A stretch of 36,098 nucleotides of DNA from the NCBI GenBank assembly GCA_003153015.1, contig PMBS01000183.1:1-36098 (forward strand), written 5' to 3'. Below are positions 1 through 36,098 of the stretch, piece by piece. Made by a program: the position numbers and the translations under genes. The notes below the pieces were generated by a model, which saw only the letters and a list, made by a program, of their open reading frames with translations, ran no database searches and was not told the DNA's origin. The stretch is from Myxococcales bacterium. Lineage in GTDB: Bacteria; Myxococcota_A; Polyangia; Fen-1088. Within the stretch, counting starts at the first letter, position 1; each line of letters opens with the position of its first letter.

Positions 1-40
1 GCCGCCTGCCCCAATGGCCGCCCTCAATTAGGGACACCCC

Positions 41-340
41 CTAGTTCCTTGATTCGTTCCACGGCGAAAGCGCCAGACGCCTCTCGACCACGATGGCCCG
101 CCACATGTGCATCTGGGCCGCAGTGAAGCCGCCGAAGGGCCGTCCCGTCCACTGTCGGATGCGCTGGTTGAGTCGCTCGCGCACCTCGCTCGCGCTGAGT
201 GGCTCCGTGTCGTCGTCATCAACAGGTGGATACTGCGACAGCAGTTGGCGGAACTCGTCCAGATTCTCCTGCCGGTTGAGTAGCGCCCGATACAGGCTGC
301 ACAGTTGTTCCTGCGGGTCAGTGTGAAGGACGGTTTCCAT
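41..340 (-). CDS. Small hypothetical protein, 99 aa
   Basis: I do not recognise a family. The 99-residue product starts METVLHTDPQ, is rich in Gln, Arg and Leu, has an acidic run (VDDDDTEP near residue 40) and a Trp/Met-rich C-terminal third (AAQMHMWRAIV). There is no signal peptide or membrane segment, so it should be a soluble, mostly helical cytoplasmic protein. Codons end mostly in G or C, as in the real genes nearby, which favours true coding over the overlapping ORFs on either strand. The ATG at 340 has only a weak GGAAA upstream. An 8-bp hairpin (377-400) and a TATAAC-like box lie farther upstream in its presumed leader. Nothing in the context points to a role. Confidence 0.5.
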   Translation of the reverse strand: METVLHTDPQEQLCSLYRALLNRQENLDEFRQLLSQYPPVDDDDTEPLSASEVRERLNQRIRQWTGRPFGGFTAAQMHMWRAIVVERRLALSPWNESRN

Positions 341-786
341 GCGACGGTTTCCGGCTGCTTGCCCCCGCGGTTGGGTCCGGCATACGCAAAGATATGCCGG
401 CAGTTATAGGAATAGATATCGTCAGATCGTACCCTTTGCTTAAGCCGGAAGGGTGAAAATTGGCAGGTCCTTCTTCCAAACTGCCGGGTAGGCGTTGTCG
501 GCGCGTGCGTGCGGATCTGCGACAATGTGGACCGGAAGAGTACTCATCATTTCCCCTTCCGCGGGCTCGCGTGGGGGAACGCGCTCCGGCTACAGACACA
601 GCGCGGTTCTGCCGAGCACAATGGCCGACGTGACATGCGTCCTGGCGACCGTGGTGCAGCCTGTCACACCCAGCCGAGCCACCCCGGGTTCGGATCGACA
701 GGTCCCTCCTGGCAATGCGGCGAAGACCGCACGCAACAGGTTGAGGACTAGCTTGCTCGCGCCGCTCGGCGGGGGAGGGTGCCGCC
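341..786. other. Intergenic region with a leader hairpin
   Basis: No convincing gene is present. Positions 377-384 and 393-400 form a perfect 8-bp inverted repeat (CCGGCATA / TATGCCGG, 8-nt loop) that would lie in the leader of the leftward small gene. A second short dyad, TGCGG-cgaaga-CCGCA, lies at 716-731. The right end (about 770-779, GGGGGAGGG) is the ribosome binding site of the hybrid kinase. I recognise no riboswitch or tRNA here. Confidence 0.5.
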
Positions 787-3700
787 TTGGCTGATCCGCT
801 TCGCGTCCTTGAGGACTTTCACAACCTGCTGGAGATCTCGCCCTTCGCGGCGGTTGTGTTCGATGAGCGGGGCTTGCCCATCTATGCCAACCGCCAGTTT
901 CTCAACTTGTTCGGCTACCGTTCGGGCGAACCGGCCACGGTGGACGATTGGTGGCGTCTGGCCTATCCCCAAGTGGACTACCGGGAACGCGTCCATGCCG
1001 ACTGGATGGCGCGCTTGTCCGACGCTGCCCACAAGGGAACCCCCATGCGTCCCATGGACGCCGTGATCACCTGCCAGGACGGCTCGCTTCGCCATGTGGA
1101 GTTTCACGCCGCGCGCGTGGGGGATCGCCTGCTTATCATCACCGTCGACTTGACCGAGCAGGAACGCGCAGAGGCGGCGCGCCGGGCGGGCGAGGAACGC
1201 TACCGTCGCTTCGTACAGATGAGCGGGGAGGGGGTGTGGCGCTACGACCTGCTGCCGCCCGTGCCCGCCGATTTGCCCGAGGACGCGCTGGTGGCTGCTC
1301 TGTTCGAGCGCGCACGCGTGGGCGAGTGCAACGACGAGTTTGCCCGGCAGCATGGCTACAGCCGGGCACCGGATGTGTTGGGCCGGCGCTTGTCTGAGCT
1401 GATGCAAGGGGCAGAGACGGAGCAGCTAGAGTTTCTGCGTTGCTTTGTTCGTAGCGGATTCCGGGTTGCCGACCTGGCGACGTCGGGGAGCGGACCCGAG
1501 GGACAAGAAACCTGGGCGCTGAACAGCCTGGTGGGAATCATCGAAGAGAACTGGGTGGTTTGCATCTGGGGCACCCGTCGCGACATCACACCCCAACGGC
1601 ACGCCCAGCTTGCCCTGCAGCGTAGCGAGGCAGAGTTTCGCGCCATCTTCGACCGCGCGCCCGTGGGCATCATGCTGGTGGACGCCGACGGACGACCGCT
1701 CCGTTGCAACGGTACATTGCGGGAGATGCTGGGCTACGGCGAAGAGGAGATCGGGCAGGCTCCTTTCAGCGAGTTCGCCCACCCTGAAGACCGCGAGCGC
1801 TTGGCGGCTGCGCACGCGGAGCTGGCCTCGGGCGGGCGAGAGTGGGTTCAGGTTGAGGCGCGTTTTTTGTGCAAAGACGGCGCCGTCGCCTGGATCAACC
1901 TGGTCGCATCAGCCATTCGCGACGACAAGAGTCAGTTCGTGCAGGGCATCTGCGTCTTGCACGACATTACCCGGCGCCGGATCGCGGAGCGCGACCAGGC
2001 CCAACACCAACAGGAACTGGCCGCGCTCAATGAGATCGTCACCGCCACGACATCCACTCTCGATCCTCGCCAGATCCTCGACAGCGTCCTGCACAGCGTG
2101 CGCAAGATGTCGCGGGTCGACCGGACCAGCATCATGCTGCTCGATCGCGAAACCGACCTGCTCGAGACCGCGGCGGTGATTGGTCCCGATGGCTCCATAC
2201 CCGCCAACCTTCGTCTGTGCCGGGGCGAGGGCGCAGCGGGGCGGGTGCTCAGTGATCTCAAGCCCCTGGTCATCTCAGACGTGCGCAAGTCTTCCCAGTT
2301 CGTCGCGCCTCAGGATGGCGATTCTGGGTGGAGCACCACTGGGCAGAACGCCCTGGGCTACGCGGGGTTCCCCTTGGTTTCCCGGGGCAAGGTGATCGGC
2401 GTCCTCTCCCTGGTCACCACCAAGCACCGGGATTTCTCTCCCGCTGAAGTCGCGTTTCTTCAGGCCATCTGCGGGGCTGCTGCGGTCAGCATCGACAACG
2501 CGCTCATCCACCAGGACATTCAGCGGCGCGCGGAGAAGCTGGCAGGCGAGATCGCCCTGCAGAAACAGTATGCGGAGAACGTGGTCCGCAGCATCACCGA
2601 CGGCGTGTTTACCGTCGATACCGACAACCGCATCGTGTCCTGGAACCGAGGGGCCGAGGCCATCACCGGCTATGGCGCAGAGGAGGCGGTTGGCCGCCTG
2701 TGCAGTGAGCTGGGACGTCCCTTCGACCCGGAAGGCAAGATGCTCTGCTTTGGCGAGGGGTATCCCTTCGAGGAGATCCGGCGCGCTCGTTTGCCGCTCA
2801 GCGCGCGGGAGGTGTCCGCCTATCACCGCGACGGACGGCACCTGACGGTCAGCATCAGCGCGGCACCGCTTTTCGACGACAAGAACGAGTTTCAGGGGGT
2901 GGTCACGGTGTTCCGCGATGTCTCGCGCGAACGCGATCTCATCGACGGCATCCAGCGAGCTGACCGGGCGAAGAGCGCGTTTCTCGCCAGCATTTCCCAC
3001 GAAATCCGTACCCCGATGAACGCCATCTTAGGTTTTACCCAGCTCCTGCTGCGCGATTCCTCTCTGAGCGCGGGCCACCGCCAGTATCTGGAGACCATAG
3101 GGCGCAGCAGTGAACATCTGCAGGCACTCATTGACGACGTACTCGAGATGTCCAAGATCGAGGCCGGGCGAGTGGCCGCGCAGCCCTCCAGCTTTGACCT
3201 ACGTGTTCTGGCAGCTGACTTGACCGGCATGTTCCGCCTGCGCACCGAAGCCAAGAAGCTGCGCTTTGAGGTCGAGGTGGACGACGGGGTGCCAGAAGCG
3301 GTGGTGACCGACGAAAAGAAACTGCGTCAGATCCTCATCAACCTACTGGGCAACGCCATCAAGTTCACCGAGCAGGGGCACGTGTTGTGGCGTGCGTGGG
3401 TGGAGCACGCCGACACGCTCGCCTCTCGGCTTCTCATCGATGTAAAGGACAGTGGACCGGGAATCCCGGTCGTGGACCGCGAGCGGATCTTCAATCCCTT
3501 CGAGCAAGCTGCCGCCGGGGCACGCGCCGGGGGCACCGGCCTGGGGCTGGCGATCAGCCGGCAGTTCGCGCGCCTTCTGGGCGGCGATGTCACGGTCGCA
3601 AGCGAGGTGGGCCGGGGCAGTTGTTTCCACGTTGAGATATCTCTCGGCAAGGGTGAATCGGATCGACCGCACCTCGAAGCGCCGTCGCGACGGGTGATCG

Positions 3701-4353
3701 GGATCAAACCGACCGCAGATCCTTGTCGGGTGTTGGTGGTCGACGACCAGCCCGAGGCGCGCAAGCTTATGTCGCAGATGCTGGTAGCGGTCGGATTCCA
3801 CATTCGCGAGGCAAACGATGGAACTGAAGCGGTCGTCGGCTTTGCCGGGTGGAGCCCGCACGCCATTCTGATGGACATGCGTATGCCAAAGATGGGAGGC
3901 GCCGAGGCGATACGACAAATCCGTGCGACGGCAAGCGCGCAGAACCCCTTCATCCTGGCAGTGTCGGCCAGCGCTTTTGCCGAAAACCGGCAACAAGCAT
4001 TGGCCGCGGGAGCCGACGACTTCCTCAGCAAACCATTTCGTGAAGCAGACCTGCTGGAGCGGTTGCGCGTGCGTCTGGGGGTCGAGTACATCTTTGTCGA
4101 CGTGCCGACCTCGAGAACCCCAGGGGCGATGCTGGTCCAAAACAACGGCCTCACGCTCGCGCGGCTTCCTTCTACCTTGCGGGATGAACTGCACACCGCC
4201 GCCATCCACGCCGACTATGATCGGCTCATGGCCCTCGCCGACCAGCTCGCCGGGCTGGACGCCGAATTGGCGCGGGTTCTGCGCCAGACGGTGGAGCGAT
4301 TCGACTACCAGAAGCTCATCGATTATGTACAAGGGGTACAGGGGCATGTCTGA
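787..4353 (+). CDS. Multi-PAS/GAF hybrid sensor histidine kinase
   Basis: A 1188-aa cytoplasmic hybrid kinase with no membrane segment. Domains in order: PAS about 11-130, a divergent PAS about 150-270, PAS about 283-400, GAF about 425-575, PAS about 595-715, HisKA about 728-795 with H-box SHEIRTPMN (His738), HATPase about 835-935 (NLLGNAIKF, DSGPGIP, GTGLGLAIS), and a receiver about 978-1095 whose phospho-acceptor is Asp1030 (ILMDMRMP). A tail of about 90 residues follows and could be a small helical output or transfer module. The TTG start at 787 is chosen because a GGGGGAGGG ribosome site lies 7 nt upstream and the PAS domain begins right after it. The stop overlaps the next kinase gene by 8 nt, so the two are translationally coupled. 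The input signal is unknown; four sensor modules suggest integration of several cytoplasmic cues. Confidence 0.93.
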   Translation: MADPLRVLEDFHNLLEISPFAAVVFDERGLPIYANRQFLNLFGYRSGEPATVDDWWRLAYPQVDYRERVHADWMARLSDAAHKGTPMRPMDAVITCQDGSLRHVEFHAARVGDRLLIITVDLTEQERAEAARRAGEERYRRFVQMSGEGVWRYDLLPPVPADLPEDALVAALFERARVGECNDEFARQHGYSRAPDVLGRRLSELMQGAETEQLEFLRCFVRSGFRVADLATSGSGPEGQETWALNSLVGIIEENWVVCIWGTRRDITPQRHAQLALQRSEAEFRAIFDRAPVGIMLVDADGRPLRCNGTLREMLGYGEEEIGQAPFSEFAHPEDRERLAAAHAELASGGREWVQVEARFLCKDGAVAWINLVASAIRDDKSQFVQGICVLHDITRRRIAERDQAQHQQELAALNEIVTATTSTLDPRQILDSVLHSVRKMSRVDRTSIMLLDRETDLLETAAVIGPDGSIPANLRLCRGEGAAGRVLSDLKPLVISDVRKSSQFVAPQDGDSGWSTTGQNALGYAGFPLVSRGKVIGVLSLVTTKHRDFSPAEVAFLQAICGAAAVSIDNALIHQDIQRRAEKLAGEIALQKQYAENVVRSITDGVFTVDTDNRIVSWNRGAEAITGYGAEEAVGRLCSELGRPFDPEGKMLCFGEGYPFEEIRRARLPLSAREVSAYHRDGRHLTVSISAAPLFDDKNEFQGVVTVFRDVSRERDLIDGIQRADRAKSAFLASISHEIRTPMNAILGFTQLLLRDSSLSAGHRQYLETIGRSSEHLQALIDDVLEMSKIEAGRVAAQPSSFDLRVLAADLTGMFRLRTEAKKLRFEVEVDDGVPEAVVTDEKKLRQILINLLGNAIKFTEQGHVLWRAWVEHADTLASRLLIDVKDSGPGIPVVDRERIFNPFEQAAAGARAGGTGLGLAISRQFARLLGGDVTVASEVGRGSCFHVEISLGKGESDRPHLEAPSRRVIGIKPTADPCRVLVVDDQPEARKLMSQMLVAVGFHIREANDGTEAVVGFAGWSPHAILMDMRMPKMGGAEAIRQIRATASAQNPFILAVSASAFAENRQQALAAGADDFLSKPFREADLLERLRVRLGVEYIFVDVPTSRTPGAMLVQNNGLTLARLPSTLRDELHTAAIHADYDRLMALADQLAGLDAELARVLRQTVERFDYQKLIDYVQGVQGHV

Positions 4354-5485
4354 GGACTCGTCACGTCTGGACGGCAGCGCCAGCATCCTGGTGGTTGACG
4401 ACACGCCGGCCAACCTGCAGGTGTTGGTCGGGATGCTGAAGGAGCACGGACATCGCGTGCGCCCGGTGTTGGAAGGCCGCCTGGCATTGCGGGCGGCGAA
4501 GGCCGAGGTGCCTGACCTGGTTCTGCTTGACATCAACATGCCCGACATGAACGGCTTCGAGGTATGCGAACAACTAAAGGCTGATCCCAAACTAGCTGAC
4601 ACCCCGGTGATCTTCATCAGCGGCAACACCGAGACGGTGGACAAGGTGAGGGCATTCTCCGTCGGGGGCGTGGACTACGTCACCAAACCGTTTCAGATGG
4701 CGGAGGTGGAGGCGCGCGTGGCCACGCACCTGGAACTCCGGCGCAAGCGGCGCGAGTTGCAGGAGAGCCTCGAGGCCTTGCGACGCCTGGAGACCCTGCG
4801 GGACAGCCTGGTGCATATGGTGGTGCACGATCTGCGCTCGCCGCTGGCTGCCATCTCAGCCTGCCTGGAGGTCATCAAGTGGGACGCGGATGAGCAACAT
4901 CGTGTCGAGCTGGCAACCGACGTAGAAACGGCATTGCACGCCACCCGCACCATCATCCGCCTGGTCAACTCGGTTCTCGATGTGAGCAAGATGGAGGGCA
5001 CCGAGATGCGTCTGCAGCTCGTCCCTGCCGACATCGCCGCGGTGGCACGGGAGAGCGTCGACGAACTGGAATCTCTGGTAGGGACGCGACAGCTTGTGCG
5101 AGATTGGCCTGACGATCCCGTCATGGCGGTGGTGGATCGGGATGTAGTGGCGCGGGTCATGCAGAACCTACTGGGCAATGCGCTCAAGTTCACGCCCGCT
5201 ACCGAAGCCATCACTGTGACGGTTGAGGCCAACGACGACATGGTACGAGTGGCGGTGTCGGACACCGGGCCCGGCATCCCCCGGGAATACCGCGAACGGG
5301 TGTTTGAGAAGTTCGGTCAGGTTGAGGCGCTTTCGCATGGCCAGAAATTCTCCACCGGACTCGGCCTCACTTTTTGTAGACTGGCGGTGGAGGCGCATGG
5401 TGGCCGCATCGGGGTGGACAGCGAGGTCGGCCGGGGGAGCACTTTCTGGTTCGTCCTGCCCCGCAACGGCCCCACGCCGAAGTGA
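4346..5485 (+). CDS. REC-HisKA-HATPase sensor kinase
   Basis: A 379-aa cytoplasmic protein with an N-terminal receiver (acid pair DD18-19, phospho-acceptor Asp62 in LLDINMPDMNG), a short coiled-coil linker about 130-150, HisKA with VHDLRSPLAA (His161), and HATPase with NLLGNALKF, DTGPGIP and GLGLTF. Receiver-first kinases usually take a phosphate at the REC domain and use it to tune their own kinase. The ORF track extends this frame back to 3923 inside the upstream gene; I choose ATG 4346 because the receiver starts just after it, an AAGGGG lies 9 nt upstream, and it overlaps the upstream stop by 8 nt. It is probably phosphorylated by, or competes with, the upstream hybrid kinase, and the sigma-54 regulator facing it is the obvious candidate output. 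That wiring is inference from position only. Confidence 0.92.
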   Translation: MSEDSSRLDGSASILVVDDTPANLQVLVGMLKEHGHRVRPVLEGRLALRAAKAEVPDLVLLDINMPDMNGFEVCEQLKADPKLADTPVIFISGNTETVDKVRAFSVGGVDYVTKPFQMAEVEARVATHLELRRKRRELQESLEALRRLETLRDSLVHMVVHDLRSPLAAISACLEVIKWDADEQHRVELATDVETALHATRTIIRLVNSVLDVSKMEGTEMRLQLVPADIAAVARESVDELESLVGTRQLVRDWPDDPVMAVVDRDVVARVMQNLLGNALKFTPATEAITVTVEANDDMVRVAVSDTGPGIPREYRERVFEKFGQVEALSHGQKFSTGLGLTFCRLAVEAHGGRIGVDSEVGRGSTFWFVLPRNGPTPK

Positions 5486-5491
5486 CCGGCA

Positions 5492-5580
5492 GCTGGGGGT
5501 GGGAACCGGAACCGGGGCCGAAACCGGAGCCGGATTCGGTTCCGGCCACCGGCCACCGGCCCGCCGCCGCGGCGGCGGTG
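5492..5580. repeat. CCGG-phased hexamer tract between convergent genes
   Basis: The whole gap between the convergent kinase and response-regulator genes is a low-complexity run of CCGG cores at about 6-nt spacing (for example AACCGGAACCGG, later CCACCGGCCACCGG). It ends in a perfect 18-bp palindrome at 5561-5578 (CCGCCGCCGCGGCGGCGG). The style matches the tract at 21395-21501, which is also between convergent genes. The palindrome may act as a two-way terminator. Confidence 0.75.
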
Positions 5581-6954
5581 CTAGTTTCCTGATTCGCCGC
5601 TCGCTCGCTTGAGCTTATCCAGCAGAGTGGTCCGGCTCAGCCCCAGCAGCTCGGCTGCGCGGGTCTTGTTCCCACCCGAGGTGCGCATGGCCCGGTCGAT
5701 GAGCGCGGCCTCGATGCGCGCCAACGTCGCCACCAGGTCGATCGCCTCGGTGGACGAACTGTTCGCGGTGGCGGCCGCGAAGTCAGCCGACGGGCTGCGC
5801 ACCCCCGCGGGCAGGTCCTCGAAACCGATGACCCCGGTGCGATTGAGGATGACCAGCCGTTCGATCAGGTTTTCCAACTCGCGGACGTTGCCCGGCCAAG
5901 TATAGAGCTGAAGGGCGAGCAGGGCGGCTTCGGATAGGTTGATATTCTTGTGGCCGCGCCGATTGGCCGACGCCAGAAAATGGTGGGCCAGCGGCGCCAC
6001 GTCCTGTGCGCGCTCACGCAGAGCCGGAAGGATGATCGGCACGACGTTGAGGCGGAAGAAGAGATCGCTGCGGAACTTGCCCTCCTTGACCAGCGTCTCC
6101 AGATCCTGGTTCGAGGCCGTCACCACCCGCGTGTTCACCGATCGCGTTTTGGATTCGCCCACGGGCGTGACCGTCTTGTCCTGCAGAACGCGCAGCAACT
6201 TGACTTGGAGCGCCAGGGGTAGCTCACTGATCTCGTCGAGAAACAGGGTTCCGCCATCGGCCTCAACGAACTTGCCGGCGCGGGCGTCGGTGGCGCCGGT
6301 AAACGCCCCGCGGGCATGACCGAAAAGCTCGCTTTCGACCAGGCCTTCGGGAATGGCGCCGCAGTTGACGGCCACAAAGGGGTTGCCCAAACGGGGAGAG
6401 AAGGCGTGGATGAGGCGCGAGACGACCTCTTTGCCCGTGCCGCTTTCTCCTAGCAGCAGCACGGTCGCGTCAGTCGGGGCAACCTGACTGACGATCTCGA
6501 TCACACCGCGCAAGGCAGGCGAATCGCCGACCAAGATCGCTTGCGGCTCGGCAAGGTCACTGCTGCGCGTGGCCGACGAGCGCGGGCTCGGCCGTCCCTG
6601 GGCGAGGGCGGCCTCCACCACCGACTTCAACTCCTCCCCGTTGCAGGGCTTGACCAGGAAGTTGAAGGCGCCGAAACGCATGGCCTCCACGCACTCCGAG
6701 ATGAGGGTACTTGCGGTGAGGATAATCACCGGTGTGCGCAACGCGGGCTCCTGAGCCTTGCGCAAGACCGCGAATCCGTCAGCGTGAGGCATGCGCAAGT
6801 CGCTGACCACCAGGTCGAAGCCGCCCCCATCCAGGGTCTTGATGGCCTCGTGTCCGTCAGACGCCTCGGTCACTCTGTGCCCCAGACGTTCGAGCGCACG
6901 TCTTACCACCTGACGAACTTCTGGCTCGTCGTCGACGACTAGGACACGTGACAC
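5581..6954 (-). CDS. Sigma-54-dependent response regulator (NtrC family)
   Basis: A 457-aa transcription activator with a receiver about 1-120 (acid pair Asp8-Asp9, phospho-acceptor Asp52 in VVSDLRMPH), an AAA+ sigma-54 interaction domain about 150-385 (Walker A GESGTGKE, GAFTGA loop, LFLDEI Walker B), and a C-terminal Fis-type helix-turn-helix (TRAAELLGLSRTTLLDKL). It would bind upstream sites and use ATP to open sigma-54 promoters once phosphorylated. The ORF track starts at 7080. I choose GTG 6954, which gives the canonical receiver N-terminus (SRVLVVDDE) and has TACACT exactly 7 nt upstream, as expected for a leaderless message. The alternative is ATG 6987, with a modest AGGG 7 nt upstream, adding 11 residues. 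It is convergent with the kinase pair and divergent from mutL. Confidence 0.93.
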   Translation of the reverse strand: MSRVLVVDDEPEVRQVVRRALERLGHRVTEASDGHEAIKTLDGGGFDLVVSDLRMPHADGFAVLRKAQEPALRTPVIILTASTLISECVEAMRFGAFNFLVKPCNGEELKSVVEAALAQGRPSPRSSATRSSDLAEPQAILVGDSPALRGVIEIVSQVAPTDATVLLLGESGTGKEVVSRLIHAFSPRLGNPFVAVNCGAIPEGLVESELFGHARGAFTGATDARAGKFVEADGGTLFLDEISELPLALQVKLLRVLQDKTVTPVGESKTRSVNTRVVTASNQDLETLVKEGKFRSDLFFRLNVVPIILPALRERAQDVAPLAHHFLASANRRGHKNINLSEAALLALQLYTWPGNVRELENLIERLVILNRTGVIGFEDLPAGVRSPSADFAAATANSSSTEAIDLVATLARIEAALIDRAMRTSGGNKTRAAELLGLSRTTLLDKLKRASGESGN

Positions 6955-6961
6955 GGGGACG

Positions 6962-6967
6962 AGTGTA
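6962..6967 (-). promoter_or_regulatory. -10-like box of the response regulator gene
   Basis: On the minus strand TACACT is followed by 7 nt and then the GTG start at 6954, so transcription would begin at or next to the start codon. No clear -35 is visible. The assignment rests on the same spacing recurring at other genes in the window. Confidence 0.45.
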
Positions 6968-7051
6968 TCACACACGACGATGTTCATTCGCTGGCCCTGC
7001 AGTATGTCGTTTTCGTACGCGCGGCTCCCTGATACGCTCACCTCGAAAAGC

Positions 7052-8857
7052 ATGCAGCCTGAAACCCCTGCGCCCCGCATTCACGTCCTGCCGCCTGCGC
7101 TGGCGGACCAGATCGCTGCCGGCGAGGTCGTCGAGCGACCCGCGTCGGTGGCCAAGGAGCTGTGCGAGAACGCGGTCGACGCGGGCGCCCGTCGCGTCGA
7201 TGTGGAGATCGAAGCCGGGGGCCGGCGGCTGATTCGCGTGGTGGATGACGGCTGCGGCATGACGGCCGAGGAGGCGCGCCTGGCGCTACAGCGCCATGCC
7301 ACTTCGAAGATCGCCTGCGCCGACGATCTGTGGGGGCTGGCTACCTTCGGCTTTCGTGGGGAAGCGCTGCCCTCCATCGCTGCGGTTTCACGTCTCACCC
7401 TGCGCACCAAGATGACCGGTGCCACTGCCGGCTTCCGTCTGCTGGTCGAGGCTGGGGTCGAGACCGACGCGGGAGAAGTCGGCATGGCCGAGGGAACCCA
7501 GATGGAGGTACGTGATCTCTTCTTCAACACGCCCGCGCGCCTGAAGTTTCTCAAGTCCGAGTCGACTGAGGCCGCCAATGTTTCTGAGTCGGTTCTGCGT
7601 CTGGGTTTGGCCCATTCTGAGGTCCACTTCCGCCTACGCAGCAACGGCCGCGTGGCGCTTGATCTGCCGCCCCACCGGGACATGGCCGAGCGGGTGCGCG
7701 CGGCGCTTGCTCGGCGTGGCGCCAAGGTGTTGCACGAGGCCGCGGGCGAAGAGGGCGGGATCAGGGTGCGCGCCTTTCTGGCTTCGCCCGAGGAGGCGGC
7801 GCCGGCCGGGCGTTCGACCTTCCTCTTCGTTGGGCGCCGCTTCGTGCGTGATCGCGCCCTGCTGCACGCGCTGGCCCAGGGCTACGGTGAATTGCTGGAA
7901 AAGGGGCGCTACCCGCTGGCCGCGCTCTTTGTCGACGTCCCTGGCCAGGAGCTGGACGTCAACGTTCATCCGCAAAAACTGGAGGTGCGTTTCGCGCGGC
8001 CGCAAGAGGTCTATGCGGCGGTCCGGCATGTGGTGGGTCGGGCGGTGTCGCGGGCACCGTGGTTGGCGGTGTCGCCCATCCGTGCCTACACCCTGCCGCC
8101 CGAGGGCGTCGGCGAGAGAGAGGCGGACCGCCCGCTTCCGCCTAGGCCGGCGCGGGACCGGCAAGGATCCTTCTCAGCTGTGCGATCGCCTCGGCCCGAC
8201 GACAAGCCGCTTCCGACCCTGCTGCGCGACGAGGCGCTGCCAGCGGCCGCCCAGCCCGCGGCCATGGGTTTCTTCGGGAGACTCGAGTACATCGGCCAGC
8301 TTCGTCGGACCTATCTCGTGTGCGAAGGCCCGTCAGAGTTGGTGCTGGTCGACCAGCACGCGGCGCACGAGCGGATCATGTTCGAACGACTGCGCGTGGC
8401 GCATCGACAGCGAGCCGTGGTTCGCCAGCGCCTCCTCTTCCCCATTCCCATCGAGCTGGACGAGGTTGCGGCTGCGGCGGCACACGAAGCGGCGACGCTA
8501 GAAGCGCTGGCCGGACTTGGCTTCGAGGTCGAGGCTTTCGGGCCGAGCACCATGCTCCTGCGCGCAGTGCCCGATCTGCTGAAAGACGTGGATCCCAAGC
8601 CCCTGCTGCGCGACGTTTTGCACCGGGTGGCCGAGGGGGATTCCTTGCGCCGGGCCGAGGAGAACTTCGAGCAGGTGTTCGCGACCATGGCATGCCACGG
8701 GGCTTTGCGCGCGGGCGACATCGTGGCGCGTGACGCGGCGGTTACCCTCCTCGGCCAGCTTGATGCTGTGGACCTGCATTCGCACTGCCCGCACGGCCGC
8801 CCGGTGCTTCTGCGTATGTCCATCGCTGAGATCGAACAGCGTCTGGGACGGACGTAG
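7052..8857 (+). CDS. mutL: DNA mismatch repair protein MutL
   Basis: A 601-aa MutL, the ATPase that links mismatch recognition by MutS to strand removal. The N-terminal GHKL ATPase (about 1-330) shows ADQIAAGEVVERP, NAVDAGA, DDGCGM and GFRGEAL. A Pro/Arg-rich variable linker (about 340-420) leads to the C-terminal dimerisation domain, which carries the endonuclease signature DQHA(x2)E(x4)E (DQHAAHERIMFE), plus ACHGALRAGD and CPHGRP. This MutL therefore probably nicks DNA itself, as in bacteria lacking MutH. ATG 7052 is chosen over the upstream 6980 start because the family N-terminus begins a few residues later. A TACGCT box at 7033-7038 could be its promoter and would leave a leader of only a few bases. 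The TAG stop touches the first CACAGAG palindrome. miaA follows on the same strand. Confidence 0.96.
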   Translation: MQPETPAPRIHVLPPALADQIAAGEVVERPASVAKELCENAVDAGARRVDVEIEAGGRRLIRVVDDGCGMTAEEARLALQRHATSKIACADDLWGLATFGFRGEALPSIAAVSRLTLRTKMTGATAGFRLLVEAGVETDAGEVGMAEGTQMEVRDLFFNTPARLKFLKSESTEAANVSESVLRLGLAHSEVHFRLRSNGRVALDLPPHRDMAERVRAALARRGAKVLHEAAGEEGGIRVRAFLASPEEAAPAGRSTFLFVGRRFVRDRALLHALAQGYGELLEKGRYPLAALFVDVPGQELDVNVHPQKLEVRFARPQEVYAAVRHVVGRAVSRAPWLAVSPIRAYTLPPEGVGEREADRPLPPRPARDRQGSFSAVRSPRPDDKPLPTLLRDEALPAAAQPAAMGFFGRLEYIGQLRRTYLVCEGPSELVLVDQHAAHERIMFERLRVAHRQRAVVRQRLLFPIPIELDEVAAAAAHEAATLEALAGLGFEVEAFGPSTMLLRAVPDLLKDVDPKPLLRDVLHRVAEGDSLRRAEENFEQVFATMACHGALRAGDIVARDAAVTLLGQLDAVDLHSHCPHGRPVLLRMSIAEIEQRLGRT

Positions 8858-8985
8858 TTAGCTTTTTCACCGCAGAGAGCACAGAGAACACAGAGGTCGG
8901 ATGAGGGTCTCGGAAACGGATCGACGTTGTCACCCTAAAGGCGGTGGCTTGGTGTCCTCTGTCACCTCTGTGTGAACTAGCTAAC
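8857..8985. repeat. NNCACAGAG palindromic element, copy A
   Basis: An intergenic inverted repeat of about 129 bp. The left arm GTTAGCTTTTTCACCGCAGAG runs into CACAGAG-type units; the right arm carries CCTCTGTCACCTCTGTG and ends AGCTAAC, the complement of the left tip. It starts at the last base of the mutL stop codon and ends 20 bp before miaA. Related copies are at 16403-16540, 20074-20262 and 26326-26592. In RNA it would fold as a long hairpin between the two genes. Confidence 0.8.
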
Positions 8986-9005
8986 TTCATTCCACGGTCC
9001 ACGAG

Positions 9006-9920
9006 ATGCTGGATAGGATGGTCATTGCGATTTTGGGCCCAACCGCCTCGGGCAAGAGCGAACTTGGGCTGGCGTTGGCCGAACGACTTTCTGGCGAGAT
9101 CGTCTGTTGCGACTCGATGCAGGTCTATCGCGGCATGGATATCGGCACCGGCAAGGCCACGCGGCAGGAGCAGACGCGCTGCCCGCACCATCTGCTCGAC
9201 CTCGTCGATCCGGGCGAGCCGTTCCACGCTGCTGCCTGGGCCACGCGGGCGCGCCTATCCATCGATGACATCCACACCCGCGGCTGCCTTCCCATCATTG
9301 TGGGCGGCACCGGGCTGTATTTTCGCGCTCTGCGCGCGGGCCTTTTCGACGCGCCTCCGCCCGATCCGGCGATCAGGGCGCGCCATCAGGCCGAGGCTGC
9401 GGCCCTCGGAGTCCCCGCCCTGCACCGCCAGCTCCAGGAGATCGATCCTGAGGCAGCGGCGCACATCCGGCCCGGCGATCTGGTTCGCACCAGCCGCGCG
9501 CTTGAGATCTACGAGCAGACTGGGGTTCCCATCAGCGAGCTGCGCCGGCGCGCGGCCCCGCAGCAGCTCCCGTGGCGCCTCTTCGTCGTCATCCTCGACT
9601 ACCCGCTCGACAAGTTGCGTCCGCTCATTCACGGCCGGGTCGAACGCATGATGACAGCCGGTTTTCTCTCCGAGGTCGAGGCGCTGCGCAGGCGCGGTTT
9701 CGGCCAATCCCGCGCCTTGGCGTCCCTAGGTTACAAGCAACTCGGCCAGCATCTTGACGGCCTTCTGACTTTGCCGGAGGCCGTGGCCCAGACCAAGGGC
9801 GCGACCTCAGGCTATGCCCGGCGCCAGCGGACCTGGTTTCGACGCGAGCAAGCCCAAGTGCGGGCCACTGCGCCTCTGGATCCGGACGCCCTTGCCCAGG
9901 ACTTGTCGGCGAGCCTCTGA
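9006..9920 (+). CDS. miaA: tRNA dimethylallyltransferase MiaA
   Basis: A 304-aa enzyme that transfers a dimethylallyl group from DMAPP to N6 of A37 in tRNAs reading UNN codons, giving i6A, which stabilises codon-anticodon pairing. The sequence shows the P-loop ILGPTASGKS, the hallmark DSMQVYRGMDIGTGK (truncated form of the substrate-binding motif), the VGGTGLY segment and a C-terminal region with RRQRTWFRRE. Length is typical. Two in-frame ATGs are close together (9006 and 9018); neither has a strong ribosome site, and I keep 9006 because a GAG precedes it. The order mutL-miaA is also found in other proteobacteria, which fits, although here a palindromic repeat separates the two. Confidence 0.96.
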   Translation: MLDRMVIAILGPTASGKSELGLALAERLSGEIVCCDSMQVYRGMDIGTGKATRQEQTRCPHHLLDLVDPGEPFHAAAWATRARLSIDDIHTRGCLPIIVGGTGLYFRALRAGLFDAPPPDPAIRARHQAEAAALGVPALHRQLQEIDPEAAAHIRPGDLVRTSRALEIYEQTGVPISELRRRAAPQQLPWRLFVVILDYPLDKLRPLIHGRVERMMTAGFLSEVEALRRRGFGQSRALASLGYKQLGQHLDGLLTLPEAVAQTKGATSGYARRQRTWFRREQAQVRATAPLDPDALAQDLSASL

Positions 9921-10058
9921 CACTTTCGGTCAGCCGACTCTGTGTCCGCTCCTCTCACCTCTGTGTTCTCAGCCGCGGCGACTTTGGCGAACCAGGGTTT
10001 CTCCTCTCACAGATGTCTTGCTACCGTTCGAAATCCGAAACAGGATGGTCCCCCGCAC
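9921..10058. other. Gap between miaA and accA with degenerate repeat
   Basis: No gene. The stretch CTCTGTGTCCGCTCCTCTCACCTCTGTG (9938-9965, quoted here only as CTCTGTGTCC and CCTCTGTGTTCTC units) resembles a worn right arm of the CACAGAG palindromes but lacks a clear left arm. AGGATGG at 10042-10048 may help set the accA start. Confidence 0.4.
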
Positions 10059-11054
10059 ATGCCACACCGGAAGGAAAAACCCAGGGAAGCCCCGGTGCTC
10101 GATTTCGAGCGACCGATTGTCGACCTGGAGCGCAGGATCGATGATCTCAAGCAGCGTACGCGTCTGTCAGGGGAGATACGTCGCGATATCGAAACCCTGG
10201 AGACGCGGGCGCGCGAGCTGCAGCAGCATATCTTTTCCGGCCTGACACCCTGGCAGAAGGTGCAGCTTGCCCGGCACCCAGCCCGACCCTACACCCTCGA
10301 CTATATCAGCCGGCTCTTCACCGATTTCACTGAGGTGCATGGGGATCGCCGTTTCGCAGACGACGCGGCCATGATCGGCGGCATAGGCTTCTTCGAAGGC
10401 GTGCCCATCCTGTGCCTGGGCCAGCAAAAGGGGCGTACCACCAAGGAGAAGCTGGCGCGCAACCTGGGCATGGCCAAGCCCGAGGGCTATCGCAAGGCCA
10501 TGCGCCTAATGGACCTGGCCGCGCGTTTCGGCAAGCCCATCATCTGTCTGCTCGACACGCCGGGTGCGTTTCCCGGAATTGACGCCGAGGAGCGCGGGCA
10601 GGCTGAGGCGGTGGCCAAAAACCTCGAGGTCATGGCCGGGCTGCCGGTTCCCATCATCGCTGTGGTCATCGGCGAAGGCGGCTCGGGTGGGGCGCTGGGT
10701 ATCGGGGTGGCAGACCGCATCCTGATGCTGGAATACTCGATCTATTCGGTGATTTCGCCGGAGGGCTGCGCCTCGATTCTCTTTCGCAGCGACGCACGCA
10801 AGGCCGAGGCAGCCGAGGCCATGAAGATCACCGCACCCGATCTGGCCCGACTGGGCATCATCGACGAGATCGTGCCGGAAGCGCCGGGTGGCGCGCACCG
10901 CAATTTCGACCTCACCGCGCGCAACCTCGCCGCGGCCCTGCGCCGCCATCTGGCCGATCTGCTGCCGCTTCCGCCCAGCCTGCTCAAGGATCTGCGCTAC
11001 CAGAAGTACCGGCGCATGGGCGCCTTTGTCGAGGCGGGCGGTCTGGCCTCGTGA
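10059..11054 (+). CDS. accA: Acetyl-CoA carboxylase carboxyltransferase subunit alpha
   Basis: A 331-aa AccA, which with AccD transfers the carboxyl group from biotin-BCCP to acetyl-CoA to make malonyl-CoA for fatty acid synthesis. It begins with the typical helical segment (LDFERPIVDLERRIDDLK), then TPWQKVQLARHPARPYTLDYI, the crotonase-like core with GQQKGR, PEGYRKA, LLDTPGAFPG, and the oxyanion region GEGGSGGALGIGVAD followed by YSVISPEGCASI. The ORF track opens at 9942; ATG 10059 is chosen because the family N-terminus starts there and the extra residues come from repeat-like DNA. accD is not in the window. The stop overlaps or abuts thyX, so the two genes are coupled. Confidence 0.96.
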   Translation: MPHRKEKPREAPVLDFERPIVDLERRIDDLKQRTRLSGEIRRDIETLETRARELQQHIFSGLTPWQKVQLARHPARPYTLDYISRLFTDFTEVHGDRRFADDAAMIGGIGFFEGVPILCLGQQKGRTTKEKLARNLGMAKPEGYRKAMRLMDLAARFGKPIICLLDTPGAFPGIDAEERGQAEAVAKNLEVMAGLPVPIIAVVIGEGGSGGALGIGVADRILMLEYSIYSVISPEGCASILFRSDARKAEAAEAMKITAPDLARLGIIDEIVPEAPGGAHRNFDLTARNLAAALRRHLADLLPLPPSLLKDLRYQKYRRMGAFVEAGGLAS

Positions 11055-11077
11055 GCGTCGGCAAGGAGGGCACGGCT

Positions 11078-12091
11078 GTGGCGGATTCCGACTTGCAGAA
11101 CAACACAAAGCGAACGGTCAGCCCGGGCGCCGAGGAGATCCTGGGGCTCTACTTCCCAGTGCTCGACCATGGCTTTGTCGCCTTGGTTGACTACATGGGC
11201 AGCGACGAGGACATCGAGCGGGCGGCGCGGGTCAGCTACGGCTTTGGCACGCGCAAGCGCAGCCAGACGCGCGGGCTGCTGCGCCACCTGCACCGCCACG
11301 GACACACGACTCCCAGTGAGATGGTGGAACTGAAGTTCCACTGCTGCATGCCCATCTTTGTGGCCCGCCAGTGGATTCGCCATCGCACCGCCAACGTCAA
11401 CGAACTATCGGGGCGCTACAGCCTGGTGCCCATGCTGTTCTATACCCCGCCTGACGATCAGTTGCAGGCGCAGAGCACGCAGAACCGCCAGGGACGCGCC
11501 GGCCAGCCTTTGCCGGCCGGGCTGCGCAACCAGGCCAAACAACGCTGGCAGGACAGCCGGGCCAGCGCCAGCGCGACCTACGAGTGGCTGACCAGCCACG
11601 AAGTGGCGCGCGAGTTGGCGCGCATCGACCTGCCGCTCTCGACCTACACCCAGTGGTACTGGAAGATCGATCTGCACAACTTGCTGCACTTTCTCACCCT
11701 GCGGGTGGACGCGCACGCGCAGTGGGAAATCCAACAGTACGGCCACCTGATGGCGGGCATGCTCAAACGGGTAGCGCCGCTCTCCTACGAGGCGTGGATT
11801 GACTATGACGTCTGCGGAGCCCGGTTCTCGCGCATGGAACTGGATGCGCTGCGGGGGCTGCTTTGCGCCACCCAGGATGGCATCGAGGGGCAGGGGAAGC
11901 GACTCGGTCGCGAGGCGCTGGGCGCACTCGGCCTGAGCAGCCGCGAGGTGGACGAGTTTCTCTCGACCTTGGGTGGTAGCGAGGTTCCTGATTTCGAGCT
12001 GGACCTGGCCAGTGCACGCCCGGCGGCTAGCTTTGCCGAGCGCTTCGCCGCTGCTGTGCCGCGGGGTGAGCGAGAGCCTGGGGAAGGGTAG
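11078..12091 (+). CDS. thyX: FAD-dependent thymidylate synthase ThyX
   Basis: A 337-aa flavin-dependent thymidylate synthase, which methylates dUMP to dTMP using methylene-THF with NADPH-reduced FAD. The ThyX signature region is clear: HTTPSEMVELKFHC, RQWIRHRTANVNELSGRY, then LSTYTQWYWKIDLHNLLHFL and AHAQWEIQQYG. The GTG at 11078 is chosen because a near-perfect AAGGAGG (11063-11069) sits 8 nt upstream; the track start at GTG 11051 overlaps the accA stop by 4 nt and lacks such a site. The protein is longer than the commonest ThyX (about 220-260 aa), with an insert QSTQNRQGRAGQPLPAG and an extended C-terminus of about 80 residues. No thyA is seen in the window. Confidence 0.94.
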   Translation: MADSDLQNNTKRTVSPGAEEILGLYFPVLDHGFVALVDYMGSDEDIERAARVSYGFGTRKRSQTRGLLRHLHRHGHTTPSEMVELKFHCCMPIFVARQWIRHRTANVNELSGRYSLVPMLFYTPPDDQLQAQSTQNRQGRAGQPLPAGLRNQAKQRWQDSRASASATYEWLTSHEVARELARIDLPLSTYTQWYWKIDLHNLLHFLTLRVDAHAQWEIQQYGHLMAGMLKRVAPLSYEAWIDYDVCGARFSRMELDALRGLLCATQDGIEGQGKRLGREALGALGLSSREVDEFLSTLGGSEVPDFELDLASARPAASFAERFAAAVPRGEREPGEG

Positions 12092-12104
12092 GGCACCTAG
12101 ATCG

Positions 12105-12132
12105 CGAAAGCCGCTCGTCAGAGCGGCTTTCG
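12105..12132. terminator. Bidirectional hairpin terminator
   Basis: A perfect 12-bp stem, CGAAAGCCGCTC / GAGCGGCTTTCG, with a 4-nt loop (GTCA), between the convergent thyX and the VWA lipoprotein gene. The AAAG/CTTT ends give short A and T runs in both directions but no long U tract. Confidence 0.75.
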
Positions 12133-12155
12133 TGGTCGGTCAGAGAATCAGGTGG

Positions 12156-14102
12156 CTATTGGTGCAACGGGGGACAGTCTTGGGTTGACTTTGCGCAGGT
12201 CAGACACTTCATTGCCAGCAGTGTACCTGCGGGCGCTGTCTGTCCATTTCTGCGCAGGACGGTGATCCTTTGGCCCCTATATGAGTTCGGACAACCTGCC
12301 GCGCTGGTGTCGTAGTAGAGGAACCAGCAAGGCCGAGCGGCGTCCGTGTCCGGTATTAGGTTGGTGTTGTTTTGCGCACCTGCCGGATTGAGAGGTGCTC
12401 CCGTAGCGGGATCAATGCACTCGGGGCGGGAATACTCCTCATACCCGCTGCCAAGGCAATTAGGTGGGGTGCCCGGGGTGTCGCACGCTATCTTGTCGGT
12501 AACCTGGCATTCGGGCTGGACAGGGCCGCGTTGCGCCCCGGCGGCCGGAGCCGGCCCTGCGTCGATCAACGGGAAGTCGACACAGCCGGGCTTCAACACC
12601 TGGACGATAGCGTCGGCGATCTGTTGCATCGCGGGTTTGAAGTCCTGGTTGCACAGGCTGAAGGTGTTAACAACAGGACCAGTAATCGGATCGGTCTTCT
12701 GGAAGGCATCGAGGAACTTCTTCAGGCGAAGTCCACCATATGCCTTGTAAATGTTATTGTCGCTTGTGGCCTGGATCGAAGGAATCCTGCAAATGGGCAT
12801 GTAGTCCCAAAGAGTTTCCTGGGGGTGGGGAAGCGAGGTGGTGTCTATCCCAATCTGGTATTGGTCACTGACTGTGACACCGCTCAAGGCAGTGTCCGGG
12901 GGCCAGCCGATGATGCCTGACACGAGAATCTTGGCGGCGGTTTTCTGCATGTAGACGTGATTGCCATTTGCATCGAAGACAGGGTTGCCGTTTGCGTCGA
13001 AGACCCAGGCACTCACCCCGTTGACGCTGTCGATCATGTCCTGGACTCTGATGAGAGGAAGATAGTGGTGGTCCGGGCTGCCTGGGTTGGGCTGGTCCTT
13101 GGGTGCGCAGTTGGCAAAAGCGGTTGTGAAGCCAACGTTGGGCGCCGGGAGGGGGTTGGGCGGCTGAAAGCCTATCGACGGGTCCTCGTAGCCAGTAATT
13201 GGCTGGCCGTTGCACACATGGCCACGCGCCGCACATTTCAGGCTGGCGGTTTCGGTTAGGGGATTCTGGGCCTGCAAGAACATTGAGTCGTTGACATTGT
13301 CGTCGGGATCAGCAGAGCAGTCATCCTCGTCGGTAATGAGCACAATCGCCAGGTAGCCCTTGGGCCGCAAGAAGCCGATGTTCTCTGGGTTGATCTGATT
13401 GGGGGCATCTTTGGGATTAGCGGGATAATCAGCAGTCAGTGCCACGCGAACCGATTGCAGTGGATGCTCGTACCCGCAGCCCTTGGTTCCCACGGCCGTG
13501 GCCAGGCAAGCGAAGACGTCCTGGATGTTTCCGTCGTAGTTCTTTATCCGCCCAGTTCCATTTGGATTCGCGATATCCGAGATCCAGCGCTGGCCCTCGT
13601 GCAGGCCGCATCCATTGGCTACTGGGTGACCTCCCAGGGTTGGATCAGCATTGGGGTTGACCGACGCGAGCGGATTGCTGGGATCGTTCCCATACAGGAG
13701 TCCCCGGTCGCCCAGCACCCTCTTGCAGTTTTCCCCGATGGGCTCCGACCCAGACCCCATGTCGCTGCTGATCACGCCGATGTGGACGTCAGGTAAGCTG
13801 ACACCGCCACTAGGGTCTGGAATTTGCTGCAACACCTGGATCATGCTTGGGAAGTTCTGAGCCAGGCGAGTCTGCTTGGGGTCCATGGACGGGGAGTTGT
13901 CGATCATGAACAAGATGTCGACCTCACGCTCCGGGCTGACCAGAATCGTGAAGTCGGTTTCCATCTGTGGGTTCGGCAAGGGCTCTTTCAGGGGGTGCCC
14001 ATTGCAAGCCCATAGGGCAAAGGGCAGGGCAGGGAGCAGCAGCCCCAAACGCAGGTACTGCCAACGAACAAGCGGCAAGAGCCTTGAAAGATGACGGGCC
14101 AT
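12156..14102 (-). CDS. VWA-domain lipoprotein, Cys-rich
   Basis: A 648-aa predicted lipoprotein. The signal peptide (RHLSRLLPLVRWQYLRLG... core) ends in a lipobox-like LWAC, so the mature protein would be acylated at Cys and held in the outer or inner membrane. A von Willebrand A-like domain follows, with MIDAS DNSPS in LFMIDNSPSM and a later acidic ITDEDDCS. The rest is Pro/Asn/Gly-rich with many Cys residues that could pair in the periplasm or outside the cell. A short duplication FDANGNPVFDANGNHV is seen. ATG 14102 is chosen because AGGAGG lies 6 nt upstream; the track's 14117 ATG overlaps that ribosome site. Such VWA lipoproteins are frequent in Myxococcota but their role is largely unknown. 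Codons are visibly less GC-biased than in the neighbours. Confidence 0.85.
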   Translation of the reverse strand: MARHLSRLLPLVRWQYLRLGLLLPALPFALWACNGHPLKEPLPNPQMETDFTILVSPEREVDILFMIDNSPSMDPKQTRLAQNFPSMIQVLQQIPDPSGGVSLPDVHIGVISSDMGSGSEPIGENCKRVLGDRGLLYGNDPSNPLASVNPNADPTLGGHPVANGCGLHEGQRWISDIANPNGTGRIKNYDGNIQDVFACLATAVGTKGCGYEHPLQSVRVALTADYPANPKDAPNQINPENIGFLRPKGYLAIVLITDEDDCSADPDDNVNDSMFLQAQNPLTETASLKCAARGHVCNGQPITGYEDPSIGFQPPNPLPAPNVGFTTAFANCAPKDQPNPGSPDHHYLPLIRVQDMIDSVNGVSAWVFDANGNPVFDANGNHVYMQKTAAKILVSGIIGWPPDTALSGVTVSDQYQIGIDTTSLPHPQETLWDYMPICRIPSIQATSDNNIYKAYGGLRLKKFLDAFQKTDPITGPVVNTFSLCNQDFKPAMQQIADAIVQVLKPGCVDFPLIDAGPAPAAGAQRGPVQPECQVTDKIACDTPGTPPNCLGSGYEEYSRPECIDPATGAPLNPAGAQNNTNLIPDTDAARPCWFLYYDTSAAGCPNSYRGQRITVLRRNGQTAPAGTLLAMKCLTCAKSTQDCPPLHQ

Positions 14103-14117
14103 GGAAACCCTCCTCAT

Positions 14118-14277
14118 GGACGAACGAGTGGTCAGAACTCGTGGCTACCCTACAGCAAGATACGGGCCGATGGGAATCTTAGTTAGTTGTTGGAAGAACA
14201 GGGGTTGTTCAGAATCGTGCGCCAATCTAGTTGGCAAGTATGCCATGACTGTTGGCAGGAGTCATTGACGCTGATTG
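14118..14277. other. Upstream region of the VWA lipoprotein with short dyads
   Basis: A 160-bp gap that should hold the leftward promoter of the lipoprotein gene. Two small dyads share the same half-site: GCCAA-tctag-TTGGC (14221-14235) and TGCCA-tgactgt-TGGCA (14240-14256). They could be a regulator's operator pair, but 5-bp arms also occur by chance. I could not fit a sigma-54 promoter with the correct GG-GC spacing. Confidence 0.3.
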
Positions 14278-15408
14278 CTAGTCAGGTCCAGGTCTCGCCA
14301 ACGCAGGCGGCCCAGAACCAGCGTCTTGATGCGTTGGCAGAGGTGCGCCGTCGGGGATCGCGGCCAAGCCAGCGGGGATGGGTGGCCCCTGAACCACGGA
14401 CGGGGCGGTCAGCCTGTGCGTGACCAGCCAGTCGATCACCCGCGCCACATCGCCGAAGCGGGTGAGCTTGCCCTCGGTACCCAGCAGGGACATGCCGTAG
14501 CTGCGACCATCGATGCGAATGGCGATGACCAGGCAGTAGCGGGCGGCATCGTTGTACCCGGTTTTGCCACCAAGAATCTGCACGCTGGACCGGGCCGCGG
14601 GTCGGTGCGTGCTGACATACCTGATGGGCGGGCGGCCGACCGGGTGGGCCTCGTATTCTGGCTTGCGCACAATGGGTCCAAGAACCGGGTGGGACATGGC
14701 GGCGCGCAGGAGCTGGAGGATCTCGCGCGGGGTGGACAGGTTTTCCGGGGAGAGCCCGGTCGGTTCGCGGAAGCGCGTCCCGCGCAGCCCCAGGGACGCC
14801 GCCTTGTTGTTCATGGCGTTGGCGAGCTGGGTTGTGGTGAGCCCGACCGCGCGGCCCAGGGCGGACACCGCCCGGTTGTCCGATCCAAGCAGGGCCGCGT
14901 GCAGCAGATCCCGGTTGGATAGGGTCATGCCTTCGAGCAGGCGCGAGGGCGCTCCGCCGCGGGCGACCTCTGAGTCGATCTTCTTCATCGTGGTCAACCC
15001 ATCGAGGTCTAGGTTGTGGTCCATCACGACTAGGGTTGCGGCCAACTTGGAGATCGAGGCAATCGCGCGCGGCTGGTCGGGCTTGCGGGCGAAGATCTCA
15101 CGCCCGCTGTCCATGTCCACCACCAGCGCGCCCAGCGATAGCACATTGGGCAGGTTGCCTTTGACCGCCACCACATGCTTTTCCAGAAGCGCCTTCTTCT
15201 TGGCAGCGGGCTTCTTGCCGCCGCGGATCTTCTTCGCCGCCTTGCCCTTGGGCTTGCCTTTGGCGTTCTTCTTGGATGCCGGCTTGCCCTTGCCTTTCGA
15301 CTTGCCCGGGGCTGGCTTGGCCGCGGCCGCGCCCACGGCTGCGGCCGGCGCAAAGAGCGGCATGCAGAACGCTGCAACCAGCAGCAGGAGTTTGGGGGCG
15401 GACGGCAC
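14278..15408 (-). CDS. D-alanyl-D-alanine carboxypeptidase (S11) with basic linker
   Basis: A 376-aa penicillin-binding-type serine peptidase predicted to trim the terminal D-Ala of peptidoglycan pentapeptides in the periplasm. A signal peptide (PKLLLLVAAFCMPLFAPAAA) is followed by about 45 residues dominated by Lys, Ala and Gly (about 31-76, KGKGKPASKKNAKGKPKGK...), like a histone-H1 tail. The catalytic domain has SxxK as S118-I-S-K121, SDN in LGSDNRAVSAL, and KTG in GGKTGYNDAARY. The C-terminal beta domain and membrane-anchoring helix of DacA/PBP5 are missing; a Pro-rich tail ends the protein. The GTG at 15408 has no ribosome site, but TAACCT lies 9 nt upstream. Bla-type enzymes share the motifs, but KTG spacing and length fit S11 best. 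Confidence 0.88.
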   Translation of the reverse strand: MPSAPKLLLLVAAFCMPLFAPAAAVGAAAAKPAPGKSKGKGKPASKKNAKGKPKGKAAKKIRGGKKPAAKKKALLEKHVVAVKGNLPNVLSLGALVVDMDSGREIFARKPDQPRAIASISKLAATLVVMDHNLDLDGLTTMKKIDSEVARGGAPSRLLEGMTLSNRDLLHAALLGSDNRAVSALGRAVGLTTTQLANAMNNKAASLGLRGTRFREPTGLSPENLSTPREILQLLRAAMSHPVLGPIVRKPEYEAHPVGRPPIRYVSTHRPAARSSVQILGGKTGYNDAARYCLVIAIRIDGRSYGMSLLGTEGKLTRFGDVARVIDWLVTHRLTAPSVVQGPPIPAGLAAIPDGAPLPTHQDAGSGPPALARPGPD

Positions 15409-15464
15409 GGACGCTGCAGGTTAGTCAGGACCGCGGCGATGAGCAACTGATCCCGACAATCCCC

Positions 15465-15502
15465 CGATAGCCGCAAGAGGTCGTGACCGTGGTCGTGGCC
15501 GG
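15465..15502 (+). repeat. GGTCGTG/GTGGCC repeat, copy 1
   Basis: The segment CGATAGCCGCAAGAGGTCGTG followed by CCGTGGTCGTGGCCGG sits between the divergent carboxypeptidase gene and mqnD. It shares the seed GCCRCARRAGGTCGT with the copies at 26239-26270 and 26474-26526. Confidence 0.55.
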
Positions 15503-15527
15503 ACGCTTCTCACTTCCAGGCTCTTGC

Positions 15528-15533
15528 TACACT
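15528..15533 (+). promoter_or_regulatory. -10-like box of mqnD
   Basis: TACACT lies 6 nt before the ATG of mqnD, which would place the transcription start at the start codon. The -35 is weak. No Shine-Dalgarno other than TGGA is present. Confidence 0.45.
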
Positions 15534-15539
15534 GGAACC

Positions 15540-16388
15540 ATGCCCATCTCGCTGGCCTACTCGGTCGATGCTGACGATGCGTTCATGTTCCACGCCCTGC
15601 GCGCAGGTGACGTGGACACGCGAGGGCTGGCCTTCACCCATCGGCGCGGGGATACGTCGGAGTTGAATGCACTGGCTCTGGCCGGTGAAATTGACGTGGT
15701 GGCGATCTCCGCGGGTGCCTATCCTGCGGTGGCGGGCAAGTACCTGCTGCTTCCGCATGGCGCTTCAGTGGGGCGAGGTTTTGGGCCGGTGCTGGTGGCA
15801 CGGCAGCCGATGGCCTTGGCAGAGCTAGCTGGACGGCGTGTCGGCATTCCGGGCCTGTCCACCACGGCGTGGTTGGTGCTGCGCCAGATGCAGCCGGGGC
15901 TTCTGCCCGTGGTTGTGCCGATAGCGCCCTTTGGCCGTATCTTCGAGTGCCTGGATGCGGGCAGCATCGATGCGGCCTTGTTGATTCACGAGGGCCGGCT
16001 CATCTACCAAAGCCGGGGCTATGCGCGCATCGCTGAGATCGGACAATGGTGGCAGGCCACGACCGGGCTGCCCTTGCCCCTCGGGGTGAATGTCATTCGG
16101 CGCGGGCTTGGGGCCGAAACCATCGCTGCGGTATCCGCTGTCCTGCGCGATTCGATCGCCTATGCACTCGACCACCGCGACGAGGTGATCCGGGTGCTTG
16201 CCGCCGAGAAACGCGGCGAGCCTGCCCTGGCCGAGACCGCGCTGCTTGACCGCTACCTCGGCATGTATGCCAACCAGGACACGCGCGCGATGGCGCCTGA
16301 CGTCCGCCGCGCCATCGAGGTTCTGTTCGAGCGCGCAGCCAAGGGCGGGTTGCTGCCCGCCGGGTGCCCGATCGATTGGGCACCGTGA
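15540..16388 (+). CDS. mqnD: 1,4-dihydroxy-6-naphthoate synthase MqnD
   Basis: A 282-aa member of the MqnA/MqnD periplasmic-binding-protein-like fold. MqnD converts cyclic dehypoxanthinyl futalosine to 1,4-dihydroxy-6-naphthoate in the futalosine route to menaquinone. The N-terminus ISLAYSVDADDAFMFHAL matches the MqnD start (SPD-N-F type); LALAGEIDVVAISAGAYPAV, the catalytic-His segment IHEGRLIYQ, and LPLPLGVNVIRRGL are typical. MqnA is less likely given the IHEGR segment. The start is ATG 15540, not the track's 15483: the family N-terminus begins here and a TACACT box is 6 nt upstream. mqnB lies convergent just downstream, so two steps of the same pathway are side by side. Confidence 0.93.
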   Translation: MPISLAYSVDADDAFMFHALRAGDVDTRGLAFTHRRGDTSELNALALAGEIDVVAISAGAYPAVAGKYLLLPHGASVGRGFGPVLVARQPMALAELAGRRVGIPGLSTTAWLVLRQMQPGLLPVVVPIAPFGRIFECLDAGSIDAALLIHEGRLIYQSRGYARIAEIGQWWQATTGLPLPLGVNVIRRGLGAETIAAVSAVLRDSIAYALDHRDEVIRVLAAEKRGEPALAETALLDRYLGMYANQDTRAMAPDVRRAIEVLFERAAKGGLLPAGCPIDWAP

Positions 16389-16402
16389 AATCGCGGCATC
16401 GG

Positions 16403-16540
16403 TTAGCTAGCTTTCTCACCACAGAGAGCACGGAGGCCACAGAGCCGGACCGGAAAAGGGAAGGGTTGGGTGCGGTCCAAGCTTCCTCTTCCCATCCGAT
16501 CTCTGTGTGCTCTGTGCCCTCTGTGGTGAAAAAGCTAGCC
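16403..16540. repeat. NNCACAGAG palindromic element, copy B
   Basis: A palindrome of about 138 bp between mqnD and mqnB. Left arm: GTTAGCTAGCTTTCTCACC then ACAGAG-type units of 9 nt. The right arm ends CTGTGGTGAAAAAGCTAGCC. An inner GA-rich/TC-rich pair (GGAAAAGGGAAGG versus CTTCCTCTTCCC) extends the stem. Since the flanking genes are convergent, the hairpin could end both messages. Confidence 0.85.
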
Positions 16541-16578
16541 CCTTCCCGAGTCCGGACGCTTCGCGAAAAGGGTTCGCG

Positions 16579-17265
16579 CTAGCGGCGGACGGTCGCTCTT
16601 TCGATCATTTTGAGGGCGGCGCGGCAGGCGGCGGCCGCGGCGCGGGTCGCGTTGCGCTTCCAGGCCGCGTGCGCGGACGAACCCACGGCATTGCTGATGC
16701 CCAGGATGGCCGCGAAAGGCAGCCCAGCCGTCGCTGCGGCACGGGCGACTGCGAAGGCTTCCAAATTCTCGACGTCGCAGGCCGGGGTGCGGGCGCGATG
16801 CCCGAGCGCGGCGGACCGGGACGTGATAGCGAGCGGACATGCCACGTCTGCCATGAGCAGTCCAGCAGCCGCAGCGACTCGGCGGAGGGTGAGTGTGGTT
16901 TCCTGCGTGGCCGGCAGTCTGGGTGGCAGATAGGCGTCGCCGGTCGCCACTCCATCAGCCGACAGGAGCAGACGCCGTGCTGCCACCACGCCGGCCAGGG
17001 CAAGGTCGGGACGCAGGCCCGGATAGCTTCCGGCCGTGCCGACGAACATGACGGCGTCGGGTTTCACCTCCGCGATGGCGGAGGTGGCGCCGATGGCCGC
17101 CTCGACCAGTCCGACGCCCGCGGCCCGCGCAACCACGCGCAGCCCAGTATCAGACCTGTGCCTGAGCAGGCGGCGAAGCTCGGCTAGTTCCGGCGGCCAG
17201 GCCGCCAGCACCAGCCAGCGCCTGAGCGCGTGTCTCTGGTCAGTCTGGTCGGTTCGCGAGCGCAA
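16579..17265 (-). CDS. mqnB: Futalosine hydrolase MqnB
   Basis: A protein of up to 228 aa with the nucleoside phosphorylase fold, assigned as futalosine hydrolase, which removes hypoxanthine from futalosine to give dehypoxanthine futalosine. Visible are ARAAGVGLVEAAIG, the FVGTAGSYPG glycine motif, and VENLEAFAVARAA, the position of the VENMEGAAVA active-site motif of MTA/SAH nucleosidases, followed by ILGISNAVG. The pairing with mqnD supports MqnB over a general nucleosidase. The track start is TTG 17265; GTG 17211 (giving VLAAWPPELAEL) is an alternative and neither has a good ribosome site, so the first 18 residues are uncertain. The usual partner genes mqnA, mqnC and mqnE are not in the window. 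Confidence 0.85.
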   Translation of the reverse strand: MRSRTDQTDQRHALRRWLVLAAWPPELAELRRLLRHRSDTGLRVVARAAGVGLVEAAIGATSAIAEVKPDAVMFVGTAGSYPGLRPDLALAGVVAARRLLLSADGVATGDAYLPPRLPATQETTLTLRRVAAAAGLLMADVACPLAITSRSAALGHRARTPACDVENLEAFAVARAAATAGLPFAAILGISNAVGSSAHAAWKRNATRAAAAACRAALKMIERATVRR

Positions 17266-17460
17266 TCCGAAATGATCCTGTTAGGTCTGATGAGGCCACT
17301 TGGGCGTTGGCCAGGGGCTTGGTATACCTCGGCGTCTGCGAATAGATCCATGGGCCAGAGGATCACAACCATGCCGGCATTGCGCCAAGCTGCCCCTAGG
17401 GCACCGAACGGTTTGCGTGTTGGGCAGAATCGAGAGCTTGCGGGCGTCCAGGAAACTCGC
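17266..17460. other. Spacer between divergent mqnB and sppA
   Basis: Together with the following palindrome this makes a gap of about 320 bp. I see no gene: a leftward frame (residues such as VILWPMDLFADAEVY) is open but has no recognisable family, and it runs through the palindrome, which suggests chance. GGTATACC (17321-17328) is a short perfect palindrome. Confidence 0.35.
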
Positions 17461-17576
17461 CTCGCCCCGCGCAGCGGGGAGAGGCCGACGCGCGAAGCGC
17501 GGCGGGTGAGGGGCTCGGCCGCGAGAAAGTGCGCCTGCCCCTCACCCTCGCCCTCTCCCCGCTGCGCGGGGCGAGG
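17461..17576. repeat. Perfect-arm REP-like palindrome
   Basis: A 116-bp element. The left arm CTCGCCCCGCGCAGCGGGGA plus GAGG is an exact 24-nt reverse complement of the right arm (17552-17576, CTCTCCCCGCTGCGCGGGGC...). Inside, GGGTGAGGGGC and GCCCCTCACCC form a second exact 11-bp pair. Each arm also holds its own small stem (CCCCGCGCAGCGGGG). The element ends 10 nt before the sppA start and its last bases (GAGGG) fit as the sppA ribosome site. Confidence 0.85.
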
Positions 17577-17586
17577 GAATCGGACA

Positions 17587-20061
17587 GTGCCCGGGCGTCG
17601 CAACAGCGCCTGGTTGATTCTGGCAATGGTCGTGGGCGTTGCCCCAAGCGCCCGCGCCGCCGACGTTCCTTCCTCTCCCTTTCGCGGCGTGAAGGTGCCA
17701 GGCAGCGGCGTAGCTGGCGACGCGGACGGAACTTCGGTCGAGCTCAACCCAGGGCAATTGGGCGTCCTTGCGGGAGCATCCAGCGCGCTGGTGGTCGACT
17801 ACTGGGGACATGACGTCCAGCGGCCCGGTCGCGGTGGCGCTCTCATGCTGGGAACGCCGCTGGTTTTTGGCACAGCGCTGGGGGCTGGCTTCCAGTGGCT
17901 GCGTCCGACGTTGCCCGGGATGCCGGGCGACTACCAGAAGCTGCAACTCGGCCTCGGCGTGCGGCTGGGTCGTGGTGCCGGGTTTGGCATGTCGTGGGAA
18001 CACATCTTCAGCACGGGCCTGGCGACGACCAACAGTCTCACCTTCGGGTTGGGCGTGCGGCTCCTGTCCAGCTTGGCTGCGGGCGTGGCGGTGCGCGATG
18101 TGGGGCGTCCGAATAACCTGCCCCGAGAGTGGGATTTCGAGGCGGTCCTGCGTCCCCTGGCCAGCGACCGTCTGGAGATCGCCGGGGGCGTGCGCCTGTT
18201 GCAGGGCGACGAGACGACGGCGCTGCCACGGGCGCGGGTTTCCGCGCGGCTGGCTCGCGGCTTGCTGATTTTTGGCGAGATAGATTGGCCGCGCTACCGC
18301 ACGGCGGAGCCGCAGGTAGGCAGTACGCTGGCGCCGCCGGCGGACTACGCCGCCCTGGTCGGTCTAACCATCGAAGAGGAACGACTGGGCGTGACCGTGG
18401 CGGGTGTGGGCAACTGGCGCGCTGGCGACGAGAACGGCGCTGCTCTGGGCCCGGGCGGTTCAGTCATGCTGCGCTCCTTTGCTACCCGACATGCGCCGCT
18501 TTGGGCCAGATCCTACGTGGCGCGGGTGAAGGTGAGCAATCTGGAGGCGGACCGGAGTTTCCTGGCGCTGGTGGTACGTCTGCGCCAGCTCGGTGACGAC
18601 CCGGCAGTGGCCGCGGTGTTGCTCGACATCGAAGAGCCTGATCTGGGCCTGGGCCGCATCGAGGAGTTGCGCGCGCTGGTTGCGGACCTTCGGCGGCGCA
18701 AGCCCGTGCTCGCGCGCCTTACCCAGCCCGATACCCGTGCCTACTACCTGGCCAGCGCTTGTGACCGCGTGTTCATCGATCCGGCGGTGGGTCTCAACTT
18801 CGGCGGATTCGCGCAGACCGTGACCTTCTACAAGAGCGCGCTTGACCGACTGGGCGTCGAGGTCGATCTGGTGCGCATCGCCGAGTACAAGGGTGCCATG
18901 GAGCCCTTCGTGATGAACGGTCAGTCGGCTCCGGTGGCCGCAAACCGCAACGCCATCTTGGACGACAATTTCGGCAGGCTGCTGGCCGGCGTGGCTGGGG
19001 GGCGCTCGGCGCAGGGGCTCGACCAGGCCAAGGTGCGCGGCTTGGTCGATCAGGCCATGTTCTCGTCGGCGCAAGCGCTGCAGGCCGGGCTGGTGGACAT
19101 GGTCGCAGACGACGACGAGCTGAAGACGGCCGTGGAGCAGAGCCTGGGCCCGCTGCGCGACGCCGACCCGCATCCACGGGATGTGGGCCGTTGGCGTCCC
19201 AGCCGGGTTGCGGTGGTCCTGGTGGACGGGACTTTGATGGACGGCGAAGGCAGCGACTTTCCCTTCCCGTCGAGCGAGATTGCCTGGTCCGATCGAATCA
19301 TCGCCGCCTTGGAGGAGGCGGGCAAGGATCCCTCGGTGCGCGCGATTGTCCTGCGGGTCAACAGCCCGGGCGGCTCGGCCTTGGCTTCTGATCGCATCGC
19401 GCGCGTGCTGGTGCGTTTGCGCAAGTCGGGCAAACCTGTGCTGGCCTCGCTAGGCGACGTGGCGGCATCCGGGGGTTACTACGTGGCGGCGCCGGCCAGT
19501 GAGATCTTTGCCTCGCCTTCGACCCTGACCGGATCGATCGGCATCTTTGGCTTCAAGGTGAACCTGCAGGGGCTGCTCGGCCATCTGGGCATTGCCCGCG
19601 AGACCTACAAGCGCGGGGCCTACGCAGATTTGTTGTCGGTCGGGCATGGCTGGAATGACGAAGAACGAGCCCTCATCTCCAGCCGCATGGAGCAGATGTA
19701 TCGGCGATTTCTCGACACGGTGGCCGAGGGGCGCACAAGCCACGGCGTGAACGCCACGCGCGCCGACGAGCTGGGCCGCGGGCGGGTGTGGACCGGCGCG
19801 CAGGCCGCGGGCGTGGGTCTGGTCGATCGCATGGCCGGGATCAGCGCAGCGATTGACGAGGCCGCTCGGCGCGGCGGCGTGCCGGCGGGCCCGGGCGGCC
19901 TGCCCGAACTGGTGGTGTTGCCGCGGCCCGCGCCGTCGGTGCTGGGCGCGCTTGCCCGTGTCCCGGGCGGTCGCGCGGCGGTGCGCTTGCTGCTGCCACT
20001 TCTGGCCGAGGGCGGTACCGGCATCCTGGCGCGCTTACCCTACGAGATCGAGACTCGGTAG
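17587..20061 (+). CDS. sppA: SppA-type signal peptide peptidase with N-terminal beta-rich domain
   Basis: An 824-aa exported S49 serine protease. A signal peptide (GRRNSAWLILAMVVGVAPSARA) precedes about 275 residues rich in short glycine-containing beta strands (GLGVRLGRGAGFGMSW, LTFGLGVRLLSSLAAG), resembling an outer-membrane barrel or a beta-sandwich. Two S49 repeats then follow. The general-base Lys435 is in EYKGAMEPF and the nucleophile Ser628 in DVAASGGYYVAAP, with LRVNSPGGSALASD between them; this is the E. coli 67-kDa arrangement in which Lys and Ser come from different repeats. The ORF track begins at 17230, but that part is repeat DNA; GTG 17587 is chosen for its signal peptide and GAGGG 9 nt upstream. 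SppA digests leftover signal peptides in the membrane; a surface-anchored role is possible here. Confidence 0.88.
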   Translation: MPGRRNSAWLILAMVVGVAPSARAADVPSSPFRGVKVPGSGVAGDADGTSVELNPGQLGVLAGASSALVVDYWGHDVQRPGRGGALMLGTPLVFGTALGAGFQWLRPTLPGMPGDYQKLQLGLGVRLGRGAGFGMSWEHIFSTGLATTNSLTFGLGVRLLSSLAAGVAVRDVGRPNNLPREWDFEAVLRPLASDRLEIAGGVRLLQGDETTALPRARVSARLARGLLIFGEIDWPRYRTAEPQVGSTLAPPADYAALVGLTIEEERLGVTVAGVGNWRAGDENGAALGPGGSVMLRSFATRHAPLWARSYVARVKVSNLEADRSFLALVVRLRQLGDDPAVAAVLLDIEEPDLGLGRIEELRALVADLRRRKPVLARLTQPDTRAYYLASACDRVFIDPAVGLNFGGFAQTVTFYKSALDRLGVEVDLVRIAEYKGAMEPFVMNGQSAPVAANRNAILDDNFGRLLAGVAGGRSAQGLDQAKVRGLVDQAMFSSAQALQAGLVDMVADDDELKTAVEQSLGPLRDADPHPRDVGRWRPSRVAVVLVDGTLMDGEGSDFPFPSSEIAWSDRIIAALEEAGKDPSVRAIVLRVNSPGGSALASDRIARVLVRLRKSGKPVLASLGDVAASGGYYVAAPASEIFASPSTLTGSIGIFGFKVNLQGLLGHLGIARETYKRGAYADLLSVGHGWNDEERALISSRMEQMYRRFLDTVAEGRTSHGVNATRADELGRGRVWTGAQAAGVGLVDRMAGISAAIDEAARRGGVPAGPGGLPELVVLPRPAPSVLGALARVPGGRAAVRLLLPLLAEGGTGILARLPYEIETR

Positions 20062-20073
20062 GAAGATGGAAGT

Positions 20074-20262
20074 GCTTTTTCACCACAGAGAGCACAGAGG
20101 CCACAGAGCCGGAGCGGAGGGGAGAATAGCTTTTTCACCACAGAGGGCACAGAGGTCACAGAGCCGGAGCGGAGATAGGAAAGGGTCAGCTCTCCGATCC
20201 GAACCCCTTCTTCCTTTCCGACCTCTGTGTCCTCTGTGCTCTCTGTGGTGAGAAAGCTAGCC
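20074..20262. repeat. NNCACAGAG palindromic element, copy C, with duplicated left arm
   Basis: The left arm occurs twice in tandem (20074 and 20129, period 55): GCTTTTTCACCACAGAG, then CACAGAGG-type 9-nt units, then GCCGGAGCGGAG. One right arm (CTCTGTGTCCTCTGTGCTCT... ending GAAAGCTAGCC) closes the palindrome at 20262. An inner stem pairs GGAAAGGGT with the TTCCTTTCC side. The element ends two bases before the mnmA start codon. Confidence 0.88.
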
Positions 20263-20264
20263 AA

Positions 20265-21353
20265 ATGGTGAGCAAGGTGATCGATAGCCAGAGGCGCGTG
20301 CTGGTTGCCATGAGCGGCGGGGTCGATTCTTCGGTGACGGCCGGGCTGCTGCGCGATGCGGGTTTTGCGGTGACGGGCGTGTTCATGTGTCTGGGCACGG
20401 CCGGCGATCCGGACAGCGATTCGCGCGGATGCTGCTCGCCCCAGGATGCGGCCGATGCGCGCGCGGTGGCGCACAAGCTGGGCATCGAGCTCTATGTGCT
20501 CAATCTCGCCGACGCGTTCCAGCCCATCATCGAGTACTTCGTCGACGAATATCGTCATGGCCGCACGCCCAATCCGTGCATTCCCTGCAACGCCCAGATC
20601 AAGTTCGGGCGGCTCATTGGTCATGCCGACTCGTTGGGGATTCCCTGGGTGGCCACCGGCCACTACGCGCGCATCGCGCCGGTGGGCGGTCGCCTAGCCA
20701 TCTTTCGCAAGTCGCCGCGGCACAAGGACCAGTCCTATGTGCTGTTCGGAATTGCGCGCGAGCTGCTGGGGCGCATTCTGCTTCCCCTGGGCGACATGCC
20801 CAGCAAGGAAAATGTGCGTGCCAAGGCCCGCGTCATGAGCCTGCCGGTGCATGACAAGCCCGACAGCCAGGAGATCTGTTTCGTTCCGGACAACGACTAC
20901 GTCGCCTATCTGAGCCGGCGCTGTCCCGAGACTTTGCAGCCCGGCCCCATTGTTGATTCCGGCGGCAAGGTTTTGGGCCGACATCGCGGCATAGCGGCTT
21001 TCACTGTCGGCCAGCGCAAAGGACTGGGTGTCGCGGGCAAGATTCCTCTCTTCGTCACGCATCTGGATGCGGCCACGGCTACCATCACGGTGGGCCCGCG
21101 CAGCGAGATCCTACACCGCCATTTGCGGGCGACGCAGGCCAACTGGCACTGTGACTTACCGGAAGAATTCGAGGCCACGGTTCAGGTACGCTACAACCAT
21201 GCCGGCAGTCCTGGTCGCGTGCGGGTGACTGGCGCCGCCGCATTCGAAGTCGATTTCGCCGAGCCGGTCATGGCCGTGACCCCGGGCCAGGCTGCTGTGT
21301 GCTACGACGGCGATCGCCTGCTGGGCGGCGGCTGGATCCAGTCGGCGTCGTAG
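20265..21353 (+). CDS. mnmA: tRNA-specific 2-thiouridylase MnmA
   Basis: A 362-aa enzyme that adds sulfur to C2 of the wobble uridine (U34) of tRNA-Lys, -Glu and -Gln, using ATP and sulfur relayed from IscS. It shows the PP-loop SGGVDSS near residue 17, GVFMCLG, the first catalytic Cys in PNPCIPCNAQIKFG, GHYARI, the second Cys in DSQEICFVPD, and GQRKGLG with a C-terminal beta-barrel (YNHAGSPGRVRV). A cluster CCSPQDAADARAVA after the first domain is typical of MnmA. ATG 20265 lies 2 nt after a palindromic repeat, whose end (GAGAAAGC) is the only ribosome-site-like sequence; GTG 20277 is a possible alternative. It is convergent with the DUF4340 gene. Confidence 0.96.
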   Translation: MVSKVIDSQRRVLVAMSGGVDSSVTAGLLRDAGFAVTGVFMCLGTAGDPDSDSRGCCSPQDAADARAVAHKLGIELYVLNLADAFQPIIEYFVDEYRHGRTPNPCIPCNAQIKFGRLIGHADSLGIPWVATGHYARIAPVGGRLAIFRKSPRHKDQSYVLFGIARELLGRILLPLGDMPSKENVRAKARVMSLPVHDKPDSQEICFVPDNDYVAYLSRRCPETLQPGPIVDSGGKVLGRHRGIAAFTVGQRKGLGVAGKIPLFVTHLDAATATITVGPRSEILHRHLRATQANWHCDLPEEFEATVQVRYNHAGSPGRVRVTGAAAFEVDFAEPVMAVTPGQAAVCYDGDRLLGGGWIQSAS

Positions 21354-21394
21354 CTCGCGCTGGTACCGATTTTTGGAAGTCCGTGACTAGTTGT

Positions 21395-21501
21395 CGGTTC
21401 CGGGGCCGGGACCGGCCGCCGGATCGGGTTCCGAATCCGGCCGCCGGATCCGGCACCGGCCACCGGCACCGGATCCGGCACCGGCCACCGGCTCCGGAGA
21501 T
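21395..21501. repeat. CCGG-phased hexamer tract, second copy
   Basis: Runs of CCGG cores at about 6-nt spacing, including two near-identical units CCGGCACCGGCCACCGG and CACCGGATCCGGCACCGG. It lies between convergent mnmA and the DUF4340 gene and has the same style, and some shared words (GGGGCCG, CGGTTCCGG), as the tract at 5492-5580. Confidence 0.75.
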
Positions 21502-22551
21502 CTAGGGCTTGCCGCCCACCAGTTTGACGCCCTCGGTGACCAGCGAGTCGGTGTCGCCGGTCAGTTTCACCCAACCCAGGGTGGATTCGCTGCGCGCGTA
21601 GAAAACCTTCTTAGGTGCTGACGTCGCACTCGACACGCTCTCGCCTGCTGGGACAGGGGCTTCGGCGACAGCGAGCCAGCCCAGGCTGCGGCCACGCGCG
21701 AAGTAGTCCAGCCGCAGCCTTGCTTGCGGCTCGCCTTCTGCGGGAATCTCACCCTTGCCCAGAGATTCGCTCGGCCAAAGACCGAAGGCGCGCTCGTGCC
21801 AGGTGCGCGCAGCCGGGTCGGGTTTGTCAGGCGCCCCGGTCGAAGCAATTTCCACTCCCCGTCCGTCGGTCGCGCGGGCCACGCGATACTCTTTCTTGGC
21901 CGAGCCGGCGGCCAGCGACACGCGATCGGCATCCTCCAGGCGGAACCCATGCAGATGGCGCTCGACCAGAGCGGTGGCCGCACCCTGGAAATCGCTGAGG
22001 ATGGATCGCGAAACCACGAACACCCGACCGTCGGTCTGGTCGCGCAGGTAGGGATCAGTTCCGCCCACGGGTGCGGGTGCGAGGTCAAAGACACGCCGGC
22101 CAGAACGGGTCACCACGGTGATGTGCTTTTTCGTGGCGACAAGGCCCAGGTCTTTCAACTTGGCCGCGTCCAGCACGCCGAGGGCACGGGTGGCGCGTAG
22201 GGGAGCAAAGCGCTGGTAGAGGGTCTTGGCCGTGTCGCTGCCACGTACCACCCGTTCCGGGGTGGGCTTGCCTGGGGTCGGCGCAGGCGTTGGCTTCTTT
22301 GCTTCCGGTGCCGCGCGACTTGAGAGACGAAGCACAACGAAGCTGCCATTCTCGTCGCTGTCGAGCTGCAGCTCGGCCCAGGTCTTGGCATCCTCATCGT
22401 CGAATCTGACCTTCTCTAACTCGTTCTTGGTAATGTCGAGGACGAACACCTCGCCCGCCTGCAACTCAGGCTGACGCTGCCAGGTCAGGTACGCCGCTGC
22501 CAGGCCCAATAGGGCCAAACCGCCTTGCAGCGCGACCGCCTTGCCGGTCAT
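21502..22551 (-). CDS. DUF4340 domain protein
   Basis: A 349-aa protein starting with one membrane segment (VALQGGLALLGLAAAYLTW) and then an envelope-facing domain of the DUF4340 type (VFVLDITKNELEKVRFD..., ERVVRGSDTAKTLYQRFAPLRATRALG). A Pro/Lys-rich insert (KKPTPAPTPGKPTPER) lies near residue 100. DUF4340 proteins nearly always follow GldG-like genes, as here, and are taken to be accessory parts of the transporter; the biochemical role is unknown. The start overlaps the gldG-like stop by 4 nt (ATGA), so translation is coupled. It is the last gene of the operon and faces mnmA across a CCGG repeat tract. Confidence 0.88.
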   Translation of the reverse strand: MTGKAVALQGGLALLGLAAAYLTWQRQPELQAGEVFVLDITKNELEKVRFDDEDAKTWAELQLDSDENGSFVVLRLSSRAAPEAKKPTPAPTPGKPTPERVVRGSDTAKTLYQRFAPLRATRALGVLDAAKLKDLGLVATKKHITVVTRSGRRVFDLAPAPVGGTDPYLRDQTDGRVFVVSRSILSDFQGAATALVERHLHGFRLEDADRVSLAAGSAKKEYRVARATDGRGVEIASTGAPDKPDPAARTWHERAFGLWPSESLGKGEIPAEGEPQARLRLDYFARGRSLGWLAVAEAPVPAGESVSSATSAPKKVFYARSESTLGWVKLTGDTDSLVTEGVKLVGGKP

Positions 22552-24416
22552 GACGAGCCCTCCGAGGTTGGCGCGGGCGGCGGGGTGGGTGCGGCTTTTC
22601 GTCGCGAGGCGCGTCGCCGGACGGCGTAGCCGATGCCCAGCAGCAGAGCTGGCGCGGCGAACACGCTGGCGTAGAACCAGGCCACATCTTGTTTGCGGGT
22701 GTGGCGGACCGGAACGTCCTCCTCGTTGTTGATGGTGCCTGCCAGGCGTTCGTCGCCAGCCAGCCAGCGCACCAGGTTGAGCGCGAATAGGCTGTTGGCC
22801 CGGTTGACGATCAGCTCGTCAGCCAGGGCATCTGAATCAGCCAGCACTAGGGCGCGCCCTTCCTCTTCGGGCGTGGTCCCTTTGCTTACCGCGGCTGCCA
22901 ACTCGTAGGCCTTGCGGGCCTCCTTGCCACCGTCAAATTCGAAGTTGCCGTCGAGGTCGTTCCAGGTGCTGGCCTCGGCGTGAACCACGAAGTTTACGCT
23001 GGGGGCATCGGGCGCAGGTTTGTCCGGCCGGGTGAGCGAGCCCGCCCCGAGGAGAACCAGCGGCAGGCGCAGACCGAACTGGTTGAGCGTCGCCACCGAG
23101 GCGTGGCTGGAGTAGCTACCGGTGGCGATGCCGATGCGGTCAGTTTTCTGCCGGGTCCGTGCCCAATAGATCTGGTCGTTGGCCAGGGTCGTGGCATTGA
23201 AACGCAGAGAAAGCCCGTCGAGCAGCGCGGCCGCAGTATCGCCGCTTTCTGGATCCAGGGCGACTAGCAAGCGTCCTTTGTGGTCGAAGTAGCGCAGCAA
23301 GGAATCCGTCTCGGCCGGCATGATCGGCCGTCTGGGACCCAGCATGAGCAGCAGGCCGGCATCGGCCGGCACCTCATGGCCCAGCCCCTGGGCCAGGCCC
23401 AACTCCTTGGCTTGGAAGCCCAGCTCAGACAAGAGATCGCGCAGCAGGCGCACGCTGGCGCGGCGGTCGGTTTCGCCGATGGGGTCGAAGGAGCGCTCCT
23501 CGTGCCCCTGCACGAAGTAGGCGACGCGGGTGCCGCGCGACACGGTCACCAGGCGTTTGTACACTTCCTGATCGAGAATGCGTAGCTTGCCGCGGGCGCT
23601 TTCCAGTTTGACTGGCACCGCGATCTGTTCCCGCCGTTTGTCGCGCGCCACGAGGATCACGCCGTTGCCCGATACGCCCAGCTCGTGCGCCCGCGCGGGC
23701 TCGACCGCCTGATCGAGCCGGCTCACGCTCAGTTGCGACGACGCGTGGGTCAGATCGGCGAAGTAGTTGGCCACCTCCTCGGCCACTTCATTGGCCGGCG
23801 GAAAGAACAGGTACACCTGCACCGGTTGATCGAGCGCCGCCACCAGTTTCTTGGTCGCGGTTCCCGCCCGGGTGCTGCGGAAGTAGGCCAGGTCGACCTT
23901 CAGGTTGCGCTCGGCAGCGACATAGGCGACGGAAAAGCAGAACACCAGGGCCAGGGCGGTGCCCAGCCCAGACAGCATCGCAGCCCGCACCCGGCGGGTG
24001 TCGAGCACTGGTGCGTGCGCCATGCCGGCCAGCGAGAGTTCGACCAGAAGCACGGGCAGCGTGCCGGCCAGCATGAGCGCCGGCCACAGCACCGCCAGGG
24101 CGCCAGCCAGGCGGGGCATGAGCAGATCCAGGGGACGACCGAAGAGGCGCGCGCCCAGATCCCCGCCGGCAAAATGCAGGACGAGGGCGAGGGCACCGAA
24201 TCCGTAAAGGAGAAGGAGCGTGCGTGCGGTACTGCGAACCCCGGCTTGCGCCTTGCGCGCGCCCAGCCCGCACCACACGGCGGCTCCCAGCACAGAGGCT
24301 ACGCCCACCGCGGTCAGAACCGCGCTGGTTCGCCCAGCGGCAAGGATGCGCTCGCCGACGTAGATGAAGAGCAGGCCAGCGGCGTAGCCCAGCGACGGCC
24401 AGGGTCTTATTGCCAT
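22548..24416 (-). CDS. GldG-family ABC transporter auxiliary membrane protein
   Basis: A 622-aa membrane protein. The N-terminal 200 residues hold about five hydrophobic segments (for example SLGYAAGLLFIYVG, TLLLLYGFGALALVLHF, LAGALAVLWPALMLAGTLPVLL). A large soluble domain follows (LKVDLAYFRSTRAGTATKKLVAAL..., YFVQGHEERSF, LLMLGPRRPIMPAE, RLLVALDPESGD) of the GldG/IFT52-like type, and a last segment VAWFYASVFAAPALLLGIGY leads to a basic tail. ATG 24416 is chosen over the track's 24596 because GGAGG lies 7 nt upstream and the extra 60 residues read through the permease gene in another frame. It overlaps the permease stop by 10 nt. GldG-type proteins are named from Bacteroidetes gliding, but homologues occur in many non-gliding bacteria; the substrate is not known. 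Confidence 0.9.
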   Translation of the reverse strand: MAIRPWPSLGYAAGLLFIYVGERILAAGRTSAVLTAVGVASVLGAAVWCGLGARKAQAGVRSTARTLLLLYGFGALALVLHFAGGDLGARLFGRPLDLLMPRLAGALAVLWPALMLAGTLPVLLVELSLAGMAHAPVLDTRRVRAAMLSGLGTALALVFCFSVAYVAAERNLKVDLAYFRSTRAGTATKKLVAALDQPVQVYLFFPPANEVAEEVANYFADLTHASSQLSVSRLDQAVEPARAHELGVSGNGVILVARDKRREQIAVPVKLESARGKLRILDQEVYKRLVTVSRGTRVAYFVQGHEERSFDPIGETDRRASVRLLRDLLSELGFQAKELGLAQGLGHEVPADAGLLLMLGPRRPIMPAETDSLLRYFDHKGRLLVALDPESGDTAAALLDGLSLRFNATTLANDQIYWARTRQKTDRIGIATGSYSSHASVATLNQFGLRLPLVLLGAGSLTRPDKPAPDAPSVNFVVHAEASTWNDLDGNFEFDGGKEARKAYELAAAVSKGTTPEEEGRALVLADSDALADELIVNRANSLFALNLVRWLAGDERLAGTINNEEDVPVRHTRKQDVAWFYASVFAAPALLLGIGYAVRRRASRRKAAPTPPPAPTSEGSS

Positions 24417-25135
24417 CGTCGCGCCTCCAGCACACGGGTGGCCGCGAACAGGGCGAAGTAGGTCACCAGCAGGTAGTAGGCCACGTCGCGCAGATTGATC
24501 ACGCCAGCCTGAAAGGGCGGGAAATGCCGGCCCCACAGCGCCAGGGCGAGGAATACATCGTTGAGCGGCCGCTCGCTCACCGCGGCCAGCAGCCAAACCA
24601 CGATCAGCCCCACCAGCATGGCGCCCGAGATAATGGCCGCCAATACCTGCGAGCGCGCCAGGGCCGATCCGAGCGTGCCGATGGCCAAGGCGGCGCTGCC
24701 CAGCAGCAAGAGCCCCAGATAGCCAGCAGCCACCTGACCAATCGACAACTTGCCGTTGACCATGATTAGGGCGGGCATGAAGGCGGTGGCTAGGGTGACC
24801 ATGGCCAAAAAGGTGAACGCGGAAAAGAACTTCCCCAAGATGATCTCGCGGTCACGCACCGGGGACGAGGTGAGCAGGACCAGGGTGCCGTTTTGGCGTT
24901 CTTCGGCGACCAGCCGCATGGCGAGAAACACCGCTGCGATCATGGTCGTCCCGCTGGAGAAGTAGAAGAAGTCGCTCAGCACCTCAGCCGAGTGCTTGTC
25001 TTGTTGGGCCCCCAGGGCGAAGGCATTCCACAAGATGCCATCCACCAGCAACACCGCGGCGGCGATGATGTACCCGCTCATGGTGCGCAAGTACGACCCC
25101 AGTTCCCGGCGGGCGATGAGCAGGGTGGCTCTCAT
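24407..25135 (-). CDS. ABC-2 type transporter permease (GldF-like)
   Basis: A 242-aa inner-membrane permease with six hydrophobic segments (MSGYIIAAAVLLVDGILW, TTMIAAVFLAMRLVAEE, FTFLAMVTLATAFMPALI, AGYLGLLLLGSAALAIG, VLAAIISGAMLVGLIVVW, VAYYLLVTYFALFAA). The EERQNGTLVLLTSSPV loop after the second segment is the coupling region of ABC-2 permeases. The start overlaps the ATPase stop by 4 nt and the end overlaps the GldG-like gene by 10 nt. It would form the pore with the ATPase upstream. Family membership is clear; the cargo is unknown. Confidence 0.92.
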   Translation of the reverse strand: MRATLLIARRELGSYLRTMSGYIIAAAVLLVDGILWNAFALGAQQDKHSAEVLSDFFYFSSGTTMIAAVFLAMRLVAEERQNGTLVLLTSSPVRDREIILGKFFSAFTFLAMVTLATAFMPALIMVNGKLSIGQVAAGYLGLLLLGSAALAIGTLGSALARSQVLAAIISGAMLVGLIVVWLLAAVSERPLNDVFLALALWGRHFPPFQAGVINLRDVAYYLLVTYFALFAATRVLEARRWQ

Positions 25136-26067
25136 GACAGCCTCTCGCGGTGGGACAGCTCGATGAAGATGGACTCCAGGCGCGAAGCGCCGCGGTCCAG
25201 ACGCAGCAGTTGATGCCCTGCCAGTACCAGAGCGCGCGCAATCTCGGGACGACAGTCTTCCCGCGCCCGGATCTTGAGCACGGTTTCATGGGCGGCGGAA
25301 TGCGCGATCTGCGCATCCAGCACGCCGGGCACCTTGCGGGCCACTTCGAGTGCCGTGGCAGCGGGCCCGCGCAGCGCCACCTCGATCTCGCCGGCCGTGC
25401 CCAGAGAAGCCGCAAGCTCTTCCTCGGTTCCCTGGGCCACGATCTCGCCTGCCTGAATGACCAGTAGCCGATCGCAGGTTTGGCTGATCTCGGCAAGGAA
25501 GTGACTGGAGATGAGCACGGTGTGCTCGCCGCGCAGGCGCCGGATCAGATTGCGCATCTCAACGATCTGGACCGGGTCCAGTCCGGCGGCGGGCTCGTCC
25601 AGAATCAGCAGGCGAGGGCGGTGAACCAGCGCCTGCGCCACGCCCACCCGCTGGCGATATCCATACGACAAGGTGCTGATGATTTCGTCGTGCATGTCGC
25701 GCAGGGCGAGCTTGTCCTCGCTCTCTTGCACGCGCGCCGGGGCGTCTCGACCGCTGACGCCGCGCAGACGGGCGGCGAAAGCCAGGTACCCGCCCACTGT
25801 CATTTCGTCGTAGAGAGGCGGCACATCGGGCAAGAAACCGATCTTGCGGCGCACCTCGTGTGGCTCGGCCGTCACCTCGAGCCCGTCGACGCGTACCTGA
25901 CCTGAGCTGGGCAGCAGCACGCAACCCAGGATCTTGAGCGTGGTGGTCTTGCCCGCGCCGTTGAGCCCGACAAAGCCGACGACCTCGCCCGGCCGAATGT
26001 CGAAGTTCAGCTCGCGGATCGCCGCACGCGCGCCGAAGTACTTGGTTAGCTCTCGCACCTCAATCAT
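25132..26067 (-). CDS. ABC transporter ATP-binding protein
   Basis: A 311-aa cytoplasmic ATPase, first gene of the four-gene operon. It shows Walker A GLNGAGKTT, Q-loop region IGFLPDVPPLYDEMTVGGYL, a signature in which the usual LSGG is LSYGYRQRVGVAQAL, Walker B LLILDEPAAGLDP and the switch His in VLISSHFLAE. The C-terminal 90 residues form the extra domain of ABC-2 ATPases (EIEVALRGPAATALE). The replacement of the LSGGQ signature by LSYGYRQ is found in many ABC-2 ATPases and need not impair activity. The start ATG 26067 has no clear ribosome site. Its promoter must lie in the repeat-rich region upstream. Confidence 0.94.
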   Translation of the reverse strand: MIEVRELTKYFGARAAIRELNFDIRPGEVVGFVGLNGAGKTTTLKILGCVLLPSSGQVRVDGLEVTAEPHEVRRKIGFLPDVPPLYDEMTVGGYLAFAARLRGVSGRDAPARVQESEDKLALRDMHDEIISTLSYGYRQRVGVAQALVHRPRLLILDEPAAGLDPVQIVEMRNLIRRLRGEHTVLISSHFLAEISQTCDRLLVIQAGEIVAQGTEEELAASLGTAGEIEVALRGPAATALEVARKVPGVLDAQIAHSAAHETVLKIRAREDCRPEIARALVLAGHQLLRLDRGASRLESIFIELSHRERLS

Positions 26068-26325
26068 GATGAAGCTCTACAACTACACAGGGCGGGCTCG
26101 CGGCTGCAACAAGAAATGGGCGAGTTCACCTTCGGCGGGGTAGGTGGGAGGTTGAGATTTGAGGCTGAAGTCGTGCCGCGACATGCGCTCTTCAAACCTC
26201 GGCTGGCCCGAAAACATTCCCAAGGAAACCCGAAATTTCGCGACGGCCGCAGAAGGTCGTAGACGTGGCCCACCGCATAGGTGCTAGCCACGGTTTTCTG
26301 GGGATTTGACGGGCAGATGTGCGAT
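26068..26325. other. Non-coding region upstream of the ABC operon
   Basis: First part of a 650-bp gap between divergent genes. No gene is convincing; the short ORFs overlap on both strands. At 26239-26270 lies one copy of the GCCRCARRAGGTCGT-seeded repeat (CGACGGCCGCAGAAGGTCGT...), 27 of 32 bases identical to the copy at 26474. Confidence 0.5.
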
Positions 26326-26592
<267 letters not shown>

Positions 26593-26707
26593 GGCGGACT
26601 CGCGGGAGACGGTGTGGTTGGCACCCATGAGTGATCACTGCGGCACACGGCCACGAAAACGGCCACGACGACGTCCACGACCACCACCGATCGCTCCGAT
26701 TGGGTGC

Positions 26708-26713
26708 TATAAT
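26708..26713 (+). promoter_or_regulatory. Consensus -10 box of the second VWA lipoprotein
   Basis: TATAAT, a perfect consensus in very GC-rich DNA, ends 8 nt before the GTG start. A leaderless message is expected. The -35 region 17 nt upstream (about 26685-26690) is poor. Confidence 0.65.
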
Positions 26714-26721
26714 TCCGCAAA

Positions 26722-27825
26722 GTGCGGGCACGATTTGCGCTTCTCGTCCTCTTGCTGGCTGCGGCCTGTGCAGAGACCGAAGAAAGTCCGCAAGGGGACG
26801 CTGCGGTCGACCGCCGGGGTGCCCCGGCCGCGGATGTGCAGGGCAGCGAAGTGGGTAGGGAGTGCGTGGCCCCAGACCCGGTGAGGCTGAACGCCAGCGC
26901 AGCGGACGTCCTCATCGTGTTCGATGCGTCGGAATCCATGGGAATCGCTTTTGGCGCGGGCACGCGCTACACCGTCCTGGCCGACCTGCTTGCGAACCTG
27001 GTCGACGCCTACCAGCAGTGGATTCGTTTCGGCTTTGCCCAGTTCCCCGTGGCAGATGCGCTGTGCCCTGGCCAGCCCGTCGCGGGGTGTTGCGCCGGAG
27101 CTCCTTCAGTTGGGGTCGCGCCAGCCAATAGCGTGGCGGTGGGGGACGCTATTGGGAACGTGCTGCCGCTCGTCGGCAATACCCCCACGGCTTTGGCATT
27201 GCAGCGCGCGCATGACTACTACGCGGGACTTGAGGACGGGGTTGCCGACCGTTACGTGTTGTTGGCCACCGACGGTCTGCCGAGTTGTACTCTCTTGGGC
27301 AACCTTTCGGCGGGTCAGCCCGCCGAAGGCGAGGAGGGCCTTCCCAGCGCATGCCAGGATGCGGTTGACCAGGTGAACGCTCTGGCCGGCGACCATATCA
27401 AGGTGCTGGTCTTGGCAGTGGGAGCTGAGTTGAATGACGATCCAACCGGGCCGCCAGACTGTCTGGGCCAAATGGCCGGGGCGGGCGGGATGCCGTCGCC
27501 AACTGGGCCAGGGTACTATTCGGCAGCTAGCCCCGAGTCTTTGCAGTCAACCATTGAATACATCTTTGGCGGGGTGGAGCGAACCTCCTGTTCGTTCGCG
27601 CTGGACCCGAAGCCGGCTCCGCGTACCCTGGTCACAGTGTATCTGGACGGAGAGCCGATTCCCCGGAGCCGCGACGACGGCTGGGACTTCGACCGGCCCG
27701 GAGAAATGGGGCATATCGGCTTCTTTGGTGAATACTGCGACCGCATTCAGCACTTCCGCTACTCGACCATCGAAGCGCACTTCGACTGTCCGCCGTCATG
27801 CGGGGGCGAGATCGTCTGTCAGTGA
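26722..27825 (+). CDS. VWA-domain lipoprotein, second copy
   Basis: A 367-aa predicted lipoprotein. The N-terminus RARFALLVLLLAAAC is a signal peptide ending in an AAAC lipobox, then an acidic linker (AETEESPQGDAAVDRRG). The VWA domain shows MIDAS DASES in VLIVFDASESMG, Thr in LVGNTPTALALQ, and Asp in LLATDGLPSC; these are the metal-binding positions, so a metal-dependent adhesion site looks intact. About 10 cysteines, many paired (PVAGCCAG, CPPSCGGEIVC at the end), suggest disulfides outside the cytoplasm. GTG 26722 is preceded by a TATAAT box rather than a ribosome site. It resembles the gene at 12156-14102 in architecture but not closely in sequence. Ligand and role are unknown. Confidence 0.85.
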   Translation: MRARFALLVLLLAAACAETEESPQGDAAVDRRGAPAADVQGSEVGRECVAPDPVRLNASAADVLIVFDASESMGIAFGAGTRYTVLADLLANLVDAYQQWIRFGFAQFPVADALCPGQPVAGCCAGAPSVGVAPANSVAVGDAIGNVLPLVGNTPTALALQRAHDYYAGLEDGVADRYVLLATDGLPSCTLLGNLSAGQPAEGEEGLPSACQDAVDQVNALAGDHIKVLVLAVGAELNDDPTGPPDCLGQMAGAGGMPSPTGPGYYSAASPESLQSTIEYIFGGVERTSCSFALDPKPAPRTLVTVYLDGEPIPRSRDDGWDFDRPGEMGHIGFFGEYCDRIQHFRYSTIEAHFDCPPSCGGEIVCQ

Positions 27826-27840
27826 CGACAGCTTCCCATC

Positions 27841-28101
27841 TCACGGCAGCACGTAGTGCCGGTCGTGGCTGATGACTGAGCCGAGACTGTCGCTGGTGTA
27901 GTGCATGGCGTGGACCGCACCGTTTGGGTCGACCGCGAGAGAAATGTAGACGCGGTCGCCTTGGTAGGGCTCGCTGTGCAAGGTTGACCAGGTCTTGCCC
28001 GCGTCGCTGGTCAGTGGATCTCCAGGTACCGGTTGTTGCCGGCGTCTGCGAAGATCCCACACACATAGACCGAGGGCAAAGCACAACGATATACGGCGCA
28101 A
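27841..28101 (-). pseudogene. Remnant of a BNR/Asp-box protein gene, frameshifted
   Basis: The last 60 codons read as a plausible beta-propeller piece: an Asp-box TSDAGKTWS, then VYISLAVDPNGAVHAMHY. Upstream of the Asp-box the good reading moves to another frame (GIFADAGNNRYLEI, stopping at 28011-28013), while the open frame there gives an Arg/Gln-rich run (LRRRRQQPV) that looks like noise. This suggests a frameshift in the tail of a once longer sialidase-like or photosystem-stability-type repeat protein. Only about 260 bp remain, squeezed between two genes. It could also be a chance resemblance. Confidence 0.4.
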
Positions 28102-28120
28102 TCCTGCGATCTAGTACGGA

Positions 28121-28825
28121 CTAGAACAGGCGCATCTGGCTGATTCGTGGGGGAGCCAGACACTCGGGATCGTCGTTGCGGACCGAGTTCACACGCAGGG
28201 AGACGGGTGTTGCCACCAACAACTCGTCAGGTGCTGGGCGCAAGAGCTTCTGCGCTGGTTGCTCCAGCCAACTCGCGGCGTCCGAGGCGGACAGCAGCGC
28301 CGGCATGCGGTCGTGAACCGTGGCCAAGAGGCGGTTGGGTGCGGTGGTCAGCACAGCGAAACGGGTGTGTGCCGGTTGTTTCGCGGTGGTCGGCTCTTCG
28401 TCGAAGAGCCCGGCCAGCAGGAGCAGCTTGCCGTCAGACCGGTGGAACCACAGTGGCTGACGCCCTCCCGGGCCGGTCTTCCACTCGAAGAAGCCATCGG
28501 CCGGGACCACGCAGCGCCTGCTCACGAACGCCTCCTGGAAGGCCGGCTTGAACGGCGCGGTCTCGGCGCGCGCGTTGATGGCAGGTGGTTGGCCTCGCCG
28601 GCGCGCCAGCAGTCCCCAGAGGGCGAAGCCCAACCTCGCGTGCCCACCCACGTTGCGCAGAACCGGGTGGGGCTGGGCCGGCGCTACGTTGTAGCGTGGT
28701 CGGTACAGCACTGCCGATCCCTCGTCCGCGCTGATGCGCCCCACGCCCGCATGCGCGAGGGCCTCGGTCAGCTCGTCGAGAAGCTGGTCCCAATCAGGGC
28801 GGGTGAGGGTCATTCGGCCACACAT
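28121..28825 (-). CDS. SRAP-domain abasic site processing protein (YedK/HMCES family)
   Basis: A 234-aa SOS-response-associated peptidase-like protein. The family forms a thiazolidine cross-link between its Cys2 and abasic sites in single-stranded DNA, shielding them. Catalytic parts are visible: MCGRMTL (Cys2 exposed after Met removal), YNVAPAQPHPV, INARAET (Asn), VPADGFFEWK (Glu) and TTAPNRLLATVHDRMPALL (His). AAGGAG lies 5 nt before the ATG. It starts 14 nt after the dnaE2 stop, so it is the last gene of the mutasome operon and should be induced with it. That placement fits a role in protecting template gaps met by the error-prone polymerase. Confidence 0.95.
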   Translation of the reverse strand: MCGRMTLTRPDWDQLLDELTEALAHAGVGRISADEGSAVLYRPRYNVAPAQPHPVLRNVGGHARLGFALWGLLARRRGQPPAINARAETAPFKPAFQEAFVSRRCVVPADGFFEWKTGPGGRQPLWFHRSDGKLLLLAGLFDEEPTTAKQPAHTRFAVLTTAPNRLLATVHDRMPALLSASDAASWLEQPAQKLLRPAPDELLVATPVSLRVNSVRNDDPECLAPPRISQMRLF

Positions 28826-28839
28826 GCGACTCCTTCACT

Positions 28840-31800
28840 CTAGCGAAAATCGTGCGAGATTTCCGCGCGAATTTCCGGGCTTGGCAAGGGGGAAAAGTGA
28901 TCGGCGCGCAGGGAGACGACGCCCTCATGGCTTTGCACAATTCCCTCGAGAATGAGCCCTTGGGCGCCAACCAGCAAGCGACGATGGTGCTCGAAATCTG
29001 CGGCCGTGACCAAGGCGTTGGCAAAGCCGGTCTCGTCCTCGAGGGTGAAGAAGACCAGGCCCTTCGCGGTGAGGGGGCGCTGGCGAACGATGACCAGACC
29101 AGCGACACGCGCACGGCGACCGTCAGGCACGCATGCCAACTGGTCGGCGGGGACGATCCGCTCGGCCGCAAGTCTCTTCCTGAGGAAGGATAGCGGGTGT
29201 GGGCCGGTGGAAACTCCGGTGAAGTGGAAGTCTGCGGCCACCTCTTCCCCGACACTCATCTCGGGCAGGGGATTTTGCGCCGCCGCTCTCCCTGTCGGCA
29301 CATCATCCACCGCCGATCGGTCGTAGAGTTCCCCTGATCGTCCGAACGCCGCCACTTGCCACATGGCCTGCCGGCGGCTTCCACCTAAACCGGAAAAAGC
29401 ACCGATTTCAGCCAAGGTCGTCCGTTCTGCGGCATTCAGCTCGACCCGGCGGCAAAGCTCCGCCAGCAAGGCGAAGGGCCGTGTGCCGACGATCTGCTCG
29501 GCCGTGCTTCTGCGCAACCCGCGCACGAATTTCAGCCCCAGGCGTACCGCGTACGGCTCTGGCTTGGTTCTTTCCAGCGTGCATGCCCAATCCGAGCAAG
29601 TCACATCCACCGGTAACGTGTCAATGCCATGGCGGGCGGCATCTTTGATGATAGTGGCGGGGTGATAAAAACCCATGGGCTGGTTGTTGAGCAAGGCACA
29701 GGCAAAAGCGGCCGGGAAGTAGGCTTTGAGATAGGCCGAGGCGTAAGCGATGAGCGCGAACGAAGCGGCGTGGGATTCCGGAAACCCATAGAGCGCGAAC
29801 GACTTGATGCCCTGGACGATTTCCGCTTGCGCCTTGCGGGCAATTCCCTTGCGGGACATGCCGGCGTATAGCTCTGCTTCGATTGCCCGCATGCGCTCGA
29901 CCGAGCGCTTGAAACCCATCGCCCGCCGCAGCTCTTCCGCCTGGCCTCCCGAGAACCCAGCCGCAGCCATGGCCATGCGGATGAGCTGCTCCTGGAACAG
30001 CGGCACGCCCAGGGTGCGGCGTAGGATCGGTTCCAGGCAAGGGTGGGCGTAGGTGACGGCTTGCTTGTGATTGCGCCGAGCCAAGTACGGGTTCACCATC
30101 TTGCCGACAATGGGGCCAGGCCGAATGATGGCCACCTCGACCACCAGGTCGTAAAAGCGTTCGGGGCGCATGCGGGGCAGCGTCGCCATCTGCGCACGGG
30201 ATTCCACTTGAAAGACGCCCACTGTGTCGGCGGCGCGAAGCATCTCGAACACACGCGCGTCGTCGGGCGGCAACTTGGCATAGTCGATGGTGACGCCGTG
30301 GTGATTGTGGATGAGCGTGGCCGAATCCTCCAGCACGGCCAGCATCCCCAAGCCGAGCAGATCGACCTTGATGATGCCGAGATCGGCACAGTCGTCCTTA
30401 TCCCACTGTACGACCGCGCGGCCTGGCATGCTGGCCGGTTCGATGGGAACCACCTCGTCCAGCCGCCCTGACGCCAGCACCATGCCGCCTGAATGTTGGC
30501 CGAGATGTCGGGGCAGGTTGAGCAACGAGGTGCCGAGCTTGGCCAATAACCGAGTTCGCTCGTCGGTGTCAGGAAAGCCCGCCTCGGCCAAGAAAGCCGA
30601 CAGCGGTTTGTCGTCGGGAACGACGAATCCGGGCAGAAGCTTGCTCATACGCCCAAGCTGTTCCTCGGAAAAGCCGAGCGCGCGCCCGCAGTCCCGCACC
30701 GCCAGGCGCGGGCGATAGGTGATCACATTGGCGGTCATCGCGGCCCCGGCGGCGCCGTATTTTCGGTAGACATGCTGGATGACCTCCTCACGCTTGGCAC
30801 CGGAGGGCAGGTCGAGATCGATGTCAGGCATGCGGTCCGCAATGCTGCAGGCACTCTTCACCCGCTCTTCGGATAGGAAGCGTTCGAACAGCAGCTCCAT
30901 GCCCACCGGATCGACCGCAGTGATGCCCAGGGCGTAACAGGTGGCGCTGTTGGCGGCTGAGCCGCGCCCTTGCACCATGATGCCGCGGCTGCGGGCGAAC
31001 CCGACGATGTCCCAGACCACCAAGAAATAGCCTGCCAGATCCAGCTTGCCGATGACGTGAAGCTCGTGCGCAAGCTGGGCCCGCGCTTTGTCGGTCATGG
31101 GCTGATAGCGGGCGGCGGCGCCCTGCCAGGTCATCGCCTCGAGAAAGCTCTGCTGGGTTTCACCGTCGGGAACCGGGTAACTGGGAAAGCTGTAACCGAG
31201 ATCGGAGAGCGTGAATAGGCAGCGCTCGGCGATCTCGTGGCTGCACGCAACCGCGGCGGGCAGGTCGGCAAACCGGGCGGCCATTTCTGCCGGTCGCTTG
31301 AGAAAGCGTTCGGCGTTGCGGGGTAGTCGACGTCCGATCTCGTCGACCGTGACCCCGGCACGAATGCAGGTGAGCACGTCATGGGTGGGGCTTCGATCCA
31401 TGGTGGCGTAGCGCACGTCATTGCTGGCGACCACCGGGAGAGCGCAGGCGGCGGCCTGGGCGAGGACAGCGCGGTTTTGCCGCTCCTCCTCGGCGTCGAG
31501 GTGTCGCTGCACTTCAAGGAAGGCGCGGCCGCGTCCAAACAACGCCGCCAGATCCGCGGCATCGGCGCGCGGGGCAGGGCCGAGCAGCGCAATCAAGCCT
31601 GCGGCGTGCTCCGCCAGCATGTCGATGGTCGCGGCCCCTTCGCCCTTGCATCGTCCCTGCTTCATGCGGGTGATGAGCCGGCACAGGTTGCGGTAGCCGC
31701 GTCGGTCTTCCACCAAGAGCAGCACGGGCGGCGGTGTGTTCGATGGACTTGCGGCCAATGCGATCTCCGCTCCCACGATGGGGCGCAGCCCGGCCTGGCG

Positions 31801-32058
31801 CGCGGCCGCGAAAAACCGTGGCGCACTATAGAGCCCGCCAAAGTCAGCGAGCGCTAGGGTTTCATGGCCACCAGCCACCGCCGCGGCCACCAGGTCCTCG
31901 GGCAGCGATGCACCGTCGAGAAAGCTGAAGGCCGAGCGACAGCGAAGCTCGACATATAAATGGGAACCCTGGGAGGGTTCCCAAACCCTCCCGCGATGGT
32001 GCGCCGCCGGCAAAGCCGGCGGGCTCCCCACGCGACTATGTTTAGTCGTAGTAGCCAT
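28840..32058 (-). CDS. dnaE2: Error-prone DNA polymerase DnaE2 (ImuC)
   Basis: A 1072-aa C-family polymerase, the catalytic part of the ImuA-ImuB-DnaE2 mutasome that copies past lesions. The PHP domain starts at VELRCRSAFSFLDGAS; the palm carries the catalytic acids in MPDIDLDLPSG, with IVQGRGSAANSATCYALGI before it; further on are LPRHLGQHSGGM, AADTVGVFQVESRAQM, and a C-terminal OB fold (RVAGLVIVRQRPLTAKGLVFFTLEDETG). ATG 32058 is chosen over the track's 32154 because the extra part lies inside imuB. The gene overlaps imuB by 17 nt. The first 33 or so residues, before the PHP domain, are non-family sequence encoded by three consecutive perfect hairpins. The ribosome site is weak (GGTGG). Confidence 0.95.
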   Translation of the reverse strand: MATTTKHSRVGSPPALPAAHHRGRVWEPSQGSHLYVELRCRSAFSFLDGASLPEDLVAAAVAGGHETLALADFGGLYSAPRFFAAARQAGLRPIVGAEIALAASPSNTPPPVLLLVEDRRGYRNLCRLITRMKQGRCKGEGAATIDMLAEHAAGLIALLGPAPRADAADLAALFGRGRAFLEVQRHLDAEEERQNRAVLAQAAACALPVVASNDVRYATMDRSPTHDVLTCIRAGVTVDEIGRRLPRNAERFLKRPAEMAARFADLPAAVACSHEIAERCLFTLSDLGYSFPSYPVPDGETQQSFLEAMTWQGAAARYQPMTDKARAQLAHELHVIGKLDLAGYFLVVWDIVGFARSRGIMVQGRGSAANSATCYALGITAVDPVGMELLFERFLSEERVKSACSIADRMPDIDLDLPSGAKREEVIQHVYRKYGAAGAAMTANVITYRPRLAVRDCGRALGFSEEQLGRMSKLLPGFVVPDDKPLSAFLAEAGFPDTDERTRLLAKLGTSLLNLPRHLGQHSGGMVLASGRLDEVVPIEPASMPGRAVVQWDKDDCADLGIIKVDLLGLGMLAVLEDSATLIHNHHGVTIDYAKLPPDDARVFEMLRAADTVGVFQVESRAQMATLPRMRPERFYDLVVEVAIIRPGPIVGKMVNPYLARRNHKQAVTYAHPCLEPILRRTLGVPLFQEQLIRMAMAAAGFSGGQAEELRRAMGFKRSVERMRAIEAELYAGMSRKGIARKAQAEIVQGIKSFALYGFPESHAASFALIAYASAYLKAYFPAAFACALLNNQPMGFYHPATIIKDAARHGIDTLPVDVTCSDWACTLERTKPEPYAVRLGLKFVRGLRRSTAEQIVGTRPFALLAELCRRVELNAAERTTLAEIGAFSGLGGSRRQAMWQVAAFGRSGELYDRSAVDDVPTGRAAAQNPLPEMSVGEEVAADFHFTGVSTGPHPLSFLRKRLAAERIVPADQLACVPDGRRARVAGLVIVRQRPLTAKGLVFFTLEDETGFANALVTAADFEHHRRLLVGAQGLILEGIVQSHEGVVSLRADHFSPLPSPEIRAEISHDFR
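31962..32048. repeat. Three consecutive hairpins at the imuB-dnaE2 junction
   Basis: Within 87 bp there are three perfect inverted repeats: GGGAACCC-tggga-GGGTTCCC (31962-31982), CCGCCGGC-aaa-GCCGGCGG (32004-32022) and CGACTA-tgtt-TAGTCG (32033-32048). They cover the end of imuB and the first 30 or so codons of dnaE2; the imuB stop codon lies in the third hairpin. They could slow or gate translation of dnaE2, or be a worn insertion. Confidence 0.75.
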
Positions 32059-33547
32059 CGAGATACCACCGGCTGGTCTCGCGATCCTGATGGACGCGGT
32101 AGAGCGCGCCGTCGGAAGCGTGAACATCCCAATACTCGCGACAGAATCCGCCACCCGCCCACCATTCGCCGTTTATGCGGTAGGGTCCTGCGGCGACGAG
32201 AATGCGCGCCGTGGTTTCCTTTCCGCGTAGCGCCGCTGGTCCGCTTGGTCCGATCAACACTTCTATGTCGCGCGGTGGACGAAACCTGCGGATGCCCAGC
32301 GTGGCTTGGGCCTGGTGCCCGGTGCTGCTATTTGCCAGCGGTTCTCCTTGATTTGCAGGCCTTGGGGCGGGCTCGACCATTGCGGGATCGAGCGCCATCA
32401 CCTCTTCCTTCCAATTATCGACCATGCGGGGCGCGCCCACGTGCTCAGGACCAACCAAGGCCGACAGTCGGGCGATGGTTGCGGCCAACCTTTCCGGTGC
32501 CGGACCGGCCGGGCGAAACAGGTCGAGTTGGGTGGAACGGACACGGGCCGGGCGGATGAGGACCGTCATGCCCACCACGCCGGTGTCCGGGGGTCGTCGT
32601 TCGAGATCCAGACGGACAAGTTGCAGCAGGATGCTCGCCTCGCGCGTGGGGCTGGGCAAAGCGATCTCACGCAAGTCAAAGCCACGCGGAGCGAGCTTTA
32701 GTCGCAGGATCAACCCGGCGCAAGCCAGACTTCGGCAAGCCAGCCGCTGCAGCGCCCGGTCGAGTAATCCGCGCAACAGGAAGGAAAGCGGCTCCCACGA
32801 CTCGATCGGGTAATCCACCTCGGTACCTTCCTCGATGGCATCCGCGGGCGGCTGTGGCAGGAAGGGCTCAGCATCGATGCCATTCGCGAGTCGATGAAAG
32901 TGTGCCGCCCCCAGGCGCAGGGTGACCTCTGGTCCTGGCAGGCTGGCTAGCTCACCCACGGTCTTGATGCCCCAATGCTGCAGGACTTGCCGGGTTTCTT
33001 CATCCAGGTCGAGTACAGTGAGGGGCAATCCCGCCAACCTGGCTTTCGCCGCTCCTGCCGTTTCAGGAAGAATGACGATCTCGCCGGCCCGCGTACCCAC
33101 GCGTGCCAAACCCTTGGACGAAGCAATGGCGACCCGCACCGCCAATCCGAGCTGGGTCGCTCGGGCTTGGATGGCTTGGCTCATGGCCTGCTCGTTTGGG
33201 TAAAGCGATCCGAGATCACCCACCTGGAAAAAGACCCGCCCCGACTCCGCCTCAATGCGGGGAGCGAAACTCAACCCGAGATCTTGCAATGCCGCCTGGG
33301 CGGCATCCCCATCGGCCGGGCGCGCCCGCATCACCCGCAGCGAAGGCACCATGGCGCGCGCCTGGGTCACGGTCATGCCCAGACATGCTCCGGCCAAGCG
33401 CGCGCTTCGAGTCAACCCGAGCAGGAGCGCGCGTTCCCCCGGCCCGGCTGCAAGCGCGATGGGTGCCTCGCGTTCGTGTGGCTCGGTGAGGCCGCGCAGC
33501 ACGGACTGCAAAGCGATCTGCGGAGCATGAGCACAGGCGATGCGCAC
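32042..33547 (-). CDS. imuB: ImuB, catalytically inactive Y-family polymerase
   Basis: A 501-aa Y-family polymerase homologue that acts as the hub of the mutasome, binding DnaE2, ImuA and the sliding clamp. The fold is recognisable (ARLAGACLGMTVTQARAMVP, IEAESGRVFFQVGDLGSLYP, VRVAIASSKGLARVGTR, LQHWGIKTVGELASLPG), but the catalytic carboxylates of active Y-polymerases (DxD near the N-terminus and SxDE) are replaced: the N-terminus reads IACAHAPQIALQSV and the later site ESGRVFFQVGDL. The C-terminal third is ImuB-type (VAAGPYRINGEWWAGG, REYWDVHASDGALYRVHQD). GTG 33547 is preceded by GGCGGTGG about 5-8 nt upstream. It overlaps dnaE2 by 17 nt. The gap to imuA is 105 nt, mostly a MITE-like element. 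Confidence 0.93.
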   Translation of the reverse strand: MRIACAHAPQIALQSVLRGLTEPHEREAPIALAAGPGERALLLGLTRSARLAGACLGMTVTQARAMVPSLRVMRARPADGDAAQAALQDLGLSFAPRIEAESGRVFFQVGDLGSLYPNEQAMSQAIQARATQLGLAVRVAIASSKGLARVGTRAGEIVILPETAGAAKARLAGLPLTVLDLDEETRQVLQHWGIKTVGELASLPGPEVTLRLGAAHFHRLANGIDAEPFLPQPPADAIEEGTEVDYPIESWEPLSFLLRGLLDRALQRLACRSLACAGLILRLKLAPRGFDLREIALPSPTREASILLQLVRLDLERRPPDTGVVGMTVLIRPARVRSTQLDLFRPAGPAPERLAATIARLSALVGPEHVGAPRMVDNWKEEVMALDPAMVEPAPRPANQGEPLANSSTGHQAQATLGIRRFRPPRDIEVLIGPSGPAALRGKETTARILVAAGPYRINGEWWAGGGFCREYWDVHASDGALYRVHQDRETSRWYLDGYYD

Positions 33548-33581
33548 AGGTGACCACCGCCTTCATGTCCCCTCGGCCCTA

Positions 33582-33741
33582 GTGCCACCGGTCAGAATTT
33601 CGGGCATGTTCTGGCTGCCGATCCATCCCGTCCGGCTGCGGTTGCTCCTCGGTCACATAGGTCGACTATGCTCCCTCGTCGCGCCTTGCCGGCCGGGCGC
33701 CTCGTCACCCAGAACATGCCCGCTCTTCTGACCGGAGGCAC
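33582..33741. mobile_element. MITE-like element, 160 bp, in the 3' end of imuA
   Basis: Terminal inverted repeats of 33 bp match at 29 positions: left 33582-33614 (GTGCCACCGGTCAGAA... GGGCATGTTCTGG), right 33709-33741. There is no room for a transposase, and no target-site duplication could be seen at the ends. An inner dyad CATAG-gtcga-CTATG lies at 33656-33670. On the minus strand the right half is read as the C-terminal 29 codons and stop of imuA. It is probably a non-autonomous derivative of an insertion sequence I cannot name. Confidence 0.75.
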
Positions 33742-34468
33742 CTGCGCGCTCGCGCGCTTGGAAAACCAATGAACAGTGTGCGGCTTGCTCGGCGGTTCGA
33801 CGTCCACGCTCCAGTGAAACCGAGCTCGCCAAGGCCGTGACCAGCGGGGGATGCGCGACGACTCGTGCCGAGGCGTGGTCGTCTACGCCAAACCGCGGGC
33901 GAAATCGTGCGCAGGCCTGCCGTCCGAAATCGACGTTCTTCTGCTGCAGATGCACCGATGTGGCTGAACACGATCCTGCGAGCGGAAAACCAGCAGCGAG
34001 CAAGACCACGGTTCCCTGTCGCTGCGCGACCTGGCGCAAGCGTATCCACGCCGTCGTGGGCAGGTGTGGCACCGAGTCGCCCAGATCCAACGCCACCAGC
34101 TCGAATCCCCCTGCGGAGACCAGCAGCTCAGTTGATTTGAGCGTCTGGCCCTGGCCTGCGCACACCCACAGCAGTTGTCGCAACGGGATGCCGGCCTGTT
34201 CCGCTCGCCGTGCATCGAGGGCCGATTCCGCATCCACCAATGCCGCCGCCGCCCCCTTTTGCAGCACTGCTCCCAGCGAGGCATAAAGCACCGAGGTGCG
34301 CCCCGACGATCGCGGCCCGTAGACTTCGCTCAACCCACCCCGCGGCCAACCGCCGCCAAGCATTTCGTTTAGCGCTGGCCAAGGGGTAGGCAGATGCCCG
34401 CGTTTCGCTTCCAGCCGTCGTGCTGGAATCAGGAACGAAGAAAGTTGCTCAAGCGCCGGGACGGACAC
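33653..34468 (-). CDS. imuA: ImuA, RecA-like mutasome protein
   Basis: A 271-aa RecA/SulA-related protein that helps ImuB and DnaE2 in lesion bypass. It shows a degenerate Walker A (GPRSSGRTS, near residue 50; Lys replaced by Arg), ALNEMLGGGWPRGGLSEVYG before it, LVDAESALDARRAEQAGI, and the hydrophobic LVALDLGDSVPHLP that corresponds to Walker B. The ORF track begins at GTG 34516, but a LexA-type box and promoter elements lie inside that part, so I choose GTG 34468, which falls at the predicted transcription start and gives VPALEQLSSFLIPARRLE. The last 29 residues (ASGQKSGHVLGDEAPGRQG...) come from a MITE-like element, so the natural C-terminus has been replaced or extended. Confidence 0.88.
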   Translation of the reverse strand: MSVPALEQLSSFLIPARRLEAKRGHLPTPWPALNEMLGGGWPRGGLSEVYGPRSSGRTSVLYASLGAVLQKGAAAALVDAESALDARRAEQAGIPLRQLLWVCAGQGQTLKSTELLVSAGGFELVALDLGDSVPHLPTTAWIRLRQVAQRQGTVVLLAAGFPLAGSCSATSVHLQQKNVDFGRQACARFRPRFGVDDHASARVVAHPPLVTALASSVSLERGRRTAEQAAHCSLVFQARERAGASGQKSGHVLGDEAPGRQGATREHSRPM

Positions 34469-34475
34469 ACGCTCA

Positions 34476-34503
34476 AGCGTAGCTGAACGTTTGTTCAGGT
34501 CAA
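34476..34503 (-). promoter_or_regulatory. SOS promoter of imuA-imuB-dnaE2
   Basis: On the minus strand TTGACC (34503-34498) and TACGCT (34481-34476) form a -35/-10 pair with a 16-nt spacer. The LexA-type box fills the spacer, so a bound repressor would block the polymerase. The -10 ends 7 nt before GTG 34468. Confidence 0.7.
34483..34499. promoter_or_regulatory. LexA-type SOS box (Myxococcus type)
   Basis: CTGAACGTTTGTTCAGG on the plus strand contains the perfect dyad CTGAAC-gttt-GTTCAG. It fits the published M. xanthus LexA consensus as I remember it (CTRHAMRYBYGTTCAGS) at all 17 positions and also has the GAAC-N4-GTTC core of the Gram-positive/mycobacterial box. Confidence 0.8.
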
Positions 34504-34863
34504 GATCAAAATCCACATTCGCAGGGAAGCCTCACTGCCGCAACGGGTGAGGTGATTCATCTCGTCAGCCGCCCGCTGCGGCTGCCTTCCAGGAACGACA
34601 GTCACATCTCGATCGCCTGCGCGCCGGCGAGATTAACCCAGCGATGCGGGCGGACCAGGCGCTGGCCCCGACGTACCGCAGGCAAACGCCATAGAGTTCG
34701 CCTTTACCAGCCGGCCGACAAGCCGGAGCGTATGGCGCAGCCGCGCCGAGAACCGCACCGGAGCATACTTGGGTATGTGAGGAGCGGAAGCGCAGGCGCG
34801 GCAAGCCAGACGCCCGGATCGTCGGCCGGCGGTGCTTCGAAGAGATACGGTCACTCCAAGAAC
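34504..34863. other. Non-coding stretch between imuA and rnpB
   Basis: About 360 bp without a credible gene; overlapping ORFs on both strands match no family. GAGCATACTTGGGTATGTGA (34761-34780) is a dyad (CATAC-ttgg-GTATG) that resembles GAGCATAGTCGACCTATGTGA inside the MITE-like element (minus strand, 33673-33651), each followed within a few bases by GAGGAGC or GGAGC. The rest may be old mobile DNA. Confidence 0.4.
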
Positions 34864-34885
34864 AAAAGGCTTCCCGTTGGAGTCC
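34864..34885 (-). terminator. Possible rnpB terminator
   Basis: The P1 helix of rnpB is GC-rich and followed directly by TTTTG on the minus strand, so P1 itself may serve as a weak intrinsic terminator. The U run is only four bases. Confidence 0.35.
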
Positions 34886-35284
34886 GGCTGTAAGCCGGGT
34901 TCTGTGCCCGCGTCCGTTGCCTCGCGCGGGTGATGGTCATTCCTCTAGGCCGCTCGTTGCCGAACGGCTCGTGCGACCAACTTGGAACCTGGTGTCGACG
35001 CGGGCCACGTCGGCGGGGAAACCCCGCGGCTCCGATTCGGTCTTGCTCCAGGTGGGGTTTGCCGTGCCCCTCCCGTCACCGGGAGAGCGGTGTGCTCTTA
35101 CCACGCCGTTTCACCCTTGCCTGACCACGCGGTTGCCCGCGCGCTCAGGCGGTTTGCTTTCTGTTGCACTTTCCTTCGAGTCATCTCGACTGGCCGTTAA
35201 CCAGCACCCTGCCCAGGGAGCCCGGACTTTCCTCGACGGCGGCAAGCGCCGTCGCGACCATCCACCGAACTCCAGCGGGAAGCC
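34868..35284 (-). ncRNA. rnpB: RNase P RNA, bacterial class A
   Basis: On the minus strand all class A landmarks appear in order: P1 5' side GGCTTCCCGCTGGAGT, GAGGAAAGTCCGGGCTCC, CAGGGTGCTGGTTAACG, GTGCAACAGAAAGCAAACCG, AAGGGTGAAACGGCGTGGTA with AGAGCACACCGC, GGCAAACCCCACCTGGAGCA, and ACAGAACCCGGCTTA near the 3' end. The 3' ACTCCAACGGGAAGCC pairs with the 5' end as P1, then TTTTG follows. This is the catalytic RNA that cuts 5' leaders from tRNA precursors. Ends are set by the P1 pairing and the TATACT promoter box, so they may be off by a few bases. Confidence 0.96.
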
Positions 35285-35290
35285 GCCCCA

Positions 35291-35296
35291 AGTATA
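35291..35296 (-). promoter_or_regulatory. -10 box of rnpB
   Basis: TATACT on the minus strand lies 6 nt before the first base of the P1 helix, as expected for a stable RNA promoter. The -35 region overlaps the end of the upstream gene and is weak. Confidence 0.65.
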
Positions 35297-35321
35297 GCGC
35301 GCTTGCGACGCGCGCCTTGCC

Positions 35322-36059
35322 CTATTCTGCTGACGAGGAGGCCCCTTGGTCTTTCATAAGGTCCTCCCAGTAGACGATGCGATGGCAGTAAGGGCAGGTT
35401 TCCAGGGTGTTGCCCCGTTGCAGGGTGTTGAAGAGCTGGGGCGGAACGTTCATGTTGCACCCGAGACAGGTGCCGTTGCGGACCGTGGCCACGGCCATGC
35501 CCCGGCGCATGCGGATGGCGCCGTAGCGCTTGAGGTAGTCGGGGCGAATCCCGGCGGCGATCTTGTCCCGCGCGGTCTGTAGGGTGTCTATCTTGCTCTG
35601 CACCTCGGCCATCTTAATGCGGGCGACTTCACCGTCTTTCTCTATCGAGGAACGCAGGCCCTTCAACTCGTCGGCCCGGTCGGCAAGAAGCTTCTCCTTG
35701 GCCTGGATGGCTTCGACCAGCTTTGCGACTTCGGCTTCGCGCGCCTGTACGCTGTCGCGGGTCTGTTCGATTTCACGCTGGGCGGCTACGTATTCCTTCG
35801 AGTTCTTGGCCAGCGACAGTTTGTGCTTGGCGCCGCTGACCGTGGCCTCCTCGGTCTCAAGCTGGCCCTTTTGTTCGCTGTAGTAACGTTGAGTTTCGGT
35901 CAGTTGCGTGCGTTCGGTGTCCAGCAGGGCCTCCACCCGGGCGAGGTCGTTCTGCGAAGCTTGCAGTCTTGCTGGGATGGCTTTGAGCGCGTTGTTAAGT
36001 TCCTGAATCTGGGCGTCGAATTTCTGGAGTTCTTCCAAACGCTTAAGCTGGTCGCGCAA
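35322..36059 (-). CDS. Coiled-coil C4 zinc-ribbon protein (DUF164/CdsZ type)
   Basis: A 245-aa cytoplasmic protein. Residues about 1-175 form a long, Glu/Lys/Gln-rich coiled coil (LKRLEELQKFDAQIQELNNAL..., ending AEVQSKIDTLQTARDKI). The C-terminal 70 residues hold a zinc ribbon with CLGC and CPYC pairs separated by about 23 residues. The conserved YLKRYGAIRMRRGMAVATV segment links the two. The family is widespread, with a chlamydial member studied as a secretion factor, and is proposed to bind nucleic acid, but its role in most bacteria is unclear. The TTG start at 36059 has a perfect AGGAGG 5 nt upstream. It is directly upstream of rnpB, an arrangement I recall from other bacteria too. Confidence 0.93.
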   Translation of the reverse strand: MRDQLKRLEELQKFDAQIQELNNALKAIPARLQASQNDLARVEALLDTERTQLTETQRYYSEQKGQLETEEATVSGAKHKLSLAKNSKEYVAAQREIEQTRDSVQAREAEVAKLVEAIQAKEKLLADRADELKGLRSSIEKDGEVARIKMAEVQSKIDTLQTARDKIAAGIRPDYLKRYGAIRMRRGMAVATVRNGTCLGCNMNVPPQLFNTLQRGNTLETCPYCHRIVYWEDLMKDQGASSSAE

Positions 36060-36098
36060 CTGTACCTCCTGAGCTCTTGATCGAGCTGCTCATGCTGC

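Follow-up and report, generated by a model that had tools for sequence, protein, structure and literature searches.

An SppA-type protease of Myxococcota with a predicted outer-membrane barrel at its N terminus

In textbooks, SppA is the enzyme of the inner membrane that deals with spent signal peptides. The protein described here shares with E. coli SppA (protease IV, family S49; PDB 3bez and 3bf0) the tandem S49 domains and the Ser-Lys dyad. The E. coli enzyme is tethered to the inner membrane through an N-terminal segment (PMC9360617), whereas our protein has a signal peptide and a putative FadL-type barrel. FadL/Toluene_X proteins (PF03349) resemble this barrel in their hatch-type NPA motif, their strand pattern, and a 97% profile match; the present one would be shorter (about 275 versus about 430 residues, with shorter loops) and is followed by a C-terminal protease. 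PorV of the type IX secretion system is likewise a FadL-family 14-strand barrel (PMC9143113), and it works together with the sortase PorU in a complex. In that system, barrel and sortase are two different proteins, the latter outside family S49; here a single chain would carry both the barrel and a protease that is predicted to be periplasmic. Finally, FadL-like proteins of T. pallidum have been modelled as FadL-like barrels with an extra C-terminal periplasmic domain; that domain is a helical TPR-like bundle and not a protease (PMC8407342). A barrel-fused or outer-membrane-anchored SppA was not found described in the literature that we searched.

The gene, which we refer to as barrel-SppA, lies in a 36,098-nucleotide stretch of a contig from a Myxococcales bacterium (PMBS01000183.1); this whole stretch is called the window. 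Its product starts with a signal peptide, continues with glycine-rich beta sequence of about 275 residues, and ends with a tandem S49 SppA, in these parts:

17587..20061, + strand: barrel-SppA gene, 824 aa, GTG start (open frame and family matches)
17587..17658, + strand: signal peptide, residues 1-24, cleavage after ARA, without lipobox cysteine (sequence reading)
17677..17766, + strand: hatch-like segment, residues 31-60, with a FadL-type NPA/NPG motif at 54-56 (motif counts; hhalign onto the FadL NPA)
17779..18486, + strand: predicted 14-strand barrel, residues ~65-300 (low-confidence AF2 secondary structure; hhalign with controls; Foldseek)
18685..19140, + strand: first S49 domain, with the general-base lysine (Pfam PF01343, 71.1 bits)
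18889..18891, + strand: Lys435 codon, position of E. coli Lys209 (K in 60/60; 3bez alignment)
19417..19869, + strand: second S49 domain, with the nucleophile (Pfam PF01343, 141.2 bits)
19468..19470, + strand: Ser628 codon, position of E. coli Ser409 (S in 60/60; 3bez alignment)

The frame contains no internal stops, and a GAGGGA about 9 bases upstream of the GTG at 17587 is a plausible ribosome site. The signal peptide looks normal (VPGRRNSAWLILAMVVGVAPSARA). Instead of the N-terminal inner-membrane helix of SppA, which is absent from the window protein, this cleavable signal and the beta domain were found. That two genes had been joined by artefact was ruled out, as the fusion is kept in dozens of genera. 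Just upstream of the gene, a 29-base inverted repeat (17460-17488 and 17548-17576, 97% identity, 59-base gap) resembles REP-like mobile palindromes; its core is seen nowhere else in the window.

The protease part retains the S49 core of SppA. Both S49 domains were recognized (Pfam, 1.4e-60; TIGR00706, 1.5e-66), PDB 3bez aligned over residues 322-762, and the Lys435/Ser628 dyad is intact in all 60 aligned long homologues. Of the NCBIfam models, the domain model TIGR00706 scored above its cut-off (224 bits versus 155) and the whole-protein model TIGR00705 below it (275 versus 311). NCBIfam models see only SppA here and the barrel lies outside the Pfam families, which makes the fusion easy to overlook. 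We consider it probable that the protein is an SppA anchored in the outer membrane, which would cut hydrophobic peptides beneath that membrane and would have arisen by one old fusion.

The original prediction, made from this DNA alone, had described a glycine-rich beta region between a signal peptide and two S49 repeats. The region is real and is kept in 60 homologues at identities down to about 20%, showing that it is not an annotation artefact. A search for the same fusion in Myxococcota, as had been proposed, revealed it throughout the phylum, and it is thus not peculiar to the window genome. Of 237 sampled genomes, 162 matched the profile of the N-terminal domain, mostly through open frames of more than 780 aa; the weakest matches may be stand-alone barrels. 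In a tree of the S49 core, the 58 barrel forms constitute a single clade (SH-aLRT 95) that requires one change. The simplest history for such a clade is a single ancient fusion in Myxococcota that was then inherited, and, as judged from these sequences, this is probably the true one. Beyond the window, a contig scan yielded two close Myxococcales as its sole matches, and viral contigs contained no match to the barrel-SppA protein.

The barrel domain is not a general property of SppA. It was missing from the shorter SppAs of the phylum (a sample of 20 shorter S49 relatives from Myxococcota), 18 of which have a hydrophobic N-terminal helix and 2 a lipobox. In a plasmid collection of 3356 records, no match covered 80% of the query, and the SppAs present there do not cover the barrel domain. 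These two short, lipoprotein-like SppA paralogues with a lipobox cysteine would represent a third anchoring mode in Myxococcota.

Could the barrel be a mere alternative anchor, with the enzyme clearing released periplasmic signal peptides as E. coli SppA does? We regard this as possible but somewhat doubtful. The full dyad and the S49 core are retained. Among 18 genomes of the window's family, the barrel form is the sole S49 gene in 11, the TM-anchored form occurs alone in 1, and the remaining genomes contain no S49 gene or a fragment of one. The assembly of the window genome, at 87% completeness, may have missed a second S49 gene, yet eleven genomes agree. Moreover, the peptides that E. coli SppA degrades have already left the membrane for the periplasm (PMC9360617); its substrate therefore need not depend on the anchor, and SppA could plausibly work from either membrane. 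These results also bear on the earlier suggestion that the enzyme might no longer act on leftover signal peptides, which gained no support, the barrel form usually being the family's only S49 enzyme. On the other hand, many Myxococcota genomes hold the barrel form and a TM-anchored SppA together and some genomes of the window's family do without any S49 gene; this points to tasks that are separate or dispensable. Because both forms coexist in many genomes, the possibility that the two membranes divide the labour is testable. If the outer-membrane reading is true, peptide clearance in Myxococcota would have a site of its own at the outer membrane. In one genome of the window's family (G047), the sole SppA is TM-anchored and groups with an SppA of Nonomuraea (Actinomycetota; SH-aLRT 99), which suggests, from the tree, replacement via gene transfer.

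For the N-terminal domain (residues 26-312; 15% glycine, no cysteine), Pfam and NCBIfam scans of this region of the window protein gave nothing above chance. Members of the family share an early motif, PT.Gv.lP...AG..DA.A...NPA.L, reminiscent of the N-terminal hatch in FadL-type proteins of the outer membrane; within the NPA/NPG triplet, N is present in 57 of 60 sequences, P in 59, and A or G in 59 (A in 35, G in 24). Myxococcota FadL proteins were gathered by PF03349 and compared with the domain by profile-profile hhalign. The two profiles matched at 97.1% (E 5e-11) over 228 columns, with NPA aligned on NPA. In controls, reversed profiles reached 22-26%, column-shuffled profiles 0.1%, and the S49 halves 0.1-0.3%. 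Without the first 60 domain columns the match was still 93%.

Amphipathic beta alternation pointed in the same direction: in the family profile it exceeded shuffles in the domain (z 4.45) but in neither S49 half (z -2.48 and -0.75). The window protein by itself showed it weakly (z 0.98). One 19-residue stretch with a mean hydropathy of 1.67 was counted against the barrel reading. Single family members matched the Porin_4 (7.7e-4), OMP_b-brl, TraF_2, MipA, Toluene_X, and OmpG models weakly. Pfam barrel models including PF03349 did not match the window protein, and one family member reached PF03349 at E 0.095. A PDB profile search returned no barrel and only chance flagellar matches. In the window's own genome, the domain profile scored next best against a stand-alone secreted protein of 300 aa that resembles the barrel domain (L172:1342-2241, + strand; E 7.8e-6) and belongs to no Pfam family; a FadL protein follows weakly.

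Structure prediction, suggested earlier as a check, yielded a separate beta domain with low confidence. The AF2 model of the domain, built from 3 sequences, has 14 strands (pLDDT 43, pTM 0.44). The full-length model was poor even across the known S49 part, indicating that the low confidence stems at least partly from the shallow alignment. Among the Foldseek matches listed, nearly all solved structures are outer-membrane barrels; KdgM and OmpG lead, and FadL and two chains of the type 9 translocon (8gl6_F and 6h3i_F, taken here to be PorV) are included. Against a viral library, phage-borne porins were on top. Given the low TM-scores (0.24-0.38 on the query), the fold search supports the barrel class and no specific fold. 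A soluble periplasmic beta domain, for instance a substrate-binding or oligomerising one, would fit the weak model and the lack of a barrel family match for the window protein alone, but it is unlikely given the controlled FadL profile match, the NPA motif, the matches of single members to barrel models, and the predominance of membrane barrels in the fold search. Taken as sequence and model evidence, these data make an outer-membrane barrel of the FadL/PorV type the most likely identity of the extra N-terminal part.

We propose the following arrangement for the outer-membrane-anchored SppA. The signal peptide would export the protein, and residues ~30-300 would form a small barrel of the FadL/PorV type whose N terminus supplies a hatch, as the remote homology suggests. 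With 14 strands, both barrel ends would be periplasmic, as in FadL, including the C-terminal one. Because the strand number is even, the tandem S49 Ser-Lys protease is predicted to hang in the periplasm beneath the inner leaflet of the outer membrane. An outer-membrane anchor in turn suggests that the substrates are hydrophobic peptides or fragments gathering there. In the least certain step of the scheme, the protease would cut such peptides as they collect at the barrel, for example signal peptides after their release or pieces of lipoproteins and outer-membrane proteins. In Flavobacterium columnare, deletion of sppA leads to more vesicles (PMC13236525), so loss of SppA may affect the outer membrane.

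A barrel-like or surface domain acting at the outer membrane had been envisaged. The barrel and its outer-membrane site gained support from the FadL profile, the NPA motif, the strands, the fold matches, and the missing TM anchor. A surface-exposed protease is less likely, as judged from strand parity, which itself comes from the weak model. Overall, the nature of the fusion had been guessed largely correctly.

The retained hatch motif makes passage of peptides through the barrel possible. The protein could then be an intake port, in which a FadL-like barrel admits hydrophobic peptides, e.g., from lysed prey, and hands them to a periplasmic S49 chamber, forming an import-and-digest machine in one chain. 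The NPA motif of the hatch is among the most conserved features of the domain, and in some genomes of another family an M16 peptidase gene whose product has a lipoprotein-like start lies between two barrel-SppA genes. We nevertheless find this reading improbable: the barrel falls well short of FadL in length, conserved uptake genes are lacking alongside barrel-SppA, and the gene is spread over most of the sampled phylum, small genomes included.

No partner gene conserved across the phylum was found beside barrel-SppA. Local arrangements were detected. At six loci of that other family (f6), two convergent barrel-SppA genes enclose the M16 zinc peptidase gene; three further barrel-SppA pairs had no M16 match. 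In four genomes of another lineage, the gene of a secreted protein of about 360 aa adjoins barrel-SppA.

In the window, two genes lie just upstream (15483-17265), one for menaquinone biosynthesis (PF02621) and one of the phosphorylase superfamily (PF01048); they perhaps belong to the futalosine pathway. Farther upstream, a 653-aa frame (12156-14117, - strand) without a Pfam match at E 0.01 is located within the stretch of lowest GC content (0.594). Downstream, DUF4340, ABC_transp_aux-like, and ABC ATPase genes stand in a row (21502-26067, - strand) that resembles a Gld-type ABC system, and a complete bacterial RNase P RNA of class A is encoded at 34875-35273 (- strand).
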